This document shows positions 1 through 64,000 of a DNA stretch of 64,000 nucleotides, piece after piece (the first letter of the stretch is position 1; every line of letters begins with the position of its first letter). The stretch covers positions 1 through 64,000 of the forward strand of contig NZ_FQWL01000007.1 in NCBI RefSeq assembly GCF_900129665.1, written 5' to 3'. A model generated the notes under the pieces. The model was not told where the DNA came from and ran no database searches. It saw nothing but the letters and a program-made list of their open reading frames with translations. Origin of the DNA: Flagellimonas flava. Its GTDB lineage: Bacteria; Bacteroidota; Bacteroidia; Flavobacteriales; Flavobacteriaceae. The position numbers and the translations under genes were made by a program.

Positions 1-2690
1 CTGACCCCGTTGCCGGCGCCCCCGTCGTTGTCGTTTATGGTTACCTCTCCAGAATTATCATTAATTGCCGGAGTGTTTACAGCCGATGATAGTTGAACAG
101 TAAAGGCTTCAGTGGTTTCAATAATAGTATCATCGTTAATTGCTACCGAAACAGTTATAGTTTCTCCATGTGTTCCATTGAAGTTCAGATTACCTGAAAG
201 CTGGTTGTAATCCTGAGATTCGACAGCAGTACCATCAGCAGTATTGTGATTTACGGTAAAACCGCCTGTAACTTGTCCAACATGGAATATTTCCAATACC
301 GCATTTCCGGCGGCTTCATCAACGGTGACATCGTTAATGTACAATCCTACCGGGTCACCATTTTCGGTTACAAAAATGTTTTGGGTATGATCTATCGAGT
401 TCCCAGCACAATCCGAAGCGGTCCAGGTTCTAACAATAGTATAAGTTGTACTTGTATTGTCACCTATATAAGTTTCAGATAAACCTACTGAAGCAGCAGG
501 GTCACAATTATCATTAGCGGTTAACACTTCCGTACTTGGAATGGCATCGTAGGCCGCTACTGTATCACCCGGAAGTGATTCCACAAAAGTTGGTGCAGTA
601 TTGTCTACCACCGTAATCGTTTGAATATGCTCTGTAAGGTGACCAGCACAGTCCTCTACTGACCATGTTCTTGTAATGGTATAATCAGATGGGCATGCAT
701 CGTTATCTGTAATTTGCTCATCAAAAGTTACCGATAGATTTGTGTCACAATTGTCATCAGCCGTCAACACAGCTGCGGCTGGGATATCATCACATTCCAC
801 GGTTATATCGGAGGGCAATGCCTCAACAAAGTTGGGTGCTGTGGTGTCTTCAACAGTAATTACTTGGGTAAAGATATCGCTTGTTCTACCGCATGCATCT
901 GTAAATGTCCATGTATTGGTATAGGTTCCTTCACCAGGACAGCTAGGATTTGCTACAAAACTACCCGAAACCTTGTTCAGAGTAAAATTGCAAAATTCTG
1001 TAGTTGGTTCCAAAGCTTGGGCAGCATTCAAGGCATCTGTATCATCACAGGAAACGGTGGTATCCAAACCGTTTGCTGCGGTTGACCAATTCACCTGATC
1101 AGGTTGATTGATAGCCACAACCGTTGGGTCGAAATTACCAATACCACAACTATCCAAGGTACCTGAACTCTGAGCTACAACAGGATTGGTATTGGTTACT
1201 CCACTGAAAGTAGCCGTTGCCTGCATCGCAAAGTTTGTGGAACAAGCTGATTCCAAAAAGAAACATTGGTCCTTTACTTGAACGTTAAAATCCAATGTAT
1301 AAAGTGGATCCCCGACATCCGTATTGCCGTCAGGCACGAAAAACCGTAATTCTCTAGTCGTTGTATTAAAATTGTAAGTTACCCCGGAAGGCAATGTTTC
1401 AGTATCTACAAAATCCACCTCTTGTGGAAGGGTGGTGTAAATTTCAAGATTTTGGATGTCATCATTTCCAGAGTTTTCAACGCTCAAGGTCATTTGAACG
1501 TTATCGCCGGGATTGAAGCCAGTTCCAGATGTGGAAGAGGTAAAGTTTAGAGCACCTAGACTAGGTTCATAAACTTCCACACTCAACCCTAAAAGGTAGA
1601 GCCCGTAACTCTCTTTGTCTGATGTTATTTTAAATCGAGCAGAGGTCTGATTGTTATCAATAAATTTATTTCCTGTGTTTTGTAGATCAAAGACAGCGGC
1701 GTCAAAACCGAGCGTATTGGTACTTGCAGGATTTCTATTAGTGTAGTCCGCATTGTTCAGCGTAATTCTACTGTTGAAGAAGTTGTTTGAATCCCTCAAA
1801 GTGGTGGAAAGGTTGGACCAAGTGCTATTGGTGTCAAAAATCTGTAATTGGTCTCCATCTATATCTCGGTCTCCTTCAAAAGAACCTAAAATAATGTCGG
1901 CGTTTACATTTCCAGTGGGCACGGTTTGGAAGCCGTTAAAATCAAATTCCACTTCCCCTTCGGTCTTTGTAATATGCACATAACCATCAAAGAGGGTTAC
2001 ATTTTTACCGATGAGACTCGGATTTTCGTAAACAAAAACAATTTGCCATCCACCCGAGGTACCAGTATGGGAACCGGAATGGGAGTATAAATCTCCTTCG
2101 GTGGCCTTAACATTGGCAATTTGAAATTTTCCAAAAGGATTTGACAGACCAACTACATCCGTAGTGATATCCTTTACACAGATGTAAGGGTCATTTACAA
2201 AGTGCTCGTCCCTACCCCTGTAAATAACTTCATCCGCGGTCACTGTGTTATAGGAAGATTGTCCCGGCATCATCAACTTCACCTGGTTGTAGTTCCAAAC
2301 AGGCTCGGTTCCTCCGTTCCCGGTATCGGCATTAGTATCATATTCTTTGTCCGCGGCCGCCCAATACAGTAATACTTTTTTAAAGTTCAAACAGCTTAGG
2401 CCTGGTTCCGGATTGGAAAAATTGGCACTACTTGAATTAAAAGTTGAATTATCAAAGTCGATATCTACAAAAACATTATTGGAAAAATCGTGGTTTCCGC
2501 CCTCCCCGGTATATGCGTTGGTAGCGTGCCTAGAAAGCACATTGTTGGCAATAATGGTAACATCACCTTTAATGGTCTCTGAATACCTTGGAGTAAATGC
2601 CTTTTTTACTTGTGCCCCTGCCGTTAGTGAAAACAATAGTGTAACGGACACAAAAATCGACTGGAGTGTTAAAGTAGTTTTGCTCTTCAT
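1..2690 (-). CDS. Giant secreted surface protein with HYR-like and Calx-beta repeats (3' end cut by window)
   Basis: The reading frame is open from an ATG at 2690 to the left edge, about 896 codons, with the C-terminus missing. It starts with a Sec signal peptide (hydrophobic stretch ending near SLTAGAQ, residues 15-27). A long beta-rich N-terminal region follows (about 28-340). Further on come at least two or three HYR/Ig-like repeats recognisable by DNTAPTF...DNCD...RTWT.DCAG signatures (window about 450-950), then a Calx-beta segment (VDEAAGNAVFEI, INDNDG) at about 1-350. These are architectures of flavobacterial adhesin or matrix proteins, usually ending in a type IX secretion or gliding-associated C-terminal domain; that end is not visible here. 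The extracellular location and adhesion role are inferred. The exact ligand is unknown. It diverges from clpP. Confidence 0.85.
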   Translation of the reverse strand, partial: MKSKTTLTLQSIFVSVTLLFSLTAGAQVKKAFTPRYSETIKGDVTIIANNVLSRHATNAYTGEGGNHDFSNNVFVDIDFDNSTFNSSSANFSNPEPGLSCLNFKKVLLYWAAADKEYDTNADTGNGGTEPVWNYNQVKLMMPGQSSYNTVTADEVIYRGRDEHFVNDPYICVKDITTDVVGLSNPFGKFQIANVKATEGDLYSHSGSHTGTSGGWQIVFVYENPSLIGKNVTLFDGYVHITKTEGEVEFDFNGFQTVPTGNVNADIILGSFEGDRDIDGDQLQIFDTNSTWSNLSTTLRDSNNFFNSRITLNNADYTNRNPASTNTLGFDAAVFDLQNTGNKFIDNNQTSARFKITSDKESYGLYLLGLSVEVYEPSLGALNFTSSTSGTGFNPGDNVQMTLSVENSGNDDIQNLEIYTTLPQEVDFVDTETLPSGVTYNFNTTTRELRFFVPDGNTDVGDPLYTLDFNVQVKDQCFFLESACSTNFAMQATATFSGVTNTNPVVAQSSGTLDSCGIGNFDPTVVAINQPDQVNWSTAANGLDTTVSCDDTDALNAAQALEPTTEFCNFTLNKVSGSFVANPSCPGEGTYTNTWTFTDACGRTSDIFTQVITVEDTTAPNFVEALPSDITVECDDIPAAAVLTADDNCDTNLSVTFDEQITDNDACPSDYTITRTWSVEDCAGHLTEHIQTITVVDNTAPTFVESLPGDTVAAYDAIPSTEVLTANDNCDPAASVGLSETYIGDNTSTTYTIVRTWTASDCAGNSIDHTQNIFVTENGDPVGLYINDVTVDEAAGNAVLEIFHVGQVTGGFTVNHNTADGTAVESQDYNQLSGNLNFNGTHGETITVSVAINDDTIIETTEAFTVQLSSAVNTPAINDNSGEVTINDNDGGAGNGV

Positions 2691-3139
2691 AGGCTTAAAT
2701 TTGGGACGACCTGTGGTCGGATTCACTTAAACATTATGAAATGCCTTGCCTGAAGGATTAAAAAATAGAATTGAAATGGAAATCGCTAGAGGTCAAGGTT
2801 TTCTTGGTTTAGATTGGAATTATTCTGATTTGGGTTTATAATTCTAATGCCAAAGAAATGACGGAAAGCATGGATCGGAAAAGTTACACGATATAGCTAC
2901 AGCTTAAATCGATGTACGGTCCCTTTTCCGATGAGCGGACAAATTCATAGATAACTGTGAATCAGTGAATTAAAATGATGTTTTCATCGTTGAATGACCC
3001 AAAATCTTCGACCAAGAGTTACCTTTTTTAACTTCAATTCCAATTTTATGTCCTTTGCCAGCGCTTTTGATCTGGATAAAAAAGGGCAACTGTTCTTATC
3101 TAGAATTTGATTAATTTTGAAACTTTCAACAAATAAAGA
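2691..3139. other. Divergent intergenic region between the surface protein and clpP
   Basis: About 450 bases without a credible gene; the short frames here lack family features. It must carry the promoters of both flanking divergent genes. On the + strand TAATTTTG at 3112-3119 fits the Bacteroidota -7 consensus TAnnTTTG, 20 bases before the clpP ATG, but no TTTG lies at a good -33 distance, so the promoter call is weak. No tRNA, riboswitch or strong hairpin was seen. Confidence 0.5.
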
Positions 3140-3688
3140 ATGAGTTCAAAAAAAGGTAAAGTTCAAGAGTTGATCCAAGAAAAGTTATTGGACGAGCGAA
3201 AAGTATTTTTATGGGGAATGGTAGATGATGATTCTGCCAAACATGTTATTGATCGCTTGCTCTATCTGGATTTACAAAACAACGATGAAATCCAACTTAT
3301 AATTAATAGTCCTGGAGGCTATGTCACTTCTGGATTTGCGATATACGACACCATCAAACAAATCAAAAGTCCTGTTTCTACAGTATGCTCAGGTTTGGCA
3401 GCTTCAATGGGGTCCATTTTGTTATCTGTAGGGGAGAAGGGGAGACGCTTTATTCAACCTCACGCAAGAGTAATGATTCATCAACCCAGTGGCGGAGCCC
3501 AAGGTCAGGCCTCAAATATTGAGATTCAGGCCAAGGAAATTATTAAGACCAAAGAATTGGGTGCTAAAATTTTGGCTGATAATTGTGGACAGGATTTTGA
3601 CAAGATCATGAAAGATTTTGACCGTGATTATTGGATGGGTGCCGAAGAATCCGTGAAATATGGTATTGTAGACGGGATCTTGGAGTAA
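3140..3688 (+). CDS. clpP: ATP-dependent Clp protease proteolytic subunit
   Basis: Serine peptidase (family S14) that forms the proteolytic barrel capped by a Clp ATPase and degrades cytoplasmic proteins. The catalytic triad is visible: Ser89 in GLAASMGS, His114 in MIHQP and Asp163 in DRDYWM; the NSPGG oxyanion region is at 56-60. At 182 residues it is a little shorter than typical ClpP (about 195-210) and has no evident propeptide. The ATG at 3140 gives a sensible N-terminus. It stands alone; no clpX or tig follows, so it may be a second ClpP paralogue, as many Bacteroidota have more than one (inference). A strong terminator follows. Confidence 0.93.
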   Translation: MSSKKGKVQELIQEKLLDERKVFLWGMVDDDSAKHVIDRLLYLDLQNNDEIQLIINSPGGYVTSGFAIYDTIKQIKSPVSTVCSGLAASMGSILLSVGEKGRRFIQPHARVMIHQPSGGAQGQASNIEIQAKEIIKTKELGAKILADNCGQDFDKIMKDFDRDYWMGAEESVKYGIVDGILE

Positions 3689-3710
3689 TTCAGGTATTCG
3701 TTTAAAAAGG

Positions 3711-3746
3711 AAAAAGTCCTTCGCAAAGTATTGTGAAGGACTTTTT
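3711..3746 (+). terminator. Rho-independent terminator of clpP
   Basis: Perfect 12-base arms (AAAAAGTCCTTC at 3711-3722 and GAAGGACTTTTT at 3735-3746) with a 12-base loop, the second arm ending in a T run. It begins 22 bases after the clpP stop. Confidence 0.85.
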
Positions 3747-3882
3747 GTTATATATGGACGCCTAAGCGGAATATTTATCTTATATACGACAATTTTGGTG
3801 CCAAAAGTTTACAGGCGAATACAAAAAATGCGTTAAATTTTACTTAATTGTCGACTTTGGAGGTCTGGTTAGTAGAAATAAA

Positions 3883-3904
3883 AAAGCCACCAAAAGGTGG
3901 CTTT
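3883..3904 (-). terminator. Rho-independent terminator of the zinc-ribbon-like gene
   Basis: Nine-base arms AAAGCCACC and GGTGGCTTT around an AAAA loop, 20 bases past the stop at 3926. On the minus strand the hairpin is followed by a T tract (plus-strand AAATAAA at 3876-3882), so it serves the leftward gene. Confidence 0.8.
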
Positions 3905-3925
3905 ACTTTTTATTTGGAACCAAGT

Positions 3926-4705
3926 TTAGATTTTGGTAAACATTTCTTGCATTCTTGCCTGCTCTTCCTCAGCTAAAAGAGGATCTACCAATATACGTCC
4001 ACTATGTTCGTCGGTAATGATTTTCTTCCTTGAGGCAATCTCTACTTGGACCTGAGGTGGAATGGTGAAAAATGAACCTCCCGAAGCTCCGCGTTCTACA
4101 GGAACCACGGCCAAGCCATTTTTCACATTGTGTCGGATGCGTTTGTAAGCTTGAATCAAACGTTCCTCAATTTTGTCTTCAAATTCCTCTGATTTTTTCA
4201 AAAGGGCCTTTTCTTCTTTTTCGGTCTCTGCCAAAATAGCGTCCAACTCTCCCTTTTTATGCTTAAGATGGCCTTCTCTTTCGGAAAGTTTTTCCTTGGT
4301 TTCGGCAATCACCTCTTTTTTCTGCTCTATTTGGGCTTTGAATTCCTTTATGTTCTTCTCAGCCAGTTGAATTTCCAATTCCTGAAATTCTACTTCCTTG
4401 CTCAAAGAATTAAATTCCCTGCTGTTCCTAACATTCTTTTGCTGCTCTGCATACTTTTTAATGAGCGTTTTGGACTCTTCAATAAGATTTTTCTTTGCAG
4501 CAATTTCAAAATTGATGGTTTCCACATCAGTTTTTAGCTTGTCTGTGCGGGTTTTAAGACCAAGAACCTCATCTTCCAAGTCCTGAACCTCAAGAGGTAG
4601 CTCTCCTCTAACATTGCGTATTTCATCAACTCTGGAATCAATAAGCTGTAGGTCATATAACGCCCTTAGTTTTTCTTCCACAGTGCTTTCACTTTTATTC
4701 GCCAT
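3926..4705 (-). CDS. C4-type zinc-ribbon family coiled-coil protein, cysteines lost
   Basis: 259 residues. Residues about 10-185 form a long antiparallel coiled coil rich in Glu and Lys. Residues about 195-259 align with the C-terminal zinc-ribbon of the HP0958/CdsZ family (RGASGGSFFTIPPQV, ITDEHSGRILVD). In that family the positions written S in GASGGS and D/S in TDEHSG are the four zinc-binding Cys; here none is Cys and the whole protein has no Cys. The fold may survive without metal. Family members are thought to act as nucleic-acid-binding or chaperone-like adaptors; function here is unknown. It starts 3 bases after the stop of the Nif3-like gene, so the two are co-transcribed. Confidence 0.85.
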   Translation of the reverse strand: MANKSESTVEEKLRALYDLQLIDSRVDEIRNVRGELPLEVQDLEDEVLGLKTRTDKLKTDVETINFEIAAKKNLIEESKTLIKKYAEQQKNVRNSREFNSLSKEVEFQELEIQLAEKNIKEFKAQIEQKKEVIAETKEKLSEREGHLKHKKGELDAILAETEKEEKALLKKSEEFEDKIEERLIQAYKRIRHNVKNGLAVVPVERGASGGSFFTIPPQVQVEIASRKKIITDEHSGRILVDPLLAEEEQARMQEMFTKI

Positions 4706-4708
4706 AAA

Positions 4709-5803
4709 TTATAAATACTTGATGGGATTTGTAATGCTCTCCGATAAAGAGATTGCAAAATTAGGAATTTTTTTGATAAGATAATCAACCAATAAATCTT
4801 TTGTAAACTGCTCAGTTTCAAAGTGCCCAATATCCGCTATTACGAGTTGTTTTTCGGCCTGATAAAACTCATGGTATTTGATGTCTGCGGTGATTAAAAC
4901 ATCGGCCCCTGCTTTTTTGGCGGCGCTAATGGCAAAAGCTCCACTTCCCCCCAACACGGCTACATTCAAAACTTTTTTGCCCAAAAACTCGGAATGCCTG
5001 ATAACCGATGCATTCATTTTATCCTTTACATGAAGCAAGAAACTTTGTTCATCGAGGGATTCGGGCAAAGCACCGATCATACCCATCCCAATATCCTGAT
5101 TTGTATTGTGCAGTGTAGTTATTTCATAAGCGACTTCCTCATAAGGGTGGTTGCTTAAAAGCGCGTTTAGGATGGCCTTTTCCCTTTCGAATGAATAAAT
5201 AACATGGATTTGGGCCTCATTTTCATAGTGGGTCGAACCCTTTTGCCCCAAGGCGGGATTGGAGTCTTCCCCTGGCATAAAACTGCCTACGCCTTCGGTA
5301 CTAAAGCTGCAATTGCTATAATTGCCCACATCACCCGCGCCAGCGTCAAAAAGTGCTTTTTTTACAGATTCTACCTTCTTAAGCGGTACATAAGTGATCA
5401 ATTTTTTAATGGTACCGGACTTTGGGATTAGTATTTTGGGGTTTTGAATGCCCAAGACTTCGCAAATTTTGGCATTTACTCCCATTTTACTGTTATCCAG
5501 GGCCGTATGCATGCTGTAGATCGCAATATTGTTGGTGACGGCCTTTAAGATCACACGTTCTACATAGGTGCTTCCCGTTATTTTTTTGAGTCCCTTAAAT
5601 ATGATAGGGTGGAAGCTTACAATGAGGTTATGCCCTTTTTGGATGGCCTCGTCAACCACATTTTCCAAGGTATCCAAGGTTACCAAAACCCCGCTAACCT
5701 CCTGTTTTGGATTACCCACCAATAAGCCAACGTTGTCAAAATCTTCAGCGTGGGAGAGTGGTGCCAGTTCTTCCAGTATATCTGTTATTTCCTTTACGGT
5801 CAT
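4709..5803 (-). CDS. Nif3-like dinuclear metal-centre protein (YbgI/YqfO family)
   Basis: 364 residues: NIF3 domain in two halves (about 1-125 and 240-364) with an inserted PII/CutA-like domain (about 130-230), the long YqfO layout. Likely metal ligands are His65 (FHPIIFKG), His99 and Asp103 (MHTALDN), and the His and Glu of IADIGHFETEQF near the C-terminus. The first His of the usual HHP pair is Phe64. Family members are annotated as GTP cyclohydrolase I type 2 homologues, but the true substrate is not settled. It is the first gene of a two-gene unit with the zinc-ribbon-like protein, a common flavobacterial pair, and is divergent from lpxK (48 bases between starts). Confidence 0.88.
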   Translation of the reverse strand: MTVKEITDILEELAPLSHAEDFDNVGLLVGNPKQEVSGVLVTLDTLENVVDEAIQKGHNLIVSFHPIIFKGLKKITGSTYVERVILKAVTNNIAIYSMHTALDNSKMGVNAKICEVLGIQNPKILIPKSGTIKKLITYVPLKKVESVKKALFDAGAGDVGNYSNCSFSTEGVGSFMPGEDSNPALGQKGSTHYENEAQIHVIYSFEREKAILNALLSNHPYEEVAYEITTLHNTNQDIGMGMIGALPESLDEQSFLLHVKDKMNASVIRHSEFLGKKVLNVAVLGGSGAFAISAAKKAGADVLITADIKYHEFYQAEKQLVIADIGHFETEQFTKDLLVDYLIKKIPNFAISLSESITNPIKYL

Positions 5804-5851
5804 TTGGTCTTTATTAAGTAGGCTAAAGATAAAATATTATATTTTCGCCCT

Positions 5852-6847
5852 ATGCTTCAGCTGCTTCGGAAAATTGCGTTTCCTTTCTCTTTAATTTATA
5901 CCCTTATGGTATACCTTAGAAATTTTCTATACGATATTGGTTTTTTTAGTTCCAGGAGCTTTAACACCCCTACTGTTTGTATTGGTAATTTAAGTGTTGG
6001 AGGTACTGGCAAGACTCCTATGATTGAGTATTTGGTTCGCCTTTTGAAAGGTAATAAGGTAGCCGTCCTGAGTAGGGGGTATCGCCGGAAGTCCAAAGGT
6101 TTTCTTTTGGCCGAACCTTCATCAGCCGTGGCTGATTTGGGAGACGAACCCTATCAACTTTATAGAAAGTTTCCCCATCTGCATGTGGCAGTGGATGCGG
6201 ACCGACGGAATGGCATTTCCCAGTTGCAAAAGCTAGTGGAACCGGATATTATTTTACTTGACGATGCCTTTCAGCATAGAAAGGTGAAATCGACCTATGC
6301 AATCCTATTGACCACTTATGATAAGTTATATGTAGATGATTGGTACCTTCCCACAGGGAACCTGAGGGATAGTAAACGCGAATCCAGGCGAGCAGATTTG
6401 ATAATTGTTACCAAATGCCCACATCAGCTTTCAGCTAAAGAAAAGGCCGATATTAAGCTAAAACTAAAACCTAGAAAACATCAAAAACTTCTTTTTAGCC
6501 ATTTGGAATATGGAAATCTCAAAAGTCCCGAAGGAACTGAAGGCAATCTGGAGCAGTTAAAACATCGGGAAGTAGCTCTCGTTACAGGTATTGCCAATCC
6601 CAGACCATTGGTGGACTACCTAAAAGCAAATGGACTGGTGTTTAAGCACCATGAGCATCCGGACCATCACAATTTTACAGAACAGCAGATTAAAAATCTC
6701 AAGCGTTATGAAGTTGTCCTAACTACAGAGAAAGACTTTGTACGATTACAGGGAAAGTTAGATAATATATTGTATTTGGAAATTGCACATGCCTTTTCGG
6801 AAAGCGACCTTAAAGTGTTGGAAGATGGATTAAAGGCCCTGTTCTAA
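5852..6847 (+). CDS. lpxK: Tetraacyldisaccharide 4'-kinase
   Basis: Inner-membrane enzyme of lipid A synthesis that transfers phosphate from ATP to the 4' position of the tetraacyl disaccharide-1-phosphate, giving lipid IVA. An N-terminal membrane anchor (about 8-25) precedes the P-loop-like GGTGKTP at 50-56; DDAFQHR at about 138-144 is the family's conserved motif, followed by PTGNLRDSKRE. The length of 331 residues is normal. Its stop overlaps by four bases the stop of the convergent hybrid kinase. Presence of LpxK confirms a Gram-negative outer membrane with lipid A. Confidence 0.93.
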   Translation: MLQLLRKIAFPFSLIYTLMVYLRNFLYDIGFFSSRSFNTPTVCIGNLSVGGTGKTPMIEYLVRLLKGNKVAVLSRGYRRKSKGFLLAEPSSAVADLGDEPYQLYRKFPHLHVAVDADRRNGISQLQKLVEPDIILLDDAFQHRKVKSTYAILLTTYDKLYVDDWYLPTGNLRDSKRESRRADLIIVTKCPHQLSAKEKADIKLKLKPRKHQKLLFSHLEYGNLKSPEGTEGNLEQLKHREVALVTGIANPRPLVDYLKANGLVFKHHEHPDHHNFTEQQIKNLKRYEVVLTTEKDFVRLQGKLDNILYLEIAHAFSESDLKVLEDGLKALF

Positions 6848-9066
6848 ACCAATCCCTCCATTTTTTTTCGGAAGATGTTTTCTCCTATTTTTTGATAGAA
6901 AACTTCAGGTTTAAACGGCTTGGTGACAACATCGTTACAACCTGCTTCGTAAAAGCTGTCCAAACTATCGTCCAAAGAAATTGCAGTAAGGGCTATGATT
7001 GGAATTTCTTGATCAAACTTACGAATCTGGCGGGTAGCTTCCTCGCCGCTGATACCGGGCATGTGAATGTCCATTAATATGGCACTGTAGGTGTTGGCCC
7101 TTGCCAAATCGATGGCCTCATTACCATTATTGGCAATGTCACATGTAATTTCCTTTTTGGTCAACATTTTCTTTGTGATGACCTGATTGATTTTGTTATC
7201 CTCCACAACTAAAACATGCAGGCCTTTGAAATCGAATTCTTCTGGATTGAGTTCAAAAGCGACCTCATTCAGAGCATTGGAATCGCATTTCAAATCCAAT
7301 TCAAAGAAGAACGAGCTTCCATGTCCCAGTTCACTTTCCAAATGAATTTTGCTTCCGAACAACCCAAGTAAACTCTTCACGATAGTAAGGCCTAGACCGG
7401 TACCGCCATATTCTCGGTTGATTTGTATGGAACCTTGTTCAAAACTGTCAAAAATGTTTTTCTGCTGGTCTTCGGAAATTCCAATACCGTTATCCTTGAC
7501 TTCAAAGTAGAGTTTAACCTCATCTTCTTCCTTTTTGAGCATTTTTGCAATGACCTCAACCTTACCATCTTTAGTGAATTTTAGGGCATTGCCCACCAAA
7601 TTCATGAAAATCTGGGAAATCTTGATGGGGTCACCTAACAGTTGGCTTGGAATATTGGGATCGTAGTCCAGAATTAGCTTGCTGTTGTTCTCATTGGCGT
7701 TTTGCTGTAACGAATCCACCACATCGGTAAGTACTTTTTGCAATTTGAACTCGATGTTCAGAGGTTCCAACTTATCCGCATCTATTTTATTGATTTGAAG
7801 AATGTCATTGATGAAATTCAACAAATAATCCCCTGAAAATTTCAGGGATTTTAAATGTTCTTTTTGGTGATCCGCCGGGTTTTCTTCCAACAGCAAATGG
7901 GTGAGTCCGGTCACGGCGTATAGCGGAGTTCTTAACTCGTGGGTAACCGTTGAAAGGAAATTGGTCTTGGCTTCCATTGCCGATACTGCGGAATCCCTTG
8001 CCAGCTCCAACTCTTTATTCTTGGTGTACAGGAGATCGTTTGTCTTTAATTTGATTTGGTTGTTTCGGAAAAGTGAAACCGCCAATAACGAAATTATTGT
8101 TAAAAATGCGGAGGTTAAAATCAAGGTGATTTCCGAACGACTCTTGGATTCGCTCAACTCTTCATTTTTTGCGGTGAGCTTGTTGATTTCCGTCATTTGA
8201 TGCTCAAACCGCATTTTGTCCGCCGTTTTGGTCTCTAGGGTAACCTTCTCAATATTAAAAATGGAATCCTTGAGCTGTTCTAAGGTTTTATGGTAGACCA
8301 GCGCCTGATTATAGTCCCCAGTGCGCTCATAGATATTGGAAAGTCTTTCATTGGATGCTTTGATCTCCTTAAAATAACCATGCTTATCAGCTAGTTCCAA
8401 GGCGGCTTGGGAATGAATAATACCTTCCTCCAGGTCATCCAGCTCCAAACTGATTTTGGCCAATTGCAGATTTGCTTTGGTAGCCAGGTAGGCCCTTTCC
8501 TTATCATCAGAATTTACAATAAGGGCATGCAGGTTTTTGATAGCATCCTCATACTTTTCAATATTGGTGAAAATATAGGCTTCCAGCAGCAGAATATTGT
8601 TGCCCAGATTTCTATTATTGCTCAATTTTCTGGATTCTTCCAGTAGTTTAAGCGATTGAAAGTTGTTGCCTTCGTCAAAGCGAAGGGCGGCGTCCAAATA
8701 ATTATGGAAGGCCGAACCATAGGAATAGCTAAGGTCTTTCAGCAAAATACTTGCTCGGTCCCAATAAAAAAGTGTGGTTTCCCGATCTCCTTCCTCCAAA
8801 TATAATCGGGCATATTGGTGGTATGTATCCAGCAGCAGCTTGGCATCCTCATTGTTTTCAGCTATCTCTGCTGCCTGGGCCAAAGTCTCCAGGGCTTTAT
8901 CAATCTTATTTTGATGGCGGTAGACGGTGAATTCATCAAAAATGGACTGTACTTTGGCGGTGGAGCTCACATCTTTTTGACCAAAAGAAATTTGGATGCA
9001 AAATAAGATGCACCAAAACACGCATCTTGGAAAGCCAAGACGCCCATATTTGAGATTCGAGGTCAA
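6844..9066 (-). CDS. TPR-containing hybrid histidine kinase (HisKA-HATPase-REC)
   Basis: Numbered from the longest possible start (ATG 9117): hydrophobic signal segment 33-47, TPR-like helices about 55-300, coiled coil, membrane helix about 330-350, HisKA with His393 in VTHELRTP, HATPase with N-box Asn510, DNGIG 542-546 and GGTGLGL 571-577, then REC with Asp683 (LMDIHMPG). The N-terminal TPRs are predicted periplasmic. I prefer the TTG at 9066, which overlaps the gapA stop as TTGA and puts basic residues just before the signal segment; the ATG at 9117 would lie inside gapA. No output domain follows the REC, so a phosphotransfer partner is expected elsewhere. The ligand is unknown. It shares a transcript with gapA. 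Confidence 0.88.
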   Translation of the reverse strand: MTSNLKYGRLGFPRCVFWCILFCIQISFGQKDVSSTAKVQSIFDEFTVYRHQNKIDKALETLAQAAEIAENNEDAKLLLDTYHQYARLYLEEGDRETTLFYWDRASILLKDLSYSYGSAFHNYLDAALRFDEGNNFQSLKLLEESRKLSNNRNLGNNILLLEAYIFTNIEKYEDAIKNLHALIVNSDDKERAYLATKANLQLAKISLELDDLEEGIIHSQAALELADKHGYFKEIKASNERLSNIYERTGDYNQALVYHKTLEQLKDSIFNIEKVTLETKTADKMRFEHQMTEINKLTAKNEELSESKSRSEITLILTSAFLTIISLLAVSLFRNNQIKLKTNDLLYTKNKELELARDSAVSAMEAKTNFLSTVTHELRTPLYAVTGLTHLLLEENPADHQKEHLKSLKFSGDYLLNFINDILQINKIDADKLEPLNIEFKLQKVLTDVVDSLQQNANENNSKLILDYDPNIPSQLLGDPIKISQIFMNLVGNALKFTKDGKVEVIAKMLKKEEDEVKLYFEVKDNGIGISEDQQKNIFDSFEQGSIQINREYGGTGLGLTIVKSLLGLFGSKIHLESELGHGSSFFFELDLKCDSNALNEVAFELNPEEFDFKGLHVLVVEDNKINQVITKKMLTKKEITCDIANNGNEAIDLARANTYSAILMDIHMPGISGEEATRQIRKFDQEIPIIALTAISLDDSLDSFYEAGCNDVVTKPFKPEVFYQKIGENIFRKKMEGLV

Positions 9067-10073
9067 ACGTAGTTTTTGTTTATAAGCAAAGCTATTAAAT
9101 CGATAATTCTGGAACAATACCCAGTTTCATTGTCGTACCACCCGATAATTTTCACCATTCTGCCAATAACGGAGGTCATTAAAGAATCAAACGTACAAGA
9201 ATAACAACTATTGTTTATATCGATGGAAACAATGGGGTCTTCGGTGAAATAAAGTACATTTTTAAGTTCATTATTGGCGTAATGTTTAAAAGTACTGTTT
9301 ATTTCTTCAATTGAGGTGTCTTTTTTAACATTGAAGGTAATATCGGTAAGCGAACCATTGGGTACGGGCACCCGTATACCACATCCGCCTATCACATCGG
9401 ACAGATCAGGAAAAATTTTGGTCAGGGCCTTTGCAGCCCCTGTGGTAGTGGGAATAATGGACTGTCCTGCGGCTCTTGATCTCCTTAAGTCTCTATGAGG
9501 GCGGTCATGCAGGCTTTGGTCCGATGTGTACGAATGGACCGTTGTGATATAGGCCTGCTCAATTCCGCAAAGCTCCTTGACCACTTTAATCATAGGTGCG
9601 GCGTTGTTTGTGGTGCATGAGGCGTTGGAGATAATATGATCTTCAGCCTCAATTATGGATTCATTTACCCCCAAAACCACGGTTTTAATTTCGTCTTCCA
9701 GCGGCGGAACGGACAAAATAACCTTTTTTGCCCCATTTTTAAGGTGGTGACTCAATTCATCTTTGGTTTTAAACTTGCCAGATGCCTCCACCACGACATC
9801 TATCTGGTGCTTGCTCCAATCTATTTTTTCCGGATGGTTGTGATTGGTTACCACCACTTCGTTTTCACCAAAGCATATCTTATTGTCCCTTGCAAAGATA
9901 TTTGCCTCCAAGGTACCGTGAATGCTGTCATACTTTAATAAATGGGCCAAGGTGCGTGCATCGGCCAAATCGTTAATGGCTACCACATTGATGTGCGGAT
10001 GGACTTGAAGCAACCTGAAAAGGGTCCTTCCAATACGTCCAAAACCATTGATTCCAACGTTTATACTTTTCAT
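9063..10073 (-). CDS. gap: Glyceraldehyde-3-phosphate dehydrogenase, type I
   Basis: NAD-dependent oxidation of glyceraldehyde-3-phosphate to 1,3-bisphosphoglycerate (or the reverse) in the cytoplasm. Visible features: Rossmann GFGRIGR 10-16, SNASCTTN with catalytic Cys153, His180 in TTVHSYT, and the C-terminal GWYDNETGY signature. 336 residues is the normal length. Many Bacteroidota have more than one gap gene; whether this is the glycolytic or a gluconeogenic copy cannot be told from the sequence. The hybrid kinase gene starts at or just before its stop. Confidence 0.95.
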   Translation of the reverse strand: MKSINVGINGFGRIGRTLFRLLQVHPHINVVAINDLADARTLAHLLKYDSIHGTLEANIFARDNKICFGENEVVVTNHNHPEKIDWSKHQIDVVVEASGKFKTKDELSHHLKNGAKKVILSVPPLEDEIKTVVLGVNESIIEAEDHIISNASCTTNNAAPMIKVVKELCGIEQAYITTVHSYTSDQSLHDRPHRDLRRSRAAGQSIIPTTTGAAKALTKIFPDLSDVIGGCGIRVPVPNGSLTDITFNVKKDTSIEEINSTFKHYANNELKNVLYFTEDPIVSIDINNSCYSCTFDSLMTSVIGRMVKIIGWYDNETGYCSRIIDLIALLINKNYV

Positions 10074-10100
10074 TAAAGAAGCTGTGAGGGGAATTTGTGC

Positions 10101-10982
10101 TTAGTGAATATGCTTATGAGCCTTGTAGGACGACCTTACCAAAGCTCCGCTCTCTACGTGTCTAAAGCCCATTTTTAAACCAATTTCCTCATATTTTTTA
10201 AACTGTTCCGGTAAAATGAACTCTTTGACAGACAGGTGTTTTTTGGAGGGTTGTAGGTATTGCCCAATGGTAACAACGTCCACATCTACATTTCTCAAAT
10301 CCTCCATAGTTTGGAGCACTTCTTCTTCCAACTCTCCCAAACCAAGCATAATCCCAGATTTGGTGCGGTTGGCACCATTTTTCTTCAGGTATTCAAGGAC
10401 TCCCAGGCTACGTTCATATTTCGCTTGAATTCGAACTTCTCTGGTCAATCGCTTTACCGTTTCCATATTGTGTGAAATCACTTCCGGGGCAGCTTGTAAT
10501 ATGCGGTCTAAGTGGGTTTCAACTCCTTGGAAGTCAGGAATTAGGGTTTCAAGTGTGGTTTCAGGGTTCATCCTTCGGATGGCCTTGACCGTTTCTGCCC
10601 AAATAATGGAACCCATATCTTTAAGGTCATCGCGATCCACAGAGGTAACCACCGCATGTTTAATGCCCATAATTTTAATGGAACGTGCTACTTTTTCCGG
10701 TTCTGCCCAGTCAACACTCTCAGGTCTACCTGTTTTTACGCCGCAAAAACCACAAGATCGGGTACAGATGTTTCCCAAAATCATAAATGTGGCCGTTCCT
10801 TCTCCCCAACATTCACCCATATTGGGGCAACTTCCCGAAGTACAGATCGTATGCAGGTCATACTTGTCCACCAACCCTCTGAGTTGGGTGTACTTCTTGC
10901 CTGTTGGCAACTTGACCCTAAGCCATTTTGGCTTTCCTTTTGGTGGGAGAACGTTTTCTACAGCTGCTGTGCCCATAAACAA
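10101..10982 (-). CDS. lipA: Lipoyl synthase
   Basis: Radical-SAM enzyme that inserts two sulfur atoms into the octanoyl chain on lipoyl domains. Auxiliary-cluster cysteines are C47, C52 and C58 ([12 protein letters not shown]), and the radical-SAM cluster is C73, C77, C80 (CTRSCGFC). The C-terminal RSSY motif, whose Ser ligates the auxiliary cluster, is present. 293 residues is typical. Starts MFMGTA; the alternative Met3 cannot be excluded. It lies between gap and a sigma factor gene on the same strand; the 55-base gap to the sigma gene could carry a promoter. Confidence 0.96.
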
Positions 10983-11037
10983 AATTTGAGGTACAAAGAT
11001 ACGAAACTGGGCAGGAAACCTACACCATCGAAAAGGG

Positions 11038-11598
11038 CTAGTGTTTCTGAATGATCTCTGCCAAAAGCTTCTTGGCTCTGAGGAGTTTAACCTTGATATT
11101 GTTTACTGGCTCATTGAGTTCCCTTGCTATTTCTGCATAGCTCAACTCATTAAAATACCTAAGATTAATGACCTTTTGGTATGGAGGCTTTAGTTTTTTG
11201 ATATCACGAAGTAGGTTGGCTAGGTTCTGTTCCGTAATCAATTGATCTTCGACCGATGGGGTTTCATCCAGAACTTTTTTTACCTCATCTCCGCTGCTCT
11301 CCATTTCATCCAGTAAACTGCGCTTTCTTTTACGAATAAGATCTACATGAAGATTTTTGGAAATGGTTATCAGCCAAGTCTTGAACTCATAGGCCTCATC
11401 GTAGGAACCAATTTTATCAAAAGCCTTGGAGAAGGTACGGATGGTGATGTCCTCTGCATCGTTTTCATTTTTGGTGCGGGCCAATTGAAAGGCATAGACT
11501 TCGTTCCAAAAAGTATCTAGAAGTAGGCTAAAGGCAATCTGGTTGCCCACTTTTGCCTTTTGGATATTTTCTTTAATGGATTGCTCCGTTTTATTCAA
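11038..11598 (-). CDS. ECF RNA polymerase sigma factor
   Basis: 186 residues. Sigma-70 region 2 (about 20-90, with [14 protein letters not shown] and [22 protein letters not shown], the -10 recognition segment) and region 4 (about 125-183, [24 protein letters not shown], helix-turn-helix). No anti-sigma gene is adjacent; the next gene upstream is a small Cys-containing membrane protein. In flavobacteria a sigma factor of this type is often found next to lipA, so it may be a housekeeping-like ECF. Its targets are unknown. Confidence 0.88.
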
Positions 11599-11636
11599 AA
11601 ACCTTCATTTTTAAGGGAATATGGTTCCGCCTAGGT

Positions 11637-11846
11637 TTACTGAAGTTCGGGGATGGAATCTTTTTTGCATTCTTGTTCACTAGGCAGCTTGCCACAAAAC
11701 CCGCAGGCCTCTCCCTCTTGGTTCAAGTATGGATTTTGACTTGCGCAAGTACCTGCAAACTTGCCATCTTTTTTTGACCAAATTTTAATGGCTATACCAG
11801 CAAATGCGAGTCCTAAAAGACCTATGGTCAACAATGCTAACTTCAT
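11637..11846 (-). CDS. Small membrane-anchored Cys-containing protein of unknown function
   Basis: 69 residues: one hydrophobic segment (about 4-22) followed by a basic stop-transfer stretch and a short soluble tail with four Cys (34, 48, 51, 60), two of them as CGFCG. It could sit in the inner membrane or be exported; the CxxC suggests metal binding or disulfide formation, which is inference. ATG at 11846. It lies 38 bases before the ECF sigma gene on the same strand, so the two may be co-transcribed; an anti-sigma role is possible but it resembles no known anti-sigma domain. Confidence 0.6.
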   Translation of the reverse strand: MKLALLTIGLLGLAFAGIAIKIWSKKDGKFAGTCASQNPYLNQEGEACGFCGKLPSEQECKKDSIPELQ

Positions 11847-11917
11847 GCTTCAGCTTTTGTGCAAAGGTACAAAATACCCTCTAAAGCATATGAAGGTTCG
11901 CTATTTTTATAAGAAGT

Positions 11918-12676
11918 TTAGTAGTTGATGTTGGCTACAATGTTTTGCACTGTAGGGGCACTGTTTCCACCTTCAGGCTCAATAGTGATATACCCAATGG
12001 CATTCTCGGCATAGGGGAGGGCCAACAGCTTGTCTTTGTCGTCAAACTCTTTGATTACCCCTAGGTTTACCAATTCTCCATTGACTTCCGCCCACATTTG
12101 GAAACATTTGTTTTCGGGAAGTTCGGGAACATTGCTCACGTTGATGTAAGACAATTTCTTCACGGGATTGATGTAGGCGATGGCTTTAAGCTCTTTTCCT
12201 TCTTTCTTGCCCATTAAGTTATACCTTTTGGTAGCCGGATTGTTGAGCACAATAAATTGATTTCGAACATCCTCCAACTGATTTTTCATGTTTTCCTCCA
12301 GATACTTTATCTGGTTGGTCACATAGGTATTTTCCTTTTGAAGGCTTTGGTTCTGATTCCAGAAGAAATAGGAAGATCCGGCAAAGGCCATAATGGCTAT
12401 ACAGGCTGCAACAGCATACCTATAGAACCTTCGATTTGTCGTCCTTTCTTTCTTGGCACTATGTAAAATGATTTCTTTAAGCCCTTCAGGTGTCTTGCGC
12501 GCATACATTTTGGCGAAAGCTTCCAAATTGTCCTGGAGCTGATTATAGGTTTCCCTTACTTCCGGATACATCGCAATATAGCGCTCCGCCTTAAGCGCTT
12601 CTTCCTTGGTGGTATCGCCCACAAGGTATTTTTCCAGAATATCGGAATCTAAAAAGTTGTGTATTTTTTCTTTCAT
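11918..12676 (-). CDS. Anti-sigma factor, RskA-like
   Basis: 252 residues: N-terminal cytoplasmic helical domain (about 1-75) that would bind the sigma factor, one membrane helix (about 87-106), a coiled coil (about 108-145) and a periplasmic RskA-type C-terminal domain with the CFQMWAEVNGE motif typical of the anti-sigma-K C-terminal family. No zinc motif (HxxxCxxC) is present. Its start overlaps the stop of the upstream ECF sigma gene by four bases (ATGA), which supports translational coupling and a cognate pair. The signal sensed by the periplasmic domain is unknown. Confidence 0.88.
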   Translation of the reverse strand: MKEKIHNFLDSDILEKYLVGDTTKEEALKAERYIAMYPEVRETYNQLQDNLEAFAKMYARKTPEGLKEIILHSAKKERTTNRRFYRYAVAACIAIMAFAGSSYFFWNQNQSLQKENTYVTNQIKYLEENMKNQLEDVRNQFIVLNNPATKRYNLMGKKEGKELKAIAYINPVKKLSYINVSNVPELPENKCFQMWAEVNGELVNLGVIKEFDDKDKLLALPYAENAIGYITIEPEGGNSAPTVQNIVANINY

Positions 12677-13239
12677 GTCAGCAAATTTATCAGTAGCAGC
12701 AGGGTCATTGAAGTCCCATAGATTTTTCCAAGTTCCCTAAGGCCGATTTTAAGTCTTGATTTGATCGTACCCAACGGAATATCCAGTTCATCGCTGGCTT
12801 CCTGTTGTGTCATCCCTTCAAAAAATAGGGCCTCTAACACAATTTTGTACTTAGGTTCAATCTTGTCCAGATTCTCTTGGACATCCATAAATTCGGGCCT
12901 TATGCCGCTTACTCCTAGATTATATACGTCTGAAACATCAATTTGGACTTCTTTATCGGCTTTATTGTTTATGCTCCTTAGTTTGTCAATGGCCGTATTT
13001 CTGGTAATTCTAAAGAGCCATGTAAATAGTTTAGCTTTTGAAGCATCATAGGAATCCGCTTTTTTCCAGATTTTGACAAAACTCTCCTGGAGTACATCTT
13101 GGGCCAAATCCTCATCCTTAACCACTTTGTAGGCCACACCGAAGAGCGTATCACCATAGTTGTCGTACAGTAACGAAATGGCTTTATCGTCCTTTTCGGC
13201 AAGTAATGACACGATATGTCTTTCAATAAGTGTACTCAT
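12673..13239 (-). CDS. ECF RNA polymerase sigma factor, partner of RskA-like anti-sigma
   Basis: 188 residues. Region 2 spans about 20-90 (DLAQDVLQESFVKIWKKA, FTWLFRITRNTAIDKLR) and region 4 about 125-180 (FEGMTQQEASDELDIPLGTIKSRL, helix-turn-helix). The sequence is of the SigK-like class, which pairs with RskA-type anti-sigma factors, and the next gene is exactly that. The C-terminal tail is hydrophobic (MTLLLLINLL). ATG at 13239. The 195-base gap upstream to murB should hold its promoter, possibly self-regulated. Confidence 0.9.
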   Translation of the reverse strand: MSTLIERHIVSLLAEKDDKAISLLYDNYGDTLFGVAYKVVKDEDLAQDVLQESFVKIWKKADSYDASKAKLFTWLFRITRNTAIDKLRSINNKADKEVQIDVSDVYNLGVSGIRPEFMDVQENLDKIEPKYKIVLEALFFEGMTQQEASDELDIPLGTIKSRLKIGLRELGKIYGTSMTLLLLINLLT

Positions 13240-13404
13240 ACTAGGTTGTTTGGTAAAACTTTCGGGGGCGAAAATCTAAAATAAACTTTATCACGTATAT
13301 ACAGTAACGCTAAGTTAGAAAAACGATTATTGGCCTGCGTTAAAATATAGGATAAAGACATTATACATATATAAGTATTTAAAATTTGGTTAGTTTGGTT
13401 TGGT

Positions 13405-13438
13405 ATAACCCCTGTTTTCACTTTGATGCAGGGGTTAT
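13405..13438. repeat. Perfect 10-bp inverted repeat across the murB stop codon
   Basis: Arms ATAACCCCTG (13405-13414) and CAGGGGTTAT (13429-13438) enclose a 14-base loop; the right arm contains the murB stop (13435-13437). On the minus strand no T run follows, so it is at best a weak terminator for murB; it may instead limit readthrough into the sigma operon or protect the mRNA end. Confidence 0.6.
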
Positions 13439-14448
13439 TTTATGATATTAACTTCAGGTGTAATCTTGATTTTAAAGGTATTCAAAACCTCTTCCTGTAT
13501 CTTTTCAGCCAACTCAAGGATTTCCTGTCCAGTGACATTACCAAGGTTTACCAATACCAACGCCTGTTTTTCATGCACGCCGGCATTGCCAAATCGTTTT
13601 CCTTTAAAACCACATTGTTCAATAAGCCAACCAGCCGGAATCTTGAATCCCTCATCCGTTTTATAGCTTGGAACTTTTGGATGCGATTTTTTTAGTTTTT
13701 CGAACGTTTTTTTTGAGATTACCGGGTTTTTAAAAAAGCTTCCACTGTTCCCAATCTCTTTAGGGTCAGGTAATTTGCTTTGTCGTATGGCTATAACAGC
13801 GTCGGAAACATCCCTAATGGTGGGATATATTACATTATTTTTTTTGAGTTCTTCCTCAATGGCACCATAACCTGTATGCAACTGATGATTTCCCTTGGTA
13901 AGTTTAAAAGTTACCGAGGTAATGATGTATTTGCCTTTTCCTTCATTTTTGAAGAAAGAATCCCGATATCCAAACTTACAGGACTCTTTATCGAATGCAA
14001 CCAATTCCCCACTTTCAATTTCCATAGCGGCGCAGCTCACAAAGACATCCTTTAACTCAACACCATAGGCCCCAATGTTCTGTATGGGCGCTGTTCCGGT
14101 GTTCCCAGGAATGAGCGACAGATTTTCCAACCCTCCATAACCTCGCTCCAAGGTCCACAGTACCAGTTCGTGCCAGTTTTCGCCGGCCATGACCTTTAAA
14201 ATGACTTCGTCATTGGTCTCCTCAACAATTGAAATGCCCTTTAAGTTGATGTGCATTACCAAGGCATCCAAATCTTTGGTCAGCAACACATTGCTTCCAC
14301 CACTCAAAATAAACTTTTCAGGATACGCCTTTAGCTCCAATACTCTTTGCAATTGTACCAAACCGTTGATTTGCACAAAGGATTTTGCCTTTACATCGAT
14401 TCCGAAGGTATTATGGTGTTTTAAGGATATGTTTTCCTGAATGTTCAC
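13435..14448 (-). CDS. murB: UDP-N-acetylmuramate dehydrogenase
   Basis: FAD- and NADPH-dependent reduction of UDP-GlcNAc-enolpyruvate to UDP-MurNAc in peptidoglycan precursor synthesis. FAD-binding segments are GGSNVLLT 50-57 and GNTGTAPIQNIGAYG 115-129; the catalytic Ser237 is in GSFFKNP; Tyr161-Arg162 match the substrate-binding pair. The E. coli-like (type I) form with 337 residues. The start is GTG at 14448, overlapping the stop of the aminotransferase gene as GTGA, so it is translationally coupled to it. Confidence 0.94.
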   Translation of the reverse strand: MNIQENISLKHHNTFGIDVKAKSFVQINGLVQLQRVLELKAYPEKFILSGGSNVLLTKDLDALVMHINLKGISIVEETNDEVILKVMAGENWHELVLWTLERGYGGLENLSLIPGNTGTAPIQNIGAYGVELKDVFVSCAAMEIESGELVAFDKESCKFGYRDSFFKNEGKGKYIITSVTFKLTKGNHQLHTGYGAIEEELKKNNVIYPTIRDVSDAVIAIRQSKLPDPKEIGNSGSFFKNPVISKKTFEKLKKSHPKVPSYKTDEGFKIPAGWLIEQCGFKGKRFGNAGVHEKQALVLVNLGNVTGQEILELAEKIQEEVLNTFKIKITPEVNIIK

Positions 14449-15638
14449 TGGACGTTGTACTCTTTTAAGGCTGCTGCAAGGATGTGCACTGCTTTTATTA
14501 ATTGATCTTTGTGCAACACATAGGCAATTCTGATCTGATTTTTTCCCAATCCCGGGGTCGCATAGAAGCCAGCTGCTGGTGCTACCATAACGGTTTCACC
14601 ATCCATTTCAAATTTTTCCAGAAGCCATTGGGCAAAATCATCCGAATTGGATACAGGTAGTTCCACTACACAGTAGAACGCTCCTTGGGGTACGGCAACC
14701 TTGACCCCTTCAATTTTCTGAAGTTCAGCTACCAATAAATCCCTTCGTTCCACATACTCCTTGCTCACGGCATCAAAATAGCTTTGGGGCGTGTCTAAAG
14801 CGGCTTCACTTGCTATTTGCGCAAAAGTGGGTGGGGATAATCTGGCTTGGGCAAATTTTAATGCGGTTTGGATGACTTCTTGATTTTTGGAAACCAAGCA
14901 GCCTATCCGTGCGCCGCACATGCTATATCTTTTCGAGACCGAATCAACCATAATCGCCCTGTCTTCCAATCCAGGTTCACGTAAAATGGAGTAATGTTCC
15001 CTACCGTCATAAGCAAATTCCCGGTATACCTCATCCGCCACCAAGAACAGATTGTGTTTTTTGACCAATTCTGCCAATTGTTGAATCTCCTCCTTACTAT
15101 ACAAATAACCAGTGGGGTTTCCAGGATTACAAATTAGGATGGCCTTCGTTTTTGGGGTAATAAGCTCCTCGAATTCCGCAATGGGCGGCAAGGCAAAATT
15201 ACTTTCGATACTTGAAGCAATTGGTACTACCTTAACTCCAAGTGCTGTGGCAAATCCATTATAATTGGCATAAAACGGCTCCGGAATAATAATTTCATCC
15301 TCAGCATCCATTATGGTGCCCATTACAAATGATAGCGCCTCCGAACCTCCCGTGGTAACTATAATATCATCGGCACTCACGGCAATCGAATTTTTGGCAT
15401 AATAGGCTGCAATCTTTTTTCGATAGGTTTCAGAGCCTTCCGTCATGCTATAAGCAAGCACTTCAATCGTATGATTGCGAACAGCGTCAAGAGCAATCTC
15501 AGGGGTTTTAATGTCAGGTTGACCAATGTTCAAATGAATGACCTTAGTACCCCTTTTTTTGGCCGCTTCGGCGTAGGGAACCAACTTTCTTATGGGCGAA
15601 GCCGGCATTTGCCTTCCTTTTTTTGATATACTGGGCAT
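14445..15638 (-). CDS. PLP-dependent class I/II aminotransferase (aspartate-aminotransferase-like)
   Basis: 397 residues from the ATG at 15638 (MPSISKKGRQMPASP), which matches the usual N-terminus of this flavobacterial family better than an ATG at 15680. Fold type I signs: GGSEAL 97-102, NPGNPTG 171-177, DEVYREF 202-208 and the PLP lysine K236 in SVSKRYSMCGARIG. It transfers amino groups between an amino acid and a 2-oxo acid; the substrate (Asp, or an aromatic or branched amino acid) cannot be fixed from the sequence. Coupled to murB downstream; divergent from the aspartyl protease gene. Confidence 0.9.
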   Translation of the reverse strand: MPSISKKGRQMPASPIRKLVPYAEAAKKRGTKVIHLNIGQPDIKTPEIALDAVRNHTIEVLAYSMTEGSETYRKKIAAYYAKNSIAVSADDIIVTTGGSEALSFVMGTIMDAEDEIIIPEPFYANYNGFATALGVKVVPIASSIESNFALPPIAEFEELITPKTKAILICNPGNPTGYLYSKEEIQQLAELVKKHNLFLVADEVYREFAYDGREHYSILREPGLEDRAIMVDSVSKRYSMCGARIGCLVSKNQEVIQTALKFAQARLSPPTFAQIASEAALDTPQSYFDAVSKEYVERRDLLVAELQKIEGVKVAVPQGAFYCVVELPVSNSDDFAQWLLEKFEMDGETVMVAPAAGFYATPGLGKNQIRIAYVLHKDQLIKAVHILAAALKEYNVQ

Positions 15639-15788
15639 GCACAAAATTTTACGCAAAAATGGGAAAACCAATTCTTGCAAACAACTCCTTACCGTATTAT
15701 TTAAACCGTTGTCGGAATGTTAAATTAGAATCATCTTTTTTCAATATTTTGTATATTTAAGAAGGATAACCCACTAGAAGCAAGTAAT

Positions 15789-17123
15789 TTGAAGAAAATC
15801 CTCGGTTTTATTGCACTTCTTTTAATGTTGTTGCCATTTATGGTTTCGGCACAGAGCTTCAAATTGCCAAATGATCAGGAATTTCAGAAAATCAACTTTG
15901 AGCTTATCAACAACCTCATTATCATTCCTGTTGAAATCAATGGATCCAAGCTTACTTTTGTGTTGGATTCCGGTGTTAGTAAACCCATCCTCTTTAACCT
16001 TTCAGACCAGGATTCGGTGCAGATTAATAATGTGTCCGAGGTCACAATTAGGGGATTGGGAGATGGTGAGCCTATGAAAGCCCTTAGTTCTCAAGGAAAC
16101 GCTTTTAAGCTGGGCAAGGCCAAAAATTATAATCAAGACCTGTATGTGGTCTTGGACAAGGATATAAATTTTTCAACTTCTTTAGGTATACCGGTACACG
16201 GAATTTTGGGATATGATTTGTTCCGGGATTTTATTGTGGAAGTCAATTACAGTGGAAGAAGCATCAAACTGCATAATCCAAGCTTGTATAAACACGTAAA
16301 GAATAGAAAATCACAAACGCTACCATTGACCATTGAACGCAAAAAGGCCTATGTGGATGGGGCGGTATTGCTCAAGGATGAGGAGGATGTCCCTGTAAAG
16401 TTATTGGTGGATACAGGCAGTAGCGATGCCCTATGGCTGTTCCATGCTCCTGAAAAGGGGTTGGAAATACCCGAAAAAAATTATGAAGATTATCTGGGTA
16501 GGGGACTTAGTGGCGACATTTTTGGAAAACGTACCAAGGTAAATGGAATCAAGATAGGGGATTTCGAGTTGAAGGATGCCAAGGCCGCCTTTCCGTATCG
16601 TGAATCGTTTGGTTCCATTCAGAACTGGGGAGATAGAAACGGAAGTGTTGGTGGTGAGATCCTGAAGCGTTTCAACATGATTTTTGACTATAGAAGGGGA
16701 ACGGTTACCTTAAAAAAGAATGGAAATTTCAAAGCCCCGTTCCAATACAACCTGGCGGGAATAGAACTTCAGCATAATGGACTGCGTTATATCGCGGAAA
16801 GCATTGCGGATTTTACGGGAGTCGTACGAGATGATGATTCTACCTTTGGAAATGTTCAGATTTTACTTGAAAACAAAACCAGATTGAGTTTGGTTCCTGA
16901 AATTATCGTATCGGGGATTAGGGCGGGAAGTCCCGCGGCTGAAGCTGGTCTGCAGGAAGGTGATGTAATTCTGGCCGTTAACGGAAAACGAATCCATCGC
17001 TACAAGCTACAGGAGGTCCTTAAACTGCTCAATGAGAAAGAAGGAAAACGCATTCGAGTGCTAATAGAGCGGTACAACACGGATTTGATGTTCTCCTTTG
17101 TGCTCAAAAAGGTATTTGATTAA
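15789..17123 (+). CDS. Secreted retropepsin-like aspartyl protease with PDZ domain
   Basis: 444 residues with a clear signal peptide (1-21, cleavage after VSA). Two aspartyl-protease half-domains: DSG at 60-62 in TFVLDSGVSK and DTG at 208-210 in LLVDTGSSDALW, so both catalytic Asp are in one chain. A PDZ domain (about 360-435, GSPAAEAGLQEGDVILAVNG) ends the protein. The arrangement is common in Bacteroidota; substrates are unknown, with periplasmic protein processing or quality control the likely role. The start is TTG at 15789, supported by the position of the signal peptide. Followed by a terminator. Confidence 0.88.
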   Translation: MKKILGFIALLLMLLPFMVSAQSFKLPNDQEFQKINFELINNLIIIPVEINGSKLTFVLDSGVSKPILFNLSDQDSVQINNVSEVTIRGLGDGEPMKALSSQGNAFKLGKAKNYNQDLYVVLDKDINFSTSLGIPVHGILGYDLFRDFIVEVNYSGRSIKLHNPSLYKHVKNRKSQTLPLTIERKKAYVDGAVLLKDEEDVPVKLLVDTGSSDALWLFHAPEKGLEIPEKNYEDYLGRGLSGDIFGKRTKVNGIKIGDFELKDAKAAFPYRESFGSIQNWGDRNGSVGGEILKRFNMIFDYRRGTVTLKKNGNFKAPFQYNLAGIELQHNGLRYIAESIADFTGVVRDDDSTFGNVQILLENKTRLSLVPEIIVSGIRAGSPAAEAGLQEGDVILAVNGKRIHRYKLQEVLKLLNEKEGKRIRVLIERYNTDLMFSFVLKKVFD

Positions 17124-17127
17124 AAAC

Positions 17128-17156
17128 AAAAAACCCCGGATTTCCGGGGCTTTTTT
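17128..17156. terminator. Bidirectional terminator between aspartyl protease and DUF1573 genes
   Basis: GC-rich hairpin CCCCGG / CCGGGG (17134-17139 and 17144-17149) flanked by an A run on the left and a T run on the right, so it can stop transcription from both convergent genes. Confidence 0.88.
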
Positions 17157-17173
17157 AGTATAATCTTCTTTTT

Positions 17174-17560
17174 TTATTTGGCACCTTCCGCCTTAACATT
17201 ACCTTTAATTTTCAACACCTTGGTAGGCGTATCAGCGTTGGATGTAACCGTAATGGCCTTTCGTATAGGTCCAACTCTCTTGGTGTCGTACTTTACTTGA
17301 ATCTCACCAGTTTTTCCAGGCAAAATTGGGCCATCTGGCTTTTTTGGGATGGTACACCCGCAGCTGGACTTAACATTACTGATAACCAAAGGGGCAGAAC
17401 CCGTATTGGTAAATTCGAATACTCTAACACCATCACTGCCTTTTGCAATTTCACCATAGTCAATGGTCTCACTCTTAAATTCAATCTTTGCTGCAGCATC
17501 TTGGGCATAAACTCCTAAAGAAAGAAGCCCTACAAACAACATGAGTACAGTTTTTTTCAT
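17174..17560 (-). CDS. Secreted DUF1573-domain protein
   Basis: 128 residues from the ATG at 17560 (MKKTVLML), which gives a clean signal peptide ending at VYA; an adjacent Met at 17563 is equally possible, and an upstream ATG at 17614 would add a non-signal extension. The mature part is one DUF1573 domain, an Ig-like fold of the ASH/MSP class, with the hallmark SSCGCTIP and GPILPGKTGEIQVKYDT. Periplasmic or surface location is expected. Function is unknown; two Cys in CGC are invariant in the family. Confidence 0.88.
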   Translation of the reverse strand: MKKTVLMLFVGLLSLGVYAQDAAAKIEFKSETIDYGEIAKGSDGVRVFEFTNTGSAPLVISNVKSSCGCTIPKKPDGPILPGKTGEIQVKYDTKRVGPIRKAITVTSNADTPTKVLKIKGNVKAEGAK

Positions 17561-17759
17561 CATTTCTAGTTTTGGGTGAATTTCAAAAATAAATGTTTTC
17601 ACACCTGCTTCCAAAATTCTTTTGTTATGTAATAACGTTACTTATTTTTGTTTCGTATTTCGGAATTGGCTCTCAGCCGAAGAATAGCGTTAAATTAACA
17701 TTGCGACTCTCCTTCAAAAATCCAATCCGGTTCTAAAAAGACAAAAACTATACCGAAAA

Positions 17760-20384
17760 ATGGAAATTCCATCAAAATATGAGCCCAAAAGGGTTGAAAA
17801 ACAGTGGTACGATTACTGGAAAAAGCATGATTTTTTTAGTTCAAAACCCGATGATAGGGAGCCCTATACCATAGTAATACCACCGCCAAACGTAACCGGA
17901 GTCTTGCATATGGGCCATATGCTCAACAATACTATTCAGGATGTACTTATTAGAAGGGCGCGCCTTTTGGGTAAAAATGCATGTTGGGTACCAGGGTCAG
18001 ATCACGCAGCCATTGCTACAGAGGCCAAAGTTGTGGCCAAACTGAAAGCAGAGGGTATTGAAAAATCAGACCTTACCCGGGAAGAATTCCTGAAACATGT
18101 TTGGGACTGGACCCATGAATATGGGGGCGTTATTTTCAAACAACTAGAGCGTTTGGGCTGTTCTTTGGACTGGAAACGCAAAAAGTTCACCATGGATGAC
18201 GATATGTCAGCCTCGGTAATCAAAGTTTTTGTGGATTTATATGAAAAAGGACTGATTTACAGAGGTTACCGAATGGTCAATTGGGACCCACAAGCTAAAA
18301 CGACTCTTTCGGACGAAGAGGTAATCTATGAGGAAAGACAGGGTAACCTTTACTATTTGGCCTATGCGATTGAAGGTTCAAATGAGAAAGTTACCATAGC
18401 CACCACAAGACCGGAGACGATTTTGGGAGATACTGCCATTTGTATCAATCCAAATGATGAAAGATACCGACATCTAAAAGGAAAAAAAGCCATTGTTCCT
18501 ATATGCAACAGAATCATACCCATTATTGAGGATGATTATGTTGACGTAGAATTTGGAACGGGATGTTTGAAGGTCACACCGGCCCACGATGAAAATGATA
18601 AAAACCTGGGGGACAAACATAAATTGGAAGTGGTTGATATTTTCAATGAGGATGCGACCTTGAATTCATATGGATTGCATTATGAAGGAAAAGATCGGTT
18701 TGTTGTTCGTAAAGAAATCTCCAAAGAATTAGAGGAAAAGGGATATTTGGTAAAAACCGAACAGCATACCAACAAAGTTGGAACTTCGGAGCGTACCAAG
18801 GCCGTCATTGAGCCTAGGTTATCCGATCAGTGGTTCCTGAAAATGGAGGGCCTGGCAAAACCGGCCCTTGAAGGGGTTTTAAAGACAAACGATATCAAGC
18901 TTTATCCAAAAAAGTTTGAAAACACCTATCGCCATTGGATGGAAAATATACGGGATTGGAATATTTCCCGACAGCTATGGTGGGGACAGCAGATACCTGC
19001 GTATTATTATGGCGATGGCAAGGAAGATTTTGTAGTAGCTGAAACCAAGGAAGAGGCGCTTGATAAAGCCAGATCCAAAAAACCGAATACCCAGGCATCA
19101 GATTTACGCCAAGACCCCGATGTATTGGACACTTGGTTCTCTTCTTGGCTATGGCCCATCAGTGTTTTTGGGGGTATTTTGGACCCTGACAATGAAGAAA
19201 TCAACTACTATTATCCAACCAGCGACTTGATTACCGGACCGGATATTCTATTTTTCTGGGTAGCTCGGATGATAATATCTGGTTACGAATACCAAGGAAA
19301 GCGACCTTTTGAGAACGTATATCTAACTGGTTTGGTAAGGGATAAACAACGTCGGAAAATGTCCAAGTCCCTTGGAAATTCCCCAGATGCCCTTCGGTTG
19401 ATCGAGGATTTTGGTGCTGATGGGGTTCGCGTGGGACTTCTATTGAGTTCGCCAGCGGGTAATGACTTGTTGTTTGATGAAGCACTATGCCAGCAAGGAA
19501 AAAACTTTGCCAATAAAATATGGAATGCTTTCCGATTGGTGAAGGGCTGGGAAATAGCGGATATTCCACAACCCGAAGCGGCGAAAATTGGTGTTGAATG
19601 GTACACGGCGAGGTTCAACCAGGTTTTGGCCGAGATTGAGGATCATTTCTCAAAATACCGTATTTCAGACGCCTTAATGGCCATTTATAAGTTGGTGTGG
19701 GATGATTTCTGCTCGTGGTTACTGGAAATTGTAAAGCCTGCCTATCAAAAACCTATTGATAAAACAACGTTCGAGGCTGTAATCCACTTGTTTGAACAGA
19801 ACCTTAAGATTTTGCATCCATTTATGCCGTTTCTGTCCGAAGAAGTTTGGCAGCATATTGCTAAAAGAACCCCGGAACAGGCCCTGATTGTAGCTTCCTG
19901 GCCTAAAATTGAAAGGGTGGACAGCAACTTGATCACGATTTTCGATTTTGCCACAGAGGTAATTTCAGGGGTGCGTACCATTCGAAAGGAAAAGAACATT
20001 CCCCAGAAGGAGGTCCTGGAACTTTCGGTGCTAAATAGTGAAGGAGTGAGTAGTCAAATGGATGCCATTATTACCAAGTTGGCCAATGTTTCCCAATTAC
20101 AATCCGTAAAATCCAGTTTGGAGGGAGCACTTAGTTTTAGGGTAAAGAGCAATGAATATTTTATTCCGATATCTGGGGCCATTGACATAGAGGCTGAGAT
20201 CAAGAAGATTACAGAAGAGTTGAACTACACCAAAGGCTTTTTGCAATCGGTTCAAAAGAAACTGAGCAACGAACGTTTTGTTAACAATGCACCGGAAAAG
20301 GTAGTGGCCATTGAAAAGAAAAAGGCTGCGGACGCCGAAGCTAAGATAGAGACCTTGGAGAAAAGCCTGGCAAGTCTGGGCTAA
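17760..20384 (+). CDS. valS: Valyl-tRNA synthetase
   Basis: Class I aminoacyl-tRNA synthetase, 874 residues. The HIGH-type motif is HMGHM at 50-54 and KMSKS lies at about 532-536 ([10 protein letters not shown]). An editing CP1 domain (about 190-340) with [13 protein letters not shown] is present, as is the C-terminal coiled coil (about 805-874) that contacts tRNA. All parts of a bacterial ValRS are present. ATG at 17760. It is divergent from the DUF1573 gene (199 bases between starts) and convergent with the outer-membrane barrel gene. Confidence 0.97.
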
Positions 20385-20402
20385 TCGTTTGTACGGTTTA
20401 AT

Positions 20403-20462
20403 TTGACTCTTGACTCTTGGCTCTTGGCTCTTGGCTCTTGACTCTTGACTCTTGGCTCTTGG
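20403..20462. repeat. Heptamer tandem repeat (TTGRCTC)n
   Basis: Eight complete 7-base units plus TTGG, reading TTGACTC twice, TTGGCTC three times, TTGACTC twice, TTGGCTC once. It fills the space between the convergent ends of valS (20384) and the outer-membrane barrel gene (stop at 20465). It is not transcribed as part of a complete gene. Such short-unit arrays vary in copy number by slippage. Confidence 0.9.
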
Positions 20463-20464
20463 AA

Positions 20465-22852
20465 TTATCTCCTACGCCCCCCAGAATACTGCATGGCTTC
20501 ACCTTTGCCAAAGCCGTAGCTGAATCCAAAGGCCACAAAACGACCTCTTTGGCGTCGATTGTAAATTTCAAAATCGGCTTGCGCAATCTGGTTCTCATTG
20601 ATACGGGAGGCAAAAACATCACGTATGCTGAGGTTCAGAATGGCCTTGCCCTTCATCAATTTTTTACGAAGTCCCAAATCCATGAAGATGTTCTCGCTGA
20701 TTTCACCTTGCACGGTTTGATACCTTGATCGGTAATTTCCAGTGGCCTCGAGATCAATTTCTGCGGGAAGTTTCAATTTGGTCATCAGTTTTGAAGACCA
20801 ACGGTTCGCATTAAAATCGAAGTCAATATCCTGTAAAACACCTTCTCTTGAGAACTGACTATAGTTGAAGTCGGCGTTAAAAGTGAGCCATTTTGCCGGA
20901 CTGTATTTGGTGTTGAATTCAACACCAGTAGTTGCATTGGTACCAATATTTTCTGGTCTGGTAGTATTCACATTATTTTCAAAGGAGGAAACCCTTTCAA
21001 TCACATCAGTGGTATACCGATGATAAACCCCTAAGTTTAGAGCTGTTTTTCCAATAAAAAATATACCAGTTACTTCGTAGGAGTCGGTGAATTCCGGTAA
21101 AAGATCGGGATTCCCTTGACGGATATTAAAGTTATTTCGAATATTGAAAAAAGGATTTAAATCCCATAACCTAGGACGGTAAATCCGTTTAGAATATCCA
21201 GCCTGGAGCGAAACCCGCTCCGAAAACTTGTAAGATGAATGAAAGCTGGGAAATAGATTGGTGTAATCCTGTTCGTTATCCTCCCCAGTGTTGGCCAGCA
21301 GTGTATTAAGATTGGTCTGCTCCATCCGGACCCCAGCTTTTAATCCCCATTTTTCACCTTCATAGGCCCCGGTGCTATATAGACCAAGCACCTTTTGATC
21401 GTACTCAAAAATATTGGTCAGTCCAGGATCTACAACAAATGTCCCATTGATCCAATCTTGGACCTCAAAGTCGTTGCTGACATCATTGAACACATACTGC
21501 GCACCGGTTTCAAGGGTAAGGGTTTCGGAAAAGGGCTTTGTGTAATCAAGTTTGAAGGTAAATACAGATTCCTTGAAATCGGTTCGGGTGAGTTGAGCGT
21601 CATCATTATCAAGCCCGGAAATGGTGGTATCCGTAAACTCAGAGGACTGATCTTTACCAAAGAAATTGCCCAAGGCACTGAAAAGCAGCACATGATCTTC
21701 ATCGCCTTTGAAATCTTTCTTATACTGAAGCTCATATTGAAATTTGGGATTTGTGGCATCCGTAATTTCAGTGCGCTCCCATTGCGAAGTCATATTGTTT
21801 CCCTCAAAGGATGAAAAATTGGTGGTGGATGGTTGATCTTCAATTTCAAGAGCGAAATTTCCAGAAAGTGTCAGAACACTCGTGGAGCTTAAATAATAAT
21901 CGGTGCCAAGCACAAAATTGTAATAAGCTTCGTTGCGAAATTCCTCGCCACTTGTAAAAACAGCAGTGTCATTGATCAAATCTGAATTTCTACTTTCTAT
22001 ATCATTTGGAAGCTCCCGATATCCTGCACCAATTTGGGTGAAAAGATTGAGTTTTTCGGTTCTTTTATTGAGGCTTATCCCAATGCTATGGTTATTAGGA
22101 GCGCCTGTGTTTACCGATATAGAGCCATTGAGCCCTCTGCGTTCCTCCTTTTTGATAACAATATTGATAATTCCTGAAGTACCCTCCGCATCATACTTGG
22201 CTGAGGGATTGGTGATGACTTCCACCCGATCGATCATATCTGCAGTGATGGTTCCCAATGCATTACTTTCATCACTCGCAATAATGGAAGGTTTTCCATT
22301 GATAAGCACCTGCACCCCTTGACTTCCGCGTAGACTGATTTGTCCCTCAATGTTTACATTGACCGAGGGCACATTGTTGAGTACGTCCAAGGCGCTGGCG
22401 CCAGCACTACTTAGATCTTTGCCTACATTAAAAACTCTTTTGTCCAGTTTAAACTCAGTTTTGGAAACTTCCCCTTCTACCACAACTTCTTCCAATTGTT
22501 GGGCATCTTCTTGAATTTCAAGCCGGCCTAAATCGATTCTAGGACCTATGAGCGACTTGGGCCTTATAATCCGTTTCTCAAAGCCTATGAAACTAACCTC
22601 AATGAAAAAATTGGATGCTGTGGTCTCCAACGTAAACGACCCGTCTTCCAAAGTGGTGGTTCCGGAAATTGCCTTTTTTGTTTGATTATCGGCAATCATA
22701 ACTGTGGCATAGGCAACCGCTTGTTGTGTGGATTTATCGACCACCTTTCCGGTAAAAGTAATTTGGGTGTTCTGCGCATGGCCTACAGAAGTAGAAAAAA
22801 AAGCCACTAAAACCAACAGGTAGTTATAATATATGGACCAATTCAATTTCAT
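20465..22852 (-). CDS. Outer-membrane beta-barrel (TonB-dependent-receptor-like) protein
   Basis: 795 residues with signal peptide (cleavage after GHA, about residue 26). A carboxypeptidase-like regulatory domain follows (about 30-120: FTGKVVDKSTQQAVAYATVMI), then a plug domain (about 130-235: ALDVLNNVPSVNVN, ISLRGSQGVQVLINGKPS, TADMIDRVEVITNPSAKYDAEG) and a barrel of the outer-membrane-beta-barrel-3 class to the C-terminus. It ends in Phe/Arg-rich strands rather than a canonical aromatic end. No SusD gene is adjacent, so it is not a polysaccharide-utilisation pair. Substrate unknown; peptide or metal uptake are possibilities. Confidence 0.88.
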   Translation of the reverse strand: MKLNWSIYYNYLLVLVAFFSTSVGHAQNTQITFTGKVVDKSTQQAVAYATVMIADNQTKKAISGTTTLEDGSFTLETTASNFFIEVSFIGFEKRIIRPKSLIGPRIDLGRLEIQEDAQQLEEVVVEGEVSKTEFKLDKRVFNVGKDLSSAGASALDVLNNVPSVNVNIEGQISLRGSQGVQVLINGKPSIIASDESNALGTITADMIDRVEVITNPSAKYDAEGTSGIINIVIKKEERRGLNGSISVNTGAPNNHSIGISLNKRTEKLNLFTQIGAGYRELPNDIESRNSDLINDTAVFTSGEEFRNEAYYNFVLGTDYYLSSTSVLTLSGNFALEIEDQPSTTNFSSFEGNNMTSQWERTEITDATNPKFQYELQYKKDFKGDEDHVLLFSALGNFFGKDQSSEFTDTTISGLDNDDAQLTRTDFKESVFTFKLDYTKPFSETLTLETGAQYVFNDVSNDFEVQDWINGTFVVDPGLTNIFEYDQKVLGLYSTGAYEGEKWGLKAGVRMEQTNLNTLLANTGEDNEQDYTNLFPSFHSSYKFSERVSLQAGYSKRIYRPRLWDLNPFFNIRNNFNIRQGNPDLLPEFTDSYEVTGIFFIGKTALNLGVYHRYTTDVIERVSSFENNVNTTRPENIGTNATTGVEFNTKYSPAKWLTFNADFNYSQFSREGVLQDIDFDFNANRWSSKLMTKLKLPAEIDLEATGNYRSRYQTVQGEISENIFMDLGLRKKLMKGKAILNLSIRDVFASRINENQIAQADFEIYNRRQRGRFVAFGFSYGFGKGEAMQYSGGRRR

Positions 22853-23062
22853 AATTTGTTTTGCTTACCCAAATATGGCATGGAATCGGAAAAAACGGGA
22901 AGCAAATTCTGTGAACAACAAGCCTTATGCCCTAATCAACAAGGTTTGGGAAAATTTAATGCAAAATGTCGTTGGAGGAAACAATATGGTTGTTCACGGC
23001 ATAACTTTTTATTTCTTAACAAATATCGAATAGTTTTATACCTACTTTAAATCAATGGGGAC

Positions 23063-24061
23063 TTGATAGCTAGAAAAGAACTCTTATTTCAGATTGCACT
23101 CCATCTACTGGTCTTTTTGTTTTATTCATACGACAGATATCATCCAGGGGTGGATTTTCACGAGGTGGTTTTTTTTCTGACCTATGTATTGGCAGCTGCC
23201 GTGATCAACTACTATCTAATGCCTAAGTTCCTCTATCAAAAAAAATATTGGGCATTCTTTGGGAGTGTTCTTCTAGTTATAGCCACCCTAATCCTGTTGG
23301 AAGAATTGGTTTTGGAACAAATCTTGTTCCCAGGAACCCGAAGGGCAAGCAGATTCCCAGGGGTTTTCTATTCCTTGGCCGAAGTAGTTCCGGTAATGGC
23401 CATCTTAAGTGGATTCAAATTTGGATGGGATGCTTTACAAAAGCAACGCCAGATAGATGAGCTGGAAACAACCGTAAAAGAAAGTGAACTTCAATTCCTT
23501 AGGTCGCAGATAAATCCCCATTTTTTATTCAACAATCTGAACAACTTATACTCCTATGCGCTGGAGAACTCACCAAAAACACCTGAAATTATTTTGGAAA
23601 TGAGCGGAGTGCTCCGCTATATGCTATACGAATGCAAGGAGGATTATGTTCCGTTAAAAAAAGAAGTGGAGCAACTGGGTAACTTTATAAAATTGTCCAA
23701 ATTGCAGATTGAAGAGAGGGGAAATGTTCGGTTTACCTCGGATAAGATTAAGTCAGATTATAAAATTGCCCCTCTTATCTTAATCGTTTTTATTGAGAAT
23801 GCGTTCAAACATAGCCAATCTGGTCAGTCTTCCGATATAGAAATCGAGGTTGGGCTACGTCAGGATAAAAATAAGTTGGAACTTAGCTGTAGGAACAATT
23901 ATAAGCCTGCAGATGGAATGGATTCCGTTGCCAAGGGCATAGGTTTGCAAAACGTAAAAAAGAGATTGCAACTTTTGTATCCCGGCAAACACAAACTGGT
24001 AATTACGGAAAAGGACAATCAATTTGTGGTGATTTTGACCATGGAACTTGAAAAAGCATAA
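23063..24061 (+). CDS. LytS/YehU-type sensor histidine kinase
   Basis: 332 residues. Four membrane helices (about 5-22, 33-52, 62-85, 98-118), then a short coiled coil, the His_kinase domain with His153 in RSQINPHFLFNNLNN, and a HATPase with ENAFKHS and GIGLQNVKKRL. There is no separate sensor domain, so signal perception is through the membrane part. The start is TTG at 23063; the ATG just upstream is followed at once by a stop in its frame. The LytTR regulator gene starts 4 bases after its stop, so the two form a two-component system. Confidence 0.9.
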   Translation: MIARKELLFQIALHLLVFLFYSYDRYHPGVDFHEVVFFLTYVLAAAVINYYLMPKFLYQKKYWAFFGSVLLVIATLILLEELVLEQILFPGTRRASRFPGVFYSLAEVVPVMAILSGFKFGWDALQKQRQIDELETTVKESELQFLRSQINPHFLFNNLNNLYSYALENSPKTPEIILEMSGVLRYMLYECKEDYVPLKKEVEQLGNFIKLSKLQIEERGNVRFTSDKIKSDYKIAPLILIVFIENAFKHSQSGQSSDIEIEVGLRQDKNKLELSCRNNYKPADGMDSVAKGIGLQNVKKRLQLLYPGKHKLVITEKDNQFVVILTMELEKA

Positions 24062-24065
24062 TGGA

Positions 24066-24758
24066 ATGAACTGCGTCATTATCGAAGATCAGCCACCGGC
24101 CCAACGAATCCTGAAAAAATTTATATCGGATGTGGGCTCTCTTAACTTGGTTGGGGTATTTCCAGATGCTTTGGAAGCAATGGAATTCTTGAAATCGGAA
24201 CAGGTTGAACTACTTTTCCTGGATATCCATTTGCCAAAGATTTCAGGAATTGAGTTTTTAAAGACAGTACCCAATCCTCCCAATGTAATCCTCACGACCG
24301 CTTTTTCCGAATATGCACTGGAGGGTTATGACCTTAATGTTGTAGATTACCTGTTAAAACCCTTTTCGTTTCAAAGGTTTTTAAAAGCGGTTGCCAAGGT
24401 CCCTACACAAAACAACCTTATTGAAGGAGAAGTAAAAGAAAAAACAAAAGACTATCTATACATCAAGTCCGGCCACGAGCATGTTAAGATTTGGTTGGAT
24501 GCTATTCTGCACATCGATTCGGATTCCGACTATACCGAAGTGGTGACCAAGGAAAAAAAGTATTTATCACATGAGCCATTACGCCATTGGCTAGAGAATC
24601 TTCCTGAAAAACAATTTATCCGGGTGCATAAATCCCATATTGTAAATACGGAAAAGATTGAAAAGCTAGTGGGTAACCAAATCCATCTTTTAGGAGGTAT
24701 TAGAATTCCCATCGGTAGGGCGTTTAAGGAGCACTTTATAAAAAACGTACTGGAATAG
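24066..24758 (+). CDS. LytTR-family response regulator
   Basis: 230 residues from ATG 24066 (MNCVIIEDQ); a TTG at 24048 inside the kinase gene would add six residues. REC domain 1-115 with phosphoacceptor Asp53 (FLDIHLP) and Lys98; LytTR DNA-binding domain about 130-230 (YLYIKSGHEHVKI, FIRVHKSHIVN). It would bind direct repeats as a dimer. The genes downstream (GH109-like, GHMP kinase, nucleotidyltransferase) start 80 bases later on the same strand and are candidates for regulation, as is the divergent outer-membrane barrel gene upstream. Both are inferences from position only. Confidence 0.9.
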   Translation: MNCVIIEDQPPAQRILKKFISDVGSLNLVGVFPDALEAMEFLKSEQVELLFLDIHLPKISGIEFLKTVPNPPNVILTTAFSEYALEGYDLNVVDYLLKPFSFQRFLKAVAKVPTQNNLIEGEVKEKTKDYLYIKSGHEHVKIWLDAILHIDSDSDYTEVVTKEKKYLSHEPLRHWLENLPEKQFIRVHKSHIVNTEKIEKLVGNQIHLLGGIRIPIGRAFKEHFIKNVLE

Positions 24759-24838
24759 TATAAAAATTAACACCCCTATACTTTTTTGTGGACCTTCTTG
24801 TGTAAATTCGCGGTTCACAACCTTATCCATTACATTAT

Positions 24839-26227
24839 ATGAAAAGTATTAACAGGCGGAATTTTCTAAGGAAAACATCCTTGTCCGCTGCCGCAATTTC
24901 GTTGTTACCCCGAACGTTAAAGGCAGCCACCCTAAGACCTTCACAATCCTTATATATGGGGAACTTTGCAGCTCCCAAACTGGAAAACATTAAGGCAGCA
25001 TTTATTGGTGTTGGAGCCAGAGGGGGTACCCATCTCAAATTCTTTGCAGCTTTGGAGGGAACAGAGGTGGTGGCCATATGTGATCTTTACGAGGACCTTG
25101 TGAAGGAGAAAGTTGGCTGGGTTAGGGAAGTGGCTAGTGAAGAGAGGCATAAAGATATAGCTCAATATTGGGGGGAAGAGGATAAATGGCGAACCATGTT
25201 GAAAGAGGTAAAACCTGATGTGGTTTTTATTGCAACCAATTGGTTCAATCATGCGCCAATGGCCATCGAATCAATGAAGCAAGGGGCGCACGCTTTTGTT
25301 GAGGTGCCCATTGCTGTCACCTTGGATGAAATGTGGGATATTGTGGATACTTCTGAGCGTACCCAGAAGCATTGTATGATGATGGAAAATGTGAATTATG
25401 GTCGGGATGAACTTATGTTTCTGAACATGTGCAGACAAGGAGCAATTGGTGAGATTATGCACGGGGAAGCCGCCTACATCCATGAACTTAGATTTCAGAT
25501 GGAAGAGCAGGAGCGGGGGACAGGCTCTTGGCGTACCTACCACTATGCCAAAAGAAATGGAAACCTATATCCAACCCACGGTTTGGGACCTGTGGCCCAA
25601 TATATGAATCTGGGTCGAACGGAGGATAACTTTGCTAGCTTGGTCTCTTTTTCAACACCAGCTCTTGGTAGGGAGGCCTACGCGAAGAAAAACTATCCAC
25701 AAGACCATAAATGGAACAAACTGGACTATCAAGGCGGGGATCTAAATACTTCAATAATTAAAACGAAATTGGGGAAAACCGTTATGGTACAATGGGATGA
25801 GACCAGTCCTAGGCCCTATAGCAGACTTAATTTGATTCAAGGGACCAAAGGCACATTAACTGGTTTTCCAACCAGGGTGGCCCTAGAGGGAGGAGTGGAA
25901 GGCGTAACCAAAGATCACCATTCATGGGCACAAGATGAACAGCTGGCTGCGGTATATGAAAAATATGACCATCCCTTGTATAAAAGACTAAACCAAAAAG
26001 CCAAAGGAAGTGGTCATGGAGGCATGGATGGTATCATGGTCTATCGCATTGTTGAATGTCTTCAAAAGGGACTGCCGCTAGATCAAAATGTTTACGAAGG
26101 TTGTTATTGGAGTGCCGTTGCACCACTAAGTGAACGTTCCGTTGCTAGCGGAGGCTCCCCCCAGCCCTTTCCAGATTTTACAAGGGGCAACTGGAAAACC
26201 ACAGAACCTTTACATATAATTGCCTAA
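24839..26227 (+). CDS. Gfo/Idh/MocA oxidoreductase of GH109 (alpha-N-acetylgalactosaminidase) type, Tat-exported
   Basis: 462 residues with a Tat signal (RRNFLRK 6-12, hydrophobic 14-24). Rossmann motif GVGARGG 57-63 binds NAD. The usual EKP of Gfo/Idh dehydrogenases is EVP at 155-157, as in GH109 enzymes, and other segments resemble GH109 too: ENVNYGRD, GNLYPTHGLGPVA, ETSPRPYSR, GHGGMDG, GGSPQPFPDFTRG. GH109 enzymes cleave alpha-GalNAc by an NAD-dependent oxidation-elimination route. The periplasmic site and GalNAc specificity are inferred; related glycosidases of other specificity exist. First gene of a likely operon with the GHMP kinase (17 bases) and nucleotidyltransferase (5 bases). Confidence 0.85.
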   Translation: MKSINRRNFLRKTSLSAAAISLLPRTLKAATLRPSQSLYMGNFAAPKLENIKAAFIGVGARGGTHLKFFAALEGTEVVAICDLYEDLVKEKVGWVREVASEERHKDIAQYWGEEDKWRTMLKEVKPDVVFIATNWFNHAPMAIESMKQGAHAFVEVPIAVTLDEMWDIVDTSERTQKHCMMMENVNYGRDELMFLNMCRQGAIGEIMHGEAAYIHELRFQMEEQERGTGSWRTYHYAKRNGNLYPTHGLGPVAQYMNLGRTEDNFASLVSFSTPALGREAYAKKNYPQDHKWNKLDYQGGDLNTSIIKTKLGKTVMVQWDETSPRPYSRLNLIQGTKGTLTGFPTRVALEGGVEGVTKDHHSWAQDEQLAAVYEKYDHPLYKRLNQKAKGSGHGGMDGIMVYRIVECLQKGLPLDQNVYEGCYWSAVAPLSERSVASGGSPQPFPDFTRGNWKTTEPLHIIA

Positions 26228-26244
26228 TTCTTTCAAATAGATTC

Positions 26245-27303
26245 ATGATTAAGATTTCGGTGCCCGCACGCATTTGTTTTTACGGCGACCATCAGGATTA
26301 CTTGGGCTTGCCAGTTATTGCTGGAGCCATTGACAGATATATTCATATTTCCGGTTCCCCTAATGAGGATGCCTGTTTTTCGATTGCACTCAACGATATT
26401 GGAAAACACATTCGCATTGATTTGGATGACCCCTTGCAAGAAATTCCAAACGGGGATTACTTTCGGTCTGCAATGTCGGTGTTGAAACAATACGGACTTA
26501 AGCTGAATAAAGGTTACAATTTGGAAGTCCAAGGCGATATCCCGGTCAACGCCGGATTATCAAGTTCTTCAGCCGTTACCGTAGCATGGATTCGGTTTTT
26601 GCTGGCTTCCCAAAAAGCGGATTTTTCCTGGGATAACAAACAAATTGGTAGATGGGCCTATGAAGCGGAAGTGATCTATTTTAAGCAGCCTGGAGGGCTA
26701 ATGGATCAATATTCCATTGCCCAGGGGGGATTGCTTTATATTGAGACCAAGGAGGGAGGAACGGAGCCCTTAAATGCCAATTTGGGAAAGATGGTTGTAG
26801 CCGAGTCAGGATTGCCAAAGCAAACTTTGGATGTGCTTAAGAATGGAAGGGTTTATGGCCAAAATGCAATCTTGGCAGTGAAAGAGAAACATCCAGAATT
26901 CAATATGGATAATGCTACTGTAAAGGACTATGAGACTTATAAGCACCTGGTGCCAGAACAATATCAGGATCACTGGTATGCCGCAGTGCATAACTATAAC
27001 ATTACCCTCACCGCCAAAGCAGAGCTCTTAAAGTCGGAACCGGACAGCAAGATTTTGGGGTCATTGATGGACAAGCATCAAAATATACTTCAAAACCAAA
27101 TCCAAAATACACCTAAGCCTATGGCTGAAATGATGGAAGCTGCTAGGGAAGCTGGTGCATTGGGGACTAAAATCATTGGTTCGGGCGGGGGTGGATGTAT
27201 GGTGGCACTTGTATCAGAAGAAACTAGCCAAAGTGTAATTGAAGCTTTTTTGGAAGCTGGGGCAAAGTCAGCATATGAAGTTAATATAACCTATAACGAG
27301 TAA
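26245..27303 (+). CDS. GHMP-family sugar kinase (galactokinase-like)
   Basis: 352 residues. N-terminal PARICFYGDHQDYLG (7-21) corresponds to the galactokinase sugar-binding motif GEHTDY, with the Glu changed to Asp. ATP-binding GHMP motif 2 is PVNAGLSSSSA 100-110; the catalytic-base Asp154 is in GGLMDQY; motif 3 is IGSGGGGCMVAL near 313-324. It should phosphorylate a hexose or N-acetylhexosamine at the anomeric OH. Because it lies between a GH109-like enzyme and a nucleotidyltransferase, a GalNAc- or related hexosamine-1-kinase role is suggested (inference). ATG at 26245. Confidence 0.85.
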   Translation: MIKISVPARICFYGDHQDYLGLPVIAGAIDRYIHISGSPNEDACFSIALNDIGKHIRIDLDDPLQEIPNGDYFRSAMSVLKQYGLKLNKGYNLEVQGDIPVNAGLSSSSAVTVAWIRFLLASQKADFSWDNKQIGRWAYEAEVIYFKQPGGLMDQYSIAQGGLLYIETKEGGTEPLNANLGKMVVAESGLPKQTLDVLKNGRVYGQNAILAVKEKHPEFNMDNATVKDYETYKHLVPEQYQDHWYAAVHNYNITLTAKAELLKSEPDSKILGSLMDKHQNILQNQIQNTPKPMAEMMEAAREAGALGTKIIGSGGGGCMVALVSEETSQSVIEAFLEAGAKSAYEVNITYNE

Positions 27304-27308
27304 TAGCT

Positions 27309-28151
27309 ATGCAAAATGAGAGTTTGATCATCATGGTGGGTGGAGCTTCTTCCCGAATGAAGAGAAGTCTTCAAACCGCCAATTTGGATGAAGCAACTAA
27401 AAACGCGGCCCAGAAATTACATAAAAGCCTAATTCCCCTTGGTGATGATGGAAAGCCACTACTTTTCTATCTAATTAGGAATGCCGTTCAGGCTGGTTAC
27501 AAACATGTGTACCTTATTACGAGTAAGGAAAATGAAGGTTTTAAGGATGTGGTTGGGGACCAGCAAAGCAATAACAAGTATCAAGGAATTTTGGTTCACT
27601 TCGCCATACAGGAGATTCCTGAAGGTCGTGAAAAACCTTTGGGTACTGCAGATGCATTGGAACAATGCATGGAACAATATCCAGAACTGAAATCCAAGAC
27701 GTTTACGGTTTGCAATGGGGACAACCTATACGCAATCGGGGCTTTGGAAGATTTGAGACAACCTAGAAAAGCGTCCAATGCACTGATTAGTTATAGCAGT
27801 GAGGGCTTGCGTTTTTCTGATGAGCGGATTGCCAAATTTGCCTTGATGGACATTTCAAGTGAGGGCTTTTTAAAAGGAATTATCGAAAAACCGGAACAGA
27901 ATCGCGTAAATGACTATCGGGATTCAACCGATGCACTTAGGGTAAGTATGAATATTTTCAGTTTTCTGGGAAGTGATATTTATCCCTACCTCAAAAACTG
28001 TCCAATACATCCAGAACGTAAGGAAAAGGAACTTCCGGTTGCTGTCCGAAATATGGTAGAAGATAACTCGGAAAGCGTTTACTGCATTCCAAGATCGGAA
28101 TACATTCCTGATCTTACCAGTGCGGAAGACATCAAGCTTTTTGAGATTTAA
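27309..28151 (+). CDS. Sugar-phosphate nucleotidyltransferase
   Basis: 280 residues of the NTP_transferase fold. GGASSR (11-16) stands for the usual GGxGTR loop; the catalytic Lys is probably K39 (HKSLIPLG), separated from the loop by an unusual insertion of about 20 residues. GTADAL 112-117 and NGDNL 136-140 (metal Asp) are clear, as is IIEKP (about 190-194). It should join a sugar-1-phosphate with UTP or another NTP. It starts 5 bases after the GHMP kinase, so the kinase product is its likely substrate. The nucleotide and sugar are not determined by the sequence. Confidence 0.82.
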   Translation: MQNESLIIMVGGASSRMKRSLQTANLDEATKNAAQKLHKSLIPLGDDGKPLLFYLIRNAVQAGYKHVYLITSKENEGFKDVVGDQQSNNKYQGILVHFAIQEIPEGREKPLGTADALEQCMEQYPELKSKTFTVCNGDNLYAIGALEDLRQPRKASNALISYSSEGLRFSDERIAKFALMDISSEGFLKGIIEKPEQNRVNDYRDSTDALRVSMNIFSFLGSDIYPYLKNCPIHPERKEKELPVAVRNMVEDNSESVYCIPRSEYIPDLTSAEDIKLFEI

Positions 28152-28231
28152 TGCTCCAATTGTTTTTCCGATTCATTATCAAACTGTAACAGTCGGGTTT
28201 TGGGAAGTGTCTAAGTCATAAAGCGAATTTT

Positions 28232-28723
28232 ATGATTTACAAGAGACACATTTACATGGTAATGGCCCTTGGCCTAGGATTTACCACAACTATGAATTCC
28301 CAAAAACAAAAGATGATGAAAACTTCAATTTCGAAAGAGCAACAAGAAGTATTGTATGCCATTGAGTCCATGACCAAATCATTCAACGATAAAGACATTG
28401 ATGGTGTAATGTCGAGTTATGAGGATGGGGCCCTGGTTATTTTTGAGCCAGAGACTCCGGTCAGGGACGTCAAAATTTTAAAGGAAATGTTCCTTGGGGC
28501 TTTCGGCATTAACCCACAATTTGCATACCCCAACGGGCATGAGGTTTTTGTGAACGGAGACGCGGCCACCCATATTGCTCCATGGGTTATGACCGGAAAG
28601 GCTCCAGATGGAACCCCTATAAGGCAAACTGGACTTTCAGTTGCCAATCTGAGAAGACAGAAAGATGGTAGATGGTTACTTATCTTTGATAACCCTCATG
28701 GTAGCTTTCTTTTGAATCAATAG
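28232..28723 (+). CDS. Exported NTF2/SnoaL-like protein
   Basis: 163 residues: a weak N-terminal signal peptide (about 1-24) followed by an NTF2-like domain of the DUF4440/SnoaL class (about 32-160: MTKSFNDKDIDGVMSSYEDGALV, NPHGSFL). The family is a cone-shaped alpha-beta fold with varied or unknown small-molecule functions. It starts 80 bases after the nucleotidyltransferase and ends 4 bases before an ECF sigma gene, so it is coupled to the latter. A role in modulating that sigma factor is a possibility, because ECF41-type sigma factors carry a SnoaL-like domain fused at the C-terminus (established for that family); here it is a separate, exported protein. Confidence 0.78.
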   Translation: MIYKRHIYMVMALGLGFTTTMNSQKQKMMKTSISKEQQEVLYAIESMTKSFNDKDIDGVMSSYEDGALVIFEPETPVRDVKILKEMFLGAFGINPQFAYPNGHEVFVNGDAATHIAPWVMTGKAPDGTPIRQTGLSVANLRRQKDGRWLLIFDNPHGSFLLNQ

Positions 28724-28727
28724 CCAG

Positions 28728-29597
28728 ATGGAGAACAAAAATCTTTCAGATTCACTTCTTATAAAAAAGGCCTTGTCTGGAGATAAGGCCTCTTTAGAGT
28801 CATTGGTGATCAAACATCAAGATTATATATACAATGTGGCCCTTACCTTTGTGGGTGACCCAAACGAAGCGGCCGATCTTACACAGGAAGTATTGATTAA
28901 AGTGATCACAAAGCTTGATTCCTTTAAAGGGGACAGTAGTTTTAAGACCTGGATGTACCGCATCGTTAAGAATCATTTTCTCAATATGAAAAGAGGGAAA
29001 CATGAGATCAATCCGCCAACTTTTGAAGAATTCGGAAATGGATTGGATCAGTTGCCGGATGAATCCCTTTCCAATTACACTTTTGAAGTTGAAGAAAAAC
29101 TTCTGGTCAATGAAGCCAAGATCAGTTGCATGAAAGGTATGTTGCTTTGTTTGGATAGGGAACAACGCCTTGTCTACATCATCGGGGAGCTTTTTGGGTT
29201 TCCGGATACCATTGGCGGGGCCATTATGGAAATCTCCAAGGAAAACTTTAGGATTAAGTTGCATCGAGCCAAGAAACAGCTGTACAATTTTATGAACCAC
29301 AAATGTGGTCTTATCAATAAAGCCAATCCTTGTAGGTGTCATCGCAAAACCGCAGGCTTTATTAAGCTGGGATATGTGGATCCGGACAGTCTTCATTTTC
29401 AAAAAAATATGCTTAGCCAAATCAATGAGGTGGTGGAGGAAAAAGTGGATGCATACTCCAATGAGGTGCTTTCGGAATATCAAAAACTATATCGGGAACA
29501 CCCTTTTCTTAAGAGTCCGGATAAAATGAAGTCCATTAAAAAATTGCTGTCAAATGAAACTATACGGACGACCTTTAATTTGAATGACCTAAACTAG
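28728..29597 (+). CDS. Sigma-70 family factor with Cys-containing C-terminal extension
   Basis: 289 residues, longer than a usual ECF factor (about 180-190). Region 2 at about 15-90 (EAADLTQEVLIKVITKL, FKTWMYRIVKNHFLNMKRGK) and a weak region 4 at about 130-190 (DREQRLVYIIGELFGF, ISKENFRIKLHRAKKQL) are followed by an extra domain of about 95 residues that opens with Cys-rich HKCGLINKANPCRCHRKT and continues as charged helices. The Cys/His cluster could bind metal and sense redox or metal state. No classical anti-sigma gene is adjacent; the NTF2-like gene lies 4 bases upstream. Targets unknown. Confidence 0.82.
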   Translation: MENKNLSDSLLIKKALSGDKASLESLVIKHQDYIYNVALTFVGDPNEAADLTQEVLIKVITKLDSFKGDSSFKTWMYRIVKNHFLNMKRGKHEINPPTFEEFGNGLDQLPDESLSNYTFEVEEKLLVNEAKISCMKGMLLCLDREQRLVYIIGELFGFPDTIGGAIMEISKENFRIKLHRAKKQLYNFMNHKCGLINKANPCRCHRKTAGFIKLGYVDPDSLHFQKNMLSQINEVVEEKVDAYSNEVLSEYQKLYREHPFLKSPDKMKSIKKLLSNETIRTTFNLNDLN

Positions 29598-29675
29598 AAT
29601 TCGTCCGTCGTATGTTGGAATCTGTTCTAGACCTACACGGAGAGAGGTTTTTTGTTGATTTGAAACTGGGAAGCA

Positions 29676-32000
29676 ATGCCTATCTTTAAGGATAAACCAG
29701 AAAGGAATATGGCTAAGGAAGTAAAACGCAAGATTTCAGCGATTGGTGATATAAACTTCTCTGATTTACAAGTAACAGAACCGGAGGCATATGCGGCTGG
29801 AGTGCCAGCTATAAAAGTAGCTTTGGAACATGTACGCAAAGAATCCGGACTTTTTAGATCCATTAAGACCCTGTCGCGCATGAACCAAAAAGAGGGTTTT
29901 GATTGTCCTGGTTGTGCTTGGCCAGACCCTGAAAAACCATCGAAGCTGGGCGAGTATTGTGAAAATGGTGTCAAGGCCATTGCAGAGGAAACCACCTTTG
30001 AGCGTGCAGACCGCGAATTCTTCCAAAAATATTCCGTGGAGGCCATTTCTCAATGGACGGATTTTCAAATAGGTAAAAGTGGTAGAATTACCGAACCCTT
30101 TGTCCTAAGACCTGATTCGGTTCATTATGAACCCATTTCCTGGGAAGCTGCTTTTGAATTGATCGCTGAACATTTAAGGACTTTGAACCATCCGGATGAG
30201 GCCATTTTTTATACTTCAGGACGCTCTAGCAATGAAGCGGCATTTCTTTATGGCCTATTTGCCAGAGCTTTTGGAACGAATAATATGCCGGACTGCTCCA
30301 ATATGTGCCATGAATCAAGTGGCGTTGCACTCTCCCAAACACTTGGAATAGGGAAAGGCTCTGTGGTCTTGGAAGATTTTGAAGAAGCTGAGGTGGTCAT
30401 GGTCATCGGACAAAACCCTGGGACCAATCATCCCCGAATGCTTTCCGCACTTCAAAAGTGCAAAGAAAAGGGAGGTAAGATCATTACAGTAAATCCACTT
30501 TCCGAAAGCGGACTGAACAGGTTTAAGAACCCTCAACAACTTAATGGTATTCTTGGAAAGGGAACCGCCTTGACGGATATTTTTCTGCAGGTTAAGATTA
30601 ATCAAGACGTTTCCCTATTAAAGCTGATTATGAAACGATTGGCGAAAAGGCAAAAAACCGATAATACGGTTTTCGACTTAGATTTTATTACCGAAAAAAG
30701 CCAAGGCTACGAAGATTTTCTGGAAGACTTGAAAGGTTATAGCGAAGATGAGCTATTGGCACTTTGTGGTGTGGAATCTTCAAAAGTGGACGAGGCGGTG
30801 GAGGTTTTGGCGACTGAATCGCGCATAATTATTTGCTGGGCCATGGGGCTTACCCAACATAAAAATGGGGTTGAAAACATTAAGGAATGCGTGAATCTGC
30901 TCTTACTAAAGGGAAGCATTGGAAAGAAAGGTGCTGGAACTTGTCCCGTGAGGGGACATAGCAATGTACAGGGAGACCGTAGTGTTGGTATTATGCATTA
31001 TGTGTCCAAACCCTTAAATCAGGCCTTAAAAAAGGAGTTTGGTTTTGACCCGCCAGAGAAACAGGGTATGGATACCGTTGAAGCCATTCAATCAATGCAT
31101 TCCGGAAAGTCCAAGGTGTTCATAGCACTGGGGGGAAATTTTGTTTCTGCTGCCTCTGATACAGAGTATACCGCAGAAGCCCTACAACATTGCGAACTTA
31201 CCGTTTCGGTAAGCACTAAATTGAACAGAACGCACCTAACAGCTGGAAAAACTTCATTGATTCTACCCACATTGGGCAGAACTGAACAAGACAATGGACG
31301 TTTTGTAACCGTGGAAAACAGTATGGGAAAGGTTCATCAGAGCAAGGGAAGGTTAAAACCAGCAAGTGATAACCTGAAAAGCGAACCCGAAATTGTGGCA
31401 AGCATGGCCACTGCATTTTTTGGGAATAGTGGCCCCATTGATTGGATGCGTTTTGGAACAGATTATGGACTTGTTCGCGAAAAAATTTCCAAGGTTTTAT
31501 CCGGATATGCCGACTATTCCAAACAATCCAAAGGCTCCGGATTTTATCTACCCAATAATGCTAGGGCGGGAGACTTTTCCAAACTTCCCGGAGGGAAAGC
31601 CCAATTCTCTATCTGCAAATTGCCTGAACATAGACTTGGGGCGGATGAATTTGTACTTATGACCGTAAGGAGTCATGACCAATTCAACACTACCATTTAT
31701 GGATTAAATGACCGGTATAGGGGCATTCATGGAGAACGGCGGGTGGTGTTTATGAATCCTGCTGACATGACACGGCATGGGCTTAAATCAGAGCAGGTGG
31801 TGGACCTGATCAGCAACTACAATGGTAAAGAACGAAGGGCAAGGCATTTTAAAGTGATACCTTATAACATTCCTTCAGGCAATCTATGTTCGTATTTTCC
31901 TGAGGCCAATGTTTTGGTGCCCATAGATTTATATGCAGACCAAAGTCAGACTCCAGTAAGCAAATCTATTGTGGTCAAGGTAGAGGAGTACCAAGGTTAA
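29676..32000 (+). CDS. Molybdopterin oxidoreductase alpha subunit, FdhF/YdeP type
   Basis: 774 residues aligning along its length with E. coli YdeP: EGFDCPGCAWPDP (C77, C80) and C95, YTSGRSSNEAAFLYGLFAR, DCSNMCHESSGVAL, GQNPGTNHPRM, GHSNVQGDR and SHDQFNTTIYG. The family belongs to the DMSO reductase/formate dehydrogenase superfamily, binds bis-MGD and probably one Fe-S cluster, and lacks selenocysteine; the YdeP substrate is not established although acid-resistance links are known in E. coli. The start could also be Met12. It is followed 31 bases later by a membrane hydroxylase gene. Cytoplasmic (no signal peptide). Confidence 0.92.
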   Translation: MPIFKDKPERNMAKEVKRKISAIGDINFSDLQVTEPEAYAAGVPAIKVALEHVRKESGLFRSIKTLSRMNQKEGFDCPGCAWPDPEKPSKLGEYCENGVKAIAEETTFERADREFFQKYSVEAISQWTDFQIGKSGRITEPFVLRPDSVHYEPISWEAAFELIAEHLRTLNHPDEAIFYTSGRSSNEAAFLYGLFARAFGTNNMPDCSNMCHESSGVALSQTLGIGKGSVVLEDFEEAEVVMVIGQNPGTNHPRMLSALQKCKEKGGKIITVNPLSESGLNRFKNPQQLNGILGKGTALTDIFLQVKINQDVSLLKLIMKRLAKRQKTDNTVFDLDFITEKSQGYEDFLEDLKGYSEDELLALCGVESSKVDEAVEVLATESRIIICWAMGLTQHKNGVENIKECVNLLLLKGSIGKKGAGTCPVRGHSNVQGDRSVGIMHYVSKPLNQALKKEFGFDPPEKQGMDTVEAIQSMHSGKSKVFIALGGNFVSAASDTEYTAEALQHCELTVSVSTKLNRTHLTAGKTSLILPTLGRTEQDNGRFVTVENSMGKVHQSKGRLKPASDNLKSEPEIVASMATAFFGNSGPIDWMRFGTDYGLVREKISKVLSGYADYSKQSKGSGFYLPNNARAGDFSKLPGGKAQFSICKLPEHRLGADEFVLMTVRSHDQFNTTIYGLNDRYRGIHGERRVVFMNPADMTRHGLKSEQVVDLISNYNGKERRARHFKVIPYNIPSGNLCSYFPEANVLVPIDLYADQSQTPVSKSIVVKVEEYQG

Positions 32001-32031
32001 ACATTTCACTGAATTTTATATCTTTAAAATC

Positions 32032-33303
32032 ATGGAAACCTACGCTACCGCGCTCTTGTACGCAATCCCTTTTTTCGTTGGACTGGTTCTTTTTGAAGTG
32101 CTTTACGGGTATTTTATTAAAAATCAGATGCATAATGTAATGGATACCGTAAGCAGTTTGAGCTCTGGTTTGACCAACGTGGTAAAAGATTCGTTGGGAT
32201 TGGGTGTGGTTTTGATCAGCTATCCGTACTTATTGGAGCATTTGGCCCTGACGGAGATAAAATTGACCTGGTTCGTTTGGATAGTGGCATTTTTGGCCCT
32301 AGATTTTGCGGGTTATTGGAACCATCGCCTAAGCCATAGCATCAATTTCTTCTGGAATCAACATGTAATTCACCATAGTAGCGAAGAGTTTAATTTGGCT
32401 TGTGCGTTGCGACAATCCATTTCCAATCTGCTTGTTTATTTTCCGTTTTTACTGATTCCGGCAGCCTTGCTTGGAATTCCCCATAAGGTTGTGGCCATAT
32501 TGGGACCGCTACATTTATTTGCTCAATTCTGGTACCACACCAGGCATATTGGTAAAATGGGTTGGTTGGAGTATATCATTATTACGCCATCCCAACATCG
32601 AGTGCACCACGCCATAAATCCAGAATACATTGATAAAAACCTTGGACAGATTTTTAGTTTTTGGGATCGCATGTTTGGAACGTTTCAGGAAGAGTTGAAG
32701 GATGTGCCCCCACAATATGGGGTGTTGAAGCCTGCCCACACCTGGAACCCTATCCTAATTAACTTTCAACATATCTGGAGGTTGATAAAGGATGCTTGGC
32801 GTACCAAAAGTTACGTGGATAAGTTACGGATTTGGTTCATGCCCACAGGTTGGCGTCCTCAGGATGTCAAGGAAAAATACCCGGTTGACGTGATTGAAAA
32901 TGTATACGACTTTAAGAAATACATGCCCGCGGCATCCAAAAGCCTAAAAGGCTATGCTATTTTTCAACTCTTGGCCAATACCTCCCTAATGCTATTCATG
33001 TTCTACAACTACAGCGAAATTGGTTTCAATGGATTATTGGGTTTTGGAGCTTTTATTTTTGCTGGAATTTATGGATATACCTCGCTTATGGATCGTTCGC
33101 AATATGCGGTTTGGATTGAAATGGCTAGAAGCACAGCGGGATTGACCCTTCTTTTTTTGTCCAATGACTGGTTTGGATTAAACGCCCATATTCACTGGGG
33201 AAGTTATCTGGTGGCGGTTTACTTTGTAATTACTTTGTTCGGGGGAATCTACTTTACGTATTTAGAGGAAGGATCCAAAAACAGGGAAAAATTGGCTATT
33301 TAA
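32032..33303 (+). CDS. Sterol desaturase/fatty acid hydroxylase family membrane protein
   Basis: 423 residues with six or more membrane helices. The diiron histidine boxes are complete: HRLSH 98-102, HVIHH 111-115, an intermediate HxxxxxxxHTRH region 161-172 and HRVHH 189-193. The family hydroxylates or cleaves lipid chains using O2; the closest general type is the alkylglycerol-monooxygenase-like group. A helical C-terminal half (about 300-415) adds further membrane segments. Substrate unknown. Same strand as, and 31 bases after, the YdeP-like gene. Confidence 0.87.
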   Translation: METYATALLYAIPFFVGLVLFEVLYGYFIKNQMHNVMDTVSSLSSGLTNVVKDSLGLGVVLISYPYLLEHLALTEIKLTWFVWIVAFLALDFAGYWNHRLSHSINFFWNQHVIHHSSEEFNLACALRQSISNLLVYFPFLLIPAALLGIPHKVVAILGPLHLFAQFWYHTRHIGKMGWLEYIIITPSQHRVHHAINPEYIDKNLGQIFSFWDRMFGTFQEELKDVPPQYGVLKPAHTWNPILINFQHIWRLIKDAWRTKSYVDKLRIWFMPTGWRPQDVKEKYPVDVIENVYDFKKYMPAASKSLKGYAIFQLLANTSLMLFMFYNYSEIGFNGLLGFGAFIFAGIYGYTSLMDRSQYAVWIEMARSTAGLTLLFLSNDWFGLNAHIHWGSYLVAVYFVITLFGGIYFTYLEEGSKNREKLAI

Positions 33304-33471
33304 TCTTCCCAAGTACCTTCTATTTTCTACCCGATATCGTAAGGTTCAAGGTGGTACCTACGTCTATAGATAAGAGGTTTTTACAATTTGGTCCGATGTG
33401 TTGCGGTATATATTCCAAGTCGGTCAAGAGTTTTCAGACCCAACCTTTTTGAACTTAAAGCGTACATTTTA

Positions 33472-34128
33472 ATGACCAACGAAAATCACGCCTACATAAA
33501 AGATTGCTTTCCTGTTCTTGAAGAACGCCTTTTTGAGGAAATCAAGTCCTGCTGTACCTATCATGAATTTGCGAGCAGCACCTATGTTGTAAAACAAGGC
33601 GCATACTTAAACTTTCTACCTGTGGTCTTAAAAGGGCAGATAAAAATGTTCGCAGAGGAAGAGGATGTGCAATTTCTACTTTATTACATCAACTCAGGGG
33701 AATCCTGCATTCTGAGCTTTAACCATCTTTTTGACCCAAAGCCGATTCAGTTTTCGGCCATTACCGAGGAAGATACCTTGGTGATGACCCTTCCCGTGAA
33801 CAAGGTCAAGGAGTGGTTCATCAAGTATCCCACCTTTGCTAGAATATTGATCAATGATTATCAACGCAATTTTGAGGACCTCCTTCGCACTACCAAGGAA
33901 ATTGTCTGCTACGGGATAGAAGAACGACTGCTTAACTATCTTATTGCGAAGAGCAAGAGAACCAATAGTAGTATGGTACATCTTTCCCACTCCAAGATTG
34001 CCATGGACTTGGGAACCTCAAGGGAAGTAATCTCCAGAACCACCAAAAAGCTTGAAAAGAAAGGGATATTGTCCCAGCACAAGCGATGTATTGAGCTTTT
34101 GGATACGGAAAGTATCACGAAAATATAA
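33472..34128 (+). CDS. Crp/Fnr-family transcriptional regulator
   Basis: 218 residues from the ATG at 33472 (MTNENHAYI), which fits the family start; an ATG at 33388 would add an unconserved 28-residue tail. Cyclic-nucleotide-binding beta-barrel about 20-130 (VVKQGAYLNFLPVVLKGQIKMF), dimer helix, and winged helix-turn-helix about 160-215 (KIAMDLGTSREVISRTTKKLEKKG). There is no N-terminal Cys cluster, so it is not an oxygen-sensing FNR; two adjacent Cys (about residue 20) are of unknown meaning. The effector is unknown. The spondin lipoprotein gene follows, separated by a terminator. Confidence 0.9.
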   Translation: MTNENHAYIKDCFPVLEERLFEEIKSCCTYHEFASSTYVVKQGAYLNFLPVVLKGQIKMFAEEEDVQFLLYYINSGESCILSFNHLFDPKPIQFSAITEEDTLVMTLPVNKVKEWFIKYPTFARILINDYQRNFEDLLRTTKEIVCYGIEERLLNYLIAKSKRTNSSMVHLSHSKIAMDLGTSREVISRTTKKLEKKGILSQHKRCIELLDTESITKI

Positions 34129-34150
34129 CGGGATTTAATAAGGTTTTAAC

Positions 34151-34179
34151 AAAAAGCGGTGATTTTGATCACCGTTTTT
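34151..34179 (+). terminator. Terminator after the Crp/Fnr gene
   Basis: Stem AAAAAGCGGTGAT / ATCACCGTTTTT with one bulged G and a TTTG loop, ending in a T run, 22 bases after the Crp/Fnr stop and 51 bases before the lipoprotein ATG. The lipoprotein promoter must therefore lie close to or inside it. Confidence 0.75.
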
Positions 34180-34230
34180 CATTTGTGCTTCAGCGTAGTT
34201 TTGATCATAATTAATCTAAAAAAAGAAATT

Positions 34231-36606
34231 ATGAAAAGAAATCTATTCAAAGCACTCCTGCTTGCAGGAATCTTGGCGTCATGTTCAGATGACGACGGAG
34301 AACTTATTGGAGAAATTCCCACGGATCCCGAGCCCGAACCCACCATTGAGGCAAACGTTAGGATCAATGAGGTGCAATACCTTGGAAATTGGGTGGAAAT
34401 TGTAAATAGTGGTGAAGAAACTGTGGATCTTTCCGATTACTTTTTATGCCTTGGCCCTAACACCTATAGACGAATAGGGGATTTAACGGTGGATGGAAAT
34501 TTACAACTTGCTTCTGGAGCTTATCTGGCCGTTTCCTATGAGATGCCAAACGCCACAGGTGGTTTGGGTCTTTATACTGATAATTCAGATTTTACCGATG
34601 CATCTACTTTGGCTGATTTTGTGCAGTGGGGAGCAGATGCAACCGCAAGAGAGAACGTAGCCGTCGCAGCTGGAATCTGGACTGCTGGTGAATTTGTACC
34701 TGTAATGGGAAATGCCGATTACACCATAGTTTTTGATGGTGACGGTACCGGAGCTGCAAATTGGTCCGAAACTACCACGGTAACCATTGGCGAGGACAAC
34801 GTGTTGACAGTACCAGAAGAAATTAGATCTATTGTAATCAACGAAGTGCAATATGGTAGCAGGGATTTGGTCGAATTCTACAATAACGGAACTGTTGCGG
34901 TAGACCTTAGTTCCTATTGGTTGTGCCTTGGCCCTGGGACTTATGTGCAATTAGGTAATGTTACTCCTGAAAGTGGCTCAATTGAATTGGCTGCTGGCGA
35001 ATTCTTAGTGGTTCCTTATCAGTTGCCAGATACAGAAGGTGGCTTGGGTCTTTATTCAAATGATGCCTTTACAAGTGCCGAAGCCATAGTAGACTTCGTG
35101 CAGTGGGGCGCTGCCGGTAGTGCAAGGGAAAATGTTGCTGTTGAGGCCGGAATATGGACTGCCGGAACCTACGTTCCCACGGTTCAGTTGGACAGCTACA
35201 GTATAGAATATGATGGAGAAGGGGATGAAGCCTCGGATTGGGCTCAGGAGGTAAACCCTTCCTTAGGTTTTGCCAATGATACTCCGGTAGAGACCACAAC
35301 ATTTAATGTTACCATAAGCAATGTCATCAATTACTTAAATGTACACACGTTCACTACTCCGGTGGGAGCAGGAAGCCCAGGACCATTGACTACAAATGGG
35401 GCACAATATCAAATCTCATTTAAGGCCGTACCAGGGACTAAACTAACCCCGGTAACCATGATGGGGAATAGCAATGATTGGTTCTTGGCGCCTACGGACT
35501 TGGCCGGAATTGACCTTTTTCCAAATGGAGAAGCCCTGAACGGGGTTGATATTGCAAATAAGTTATCGCTATATGACTTGGGAACAGAAGCAGATAATGA
35601 TGCCGCCACATTTCCTCCAGCGGGCACCAATGTTGGTCCAGCCGATGTGAATCCGTTGGTCCGATTGGTGGATGGAAGGGATACAGGTGATATCTATATA
35701 ACCGCAGTTTTGGATTATGCCAATGGGGATGGAAGTTCTGCGGGTACCTTTACGCTTACCATTACAGCAATTAACACTCCAGATGGAGGTCAACCGGCAA
35801 GTTCTACTAATGGATTTGTGGTCACTCCCGGTATTGCGGTATTACATGCACTCCCAGAGCCCTTGTTCACCTTAGGTCAAGAAGATAGGGGAGTGGGTCT
35901 TGAGCGCATAGCAGAAGATGGTATGCCAGGTGAGTTGTACAACTGGTTTATGGAAACCGGAACCAATGGTTCTCCCTTGCGTTTGGCTTCTTCCTTAAGT
36001 GTTTTCTCTCCTGGACTTGTATATGCATTTAACACCGAAAGTGATCCTTTCTTTTCTCAAGGAGGAGAAACGAATCCGCAAAGCGGATTGGAAGAGTTGG
36101 CCGAGGATGGAAACAATGCCGTGGCAGTTTCATACTTTAATGATTTAGGGTTGCCAGTTGCCGCCAGCAATGAGACTGCTCCAATAGGTCCGGGAGAATA
36201 CTTGTCGTTCAGCATCGATGTTCCGCAAGGACAAGATTACAAATTGGGTATTGGTACGATGCTGGTACAGACCAACGATTGGTTTATTAGTTATAACAAT
36301 AATGGTGTTGCTTTGTTCGATGAGGCAGGAACCCCATTTTCAGGAACTTCCGAAAGTGATGAGTCCTATCTTTTTGATGCCGGAACCGAAGTAGACGAGC
36401 CTGTTGGTTTTGGGATGTATCAAGCACCAAGACAATCTGTTTTGGATGACGGGCCTGCAGATGCAAATTCCACTATTCGAAGGGTAAGTGAGTTGGAAGA
36501 TGTCCAGTTTGGAAAGGGAACCTATAACAACGGTCCCGGTGTGGTATACCTAAGAGATCCAAGAGGGGGATACAATCTGGTTAAGATTGATATCCAACCT
36601 CAATAA
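34231..36606 (+). CDS. Lipoprotein with two lamin-tail domains and spondin-like segments
   Basis: 791 residues from the ATG at 34231; the lipobox LASC puts the lipidated Cys at residue 18, followed by an acidic DDD stretch and a Pro-rich spacer. Two tandem lamin-tail-like domains (about 45-200 and 205-370) share RINEVQY...WVEIVNSG...DLSDYFLCLGP and INEVQYG...LVEFYNNG...DLSSYWLCLGP. Two spondin_N-like segments follow (about 375-545 with NDWFLAP and LYDLGTE; about 550-785 with NDWFISY and LFDAGTE, each near GPAD). Such domains occur in secreted adhesion or nuclease-associated proteins; here surface anchoring and adhesion are inferred. An own terminator follows. Confidence 0.85.
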   Translation: MKRNLFKALLLAGILASCSDDDGELIGEIPTDPEPEPTIEANVRINEVQYLGNWVEIVNSGEETVDLSDYFLCLGPNTYRRIGDLTVDGNLQLASGAYLAVSYEMPNATGGLGLYTDNSDFTDASTLADFVQWGADATARENVAVAAGIWTAGEFVPVMGNADYTIVFDGDGTGAANWSETTTVTIGEDNVLTVPEEIRSIVINEVQYGSRDLVEFYNNGTVAVDLSSYWLCLGPGTYVQLGNVTPESGSIELAAGEFLVVPYQLPDTEGGLGLYSNDAFTSAEAIVDFVQWGAAGSARENVAVEAGIWTAGTYVPTVQLDSYSIEYDGEGDEASDWAQEVNPSLGFANDTPVETTTFNVTISNVINYLNVHTFTTPVGAGSPGPLTTNGAQYQISFKAVPGTKLTPVTMMGNSNDWFLAPTDLAGIDLFPNGEALNGVDIANKLSLYDLGTEADNDAATFPPAGTNVGPADVNPLVRLVDGRDTGDIYITAVLDYANGDGSSAGTFTLTITAINTPDGGQPASSTNGFVVTPGIAVLHALPEPLFTLGQEDRGVGLERIAEDGMPGELYNWFMETGTNGSPLRLASSLSVFSPGLVYAFNTESDPFFSQGGETNPQSGLEELAEDGNNAVAVSYFNDLGLPVAASNETAPIGPGEYLSFSIDVPQGQDYKLGIGTMLVQTNDWFISYNNNGVALFDEAGTPFSGTSESDESYLFDAGTEVDEPVGFGMYQAPRQSVLDDGPADANSTIRRVSELEDVQFGKGTYNNGPGVVYLRDPRGGYNLVKIDIQPQ

Positions 36607-36632
36607 GAAGCTTATTTTGTTTTTTAATTTTG

Positions 36633-36668
36633 AAAGGTCGGGAACTATGTTTCCGGCTTTTCTTTTTT
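36633..36668 (+). terminator. Terminator of the spondin lipoprotein gene
   Basis: Twelve-base stem with G-U pairs (36633-36644 with 36650-36661), loop of five, then TTTTCTTTTTT. It lies between the convergent ends of the lipoprotein and acyl-CoA-binding genes. Confidence 0.7.
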
Positions 36669-36675
36669 GGAAAAC

Positions 36676-36936
36676 CTAGTTTCTGATTTCTGAGTTGACC
36701 AAGGCTATATAAGATTGCATTGCTTCCTCGGCACTTATGTTCTGGGCCTGAATCAAGGCATTTGCTTTAAAAGCATTTATTAACGGGGTTTTACTGCCAG
36801 GATGACGGTAGTTTTTGTTGGCTATTTTGTAGTAGGCATATAACTTGAGCAACAAATCCGCCGGAAGCGGCTCTGTATAGGAGTTAACGTATTCTACAGC
36901 CTCCCTAAATTGAGTATGTAGTTCCTCCTCATTCAT
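36676..36936 (-). CDS. Acyl-CoA-binding protein
   Basis: 86 residues of the four-helix ACBP fold: FREAVEYVNSYT, LLLKLYAYYKIANKNYRHPG, EAMQSYIALVNS match the eukaryotic-type consensus, including the Tyr-Lys pair that contacts the CoA. It carries long-chain acyl-CoA in the cytoplasm. Its start overlaps the stop of the phosphatidylserine decarboxylase gene by 8 bases, which ties it to phospholipid synthesis. Bacterial ACBPs are uncommon outside a few phyla including Bacteroidota. Confidence 0.9.
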   Translation of the reverse strand: MNEEELHTQFREAVEYVNSYTEPLPADLLLKLYAYYKIANKNYRHPGSKTPLINAFKANALIQAQNISAEEAMQSYIALVNSEIRN

Positions 36937-37594
36937 CTCTTTTGGCGACCGATGCTATACAGGTTTTAGCACCAACCACTTTTTGATTGAGTTTCACCGT
37001 GATATTACAATCCAAAGGGAGCAATAAATCCACCCTTGAGCCAAATTTTATGAAACCGGCATCTTGTCCTTGGGTCACTTGTTCCCCCTCCTCGGCATAG
37101 TTCACAATCCTCCTGGCCAAAGCTCCCGCAATCTGCCGATACCCAATCTCACCAAATTTTGGGGTATGCAAAATAACCGTGGTACGTTCGTTTTCCGTGC
37201 TCGATTTTGGATGCCACGCTACCAGATATTTACCAGGATGGTATTTGGAGTAAGTTACAGTACCACTGGCCGCGTAGCGCGTAACGTGGACATTCAAAGG
37301 GGACATAAATATGGATACTTGCCTTCGTTTGCCTTTAAAATATTCAGGTTCCTCAACTTCCTCAATGACAACCACTTTGCCATCGACTGGGGCTAGAATT
37401 TCATCAAAATTTGGAGTGACCAATCGTTTTGGGTTCCTAAAGAATTGCAAAATTAATACCAGAATAACAAGACCCCCTATCTGAAGGGCAAATCGTGCCC
37501 ATTCCATATCTACATAAAACTGGGCTACGAGAATAAGTGCTACAACTAAAAAAAAGGTGGTGATAATTATTTTTTGACCTTCTTTATGAAACAT
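36929..37594 (-). CDS. psd: Phosphatidylserine decarboxylase (short form)
   Basis: 221 residues from ATG 37594 (MFHKEGQKI); the upstream ATG at 37693 falls inside cdsA and is less likely. Two membrane helices (about 8-45) precede the enzyme domain. FIKFGSRVD (about 184-192) is the self-cleavage site of the short family, where Gly-Ser splits to give a pyruvoyl group on the alpha chain. It makes phosphatidylethanolamine from phosphatidylserine in the inner membrane. It overlaps cdsA by 11 bases. No pssA gene is in the window. Confidence 0.92.
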   Translation of the reverse strand: MFHKEGQKIIITTFFLVVALILVAQFYVDMEWARFALQIGGLVILVLILQFFRNPKRLVTPNFDEILAPVDGKVVVIEEVEEPEYFKGKRRQVSIFMSPLNVHVTRYAASGTVTYSKYHPGKYLVAWHPKSSTENERTTVILHTPKFGEIGYRQIAGALARRIVNYAEEGEQVTQGQDAGFIKFGSRVDLLLPLDCNITVKLNQKVVGAKTCIASVAKRDE

Positions 37595-38387
37595 AGGAAA
37601 ATATATTAAGTACCAAATATGCAAATGGTGCAGCGAATACAAGACTATCCAAGCGGTCCCAAATTCCACCATGTCCAGGTAAGATGGCACCACTGTCCTT
37701 TACCCCTGCAACACGTTTAAATTTGGACTCCAATAAATCTCCAAGACTTCCGGCCAAAACAATTACAAAGGCCAGGATCATCCATTGCATTACTGTTAAG
37801 CTTGTCTCATACCTTGACAAAATGTAGGCTGCAACCAATGCAAAAATAAGACCTCCAATAGAACCTTCCACAGTTTTTTTTGGAGAAACTGTCGGATAAA
37901 GTTTGGTTTTGCCAATACTTCGACCCACTAGATAGGCAAAAGTGTCATTGACCCATATCAAAATAAAGATGCCCATAATCAAAAATTGGGCAAAATTGTT
38001 TTGTTTATAGGGAATCATAGTCAGAAAAATACAACCTCCGCCCAGGTATAAAACGGCAATGACAAATTTTTGTAATTTATTGAAATCAACTGCCTTCTTG
38101 GAAAAAAGAAATACGAGCAAGGCCAAATCCACTGTTATGGTCAACAGCATTAAAAAGGTAATCAAAAACTGGTCATGGATGAGGTAGATATAAGCCCACC
38201 ATAGGGCAAGAAAAGCCACATAGATATAGTATTCCTTTAGCCGAACGATACGCTTGAACTCATACAAACAGGCTAGCCCAAAAACCATAAAAAGAAAATC
38301 AAACGCATCTGAACTTAGAAACACGGTGCCCATAAGGAGTACCACATAGATAACCCCGGTAATAGAGCGCCTTAGAATTTCTTTCAT
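37584..38387 (-). CDS. cdsA: Phosphatidate cytidylyltransferase
   Basis: 267 residues, six to eight membrane helices. The CDP-alcohol signature is SPKKTVEGSIGG (about 165-176) and the C-terminal AGDLLESKFKRVAGVKDSGAILPGHGGIWDRLDS-type region (split by charged residues) is intact. It converts phosphatidate and CTP to CDP-diacylglycerol, the precursor of all phospholipids. It sits between LUD-domain and psd genes in the same direction, 4 bases from the LUD gene. Confidence 0.94.
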   Translation of the reverse strand: MKEILRRSITGVIYVVLLMGTVFLSSDAFDFLFMVFGLACLYEFKRIVRLKEYYIYVAFLALWWAYIYLIHDQFLITFLMLLTITVDLALLVFLFSKKAVDFNKLQKFVIAVLYLGGGCIFLTMIPYKQNNFAQFLIMGIFILIWVNDTFAYLVGRSIGKTKLYPTVSPKKTVEGSIGGLIFALVAAYILSRYETSLTVMQWMILAFVIVLAGSLGDLLESKFKRVAGVKDSGAILPGHGGIWDRLDSLVFAAPFAYLVLNIFSYVS

Positions 38388-38391
38388 GTAG

Positions 38392-39000
38392 TTAGTAGTC
38401 TTCTAGCAATAAAAGATATACATTTTTTGAGGCACTTCCGTAGGAAAGGAAATCATTTTTGTTTTCAGGAGTGGGTTGGAAGTGTTTTAGGGTAGTGATG
38501 TTGTTAGGGATATTCTTTCTGTATTTTTCCTTGATGACCTTTAATGCTTCGCTGATTGAGTCCACCAGCTGACTGGTCGTGGCAAAAACAATAAGGTTGG
38601 ACGGAAGTTCATCCAATTTTTTTTCTTTGATTTGATTGGAGCATACCAAAATGGAACCATTGTGCGCTATTAAATGCTCACAAGTGGTAAAAAAAATGTC
38701 ACTTTCCTTTTGATTTTTTGTGAATTGAATCTTTTCCGAAGCAAATCGGTTTTCCAAGCGAGGATCTAGGGTGTAGAAAAAGTGTTGTTGCCAGTCGTTC
38801 TCCGAAACAATGTTTTGAAGGGCCTCGGAAATCTCCAAATCGTCTTCGCAGTAGATGAATTTGCCCCCATTTTTTTTGAAATAAATGGTGAATTTCTCGT
38901 CAACTGGGATTTTTAGGTCGGGCATATGTTCCCCACGTGTTTCCAGGGTTTCCTTGGAAACCTTCTTGCCACCACCAAAAAGTTTGTCAAAAACTCCCAT
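38392..39000 (-). CDS. LUD-domain (LutC-like) protein
   Basis: 202 residues. A short N-terminal tail (FDKLFGGGKKVSKETLE) precedes one LUD domain (about 75-202) with DIFFTTCEHLIAHNGSILVCSN, the family hallmark around its substrate pocket. LutC-type proteins act with LutAB in lactate oxidation, but no lutA/lutB is here; flavobacteria keep this single LUD gene between ftsH and cdsA. Function is unknown. Forty-five bases separate it from ftsH. Confidence 0.82.
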   Translation of the reverse strand: MGVFDKLFGGGKKVSKETLETRGEHMPDLKIPVDEKFTIYFKKNGGKFIYCEDDLEISEALQNIVSENDWQQHFFYTLDPRLENRFASEKIQFTKNQKESDIFFTTCEHLIAHNGSILVCSNQIKEKKLDELPSNLIVFATTSQLVDSISEALKVIKEKYRKNIPNNITTLKHFQPTPENKNDFLSYGSASKNVYLLLLEDY

Positions 39001-39045
39001 TATGGTTTAAAAATACCTATTCCCTGTAAATAATCAATAGTAAGT

Positions 39046-40989
39046 CTATGATTCTGCAGTTTCCAACTCTTCTTTTTCAAAGGGTCTTTTTCCAAAAATC
39101 TTTTCCAAGTCATCCTTAAAGATAACTTCTTTTTCCAACAATCGCTCGGCCAACTCGGTAAGTTTATCCTTGTTGTCGTCTAACAATTTAATGGCCCGCT
39201 GGTATTGCTCTTCTATGATTTTTGAAATTTCTTCATCTATCTTTTGGGCGGTTTCCTCGCTGTAAGGTTTTGTGAAACCGTATTCGTTCTGGCCAGAGGA
39301 ATCATAATATGTTATATTCCCCAATTGATCATTAAGTCCATAAATGGTCACCATGGCTCGGGCTTGCTTGGTTACCTTTTCCAAATCGCTAAGTGCCCCT
39401 GTAGAGATTTTATCAAAAATGACCCGCTCGGCAGCTCTACCACCCATAGTGGCACACATTTCGTCCAGCATCTGTTCCGGTCGCACAATCAAACGCTCTT
39501 CCGGCAAATACCAGGCTGCGCCCAGTGATTGTCCTCTAGGTACAATGGTTACCTTGACAAGTGGGGCGGCATGCTCCAGCATCCAGCTTACGGTGGCGTG
39601 ACCCGCTTCATGGAAGGCAATGGTCTTTTTTTCCTCTGGAGTAATGATTTTGTTTTTCTTCTCCAATCCGCCAACAATACGATCCACGGCATCAAGGAAA
39701 TCCTGTTTGTTGACCGATTTTTTCTCTTTTCGAGCGGCAATCAACGCGGCTTCGTTACAAACGTTTGCGATATCCGCGCCCGAGAAACCTGGAGTTTGCT
39801 TGGCCAAAAAGTCCAAATCGAGGGTCTCTGCTGTCTTAATAGGTCTCAAGTGAACCTCAAATATTTCTTTACGTTCCCTTAAGTCTGGGAGGTCGACATA
39901 AATCTGTCGATCAAAACGTCCGGCCCGCATTAGAGCTTTGTCCAAGACATCGGCTCTGTTGGTGGCCGCCAAAACAATAACATTGGTATTGGTGCCAAAA
40001 CCATCCATTTCTGTTAGAAGCTGGTTTAAGGTATTTTCCCTTTCATCGTTGGAACCAGTAAAGTTGTTTTTCCCACGAGCTCTACCGATGGCATCAATTT
40101 CATCAATAAAGATGATGGCTGGTGATTTGTCCTTGGCTTGTTTGAACAAATCACGTACCCGCGATGCTCCAACACCCACGAACATTTCCACAAAATCCGA
40201 ACCGGATAGTGAAAAGAAAGGAACCTTGGCCTCACCAGCTACGGCCTTTGCCAGAAGTGTCTTACCGGTTCCTGGAGGTCCTACCAGTAAGGCTCCTTTA
40301 GGGATTTTACCCCCAAGGGAGGTGTATTTGTCAGGGTTCTTTAAAAACTCAACGATTTCCTGCACTTCTTCTTTGGCGCCCTCCAGTCCGGCGACATCCT
40401 TGAACGAAGTACGGGTGTCGGTCTTTTCATCGAATAGCTTGGCCTTTGATTTTCCAATGTTGAAAATCTGTCCGCCAGCACCGCCTCCGGCTCCCCCAGA
40501 CATCCTGCGCATCAGGTAAATCCAGATACCTATGATCAAGGCAAATGGAAGTAGGGATAACAATAATTCACCCAATACATTGGACTCTGTGTCAAAATCA
40601 ACAATGGTGTCGAGATTGTTCTCTTTCTTTATACTGGTTATTTCATCCTCAAAATTCTGGAGGTCACCATAATCCAATATGTACTGCGGAATCTTTCCAG
40701 CGGTAAAATTGAACGGCCTGTCCGCCACATTTCGGTGCACATCCTTTAGAAGGGCTTCCTCCGTTAGGAAGACCTTGGCCTGTCTGGTATTGGTAATGAT
40801 TAAGATTTCTGCGATATCCCCATTTCTAAGATACTCTTGGAGTTCTGAGGTAGTGGTCTTTTCGGTACTGGAGAAGCTATTGCCTCCGAAGAACTGAAAT
40901 CCTACAATTAACGCGATGACCACACCGTAGATCCACCAGGAACTAAAACGAGGTTTTTTAGGGGTATTGGTATTGTTTTCTTTTGCCAT
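39046..40989 (-). CDS. ftsH: ATP-dependent zinc metalloprotease FtsH
   Basis: 647 residues. Two membrane helices (about 19-35 and 141-161) flank a periplasmic domain; Walker A GPPGTGKT 237-244, Walker B IIFIDEIDAIG 292-302, second region of homology ATNRADVLDKALMRAGRFDRQI, and zinc site HEAGH 460-464. It degrades membrane and regulatory proteins as a hexamer facing the cytoplasm. A Gly-rich stretch (about 165-173) follows the second helix. It starts 6 bases after rsfS. Confidence 0.97.
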   Translation of the reverse strand: MAKENNTNTPKKPRFSSWWIYGVVIALIVGFQFFGGNSFSSTEKTTTSELQEYLRNGDIAEILIITNTRQAKVFLTEEALLKDVHRNVADRPFNFTAGKIPQYILDYGDLQNFEDEITSIKKENNLDTIVDFDTESNVLGELLLSLLPFALIIGIWIYLMRRMSGGAGGGAGGQIFNIGKSKAKLFDEKTDTRTSFKDVAGLEGAKEEVQEIVEFLKNPDKYTSLGGKIPKGALLVGPPGTGKTLLAKAVAGEAKVPFFSLSGSDFVEMFVGVGASRVRDLFKQAKDKSPAIIFIDEIDAIGRARGKNNFTGSNDERENTLNQLLTEMDGFGTNTNVIVLAATNRADVLDKALMRAGRFDRQIYVDLPDLRERKEIFEVHLRPIKTAETLDLDFLAKQTPGFSGADIANVCNEAALIAARKEKKSVNKQDFLDAVDRIVGGLEKKNKIITPEEKKTIAFHEAGHATVSWMLEHAAPLVKVTIVPRGQSLGAAWYLPEERLIVRPEQMLDEMCATMGGRAAERVIFDKISTGALSDLEKVTKQARAMVTIYGLNDQLGNITYYDSSGQNEYGFTKPYSEETAQKIDEEISKIIEEQYQRAIKLLDDNKDKLTELAERLLEKEVIFKDDLEKIFGKRPFEKEELETAES

Positions 40990-40995
40990 TTTTCT

Positions 40996-41373
40996 TTAAG
41001 AATTGTAACTGCTCTCCACCATGGTCACTTTGGCATCTCCCCAAAGTCCTTCAATGTCGTAGAATTCCCTAATATGTTTTTGAAATACATGCACCACAAC
41101 GTTTACATAGTCCATGAGGACCCATTCTGCATTCTCCGCGCCCTCAACATGCCAAGGTTTATCCTGAATGGCTTTGCTGACGGTTTTTTGGATGGAGGAG
41201 ACTATTGCGTTAACATGCGTATTGGAAGTACCATTGCAGATAATAAAGTAGTCACAAACGGTATTTTCGATTTCCCTTAAATCAAGTAGATTTATATCTA
41301 CTCCTTTAACTTCTTCTATTCCATGTAAAATTAGGGCAATCAGCTCATCTGCACTAGCTTTCGTTTTCTGCAT
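40996..41373 (-). CDS. rsfS: Ribosomal silencing factor RsfS
   Basis: 125 residues of the Iojap/RsfS family: GVDINLLDLREIENTVCDYFIICNGTSNTHVNAI and KPWHVEGAENAEWVLMDYVNVVVHVF are the typical blocks. It binds ribosomal protein uL14 and blocks subunit joining in stationary phase. First gene of the rsfS-ftsH-LUD-cdsA-psd-acbp run; the divergent birA gene starts 82 bases away, so promoters lie in 41374-41454. Confidence 0.93.
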   Translation of the reverse strand: MQKTKASADELIALILHGIEEVKGVDINLLDLREIENTVCDYFIICNGTSNTHVNAIVSSIQKTVSKAIQDKPWHVEGAENAEWVLMDYVNVVVHVFQKHIREFYDIEGLWGDAKVTMVESSYNS

Positions 41374-41454
41374 TCAAAAATTTTAGTTTCTACAAAGTTA
41401 TATTTTTTTTGTTTTCTTAGCCCTAGATTTTAACATAACCTTGGACGCACCACA

Positions 41455-42198
41455 TTGGGAGAACTATCACAAATAATCAAACTTGATGCCACGGACTCCA
41501 CAAATCTGTATTTAAGGAATTTAATGCGTTCGCAGAAGCTTTCCGATTATACAGTTGTGGTTACCCAAAAACAAGCCAAAGGACGCGGGCAAATGGGAAC
41601 TTCTTGGCAGTCGGAAGCTGGTAAGAACCTTACCTTTAGTGTCTTAAAGCTATTTAAGAGTCTGCCTTCGGCCTGCCAGTTTAATTTGAACATCTGCGTT
41701 TCCCTGGCGGTAACTGATGTTTTGAGGGAGCTAAATATCCCAGATATTAGCGTAAAATGGCCCAACGACATAATGTCAGGTTCTTCCAAGATTTGTGGAA
41801 TTCTTATTGAAAATGTCCTAAAAGGTCATGTCATACCAAGTTCCGTCATAGGAATAGGACTAAATGTCAATCAAACCAATTTCATTGGATTGAATAAGGT
41901 GACTTCGCTTAAACTGCAAGTCGGTGAGAATTTTGATTTAGAGGAATTGCTTCAGCAAATTCTTGAAAAACTTAAGCTGCATTTGTCCAAAGTAGAAGAA
42001 AAAACGTTCCCCGAGCTCTTACCCTCTTATGAGGCCATGCTATTTCGCAAAGACAAGCCATCAACATTTAAAGACCAAAAGGGCAATATGTTTATGGGTT
42101 TCATCCGGGGTGTATCTCCCGAAGGGCAACTTGTTGTTGAATTGGAAGATAAGATATTCCAAACCTATGGCCTAAAAGAGGTTTCGCTCTTATATTGA
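41455..42198 (+). CDS. birA: Biotin--[acetyl-CoA-carboxylase] ligase
   Basis: 247 residues. Catalytic domain with DATDSTNLYL (9-18), GRGQMGTSWQSEAGKNLTFS (about 43-62), KWPNDIM and GIGLNVNQ, then a small C-terminal SH3-like domain. There is no N-terminal helix-turn-helix, so it is a class I enzyme without repressor function. The start is TTG at 41455, supported by the close fit of the next residues to the family N-terminus. It ends 1 base before the convergent SRPBCC gene stop. Confidence 0.92.
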   Translation: MGELSQIIKLDATDSTNLYLRNLMRSQKLSDYTVVVTQKQAKGRGQMGTSWQSEAGKNLTFSVLKLFKSLPSACQFNLNICVSLAVTDVLRELNIPDISVKWPNDIMSGSSKICGILIENVLKGHVIPSSVIGIGLNVNQTNFIGLNKVTSLKLQVGENFDLEELLQQILEKLKLHLSKVEEKTFPELLPSYEAMLFRKDKPSTFKDQKGNMFMGFIRGVSPEGQLVVELEDKIFQTYGLKEVSLLY

Positions 42199-42199
42199 C

Positions 42200-42592
42200 C
42201 TAGATTTTATCCATATTGGTCGACAGTGTCTCCATAAAGTTGGTAATAGGCGATTTTATCATCATGGCCATCATGGCATTGAATTCGCCTTCAAAACTCA
42301 AACCTACCTCGGTTTCATTTGCTCCCAAAGCTTCAATATTGCCTGTCAAGGTAAAGGGTAATTTGTCACTTGCCGCCCCTAAAACTACTTTTTCATGAGG
42401 TAGTTGTTCCTTAAGACGAAGGACAATTTCCGGCATACCCTTAAGGGCAAACCTAAAAGTGGTATCATCCAAGACCTCAAACTTATCAATGTTTTCGGGC
42501 ATTAGGGTTTCAAAATTCTTGATGTCCGTTAAAAAATCAAATACGTCCTTTGCGCTTTTTGCAACTTTTTTTTTGGGTACTTCAATATGCAT
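42200..42592 (-). CDS. SRPBCC-family (polyketide cyclase-like) protein
   Basis: 130 residues forming one START/SRPBCC domain (about 1-130: KSAKDVFDFLTDIKNFETLMPENIDKF). The fold encloses a hydrophobic ligand; function here is unknown. It is common beside pyrE in flavobacteria. It starts 10 bases after the pyrE stop, so it is in one unit with pyrE. Confidence 0.82.
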   Translation of the reverse strand: MHIEVPKKKVAKSAKDVFDFLTDIKNFETLMPENIDKFEVLDDTTFRFALKGMPEIVLRLKEQLPHEKVVLGAASDKLPFTLTGNIEALGANETEVGLSFEGEFNAMMAMMIKSPITNFMETLSTNMDKI

Positions 42593-42602
42593 TATAAGAG
42601 GT

Positions 42603-43241
42603 TTATTTCCATTGCTGTGGATTGGATTTCCACTCCAATAAGGTTTGAAAATGTGATGTTTTGATGTAATTGGTTTCGGATGCCTGCTCTACTAAATGAT
42701 CGTAATCCGATAAAGTATGAAGGGCCACTTTTTCTTCGGCAAAATTGGTGTCAGCCAATGAAAATCCGTAGGTGAACACCGCAACCATGCCCTTCACATC
42801 CACATTTTGTGAGCGTAAGGCCCTTACTGCGTTCAGACTACTTTTTCCAGTGCTGATAAGGTCTTCAATCACGACCACACTTTGACCTGCTTCCAAATGC
42901 CCCTCTACTTGATTTTGCCTTCCATGCGATTTGGGTTCCGGTCGTACATAAACAAAAGGAAGTCCAAGGACATCCGCAACCAGAATACCAATACCTATCG
43001 CGCCGGTGGCAACCCCAGCAATCACATCAGGTTTGCCATAGAGTGTTTCTACCTGTTTAGCCATTTCTTTCCTAACAAAATCACGAATTTCGGGATAGGA
43101 GAGCATAATCCTGTTGTCACAATATATGGGAGATTTCCAACCAGAAGCCCATGTAAAAGGATTTTCTGGTTCCAACTTAATTGCATTAATTTGCAGCAGA
43201 AGTTCGGCAGTTTTTTTTGCTGTATCCTTGTTTAAAACCAT
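42603..43241 (-). CDS. pyrE: Orotate phosphoribosyltransferase
   Basis: 212 residues from the ATG at 43241 (MVLNKDTAKKTAELLLQI); the earlier ATG at 43373 lies within the divergent gene and lacks family similarity. It makes orotidine 5'-phosphate from orotate and PRPP in pyrimidine synthesis. Visible parts are FTWASGWKSPIYCDNR and the PRPP loop VVVIEDLISTGKSSLNAV. It ends 10 bases before the SRPBCC gene. Its start codon is 7 bases from that of the NUDIX gene, so its promoter lies within the NUDIX coding region. Confidence 0.94.
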   Translation of the reverse strand: MVLNKDTAKKTAELLLQINAIKLEPENPFTWASGWKSPIYCDNRIMLSYPEIRDFVRKEMAKQVETLYGKPDVIAGVATGAIGIGILVADVLGLPFVYVRPEPKSHGRQNQVEGHLEAGQSVVVIEDLISTGKSSLNAVRALRSQNVDVKGMVAVFTYGFSLADTNFAEEKVALHTLSDYDHLVEQASETNYIKTSHFQTLLEWKSNPQQWK

Positions 43242-43248
43242 TGGGCAA

Positions 43249-43857
43249 ATGTATAAAGTTTTTGTTAATGAGTCCCCACTGATCTTAACAAATGAGCGAC
43301 AGGACAATACCCATGGAAACCTCTTTTCCTTAGATGGTGATTCTATTGTTATGGCCATTGATTCTTTGGCCAAGGGACGACTTTCCGAAGCTTACATTTA
43401 CCATCCAGATGAAGAAAAAATCTTGGATGTGTTTATGCACAAAATCCCCGTTGTCGTAGCTGGAGGTGGATTTGTGACCAATGCCAAGGGCAAAGTTCTT
43501 TTTATTTATAGGAATGATAAGTGGGATCTGCCCAAAGGTAAGGTGGACAAGGGGGAATCCATAGAAAAAGCTGCCATGCGGGAAGTAGAGGAGGAGACCG
43601 GGGTAAAAGACCTTATTATAGATAAATTTCTTCAAACTACTTATCATGTGTTTCGGCGAAATGGGGAATACCGTTTAAAACAAGTTCACTGGTTTGCCAT
43701 GAGCACAACTTATGACGGGAAATTACAAGGACAAGAAGAGGAGGGTATTATGAAGGTCAAATGGAAGGGGCCAAAAAAAATCAGAAAGGCATTGCGAAAT
43801 TCCTATCACAACATCAAAATCCTTTTTGAGGATTGGCCTACTCAGGTAAAAGAATAG
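43249..43857 (+). CDS. NUDIX hydrolase
   Basis: 202 residues from the ATG at 43249 (MYKVFVNES). The Nudix box (about 97-119) is perfect: G-x5-E-x7-REVEEETGV. It hydrolyses a nucleoside diphosphate linked to another moiety; the substrate is unknown. An N-terminal region of about 65 residues precedes the Nudix domain, as in flavobacterial homologues. It is divergent from pyrE with only 7 bases between the starts and overlaps the end of the convergent M14 gene by 20 bases. Confidence 0.9.
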   Translation: MYKVFVNESPLILTNERQDNTHGNLFSLDGDSIVMAIDSLAKGRLSEAYIYHPDEEKILDVFMHKIPVVVAGGGFVTNAKGKVLFIYRNDKWDLPKGKVDKGESIEKAAMREVEEETGVKDLIIDKFLQTTYHVFRRNGEYRLKQVHWFAMSTTYDGKLQGQEEEGIMKVKWKGPKKIRKALRNSYHNIKILFEDWPTQVKE

Positions 43858-45646
43858 CTTCTGCCCTTGAACCTTTCGCAACCCTTGCTATAGGATATCT
43901 CATATAAGGTTTTTCACGAAATTTTGAACGCTGGTAAATCCAGTCCAGTTGCGCATACCAATCTTGGGAGAAGGCTTCATCCAGTTCCTTCCGAGCCAAA
44001 AAGTTTGCCCTCATTATTGTATCCTTGTTGAGTATTTCCAAAGCAACATCCTCAAAAACATAAGGTGAAAACCCTTCCTTTTGCTGGAGTACCGTATCAA
44101 AGAAATTCCAATTAAAAAATGAGTCATCAGCCTGGGGCTCCAAGGTTTCCAATAAATACCGGGTCGCTTCTTGGTCAGCAGGGACTATCCAATCACCCTC
44201 ACGCAGTTGCACTTCTTCCAAACGTTTTGCCACCTTCGTGTTATAATGCGGATAATGTCCTTCATACGGATTTTCTCGCGTGCTAAAGTTAATTATGTCA
44301 TAGGTCTCCAGCTGCAGCAGTGTATCCTTGTCCACTTCAACATATTGAACGTCATTGGCCTGCAATCGTTTCATGATTCGGTGCCAACTCTTTGGAAGAA
44401 CATAGGCCGCTGGTACAGTAACTGTGTCCAATGGTATAAAATGGTCATGGTAAACAGTCTCTTTTTCGAACGGTACACCACGATCGTATTTTAGGCGGGA
44501 AAGTCCAGTGACATCACTTCCCACCAATTGGGCCTCATATCCCTTAAAATTTAGCATCGAAACTTTTGTGGTGTCAACCTGCCAATTGAAATAATACTTC
44601 TCTTGTTCCCTGTTTTTCTCTATGGTTTCTTGGCGCAATTCTTTTATGGTGTCCTTGTCCTTTTCCACGATGCTGAGCATGCTCTCCATGAGTGCATAGG
44701 TGCCTTCAACTCGTTGCCTATAGGGTTTGAGCATATGGGTTTCGACCATCATGCCCAGGGTGTTCCATAAGGTGGTATATCCTGTAGAGTATCTTGGATG
44801 GTCCATAAATTGACTGAAACCAAGCTCTGGCGGGCGATTAAATACGTTGACATAAGGGGTGATGTCCCATTCCTTTTTGGCCAAAGATTCTTCAAGCCTA
44901 GGTCTTAGCTCCGTATTTAAATATTGTCCGAGTTCGCCACCCAACTTGTTATGCTGCGTAAACAAATGCGTCAGGGTATATTGGTAATCCGCCCCATTGC
45001 TTACATGATTGTCAATAAAAACATCGGGTTTTACCAAATGGAAAATCTGTGCGAAGGTATGGGCGTTTTTAGAATCCATTTTCACAAAATCCCTATTCAG
45101 GTCATAGTTCTGGGCATTGCCCCTAAAACCATATTCCAAGGGGCCGTTCTGATTGGCCCTGGTATTGGAATTTCGATACAACGCTCCACCAATATTGTAA
45201 ATGGGAATGGTAACAATTACACTTTGCCTCGGGCTTTCCAGTTTCTCGGTGGCCAAATCCCGAAATAGCAGCATGGTGGCATCAATGCCATCACTTTCCC
45301 CGGGATGGATTCCATTGTTGATCAAAATAATGGCCTTATCACTGCGGACGTTCTCAAAATTAAAGTCCCCTTCAGGATTGTAAGTAACAATGTGTAAAGG
45401 GTATCCACTGTCCGTTTCCCCAATCGTCTGTATGTTGACCTCTGGGAAATCCTTGGCCAGTCTTATATAAAAATCAATAGTCTGCTCATAGGTTGCGGTC
45501 TCCTTTCCGTCAGATTCTTCAAAATGGGTAATATAGGTCTGTATTTTATCCTGGGTTGCCGTTTCACAAGAAAGGACCAGCAGCAAAGGCAATAGAAATA
45601 AAAGATATTTGAAAGCGGGGGTTTGGTTGAAAACGAACATGGCCAC
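43838..45646 (-). CDS. M14-family zinc carboxypeptidase-like lipoprotein
   Basis: 602 residues. Lipobox LVLSC puts the lipidated Cys at 27. The M14 zinc site is His114 and Glu117 in HPGES with His214 in DNHVSNG; Arg185 in NRDF is the usual substrate-carboxylate binder. The C-terminal half (about 360-602) is an extra domain of unknown role. It is probably an outer-membrane or periplasmic peptidase acting on peptides or peptidoglycan stems. No signal for its regulation was seen. Confidence 0.88.
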   Translation of the reverse strand: MAMFVFNQTPAFKYLLFLLPLLLVLSCETATQDKIQTYITHFEESDGKETATYEQTIDFYIRLAKDFPEVNIQTIGETDSGYPLHIVTYNPEGDFNFENVRSDKAIILINNGIHPGESDGIDATMLLFRDLATEKLESPRQSVIVTIPIYNIGGALYRNSNTRANQNGPLEYGFRGNAQNYDLNRDFVKMDSKNAHTFAQIFHLVKPDVFIDNHVSNGADYQYTLTHLFTQHNKLGGELGQYLNTELRPRLEESLAKKEWDITPYVNVFNRPPELGFSQFMDHPRYSTGYTTLWNTLGMMVETHMLKPYRQRVEGTYALMESMLSIVEKDKDTIKELRQETIEKNREQEKYYFNWQVDTTKVSMLNFKGYEAQLVGSDVTGLSRLKYDRGVPFEKETVYHDHFIPLDTVTVPAAYVLPKSWHRIMKRLQANDVQYVEVDKDTLLQLETYDIINFSTRENPYEGHYPHYNTKVAKRLEEVQLREGDWIVPADQEATRYLLETLEPQADDSFFNWNFFDTVLQQKEGFSPYVFEDVALEILNKDTIMRANFLARKELDEAFSQDWYAQLDWIYQRSKFREKPYMRYPIARVAKGSRAEAILLPE

Positions 45647-45682
45647 ACTGCATTAGCAACACTAAAAATAGGAATATTATGG

Positions 45683-46096
45683 TTATGAGGCCAAATTGAT
45701 CCTGCTAAGGTCAGTTTCTTCAATCTTATAGAGTGGTTTATTCTTAAAATTGAGGTAATGAATACACCGCAGTCTAAACTCATTCCATTTTCTATAATCC
45801 TTGGGATCAATTGAAGAGGTAATGACATTGATGATCATCCGTTTTTTGATATTTAGCGACACCAATTCTTCCAGAAATTCCCACCCATCCATGATGGGCA
45901 TGTTAATGTCCAGAAAAATAACCTCCGGTACCTCAACATCCTCTGTCAGCCTATTTTGGATGCCTTCCAACGCAAGTTTTCCATTCTCAAAAGCAGTAAT
46001 GTCCCTGCAGGTGGTAATGGTTTTCAACATCTTCTTAATGCCAAAAACCGTTATAGGGTCATCATCTATGATAAAAATACTATTGACCTTCTTCAT
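45683..46096 (-). CDS. Single-domain response regulator (REC)
   Basis: 137 residues: one REC domain, with acidic cluster DDD 11-13, phosphoacceptor Asp63 (FLDINMP) and Lys near FKNKP. There is no output domain, so it is a phospho-relay or allosteric partner. Its start overlaps the stop of the PAS kinase gene by 17 bases, so it is coupled to it and probably its phospho-acceptor. Confidence 0.88.
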   Translation of the reverse strand: MKKVNSIFIIDDDPITVFGIKKMLKTITTCRDITAFENGKLALEGIQNRLTEDVEVPEVIFLDINMPIMDGWEFLEELVSLNIKKRMIINVITSSIDPKDYRKWNEFRLRCIHYLNFKNKPLYKIEETDLSRINLAS

Positions 46097-47918
46097 TAAA
46101 ATAAACGTTGAAGGTTGTTCCCTTGTTCACTTCACTGTTCACGGTAATATTGCCCCCCATGGCCTCAATCTGGTTTTTAATGATGTATAGACCAAGCCCC
46201 CTTGCATCTTTATTGGTATGAAATGTTTTGTACATCCCAAAGATTTTACCGCCATATCGTTCTAGGTCAATTCCCATACCGTTATCTGAAATACTAAATA
46301 CGACTTGCTTGTCTTGTCTTTGTGCTTTCAATTCTACCAAAGGTTTCCTGTCCGGACTTCGATATTTTACGGCATTGGTTACCACATTGAGCAGAATACT
46401 TTCTAAATAAGCAGGGACGCTCATGACATTGAGATTCTTTGGTATTGAAATGTCAAATTCCACTTTGTTTTCCTCAAGAAAGGCAGAGAGATTCTGTTGC
46501 ACCTTGGTAATATTTTCCAGTAGGTTCAAGGATTTCTTCTCCAGATTAACGTTAGTGCTGATATCAACCACTTCGTTTAAGTTTTCAAGGGTATCCAGCA
46601 AATTGTCAGAGGCATGAGATAACATTTTTAGGATCCGTTCTTTCTCCAGCTCTTCCTTTTCGCGAACAAGAAAGTCTAGCAGCATAGAAAAGTTGGCAGT
46701 ATGAGATCTTAAGTTGTGCGAAACAATATGTGCAAAGTTGATCAGCTTTTTGTTTTGGATCGCCGTTACATTTATAAGGTTTCGAAGTTCATCTTCCTTC
46801 TGTTTCAAATTGGTGATATCCATGCTCATGCCAATAAGCCCGTTTGGCTTTCCGTTGATATCGAGTAAGGGAATTTTAGAGGTCAGAAAGTTGGTGGCCT
46901 TACCATCTTTTCGTACGCTAATAGTCTCACGGGCCAACATAGGTTCCTGGCTACGCATAACTTCCAAATCCTCATCCCGGGATATTTGTGCAATATCCTT
47001 ATCGTAAAGCTCAAAATCCGTTTTTCCAATCAACTCTTCGGGTGTGGTACCTAGGTAATCGCACTCAGCTTTGTTGACCAATATTTTCCTGGAATCCTTA
47101 TCTTTTATAAAAACATTTATGGGAAGATTGTCAATCAGCGTATTCAACAATTGACTACTCTCCTTAATTTTTTCTTCTGCCAGGACCTGGTCATTAATGT
47201 CCTGGAAGGTTCCAAATAGTTTTATGATTTTTCCACCCTTTTTAATGGCTTTTCCACCTGCGGTTACCCATCGTTCCTCTCCGGATTGGGTCATAATAAT
47301 CAATTTATCATGAAAAGGGGTGCCATCTTCCAAGGCTTTGTGGAATAGCATTGAGATTCTATTCCGACTGTATCCGCGTTTGTAAAAATTGATGGCTTCG
47401 GCCAAAGCCGGCTGATAATCTGGATCCACCCCATGAATTTTTCGGGTTTCCTTGCACCAAGAGAGTTGTTCATCAGCAATATTGTACTCCCAGCTTCCAA
47501 CTTTGGCCACTTCCGATTGAGTCTTGAGCAAGGTGTTCACCCGATCTAATTCGAGCTCTTGTTCCATGAAATTGCTGATTTCCATTGTCTGGATAATCGT
47601 GCCAATAAGATTTTCTTGCTCATCGAACCATGGCGTGAAACTGCTTTCAAACCACTGCTCTTCTTTATTCTTGGTGCGTTTATGTCTGATTACCTTTAAT
47701 TCGTCGGTCGCCAGTATTTTTTTGATAGTGGCTTTGGAAGCATGTTGATGTCCCTGATAAAAATCGTAGATATCGGCACCTTGGTTTCTGTTGGATTCAA
47801 AAAGCGTGAACCAAGAGTCTGAAGCATCTAGAAAAATCAGGTTTTTATCCACCAGCGCAGTGGCCCTTGGCAGTTGTTTCAGTATATACTGATAAGGTAA
47901 GGTTTTGGTAGTATTCAA
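46080..47918 (-). CDS. PAS-domain sensor histidine kinase
   Basis: 612 residues, no membrane helix: three PAS domains (about 10-115, 135-245, 255-370), HisKA-like helix with His401 in IVSHNLRSH, and HATPase (about 490-612: NAVKYRSP, DNGMGID, GLGLYIIKNQ). The soluble form suggests a cytoplasmic signal such as redox or a small ligand; the PAS cofactor is not visible. The partner REC gene overlaps its end. Confidence 0.9.
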   Translation of the reverse strand: MNTTKTLPYQYILKQLPRATALVDKNLIFLDASDSWFTLFESNRNQGADIYDFYQGHQHASKATIKKILATDELKVIRHKRTKNKEEQWFESSFTPWFDEQENLIGTIIQTMEISNFMEQELELDRVNTLLKTQSEVAKVGSWEYNIADEQLSWCKETRKIHGVDPDYQPALAEAINFYKRGYSRNRISMLFHKALEDGTPFHDKLIIMTQSGEERWVTAGGKAIKKGGKIIKLFGTFQDINDQVLAEEKIKESSQLLNTLIDNLPINVFIKDKDSRKILVNKAECDYLGTTPEELIGKTDFELYDKDIAQISRDEDLEVMRSQEPMLARETISVRKDGKATNFLTSKIPLLDINGKPNGLIGMSMDITNLKQKEDELRNLINVTAIQNKKLINFAHIVSHNLRSHTANFSMLLDFLVREKEELEKERILKMLSHASDNLLDTLENLNEVVDISTNVNLEKKSLNLLENITKVQQNLSAFLEENKVEFDISIPKNLNVMSVPAYLESILLNVVTNAVKYRSPDRKPLVELKAQRQDKQVVFSISDNGMGIDLERYGGKIFGMYKTFHTNKDARGLGLYIIKNQIEAMGGNITVNSEVNKGTTFNVYFNEEGQ

Positions 47919-47971
47919 ATTTCGGGGGTGATTTGGGGTTAATGGTTTTATAAGAAATTTCTCACTAAAAT

Positions 47972-47986
47972 AATAGTAATACTATT
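47972..47986. promoter_or_regulatory. AT-rich palindrome upstream of the PAS kinase gene
   Basis: AATAGTA-A-TACTATT, perfect 7-base arms around one base, 54 bases upstream of the PAS kinase ATG at 47918. It resembles an operator for a dimeric regulator; no binding protein can be named. Confidence 0.4.
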
Positions 47987-48115
47987 CTTACATGAGTATT
48001 TGTTGTGAATCGGGCGAAATATGTTGTTTCCCTAAAAAAAGGTAGAGTTTGCCCTTGGAAGAGCAGTTGGCTATTGGGCCAATTGAGTGTGGTCAAATTG
48101 GGCGAAAACCGGGCC

Positions 48116-48574
48116 TTATTTGGATACCATTACAGTGTCTGGAACCAAGCCGGAATAATCTCCCCCATTTCGGATAACATCCCTAACGATGGAGGAACTT
48201 ATATAGGATTTACCAGAGGAAGTCAAAAGAAATACTGTCTCAATTTCAGATAGCTTTCGGTTGGTGTGGGCAATGGCCTTTTCAAACTCAAAATCACCAG
48301 GGTTCCTCAGTCCTCTGAGAATAAAATCAGCGCCCACTTCCTTACAAAATTCCACCGTAAGTCCCTTATAGGTGACCACTTTGATTTTGGGTTCATCTTT
48401 AAAGGCCTCTGCGATAAATCTAGTGCGCTCTTCCAGGGAGAACATATATTTTTTATCCGCGTTGATTCCTATGGCAATAAACAATTCATCAAAAAGGGTA
48501 ATGCCTCTTTTAATGATATCATAATGTCCCAAAGTAAGTGGGTCAAAGGATCCTGGAAAAATAGCACGTCTCAT
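48116..48574 (-). CDS. coaD: Pantetheine-phosphate adenylyltransferase
   Basis: 152 residues. The nucleotidyltransferase motif DPLTLGH (11-17) with His17 and the C-terminal SSSIVRDVIRNGGD block are complete. It adds AMP to 4'-phosphopantetheine in CoA synthesis, as a hexamer in the cytoplasm. It follows ddl (29-base gap) on the same strand. Confidence 0.95.
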   Translation of the reverse strand: MRRAIFPGSFDPLTLGHYDIIKRGITLFDELFIAIGINADKKYMFSLEERTRFIAEAFKDEPKIKVVTYKGLTVEFCKEVGADFILRGLRNPGDFEFEKAIAHTNRKLSEIETVFLLTSSGKSYISSSIVRDVIRNGGDYSGLVPDTVMVSK

Positions 48575-48603
48575 GAAAAGGTTTTTTTAAAAATACAGAT
48601 TTT

Positions 48604-49578
48604 CTATCGCAACGCTTCTTCAATGGCAGAGCCAAATAGATTTTCAAGGTCTATACCTGCAGCCTGTGCCTGTTGTGGAAGAATACTTTCCGCAGTGAGA
48701 CCCGGAGTGGTGTTTACTTCCAATAGATGCGGGATATCTCCAATAAAAATGAACTCACTTCGACTATATCCCTTTAGTTTTAAGGTTCGATAAATAAATT
48801 CCGCCAATTTGGAAACTTGGAGTTCTTGGTCTTTGGTGATTCTGGCCGGGGTAATTTCTTGAGATTTTCCTTGATACTTGGCTTCATAATCGAAAAAATC
48901 GTTCTCAGATACTATCTCGGTAATAGGAAGCACGGTAATCTCGTTTTTATAGGTGATAACACCCACGGATACTTCGGTTCCATCCAAAAAAGATTCTATG
49001 ATTACCTCATCATCCTCTTTCAGTGCCGTTGCAATTGCCGACCTTAATTTTTCCTTTTCATAAACCTTGGTGATGCCATAACTGCTTCCTGCCCGATTGG
49101 CCTTTACAAAGCAGGGAAGTCCTACTTTACCAACAATTAGATCCTCATCCACGATTTCTCCGGCATTTAGGTAGAAGGATTCTGCGCAGGGCACATTATA
49201 AGGTTTAAGGGCACTTAGTAAATCCCTTTTGTTGAAAGTAAGGGCAGCTTGATAATGTCCACATGAGGTTTGTGGAATCTCAAGCAGCTCAAAATAGGCC
49301 TGTAAAATACCATCTTCCCCGGGTGTGCCATGAATGGCATTAAAAACGCAGTCAAACTCAATTTTGCCCTCTGGCAATGCAATGCTAAAATCGGATTTAT
49401 CGACTGGAAATTCTTTTTCTTCATCATTTAGATATACCCACTTGTCCTGGGTAACAATTATGCGGTAAGGCTGGTATTTGGAACGATCCAAATTCTGGTG
49501 GACTACCGTGCCACTCTTAATGGATATTTCATACTCACTGGAGTATCCGCCCATGATGATGGCTATGTTCTTTTTCAT
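48604..49578 (-). CDS. ddl: D-alanine--D-alanine ligase
   Basis: 324 residues, ATP-grasp fold: GGYSSEYEISIKSG at the N-terminus, HGTPGEDG, FVKANRAGSSYGI (ATP-binding loop), EVNTTPGLTAES (metal site). Makes the D-Ala-D-Ala dipeptide for peptidoglycan. It is divergent from the PASTA-domain gene (73 bases between starts) and upstream of coaD. Confidence 0.95.
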   Translation of the reverse strand: MKKNIAIIMGGYSSEYEISIKSGTVVHQNLDRSKYQPYRIIVTQDKWVYLNDEEKEFPVDKSDFSIALPEGKIEFDCVFNAIHGTPGEDGILQAYFELLEIPQTSCGHYQAALTFNKRDLLSALKPYNVPCAESFYLNAGEIVDEDLIVGKVGLPCFVKANRAGSSYGITKVYEKEKLRSAIATALKEDDEVIIESFLDGTEVSVGVITYKNEITVLPITEIVSENDFFDYEAKYQGKSQEITPARITKDQELQVSKLAEFIYRTLKLKGYSRSEFIFIGDIPHLLEVNTTPGLTAESILPQQAQAAGIDLENLFGSAIEEALR

Positions 49579-49651
49579 CGGTTCGTCGAATATGGCATTG
49601 CCAAAGTAAAGAAAAAAGGACTGGCTTTCCTATATTTGCCTTGATAAGACA

Positions 49652-50245
49652 ATGTACATGAAACATTTTCTAAACTTTTTAAGAAGCCGTGTCTTCCTCA
49701 TCCAGTTAGGGTTGGCATTGGTGGCAGTTATACTGCTTTGTTTTCTCACCTTAAAGTGGCTTAAAAGCTCTACCAACCATGGAGAGTTTGTGGAAGTGCC
49801 CGATTTTTCCAAAATGTCGGTCATGGAAATGCGCAAAGCCGTTGAGGACGTAGGTCTGCGCTATCAAGTTTTGGATTCGTCCAATTACAATCCGGAATAC
49901 CCCAGATTTTCAATCTTGGAACAAGACCCACCTGCCGGTAATAAGGTGAAATCGAACCGAAAAATCTATTTTACGGTAAATCCATCCGGGTACAAAAAGG
50001 TTACCGTGCCAGATATTATCCAAGTCACCCAGCGAAATGCAAGAACCATGCTCAATGCTGTGGGACTGGATGTGCAGCGTGTTACCTACATTGACGAGCT
50101 TGGCCGGGATATGGTTTACCGAATGAGGCATAAGGGGAAATACATCAAACCTGGAGATAAACTTCCGAAGACCTCGAAAATAGAACTGGTCTGCGGTAAC
50201 GGTACCATTCCCGGTAGCGCTAGGATACAGGCTGATTCTCAATAG
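49652..50245 (+). CDS. Membrane-anchored PASTA-domain protein
   Basis: 197 residues: one membrane helix (about 14-36) then two PASTA domains (about 45-113 and 114-185; FVEVPDFSKMSVMEMRKAVEDVG, VTVPDIIQVTQRNARTMLNAVG) facing the periplasm. PASTA domains bind peptidoglycan fragments and are usually fused to Ser/Thr kinases or penicillin-binding proteins; here there is no kinase or transpeptidase. It starts next to ddl (divergent) and 2 bases before rluD. Role in cell-wall sensing or division is inferred. Confidence 0.88.
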   Translation: MYMKHFLNFLRSRVFLIQLGLALVAVILLCFLTLKWLKSSTNHGEFVEVPDFSKMSVMEMRKAVEDVGLRYQVLDSSNYNPEYPRFSILEQDPPAGNKVKSNRKIYFTVNPSGYKKVTVPDIIQVTQRNARTMLNAVGLDVQRVTYIDELGRDMVYRMRHKGKYIKPGDKLPKTSKIELVCGNGTIPGSARIQADSQ

Positions 50246-50247
50246 GC

Positions 50248-51276
50248 ATGGATACTTCCGAATCCCATGATCTCTCACAGGACGAGCTTTTTGAACACCA
50301 TAGATTTGTAGCTTCAAAGGGGCAGGAACCCCTTCGGGTGGATAAGTTTTTGATGAATTTCATTGAAAATGCAACTAGAAACAAAATTCAGCAAGCTGCC
50401 AAACAGGGCCAGATTTGGGTGAACGATACCATTGTAAAACAGAATTATAAGGTAAAAGCCGGGGATGAGGTTAGGGTGATGTTTGAACATCCTCCCTATG
50501 AGTTTTTACTCACTCCTGAGAACATACCCTTGGACATTGTATATGAAGACGATGCCCTTCTAGTGGTTAACAAGCCGGCAGGCATGGTAGTACACCCAGG
50601 CCATGGAAATTATTCCGGTACATTGATCAATGCGTTGGTATACCACTTTGAGAATTTACCAAAAAATAGTTCGGAACGACCAGGATTGGTGCATCGGATA
50701 GACAAAGATACCTCCGGGCTTTTGGTTATCGCCAAAACGGAATCGGCCATGACGCATTTGGCCAAGCAGTTTTTTGATAAAAGCAGTGAGCGCGAATATG
50801 TTGCCTTGGTTTGGGGAAATCTCACAGAAGACCAGGGTACGGTAGAGGGCCATATTGCGCGCAACCCAAAAAACCGTTTGCAGATGATGGTTTTCCCAGA
50901 GGGCGATCAAGGGAAGGAAGCGGTTACGCATTATAGGGTTTTGGAACGTCTTGGATATTTGACCTTGGTTTCCTGTAGGTTGGAAACAGGGAGAACCCAC
51001 CAAATTAGGGTACACATGAAATACATTGGACATACCCTTTTTAACGATGAGCGATATGGAGGTGATAAAATTTTAAAGGGTACCACTTTCACTAAATACA
51101 GACAGTTTGTGGAGAACGCCTTTAAGGTGCTCCCGAGACAAGCGTTGCATGCCAAGACCTTGGGATTTGAGCATCCGGAAACTGGAGAGTTCATGCGGTT
51201 TGATTCGGAACTACCTGAGGACATGGTAGCATGTATTGAAAAATGGCGAAACTACTCAAAGCATAGCGAATCATAA
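50248..51276 (+). CDS. rluD: RluA/RluD-family 23S rRNA pseudouridine synthase
   Basis: 342 residues: S4 RNA-binding domain (about 28-80) and RluA catalytic domain, with catalytic Asp152 in HRIDKDTSG and RTHQIRVHMKYIGH. It isomerises uridines in 23S rRNA; the RluD-type site (helix 69) is assumed but cannot be proved from sequence. It starts 2 bases after the PASTA gene, so they are translated together. Confidence 0.9.
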   Translation: MDTSESHDLSQDELFEHHRFVASKGQEPLRVDKFLMNFIENATRNKIQQAAKQGQIWVNDTIVKQNYKVKAGDEVRVMFEHPPYEFLLTPENIPLDIVYEDDALLVVNKPAGMVVHPGHGNYSGTLINALVYHFENLPKNSSERPGLVHRIDKDTSGLLVIAKTESAMTHLAKQFFDKSSEREYVALVWGNLTEDQGTVEGHIARNPKNRLQMMVFPEGDQGKEAVTHYRVLERLGYLTLVSCRLETGRTHQIRVHMKYIGHTLFNDERYGGDKILKGTTFTKYRQFVENAFKVLPRQALHAKTLGFEHPETGEFMRFDSELPEDMVACIEKWRNYSKHSES

Positions 51277-51364
51277 GTTTCATCAATCCAAGGATTGATA
51301 ACACATTGGATTACGACTACCTAAAACCATATTTCCTTCCTATTTTTACTAAAAATTACTGTCC

Positions 51365-52126
51365 ATGAAAATTGTTATTTCTCCGGCCAAGTCACTCGAT
51401 TTTGAAACAGCACTTCCCACAAGCCGATATACTGAACCCCAATTTTTGGAACAATCACAAAAACTGAATGCTGTTCTGGCAAAGAAAAAGCCAAAGGCTT
51501 TGGCAAAGTTGATGTCCATTTCAGATAAGTTGGCAGAACTTAATTGGGAACGAAACCAACAATTTTCCGTCCCATTTAACCCCGATAATGCAAGACCAGC
51601 CGTCTATGCCTTTAATGGGGATGTTTACCAAGGATTGGATGCCTATACCATTTCTGAGGATAAACTGGACAAGCTTCAGGATACACTTAGGATTCTTTCC
51701 GGCCTTTATGGTGTGCTTAAACCTTTGGATTTGATTCAACCTTATCGACTGGAAATGGGAACCCAACTTAAAGTTGCCCGCAAAAAGAACCTTTACGAAT
51801 TCTGGCAAAAACAGTTGACGGCCCACCTCAATGAGGAGTTGGATGATGATGAACTTTTTATCAATTTGGCCAGTAATGAATATTTTGGAGCGATAGATCC
51901 AAAAACCCTAAAAGTTCCGGTGACCACGCCTATTTTCAAGGATTGGAAAAATGATAAGCTTAAGGTAATCAGCTTTTTCGCTAAAAAGGCACGGGGTTCC
52001 ATGGTAAGATATATCTTGGATACAGAAGCCCAAACCTTGGAGGATATCAAGGGGTTCGATTATGATGGCTACACCTTTAGCGCCGCACATACCTTAAAAG
52101 AGAATGAACCTGTTTTTGTTCGCTAG
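51365..52126 (+). CDS. yaaA: Peroxide stress protein YaaA
   Basis: 253 residues of the UPF0246/DUF328 family with [14 protein letters not shown] start, [17 protein letters not shown] and [16 protein letters not shown]. coli YaaA lowers free iron during H2O2 stress and binds DNA. No OxyR-like site was seen upstream. Followed by the hairpin-rich region before ppc. Confidence 0.93.
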
Positions 52127-52184
52127 GAATTTAATACTACCTTAAAAGTCAACCAATATCGGAAAGTTGCTGCAAGCTGTTAAG

Positions 52185-52253
52185 TTTATGGGGCTTGCCC
52201 CGTAAATTGTGATTTGCATAAATTGTATGCATCATTTCGGCATTTATGCCGAA
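52185..52253 (+). promoter_or_regulatory. Three consecutive hairpins in the ppc upstream region
   Basis: Within 70 bases lie three inverted repeats: TTTATGGGGC / GCCCCGTAAA (52185-52206, loop TT), TGCATA / TATGCA (52215-52231, loop of five) and TTCGGCA / TGCCGAA (52236-52253, loop TTTA). None is followed by a T run, so they are not plain terminators of yaaA; they may form a structured ppc leader or operators. Confidence 0.5.
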
Positions 52254-52297
52254 CTTAGCCTTTCGTCAAATAATAACCATTCATAACTATAAATCCT

Positions 52298-54844
52298 ATG
52301 CAGCAGTCAAGACGTCTGGAGGAGTTTAGGAAATCCGTTACCAATAAATTCAATATATATAACAGCCTTTTTTTAAGCCTGCCTTACAGGGACATTGAAA
52401 ATGTGGGAATGCTTATTCCTTTGTTACTGGATCAGTGCGAACAGGGTTTGAAGGCCGGGAGGCAACCCCAAGAAATCCTGGAAACCTTTTTTACCAATTT
52501 TGTGGAGATCAAGGATGAACGTAAACGTTTAGATTTTATGTTCAAGATTATCCAATATGTAGAGCGACAGGTGGTTTTGTACGATAGCGTTGAAGACTCT
52601 GCATTTCCGAAATTGCAGGAATACACCAATTCGCTTTCCGTTAAGGATTACTTTGAATTGGTCAACCAGACAAAGAACTGGGATAAAATTTCCAAAAACC
52701 TGTCCAGTTTTAGTGCCAGATTTGTGTTGACGGCGCATCCAACACAGTTCTATACCCCAGCTGTATTGGATATTATCACGGAGCTAAGGTCACTTATCGA
52801 TAAGGATCGCATAGACAATATTGATCTGACTTTACAGCAACTGGGTCTGACCTCATTGGTAAATTCAAAAAAACCCACTCCATTGGACGAGGCCAAAAAC
52901 ATCATATACATTCTTAGGAATACCTATTATGATGCCATTGGGGAGCTCTTTGAATACATTAAAAGTAACATCAGGGCTGAAGATTTTAGCAATTACGATA
53001 TTATTAAGCTTGGGTTTTGGCCAGGAGGGGACAGGGATGGAAATCCATTTGTGACCGCCGAGGTAACTAGGCAAGTGGCCGATGAGCTTCGACTGACCCT
53101 TATGAAATGCTACTATAACGAGTTGAAGGCCCTTCGAAAAAAATTGACCTTTAAAAGTATACAGCACGATCTTATTACGTTGAGCAATAGATTTTATAAG
53201 GCCATGTTCGATGCCAGTTCGATTATCGGTTATGATGAGATTATGGGGCATTTGGATGGTATTCGGGAAAAACTGGTCAGCAACCACCACGGACTGTACT
53301 TGAAACAATTGGATCAGTTCATCAACAAGGTGCATATTTTTAAGACCCATTTTGCCTCCTTGGATATTCGTCAGGATCATAGCAAACATAAATTGGTGGT
53401 GGAAACCGTGCTCAAAAAAGAAGGTGCCATTAAGGAGAGCTTGGATGAATTAAGTCAGGAAGAACTTGTAAGTTGGTTATTGGAAAAGAACCTTCAACTA
53501 AATCCTTCGGATTACGAGGAAGAAATAGTTAGGGATACACTGACCAACATTAAGCAGTTGGGGCACATTCAGTCCAAGAACGGAGAGGATGGCTGTAACC
53601 GCTACATCATCAGTAACTCCGAGGATATCTATTCCGTGTTTTTTGTATTTGGACTGTTCAGGTGGTGTGGTTGGCAAACAGATGAAATCACCTTTGATAT
53701 TGTGCCGCTATTTGAAACCATGAAGGGTATGGAGGCTTCTGAAGCTGTGATGCAGACTTTTTTCGATACCCCAATTTATAGGTCTCATCTGGAGCGAAGA
53801 AACAACAAACATACCATCATGTTAGGATTTTCTGATGGTACCAAGGATGGAGGATATCTAAAAGCCAATTGGTCCATACTTAGGACCAAGGAAACTTTGA
53901 GCCAAGTATGCAAGAAGAACGGAATAAAAGCTATCTTTTTTGATGGTAGGGGAGGACCACCAGCCCGTGGTGGCGGGAAAACCCACCGTTTTTATGCGGC
54001 GCAGACCAATGATGTGGCCAACCATGAGATACAGATGACCATTCAGGGTCAGACCATTACCAGTACCTATGGCACCAAAGAACAGTTTATCCACAATGCG
54101 GAGCAGTTGTTGACAGCTGGATTAAGCAATGATCTATATGGCAAGGAACATGTAATCTCAACAGAACAACGGGAATTGATCGGTACCCTTTCCGAATTAA
54201 GTTTTAGCAAATATGACGCTCTAAAACAGCACGATAAATTTATCCCCTATCTGGAACATCGGAGTACATTGAAGTTCTATACCAAGGCGAACATTGGTAG
54301 TAGGCCTGGAAAACGGGGCAATAAAAAACAATTGACGCTCTCCGATTTAAGGGCAATTTCATTTGTGGGCTCCTGGAGTCAACTGAAGCAAAACGTCCCG
54401 GGATATTTTGGAATAGGAACTGCCATTCAACAACTAAAATCTGATGGAAAGCTGGATGAGGTTAAAAAACTATATCAGGAAGTTCCGTTTTTTAGGGCTC
54501 TTATGCACAACAGTATGATGTCGCTTGCCAAAACTAATTTCGACCTTACAAGCTATATGCGCGATGATAAGGAGTTTGGTGAGTTTTGGAACGTACTTTT
54601 CAACGAATACCAATTGTCCAAGGAAATGTTACTGGAGATTTCAGGACAGCATATCCTAATGGAAGACGAAGAAGTATCCAGGGAATCTGTAAAAATTAGG
54701 GAGCAAATCGTGCTGCCATTGTTGGTGATACAGCAGAATGCACTGTACCATATCACCAAAGATTCCAAATACAGGGAGCTCTATGAAAAAATCGTTACGC
54801 GATCCCTCTATGGAAATATCAATGCCAGCCGAAATTCGGCCTAA
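52298..54844 (+). CDS. ppc: Phosphoenolpyruvate carboxylase
   Basis: 848 residues. TAHPTQ (about 145-150), GFWPGGDRDGNPFVT (about 242-256), FDGRGGPPARGGGKTH (about 547-562) and RPGKRG are the PEPC landmarks. The loop reads FDGRGG in place of the FHGRGG of many bacterial PEPCs. The C-terminus ends NASRNSA rather than the QNTG of E. coli-type enzymes. It fixes bicarbonate on PEP to give oxaloacetate. Length is within the short Bacteroidota range. ATG at 52298. The UDG-like gene follows 36 bases later. Confidence 0.94.
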   Translation: MQQSRRLEEFRKSVTNKFNIYNSLFLSLPYRDIENVGMLIPLLLDQCEQGLKAGRQPQEILETFFTNFVEIKDERKRLDFMFKIIQYVERQVVLYDSVEDSAFPKLQEYTNSLSVKDYFELVNQTKNWDKISKNLSSFSARFVLTAHPTQFYTPAVLDIITELRSLIDKDRIDNIDLTLQQLGLTSLVNSKKPTPLDEAKNIIYILRNTYYDAIGELFEYIKSNIRAEDFSNYDIIKLGFWPGGDRDGNPFVTAEVTRQVADELRLTLMKCYYNELKALRKKLTFKSIQHDLITLSNRFYKAMFDASSIIGYDEIMGHLDGIREKLVSNHHGLYLKQLDQFINKVHIFKTHFASLDIRQDHSKHKLVVETVLKKEGAIKESLDELSQEELVSWLLEKNLQLNPSDYEEEIVRDTLTNIKQLGHIQSKNGEDGCNRYIISNSEDIYSVFFVFGLFRWCGWQTDEITFDIVPLFETMKGMEASEAVMQTFFDTPIYRSHLERRNNKHTIMLGFSDGTKDGGYLKANWSILRTKETLSQVCKKNGIKAIFFDGRGGPPARGGGKTHRFYAAQTNDVANHEIQMTIQGQTITSTYGTKEQFIHNAEQLLTAGLSNDLYGKEHVISTEQRELIGTLSELSFSKYDALKQHDKFIPYLEHRSTLKFYTKANIGSRPGKRGNKKQLTLSDLRAISFVGSWSQLKQNVPGYFGIGTAIQQLKSDGKLDEVKKLYQEVPFFRALMHNSMMSLAKTNFDLTSYMRDDKEFGEFWNVLFNEYQLSKEMLLEISGQHILMEDEEVSRESVKIREQIVLPLLVIQQNALYHITKDSKYRELYEKIVTRSLYGNINASRNSA

Positions 54845-54880
54845 AACCTTAGTTTTGAAACAGAGTTCTTCCGTGTTAAG

Positions 54881-55603
54881 TTGGAAGAAGTATGTCAAGT
54901 TTTGAGCATAAAACCCTTTCTACATACCCATCCGTATGAGCCTTTTCTTTTTCACGAGGCCACCAAGCTAATTGTGGGGACCTTACCACCTCCAAGATTT
55001 ACAACGGGAGAGCTGAAACCGGATGATGTGGACTTCTGTTATGGGAGTAGAAATGGTATGCTTTGGCCCATTTTGGACCGAATATTTGAGCTGGATCTAA
55101 AGTTTGAAACTACAAACGAAGCGGCGGAGCAGCGAAAACACTTCCTTCTAGCTAACAAAATAGGGGTTTGCGATATCGTGGCCAGTGCTGAACGACAAAA
55201 AATAGATGCTTCCGATTTGGGTATGGAAAATGTAAAGTTGCGAGATATGCTGGGCTATTTAAGGGACTTTCCGAATATAGACACACTATTATTTATGGGT
55301 GGAAACAGTAAGAATGGCCCAGAATATTTCTTCCGAAAGCTATTGAAGGAAGCAAAGCTTGTCTTGGAAGTGGTTTCTAATGAGGTGCCAAGAATTCATA
55401 GATTTAGTTTACCTATTTCTTCGGGAACCACTGAAAAATCAAGATGGGTTAAAACGGTTTCGTTGACAGCACCTTCGGGAGCTGCCAATAGAGCGGTTGG
55501 AAGTTTACAGCGCTACAAGGACATGAAAGACAAGAATCCAAAGTTCAACACTATGGATTTTAGGGTTATCCAATACCGACCTTTTTTCGAGGAATCAGTT
55601 TAA
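54881..55603 (+). CDS. Uracil-DNA-glycosylase-superfamily protein
   Basis: 240 residues from a TTG at 54881; a TTG at 54902 (LSIKPFL) is an equally reasonable start. The protein has the GTLPPPRF and DFCYGSRNGMLWPIL blocks and a C-terminal SLTAPSGAANR that resemble MUG-type G/U glycosylases of the UDG superfamily. The expected motif A water-binding residue was not resolved, so activity is uncertain. Cytoplasmic DNA repair is the likely role. It follows ppc and overlaps the convergent REC gene by 4 bases. Confidence 0.75.
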   Translation: MEEVCQVLSIKPFLHTHPYEPFLFHEATKLIVGTLPPPRFTTGELKPDDVDFCYGSRNGMLWPILDRIFELDLKFETTNEAAEQRKHFLLANKIGVCDIVASAERQKIDASDLGMENVKLRDMLGYLRDFPNIDTLLFMGGNSKNGPEYFFRKLLKEAKLVLEVVSNEVPRIHRFSLPISSGTTEKSRWVKTVSLTAPSGAANRAVGSLQRYKDMKDKNPKFNTMDFRVIQYRPFFEESV

Positions 55604-56022
55604 GCGTTGAACTCGGAGTAGGTTTCTAAAAAGGAAAATGTCTTAGTTTTTGTAAGCTGGGCTTGTTCAATTTGTGAAATCACCTTTTTAATAGCAATAT
55701 CAAACCTCTTTTTGGGCATGGGCTTCATCAGAAAATCGTTTATGCCGTAGTCAAAGGCCCTTGCAGCAAATTTAGACCAAGTTGAATTTAGAATAATAGG
55801 GGGAAGAACTTCAATGCTGTCCAAGAGTTCAAAGGCATCCACATTATCCATCAATACGTCCATAAATACCATATCCGGTTTTTCGTCGTAAATCGCCTTA
55901 ATTCCCTCATAGGGATTTCCATAAGCACCTAAAAGTTTCAGTTGCGGGTGATTTTTGACAAGAATTGACGTGGCCAGACGTTGAATAGAGGAATCGTCAA
56001 TTACTAGAACGGTATACTTCAT
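55600..56022 (-). CDS. Single-domain response regulator (CheY-like)
   Basis: 140 residues, one REC domain: acidic pocket IDDSS (8-12), phosphoacceptor Asp about 55 (VFMDVLMD), Ser/Thr in NSTWSKFA and Lys in LMKPMPKK. No output domain and no adjacent kinase, so the partner is elsewhere. Overlaps by 4 bases the stop of the UDG-like gene. Confidence 0.85.
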   Translation of the reverse strand: MKYTVLVIDDSSIQRLATSILVKNHPQLKLLGAYGNPYEGIKAIYDEKPDMVFMDVLMDNVDAFELLDSIEVLPPIILNSTWSKFAARAFDYGINDFLMKPMPKKRFDIAIKKVISQIEQAQLTKTKTFSFLETYSEFNA

Positions 56023-56181
56023 AGTTAAGTAGGTTTGGGACTCCTAAAATTATAAAGCTTTGACCATTAAATACATAAAGTGGGATGTATTGCCGTTAAA
56101 ATAGATGAAATCCTTTTGCTTCTTATTTCACGGTCTTTGAGGGGTGCATCTGACAATGAAAACTATCGGTTAAGGGAGTTT

Positions 56182-57678
56182 CTAATTGACCGGGCTGGAT
56201 AAAATCGAATACAATGCCTTGATACCATAGGCCAGCTGCCCAATCCTCAAATTTTCGTTGGGACTATGCTGATTATTATCCGGATTGACCATTGGAACAA
56301 TAAAGGCTGGAATCTTTAGTTCGTTGATAAAAGGGGATATGGGAACGGTTCCGCCCATAATCCTAACGCGTACTACATCATCTTGAAATGCTTCGTGGAG
56401 TGTTTCCACCAGAAAGTTTCCATAAGAATTGTCCAAGTCAGTCCTAAAAGCATCAGTGACACTACCTTCATTTACGGTCACGATTTTATCATGGGCCATC
56501 CGTTCGGCTTTTGACGGAACATGGTCAATAACATGATACCCTTGTTTTGAAATATAGTCTTTGACCAATCTTTTAAGACGGTTGCCATCACTTTCAGGTA
56601 CCAATCTCAGGTCTAGTTCGGCGGTGGCCAGCTCTGGGACAATGGTTCTTCGTTTTTCACCTACCCATCCCGATCCAAGACCTCTAATATTTAGGGACGG
56701 ATATTGAAGTGCTTCCTGGTAGAAACCCCCGACCTTTTCGGCAGATTTGAACTGTAGATTTTCCGCGATGGTTGCATCACTATCGGGCACACTCCGTAGG
56801 ACTTCGGATATTTGTTCGTTTAGAACAATACCATCGTAGTAGCCCGGGATGGTTACCCTCCCATCCGAATCCTTCATTCCGGCAAGCAGTTGAGCTAGCT
56901 GAAATCCAGGATTTGGTGCATAGTTTCCGTAATGGCCACTATGTTGGGGCTTTATCGGACCATAGGTAGTCAGTGTTAAGCTGGTAATGCCTCGGCAGCC
57001 ATATACAACCGTTGGACTTCCGGAGGCGTGCATGGGGCCATCCACAATCACCAAAAAATTAGCTTCAAGGAGCTCACGGTATTGTTTTACCGCTTTAGGT
57101 AAGGGTTTACTGCTTTTTTCTTCTTCCCCATCCAAGATGACCTTAAGATTAAAAGGGATTTCCTTCCCTTCTTTTTTCAGCAGGTCAATGGTATTTAGTA
57201 GCATCACAATAGGACCCTTATCATCCGAGGTAGAACGCCCAAACAATCGCCAATTGTAATCTATGTCGTCTTTTAGTTCATCAAAGGAAATAGTCTCAAA
57301 AGTATCACCAACAGGTTTTTTGAGCACCGTGGTATACGGATTGGGCTGATCCCATTTGGAAGGATCTACCGACTGTCCATCAAAATGCATGTAGATCAAT
57401 AGGGACGGTTTGGTATCCTCCATGGGCAGAGCCGCAAAGAATAAAGGAAGATTATCAGTCTCCAAAACAGCCGTATTGAACCCTCGTTCCCCAAACTTGC
57501 GTTTGAGCCAAAGGATGTTGTCATCAATAGCATCCGCATCCAGTGCATCGTTGGGAATGCTAATAAAATCCCTTAACTCCTCTATCGCATGTGCTACGTG
57601 CGATTTAACTGCGGCATCATCTTGGGAGAATGTGAAAAAGGAGACCAGTAAAACGAAAAAACAGATTGTTTTTCTCAT
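56182..57678 (-). CDS. M20-family metallopeptidase (dipeptidase-like), exported
   Basis: 498 residues with signal peptide (cleavage near TFS, about residue 18). The M20 zinc ligands are visible: His in YMHFDGQ, bridging Asp in SDDKGP, Glu-Glu in DGEEEKS, Asp in IVDGPMHASG and the C-terminal His in NNQHSPNE. The large dimerisation insert (about 215-380) places it in the succinyl-diaminopimelate/carnosinase-like group; the substrate is unknown, with dipeptide hydrolysis in the periplasm likely. It lies upstream of trpA's end on the same strand but 31 bases from it, with no functional link seen. Confidence 0.88.
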   Translation of the reverse strand: MRKTICFFVLLVSFFTFSQDDAAVKSHVAHAIEELRDFISIPNDALDADAIDDNILWLKRKFGERGFNTAVLETDNLPLFFAALPMEDTKPSLLIYMHFDGQSVDPSKWDQPNPYTTVLKKPVGDTFETISFDELKDDIDYNWRLFGRSTSDDKGPIVMLLNTIDLLKKEGKEIPFNLKVILDGEEEKSSKPLPKAVKQYRELLEANFLVIVDGPMHASGSPTVVYGCRGITSLTLTTYGPIKPQHSGHYGNYAPNPGFQLAQLLAGMKDSDGRVTIPGYYDGIVLNEQISEVLRSVPDSDATIAENLQFKSAEKVGGFYQEALQYPSLNIRGLGSGWVGEKRRTIVPELATAELDLRLVPESDGNRLKRLVKDYISKQGYHVIDHVPSKAERMAHDKIVTVNEGSVTDAFRTDLDNSYGNFLVETLHEAFQDDVVRVRIMGGTVPISPFINELKIPAFIVPMVNPDNNQHSPNENLRIGQLAYGIKALYSILSSPVN

Positions 57679-57708
57679 AAAGTGCTTAGGTTAATTCCAA
57701 ACTCGAAG

Positions 57709-58476
57709 TTAGCGAATTCCCCTTACAAACCCATCTATTTTTTCCGTTCCATGCTGGGTCAAATGCTTAATGAAGGCCGAGCCAATAATGGCTCCTTTGG
57801 CGTTTTTTGTTGCTTGGTCAAAAGTGGCTTTGTTGCTTATTCCGAATCCGACAATTTGAGGATTTTTCAAATCTAGCTCTGCAATCCGCTCAAAATATGT
57901 TTGTTGTTCATTCCCAAACCCCGTTTTGGCTCCTGTGGTACTTGCCGAACTTACCATATAGATGAACCCCTCAGATACCTTGTCTATCATCCGGATCCGT
58001 TCATCACTGGTTTGAGGGGTGATCAAAAAGACATTGATCAATCCATATTTCTTGAAAGTTTGCTCATATTCGTCTTGGTATACATCTAGGGGTAAATCAG
58101 GAAGGATAATACCGTCAATTCCAATTTCTTGGCATTTTTTGCAAAAAGCCTCAACCCCATATTGAAACACCGGGTTGAAATAGCCCATCATCACCAAGGG
58201 AATGGATACAGTTTCCCGAATGTTTTGAAGTTGTTCAAAAAGCAAATCGGTATTCATACCATTGTTTAAGGCATGGGTCGAGCTGTCTTGGATTGTTGGT
58301 CCATCAGCAAGAGGGTCACTGAACGGAAGGCCAATTTCAATCATATCCACACCGTTCTTTTCCAAATCCTCAATGATCTTCACCGTATCGGTTAGTTTCG
58401 GATACCCTGCCGTAAAGTATATGGATAATAGTTTTTTATCCTCTTTTAATTTTTGGTTGATTCTGTTTTTTATCAT
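57709..58476 (-). CDS. trpA: Tryptophan synthase alpha chain
   Basis: 255 residues from ATG 58476 (MIKNRINQK). It converts indole-3-glycerol phosphate to indole and glyceraldehyde-3-phosphate. IEIGLPFSDPLADGPTIQ carries the catalytic Glu, and GIILPDLPLD the catalytic Asp. Last gene of the trp operon, 43 bases after trpB. An upstream ATG at 58539 would lie inside trpB and is not preferred. Confidence 0.95.
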   Translation of the reverse strand: MIKNRINQKLKEDKKLLSIYFTAGYPKLTDTVKIIEDLEKNGVDMIEIGLPFSDPLADGPTIQDSSTHALNNGMNTDLLFEQLQNIRETVSIPLVMMGYFNPVFQYGVEAFCKKCQEIGIDGIILPDLPLDVYQDEYEQTFKKYGLINVFLITPQTSDERIRMIDKVSEGFIYMVSSASTTGAKTGFGNEQQTYFERIAELDLKNPQIVGFGISNKATFDQATKNAKGAIIGSAFIKHLTQHGTEKIDGFVRGIR

Positions 58477-58519
58477 AACAATGTTTTGTGGATTCCTGAA
58501 TTTCCAGGAAAGACAAAAA

Positions 58520-59707
58520 TTATAATTTAAAATAGTCAATATAGTTTTGTAGGTCTTTGTCCCCTCTTCCGGAAAGGTTCATTACCACCACATCGGTTGG
58601 GTTGAACTTTCGCTGTTCCAAAATGGCAAAAGCGTGGGAGGATTCAATGGCAGGAATAATGCCTTCCATTTGACAGAGGGTAAGACCAGCGGTCATGGCC
58701 TCATCATCTGTGATGGAGATAAACTCTCCACGCCCCGACCTGAACAAGTGGGCATGCAAGGGGCCCACACCAGGGTAATCCAAACCAGCGGATATGGAAT
58801 ACGGTTCGGTTATCTGCCCATCTGGGGTTTGCATCAACAAGGTTTTGCTCCCATGGATAATACCAACTTTCCCAAGAGCTGAGGTGGCGGCACTCTCACC
58901 GGTATCAATTCCTTTTCCGGCTGCTTCCACCGCAATTATCCCTACTTCTGGGTTGTCCAAAAAGTGATAGTATGCGCCGGCAGCATTACTTCCACCGCCA
59001 ACACAGGCAACAACGTAATCAGGGTTTTCCCTTCCTTCCTTCTCCAATAACTGGGTTTTGATTTCCTCGGAAATCACGGATTGAAATCGTGCTACCATAT
59101 CTGGATAGGGATGAGGTCCCACCACAGAACCGATAATGTAGTGGGTATCTACAGGGTTGTTGATCCAATCGCGAATGGCTTCATTCGTGGCATCTTTTAG
59201 GGTCCTACTCCCTGAAAGCGCCGGTCGCACTTCTGCTCCCAACATTTTCATTCGGGCTACGTTCGGAGCTTGGCGTGCTATATCCACCTCACCCATATAT
59301 ACCACGCATTCAATACCCATTAGCGCGCATACGGTGGCTGTGGCCACACCATGTTGGCCCGCACCGGTTTCTGCTATGATTCGATTTTTACCAAGTTTTT
59401 TGGCCATCAGGATTTGCCCTACTGTGTTGTTGACCTTATGGGCACCGGTATGGTTGAGGTCTTCCCGCTTTAGGTAAATCTTGGTTTTGTAGCGTTCGGA
59501 CATTCGCTCTGCGAAGTACAAAGGAGTGGGGCGACCCACATAATCCCGAAGTAATTGCTGGAATTCTTCCTTAAAGGAAGGTTCCTCCATGATACTAAGG
59601 TAGTTTTGTCTCAACTCCTCGGTGTTTGGGTAGAGCATTTCTGGGATGAAAGCCCCTCCAAATTCACCATAATATCCTTTTTCATTAACGTGATAACTCA
59701 TGGTCAA
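58520..59707 (-). CDS. trpB: Tryptophan synthase beta chain
   Basis: 395 residues, PLP enzyme that joins indole and serine; the PLP lysine is in HTGAHKVNN and the phosphate-binding loop is GGGSNA. Start ATG 59707 overlaps the trpF stop as ATGA; Met3 (59701) is the alternative. Sits between trpF and trpA in the operon. Confidence 0.96.
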
Positions 59708-60330
59708 TGGTTGTTGGTTAATAGTTCTTTAAACTCACTTAATTTTTCAATGTTCTTCAATCCGGGTTCGATTTCAAACTTGCTGTTGACATCGATTACC
59801 TGGCAATATTTGGAGGCAGGGCTGTGTAAGAAGGATTTCAATTCCTCAGTGCTATCTGGTCCTATTCCTCCACTTAAAAAATAGGGTTTGGTAGATGGAT
59901 AGTCTTCCAAAATAGACCAATCAAAGGTATAGCCATTACCACCAGGTAGTTTCCCCTTGGTATCAAAAAGATAATAATCACATACCGTTTCGTAAGGGGT
60001 CAAAAGTTCAAAATTGAACGAATCCTTGATGGTGAAGACCTTGATGATTTCCAGTTCGGGAAACCTGTTCTTAAGACTTTGGCACAGCTCTGGGGATTCC
60101 GCTCCATGAAGCTGGACACTTTGGAGACCGTGTTGCTCTACTTTTTGAGCGATTTCATCTATTGCAGCATCTACGAAGACACCCACTTTTTTGATGGTTG
60201 TTGGCAGGTCTGGTGTTTTTCCATGAAAGAAGCGCGAAGAAGGCTCCCAAAAAATAAAACCCATATAGTCTGGTTGCAATTCCGCTACCTCAGTTGGATT
60301 ATATTTCATGCCGCAAACTTTCAGTTTCAT
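59704..60330 (-). CDS. trpF: Phosphoribosylanthranilate isomerase
   Basis: 208 residues. The (beta/alpha)8 enzyme catalyses the Amadori rearrangement of PRA to CdRP; KVCGMKY holds the catalytic Cys and [14 protein letters not shown] the catalytic Asp. The start overlaps the trpC stop by 4 bases, and trpB overlaps its end, so all three are coupled. Confidence 0.95.
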
Positions 60331-61112
60331 GATGTAAGACCTTTGATGAATTCTGAAGCATGAGCTCCAGGATTGTCAGTTTTCATAAAATTCTCCCCGA
60401 TTAAAAAGCCTTGATATCCATATTGTCTAAGCTCCTGAATGGCTGCAACCGAGCTGATTCCACTTTCGGAAACTTTGACAAAATCATCCGGGATTTGTGT
60501 GAAAAGGGATTTACTGGTCTCCAGACTCACCTCAAAGGTTTTAAGGTTTCTATTGTTCACTCCCAACATATCCAAACTGGGCATGATTGATTTTTGAAGC
60601 TCCTTCTCATTATGCACCTCCAAAAGCACATCCAATCCAAGATTTTTTGCGGTTTCCGATAGCGTTTTGATTTCGTCCCGGGATAAAATAGCGGCAATGA
60701 GCAAAATTACATCTGCGCCATGGGCCTTTGCCTCTAGAATCTGGTAGGCGTCAATGATGAATTCTTTCCGAAGCAAGGGGATATTGGCCACTGTTCGTGC
60801 CAATAGCAAATCATCCAAACTGCCTCCAAAATATTTTCCGTCGGTCAATACGGACATACCACAAACCCCGGCTTCCTCATACCCTTTTGCCACATCCTGC
60901 ACGTTCAGTCCTTGGTTGATTACGGATTTAGACGGTGATCTTCTTTTATGCTCTGCTATGATTCCACTGGAACTTGATCGTAGCGCCTCAGCCAAGGAAG
61001 GGCTTTTTCGACCGAATAGCACCGAAGATTCCAGCTGCTTGACGGGAATCAACGATTTTCTCAGAGCAACCTCCTTGCGCTTGTCTGCTACTATTTTATC
61101 TAGAATGTTCAT
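60327..61112 (-). CDS. trpC: Indole-3-glycerol phosphate synthase
   Basis: 261 residues. IIAEHKRRSPSKS carries the catalytic Lys, LRKEFIID and LLEVHNEKEL carry the other active residues, and GESFM-type phosphate binding is represented by LIGENFMKT. It converts CdRP to indole-3-glycerol phosphate. It is not fused to trpF here. A 46-base gap separates it from trpD. Confidence 0.95.
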   Translation of the reverse strand: MNILDKIVADKRKEVALRKSLIPVKQLESSVLFGRKSPSLAEALRSSSSGIIAEHKRRSPSKSVINQGLNVQDVAKGYEEAGVCGMSVLTDGKYFGGSLDDLLLARTVANIPLLRKEFIIDAYQILEAKAHGADVILLIAAILSRDEIKTLSETAKNLGLDVLLEVHNEKELQKSIMPSLDMLGVNNRNLKTFEVSLETSKSLFTQIPDDFVKVSESGISSVAAIQELRQYGYQGFLIGENFMKTDNPGAHASEFIKGLTS

Positions 61113-61158
61113 TTTTTTTCCAATGTCTGATGTCGGTTATTGAATGCGACCTGCACGT

Positions 61159-62154
61159 TCACTGTTTGCTTAATTCCTGTAATTTTTTTAGGGTTTCCAA
61201 CCCCTTTCCACTTAAAAGGGATTCCTTGGCCTTTTCAAATCCGGCTTTGGGAGTGGTTTGCTCCACTGTTGCAATTGCTACGCCAGCATTGGCACATACC
61301 ACGTTGTTTTGAGCTTCAGTTCCCTTTCCTCCAAGAATGTCCAAAAATATTTGGGCCGAAGTGGCAACGTCGTCCCCGCCGGTAATCTCAGATTGGGTTA
61401 CCTTGCCTACACCAAAATCAGAAGGGTCCAACATACTCTCGGAACCGTTGGATATGGTTTTTGTTGCTCCAGTCAAGGAGATTTCATCATAACCATCCAA
61501 GGCATGTAGCACGGTGAAATTTTTATCCGTGTTCTGGTAGAGGTATCCGTACATTCTTGCCAGCTCCAAATTGAACACTCCGACCATCTGGTTCTTGGGG
61601 AATGCCGGATTTACCATGGGCCCCAACATATTAAAAAAGGTCTTAACTCCCAGTTCCCTTCGAATTGGAGCTACATTTTTCATGGCCGGATGAAACAATG
61701 GGGCATGAAGCACACAAATCCCTGTTTTGTCTATAGACTTTTTTAGAAAATCTGCTTCATTACTGAATTTAATGCCCAAGAACTCCATTACATTACTGCT
61801 TCCACATTTTGAGGAAACCCCATAATTACCATGCTTGGTCACCTTGATTCCTGCTCCGGCGGTGACAAATGATGCTAGGGTGGAAATATTAAAGGTGTCT
61901 TTTCCATCTCCTCCCGTTCCGCAAAGATCTATAGGATTGTATTCAGCCAAATCCACCGCAAGACAAAGTTCCAATAATGCGTCACGAAAGCCTTCCAATT
62001 CTTCAATGGTGATGCTCCGCATCATATATACCGTTAGGAATGCGGCAATCTGCGAGCTGTTATAATCGCCTTTGGCGATGTTCACCAAGATTTGCCTGGC
62101 GTCGGCCTTGGAAAGTATTTCGTGATTAATAAGTTTATTTAACGTCTCTTTCAT
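61159..62154 (-). CDS. trpD: Anthranilate phosphoribosyltransferase
   Basis: 331 residues. The PRPP-binding loop GTGGDGKDTFNIST and the anthranilate site KHGNYGVSSKCGSSNVME are complete. Not fused to trpG. It lies 84 bases from trpG; that gap holds no gene or terminator hairpin. Confidence 0.95.
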   Translation of the reverse strand: MKETLNKLINHEILSKADARQILVNIAKGDYNSSQIAAFLTVYMMRSITIEELEGFRDALLELCLAVDLAEYNPIDLCGTGGDGKDTFNISTLASFVTAGAGIKVTKHGNYGVSSKCGSSNVMEFLGIKFSNEADFLKKSIDKTGICVLHAPLFHPAMKNVAPIRRELGVKTFFNMLGPMVNPAFPKNQMVGVFNLELARMYGYLYQNTDKNFTVLHALDGYDEISLTGATKTISNGSESMLDPSDFGVGKVTQSEITGGDDVATSAQIFLDILGGKGTEAQNNVVCANAGVAIATVEQTTPKAGFEKAKESLLSGKGLETLKKLQELSKQ

Positions 62155-62238
62155 GTTTTCCTTTTTGTAATTCCACTTTCATTGCGAAATCTATTTGTGA
62201 GATGTTTGGAATCCCGCTCTTGAGTGACTTTAATTACA

Positions 62239-62805
62239 TCAATTATTCAACCAATTCTTTAGCATCTTTTTTCCCTCAGGGGTAAGTACGGATTCTGGAT
62301 GAAATTGTACAGCGGTGACATCATAGGCTGTATGCCTTAGCGACATAACCTGCCCGTTCTCATCGACGGAGGTAGCCTCCAAACTTTCCGGTAAATCGGG
62401 GTGTACTACCCAGGAGTGATAACGTCCTACTTGAATTTGCTCTGGCATGTCTTGAAATAAAACTCCAGGTTTGGTCACGGTTATGGTGGTTGCCACCCCG
62501 TGATATACTTGATCCAAGTTAACAAGGCTTCCGCCAAAAACCTCTCCGATGGCTTGTTGACCTAGACAGACCCCAAGTATGCGTTTGTGCGGGGCGTAGG
62601 TCTGGATAATATCCTTGAGCAATCCTGCTTCATCTGGAATACCAGGGCCTGGAGAAAGTACAATTTCCTCGAAGGGTTCTACCTCTTCCAAAGTCAATTG
62701 GTCATTTCGCTTTACGGTGACCTCGCAATCCAAATCCTCTAAATAGTGCACCAAGTTGTAGGTGAAGCTATCGTAATTATCTATCATTAAAATCTTTCTG
62801 GCCAT
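62239..62805 (-). CDS. trpG: Anthranilate synthase component II (glutamine amidotransferase)
   Basis: 188 residues from ATG 62805 (MARKILMIDNYDS), which begins 1 base after the trpE stop; an ATG at 62829 would overlap trpE. Class I amidotransferase with Cys in GVCLGQQAIGE and the His-x-Glu dyad HPESVLTPEG near the C-terminus. It supplies ammonia to TrpE. It may also serve folate synthesis as an amphibolic subunit, since no pabA is seen nearby. Confidence 0.95.
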   Translation of the reverse strand: MARKILMIDNYDSFTYNLVHYLEDLDCEVTVKRNDQLTLEEVEPFEEIVLSPGPGIPDEAGLLKDIIQTYAPHKRILGVCLGQQAIGEVFGGSLVNLDQVYHGVATTITVTKPGVLFQDMPEQIQVGRYHSWVVHPDLPESLEATSVDENGQVMSLRHTAYDVTAVQFHPESVLTPEGKKMLKNWLNN

Positions 62806-62806
62806 C

Positions 62807-64000
62807 TTAGATTGTTTCTGCGATTTCAAGTGCCTTGGTCAAGGCACCTAATTTATTATAGGTTTCCTGTAATTCTGTTGCTGGGTCCGAAGCGGCAACC
62901 AAACCGGCTCCGGCCTGGTAGTGCAATTTGTGGTTTTTACTCAAAAAGGTGCGGATCATTATCGCATGGTTAAAGTTGCCATTGAAGTCCATGAAACCTA
63001 TGGCTCCACCATAATAGGCCCTGCTCGTTTTTTCATACTTTTCTATGAGCTGCATGGCCATATGCTTTGGGGCACCACTCAGGGTACCAGCAGGGAATGT
63101 ATCGGCCACTACCTGCATGGTAGGACTTGTTTTTTTCTTTATGCCCGTAACTTTCGAGACCAAATGAATAACATGGGAAAAGTATTGGACCTCTCTGTAG
63201 GTTTCCACATTTACAGTGTTTCCGTTCCGACTTAGGTCGTTGCGGGCCAGATCTACCAGCATAACATGTTCGCTGTTCTCTTTTTCGTCTTGCGCCAGTT
63301 TTTTGGCTAGCTCGGCATCCTTCTCATCGTTGCCCGTACGCTTGTAGGTGCCGGCTATGGGATGAATTTCGGCCTTGCCATCCTTTACAATAAGCTGGGC
63401 CTCCGGCGAACTCCCAAATATTTTAAAATCCCCATAATCAAAATAAAACAGATACGGAGAAGGGTTAACCGAACGAAGTGCTCGGTACACATTGAATTCG
63501 TCGCCTTTGAAACCTTGGGAGAACCTACGGGATAGCACCAATTGGAAAACATCACCCCGTTGGCAATGTCTTTTGGCCAGGGCCACATGCTCCATATATT
63601 CTTCATCTTTTAGGTTGGATTGCGGTTCGCCTTCTTTGGAAAAATTATAAGTTGCAAAACTCCTCACTTGGAACAATTGGGCAATTTCGTCCACATTGCT
63701 TTCATTATTGTAACAATGAGCAAAGAGATAGGCCTCATTCTTGAAATGGTTGATTGCTATGATGTTCTGGTAGACGGCATAATAGATATCAGGGATTGCA
63801 ATTGAGTTTGGTTTCGACGAAATATCCACATCTTCAAAATAGCGTACTGCATCATAGGCCATATAACCAAACAAGCCATTGTTGATGAACTTAAACTCGT
63901 TGGAAGCTACCTCAAACCGTTTTCCAAATTCATGGATAACATCCGTAACATCAGTCTGGGAATCGATTACTGTTACTTCCTTTGTGCCATCAGGAAACCG
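62807..64000 (-). CDS. trpE: Anthranilate synthase component I (5' part cut by window)
   Basis: The frame is open from 62807 to the right edge, 398 codons, so about 60-80 N-terminal residues are missing. Chorismate-binding domain signatures: MLVDLARNDLSRNG, GTLSGAPKHMAMQLIE and AYYGGAIGFM. The feedback Trp-binding LLES-type segment lies outside the window. Makes anthranilate from chorismate with TrpG. The operon promoter and any leader peptide or T-box-like control lie beyond the edge. Confidence 0.95.
   Translation of the reverse strand, partial: RFPDGTKEVTVIDSQTDVTDVIHEFGKRFEVASNEFKFINNGLFGYMAYDAVRYFEDVDISSKPNSIAIPDIYYAVYQNIIAINHFKNEAYLFAHCYNNESNVDEIAQLFQVRSFATYNFSKEGEPQSNLKDEEYMEHVALAKRHCQRGDVFQLVLSRRFSQGFKGDEFNVYRALRSVNPSPYLFYFDYGDFKIFGSSPEAQLIVKDGKAEIHPIAGTYKRTGNDEKDAELAKKLAQDEKENSEHVMLVDLARNDLSRNGNTVNVETYREVQYFSHVIHLVSKVTGIKKKTSPTMQVVADTFPAGTLSGAPKHMAMQLIEKYEKTSRAYYGGAIGFMDFNGNFNHAIMIRTFLSKNHKLHYQAGAGLVAASDPATELQETYNKLGALTKALEIAETI

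Follow-up and report, generated by a model that had tools for sequence, protein, structure and literature searches.

Three consecutive genes on the + strand of Flagellimonas flava contig NZ_FQWL01000007.1 probably serve to salvage an alpha-linked N-acetylhexosamine, with GalNAc as the most likely sugar. They lie within a stretch of 64,000 nucleotides, here called the window, and encode a GH109 glycosidase, a galactokinase-type GHMP kinase and a sugar-1-phosphate nucleotidyltransferase. The exported GH109 enzyme would release GalNAc, which would enter the cell through a sodium/solute symporter whose gene lies outside the trio, elsewhere in the genome. The kinase would then convert GalNAc to GalNAc-1-phosphate, and the nucleotidyltransferase would turn this into UDP-GalNAc. 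Epimerisation to UDP-GlcNAc would supply cell-surface polymers; as an alternative fate, a mutase and a NagB/PIG-L protein encoded elsewhere may lead to fructose-6-phosphate, which would be burnt. We infer the choice of GalNAc over GlcNAc, and that of the nucleotide, from context.

A first-pass annotation of the window had proposed such a salvage route. Its description of three same-strand genes with gaps of 17 and 5 bases agrees with the coordinates in the ORF list, and the proposal gains comparative support from the conservation of the trio, from the amino-sugar operons of kinase relatives and from the proximity of GH109 genes.

The GH109 gene and conservation of the trio

The first gene (24839..26227, + strand; 462 aa) is predicted to encode an NAD-dependent alpha-N-acetylgalactosaminidase with a putative Tat signal. 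It belongs to family GH109, as its match to Glyco_hydro_109_C (PF21252) scores 193.5 bits against a cut-off of 27; none of 14 control genomes matches this model. At 580.7 bits, 6t2b ('Glycosyl hydrolase family 109 protein 2') is the best PDB match; the alpha-N-acetylgalactosaminidase 2ixa scores 255.9 bits.

Pfam also finds a Gfo/Idh/MocA Rossmann domain (PF01408) in gene 1, as might be expected if the protein were an oxidoreductase or beta-eliminase. On such a reading, or if gene 2 encoded a mevalonate-type kinase, the three genes would be chance neighbours. We regard this as highly unlikely. The lysine of the EKP motif is lost, residues 155–157 reading EVP as the first-pass annotation had noted, and the catalytic residues, which we take to be E149, Y179, H181, Y225 and H228 in 2IXA, are all identical in 58 of 58 aligned GH109 rows, that of the window included. 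The strength of the 6t2b match and the galactokinase-like profile and fold of gene 2 (see below) also speak against it. So does gene order, which is kept in other genomes and, at three loci (L067, L068, L070), in other chromosomal settings; the arrangement therefore goes beyond chance.

Export of the gene 1 protein by the Tat system had been claimed as well. The protein carries a twin-arginine motif, NRRNFLRK, but the Tat model TIGR01409 scores 13.5 bits, below its cut-off of 16.7. As 55 of the 58 GH109 rows have RRxF[LIVM] within their first 40 residues, export is likely, albeit as a prediction from sequence.

According to the first-pass annotation, the proposal would fail if homologues of the three genes were not conserved together. 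Of 45 related loci, 44 hold a full-length kinase, and in every one of these the kinase and transferase genes adjoin each other; GH109 lies upstream in 40 of the 45. A fatty acid hydroxylase family gene, which in the window is separated from the trio by three genes (32032..33303, + strand; PF04116, 104.6 bits), occurs in 37 of the 45 loci, usually about 50 bp after the trio. A scan for promoters and terminators gave no excess over shuffled sequences (4 against a mean of 8.0, and 1 against 3.8).

AmgK/MurU is a wall recycling route. A unit of comparable kind might salvage GlcNAc or several N-acetylhexosamines derived from the wall or envelope of the cell itself instead of external GalNAc. Several observations would fit this: in most of the 45 loci the trio or pair has valS as a neighbour; at four of them (L061, L071, L072, L074) kinase and transferase are kept although no GH109 gene adjoins them; and at the window locus, Pfam searches of the trio and its flanking genes found neither a transporter nor a SusC/SusD gene. 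Genome G011 has no GH109 gene anywhere, which tells against the GalNAc reading. Nevertheless, we consider recycling rather unlikely, given the upstream GH109 gene in the great majority of loci and its presence near the kinase in other lineages. Moreover, the GH109 members described in the excerpted text of PMC11790493 and PMC11992087 act on alpha-GalNAc; those of Akkermansia are active on alpha-GalNAc substrates other than the Tn antigen (PMC11790493).

The kinase and the nucleotidyltransferase

By its sequence and its modelled fold, the product of gene 2 (26245..27303, + strand; 352 aa) is a member of the galactokinase branch of the GHMP kinase superfamily. The Pfam domains PF00288, PF08544 and PF10509 are all found above cut-off (the last at 25.1 bits, cut-off 23.1), and the motif GDHQDY is present as previously reported. 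The AlphaFold2 model (pLDDT 94.6) aligned in VIA-align with galactokinase 2dei at a Z of 41.0 over 334 residues, and with GALK2 (2a2d) at a Z of 38.8 and 2.7 Å over 346 residues with 18% identity. The fold does not separate GalNAc kinases from galactose kinases; galactokinases match as well as or better than GALK2. From Pfam, fold and tree, we predict an N-acetylhexosamine (GalNAc) 1-kinase.

In a single-sequence search, the top PDB and NCBIfam matches of gene 2 were mevalonate kinases and not galactokinases. However, the mevalonate kinase equivalogs score below their cut-offs (TIGR00549, 103.5 bits against 163.05; NF003036, 115.4 against 403), and both the family profile and the fold rank galactokinases first; for these reasons a mevalonate kinase was rejected. 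The GalK equivalog TIGR00131 also falls short (109.4 bits, cut-off 226.65). A scan of gene 2 to E 0.1 returned GHMP/galactokinase domains only and no APH domain (PF01636), so the kinase is not of the NahK/BT4240 type. Attempts to name its sugar from single-gene PDB and family matches failed, and a search for an N-acetyl pocket in the PDB alignments gave no result, GALK2 not being among the five alignments printed.

The signature RxCxxG[DE]HQDYLxLP is shared by 89 of the 92 kinase-family members collected. Two alignments, A1 and A2, held 51 of 92 and 42 of 78 rows. The genome of the window encodes two further galactokinase-type genes, and a tree of 59 of the 92 kinases (15 of 48 of type A) together with these two rows split the family from them on a long branch with 100/100 support. 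The plasmid search yielded 26 records, all below 60% identity; the five matches listed were galactokinases at 24–29%.

Gene 3 (27309..28151, + strand; 280 aa) matches NTP_transferase (PF00483) at 44.7 bits (cut-off 21.2). Pfam thus bears out all three families that had been assigned to the trio. The fold of its AlphaFold2 model (pLDDT 92.8) is led by GlmU and UDP-glucose pyrophosphorylases in VIA-align (Z 26.1–25), with later rows, including cytidylyl- and thymidylyltransferases, nearly tied; the sequence profile is led by ATP-using ADP-glucose pyrophosphorylases (E 3.7e-14). UTP is the nucleotide favoured by the fold, and the prediction of a sugar-1-phosphate nucleotidyltransferase draws on Pfam, fold and adjacency to the kinase. 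The protein may work like the first domain of GlmU, although it is not GlmU: NCBIfam TIGR01173 (glmU) gives 17.1 bits against a cut-off of 366.85.

The galactokinase fold of gene 2 would also suit a second Leloir-type galactose route, with the NTP_transferase as a GalY-type stand-in for GalT. An excerpt of PMC5583593 predicts that GalY (Amuc_0031, PF00483) replaces GalT and reports that it clusters with galE in 15 genomes. Pfam scans of seven and nine genes, three counted in both, found no GalT family member in the trio and its flanking genes, so the Leloir set GalK-GalT-GalE is not assembled there. Against a galactose route stand the two galactokinase-type genes already in the genome, the long, fully supported branch that sets the kinase family apart from them, and the NagB/PIG-L and glucosamine-type mutase genes of fuller operons in relatives, which galactose would not need. 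One of the two galactokinase-type genes is a galK on contig C6, beside an ORF that by eye is GalT-like. Galactose thus appears to be served already from another contig, which we count in favour of GalNAc, and a second galactose route seems quite improbable.

Relatives, transport and possibly exchangeable routes

More divergent, type-B kinases share 37–44% identity with the kinase of the window. At four of 17 type-B loci they head an operon of kinase, transferase, epimerase, SSS symporter and NagB/PIG-L. In one such operon (L095), the NagB/PIG-L protein scores 1055 bits against NF002557 (cut-off 384), and the gene after it encodes a phosphoglucosamine-mutase relative. PDB relatives of the type-B epimerase include WbgU and WbpP.

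At the window locus, Pfam found no epimerase, deaminase, transporter or LacI gene in the trio and its flanking genes. The first-pass annotation had seen the absence of a dedicated transporter as its weakest point. None is encoded at the locus, but the weakness is eased because a symporter elsewhere in the genome is 69% identical to that of the L095 operon. A NagB/PIG-L protein, also encoded elsewhere, is 72% identical to its L095 counterpart. For the type-B epimerase, the best full-length matches in the genome are 31–33% identical, and no close orthologue was found.

The L095 epimerase has TviC, a UDP-GlcNAcA epimerase model, as its best NCBIfam match, far below cut-off. This touches on a third possibility, in which the kinase and transferase would salvage a uronate to UDP-glucuronate or UDP-galacturonate, like a zebrafish glucuronokinase/pyrophosphorylase fusion. 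That fusion joins a GHMP kinase to a bacterial-type transferase (PMC3938481, excerpt), and in Algoriphagus, GH109 genes have been assigned to uronate loci (PMC5507952, excerpt). Yet NagB/PIG-L and mutase share the type-B operon, and the kinase fold is nearest to galactokinases, with GALK2 near. We therefore hold uronate salvage to be very improbable.

A distant set was drawn from 28 kinase matches (27 genomes besides G000), 27 of which were taken and one (G761) left out. GH109 is rare in these genomes (0–3 copies each), and in 11 of the 20 that have both it is found no more than 30 kb from the kinase, against 0.31 expected under random placement; these are not independent events, because the genomes are related (one genus accounts for six of the 11 and one family for three, and the other two are single). 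In the other nine the two genes are unlinked. The transferase is not next door to six of 17 type-B kinases, nor at seven of 27 distant loci. When 16 genomes were tested at E 1e-15, eight kinase-bearing ones (G048, G057, G047, G038, G447, G483, G387, G339) held no transferase homologue. Given these genomes and the pairs split at other loci, the transferase step is not universal.

Within the genus, GH109 accompanies the kinase in 29 of 30 kinase-positive genomes and occurs in three of six kinase-negative ones (36 of 60 genus genomes counted; Fisher p 0.010, on related and hence non-independent genomes). In two of those three (G025, G031), Aga/tagatose-type genes adjoin GH109: GatZ/KbaZ-like, PfkB and class II aldolase genes at one locus (L145), and AgaS-like, AgaR, PfkB and aldolase genes at the other (L146). 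Kinases of types A and B tend toward mutual exclusion (38 genomes with A, 15 with B, 4 with both, 11 with neither; p 0.0014 for 60 related, non-independent genomes). Loci of one type lacking the pair were found in genomes holding the other type (G000, G021, G032, G033, G742). A type-A GH109 gene without its pair occurs in three of five type-B-only genomes versus none of six kinase-less ones, plus G742, although these are few cases.

A broader proposal, to which we give an even chance, is that this GHMP family, of galactokinase descent, was recruited by Bacteroidota to serve as a GalNAc 1-kinase of their own. Often joined by a dedicated uridylyltransferase, it would complete a Leloir-type catabolic route (GalNAc, GalNAc-1-P, UDP-GalNAc, UDP-GlcNAc, GlcNAc-1-P, GlcNAc-6-P, Fru-6-P) whose origin is separate from that of the APH-type kinases in Bacteroides and Bifidobacterium; between close species, this route and the Aga route would stand in for one another. 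The trio of the window would be its minimal form. If true, this would give a function to a kinase family whose scores against galactokinase and mevalonate kinase models all fall short of the cut-offs, extend GHMP-type GalNAc 1-kinases to bacteria, and offer a sharp case of GalNAc routes exchanged within one genus around a shared GH109 glycosidase.

Comparison with known systems

The Aga pathway (AgaS/AgaR/tagatose) likewise serves GalNAc use, but runs via 6-phosphates and tagatose and not via a 1-phosphate and nucleotide sugar. Bifidobacteria release the amino sugar by a phosphorylase, and their NahK route leads from HexNAc-1-phosphate to UDP-HexNAc and on to an epimerase. The trio has a GH109 hydrolase in place of the phosphorylase, and its kinase is of another family. 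Kinase activity of Bifidobacterium NahK is described in PMC6264712. The predicted GalK plus GalY system (Amuc_0031, PMC5583593) resembles the trio in joining a sugar 1-kinase to a PF00483 transferase that replaces GalT, but GalY was proposed for galactose.

Human GALK2, a GalNAc kinase (PDB 2a2c/2a2d), shares the GHMP galactokinase-type fold. In contrast to GALK2, at 18% identity, the kinase of the window is bacterial, is paired with a PF00483 transferase and has a predicted specificity. No GHMP-type GalNAc kinase in Bacteroidota appeared among the literature matches listed (titles and opening lines of abstracts in open-licence PMC).

The combination of GH109 with a GalNAc 1-kinase is already known from Bacteroides thetaiotaomicron, where the GH109 alpha-GalNAcase BT4243 and the GalNAc 1-kinase BT4240 share the operon BT4240-43 of PUL BT4240-50 (PMC11992087). 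That operon also holds a GH2 and an MFS gene. BT4240 is an unrelated, APH-family kinase (PF01636, NahK-like), and a version with a GHMP kinase would be new. The trio includes a PF00483 transferase, whereas the main text of PMC11992087 has no word beginning 'nucleotidyl'; if our reading holds, the trio would supply a route onward for GalNAc-1-phosphate, which the excerpted text of that paper leaves as 'downstream metabolism'.

Identity and conservation of the three-gene cluster

The three open reading frames of the first-pass annotation, all on the plus strand, were borne out as described when the window was read again. Gene 1 (24839–26227) is a member of the GH109 family (PF21252, 193.5 bits in Pfam). 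In the PDB it matches best to 6t2b ('Glycosyl hydrolase family 109 protein 2', 580.7 bits), a protein from Akkermansia, and next to the alpha-N-acetylgalactosaminidase 2ixa. Gene 2 (26245–27303) contains all three GHMP/galactokinase domains and gene 3 (27309–28151) one NTP_transferase domain (Pfam). No NCBIfam equivalog scored over its cut-off for genes 1, 2 or 3.

A scan with the gene 2 protein returned 45 loci, titled Allomuricauda, Flagellimonas, Muricauda, Croceitalea, Croceivirga, Aureicoccus, one 'Algicola' bin and other Flavobacteriaceae. The transferase lies directly 3' of the kinase on the same strand in all 44 loci with a full-length kinase; in L078 the contig end truncates it. GH109 is directly upstream in 40/45 loci and absent there in L061, L071, L072, L074 and L078. 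Because L067, L068 and L070 hold the trio in different chromosomal settings, its order reflects more than synteny. A fatty acid hydroxylase gene follows downstream in 37 of the 45 loci, mostly ~50 bp from the transferase. In the window, this gene (32032–33303) is separated from the trio by DUF4440, ECF-type sigma factor and 774-aa oxidoreductase-like reading frames (28232–32000). Similar genes occupy this position in L075 and in L143/L144 (the latter two with neither kinase nor transferase), but not in most relatives. Further downstream, 34159–36606 encodes an 815-aa protein with a lamin tail domain (PF00932).

Kinase relatives and their neighbours

Among 60 genomes of the genus, 38 hold a window-type kinase (type A), 15 a divergent relative with 37–44% identity to it (type B), 4 both and 11 neither; the Fisher p value for this distribution (0.0014) is descriptive, because the genomes are related to each other. 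The transferase adjoins the kinase in 11/17 type-B loci, and GH109 lies inside the 15-kb stretch in nine and 9–11 kb off in two more. Four of the 17 (L082, L085, L087 and L095) continue in line with an epimerase, an SSS symporter and NagB/PIG-L. L087 and L095 run on into a phosphoglucosamine-mutase relative, which in L095 scores 412.7 bits against a TIGR03990 cut-off of 439, the gene being cut by the locus end.

Outside the genus, the kinase family was found at E 1e-30 in 6 other genomes of 394 in a class sample and in 25 of 394 in an overlapping phylum sample. The 27 distant kinase loci include a transferase in 20, a close epimerase in six, NagB/PIG-L at 60% in six and GH109 in five. Of the 27 kinase-bearing distant genomes, 20 also contain GH109. 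The two genes are no more than 30 kb apart in 11 of the 20, where random placement predicts 0.31, and are not linked at this distance in nine. Six of the 11 linked genomes belong to one genus (g26), three to one family (f82) and two are single lineages. PF21252 matches number 0–3 per genome, and none was found in 14 control genomes.

Type A kinases form one clade (support 100/100), and a long, fully supported branch separates the whole kinase family from the two galactokinase-type genes of the window's genome. GH109 neighbours are spread across the tree, since they are found in the A clade, type B, the f82-family group, L123 and L124. The kinase of L116 is very divergent (29% identity) and sits on a long branch; its genome also holds a closer copy, L112.

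Accessory genes and apparent exchange of routes

The first-pass annotation had named the missing transporter as its weakest point. None is present at the trio itself, but elsewhere the window's genome encodes an SSS symporter (69% identity to that of L095 over 603/605 residues), as well as a NagB/PIG-L fusion (72% identity to the L095 enzyme). A close epimerase was not found in this genome, the best full-length matches being distant relatives at 31–33%, and the MFS carrier found in L110-type clusters has no relative here above 31%. By eye, the symporter (L158, 6301–10922) adjoins an acyltransferase-like gene and riboflavin synthase-/PdxA-like genes; genes of this appearance also stand close to the trio in L067 and L068.

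A second GH109 of the window's genome lies in a sulfatase–LacI–GH109 locus (L139, contig 5, 79000–96000) resembling L090/L091/L093 without their kinase, transferase and melibiase-like genes. In four genomes (G021, G032, G033 and G742), a type-A GH109 sits in the same chromosomal surroundings as in the window but has no kinase and transferase beside it; each of the four carries another kinase–transferase pair elsewhere. Across 36 genus genomes examined, GH109 occurs in 29/30 kinase-positive versus 3/6 kinase-negative genomes (p 0.010). Two of these three kinase-negative genomes carry it among tagatose-route genes (loci L145, L146). In G025, GatZ/KbaZ-like, PfkB, aldolase and amidohydrolase genes are nearby, together with an SSS symporter 67% like that of L095; in G031, an AgaS-family gene (364 bits, under the cut-off of 529), AgaR (283 bits, cut-off 260), PfkB, aldolase and amidohydrolase. 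Completeness of the third genome, G030, is 71%, and the contig there is short. This exchange of routes around GH109, seen in small numbers of cases, points to GalNAc.

Predicted function and known systems

The kinase model (pLDDT 94.6) is nearest to galactokinases (Z 41.0, 2.3 Å, 334 residues), with Z 38.8 to GALK2 and at most 35.1 to mevalonate kinases. Single-sequence matches of gene 2 place mevalonate kinases first (72.9 bits in PDB, 115.4 bits in NCBIfam); the family profile places galactokinase first (133 bits). For the transferase (pLDDT 92.8), the nearest fold is GlmU (Z 26.1, 2.0 Å, 230 residues), followed by UDP-glucose pyrophosphorylases (Z ≤25.9), whereas its sequence profile is nearest to the ATP-using ADP-glucose pyrophosphorylases. 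Because fold and profile disagree, UTP is the likely rather than the settled nucleotide, and the modelled structures do not fix the sugar.

The most probable function predicted for the trio is recovery of GalNAc in the form of UDP-GalNAc. Against this stand the kinase–transferase pairs without GH109 and the kinases without an adjoining transferase (L079, L080, L081, L083, L084, L086 and L112–L115): of the ten genomes from which these loci come, eight lack any homologue of the transferase at E 1e-15, while the other two, G007 and G052, also hold a type-A pair. The conflicting nucleotide hints for gene 3 also count against it, and confidence is very slightly lower because the transferase profile favours ATP-using relatives.

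Akkermansia GH109s are active on alpha-GalNAc, Tn excepted (PMC11790493), and a GH109 gene has been isolated from Arenibacter (PMC3721217); uronate loci that also contain GH109 genes are a counter-example (PMC5507952). A 2017 gut survey uses AgaS as the signature of GalNAc use, describes NagB as without a homologue in the GalNAc pathway and predicts GalY, a PF00483 protein, as a GalT replacement (PMC5583593). The terms 'GalNAc kinase', 'NahK' and 'GalNAc-1-P' are absent from the accessible portion of a 2025 amino-sugar review (PMC12118421). The pairing of kinase and transferase is analogous to the zebrafish glucuronokinase/pyrophosphorylase (PMC3938481). According to the B. theta study, one operon combines the GH109 BT4243 with the APH-family GalNAc 1-kinase BT4240, which is required for growth on GalNAc (PMC11992087). 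The trio is predicted to work alike but, because its kinase is of another family, it is not a member of that operon type.
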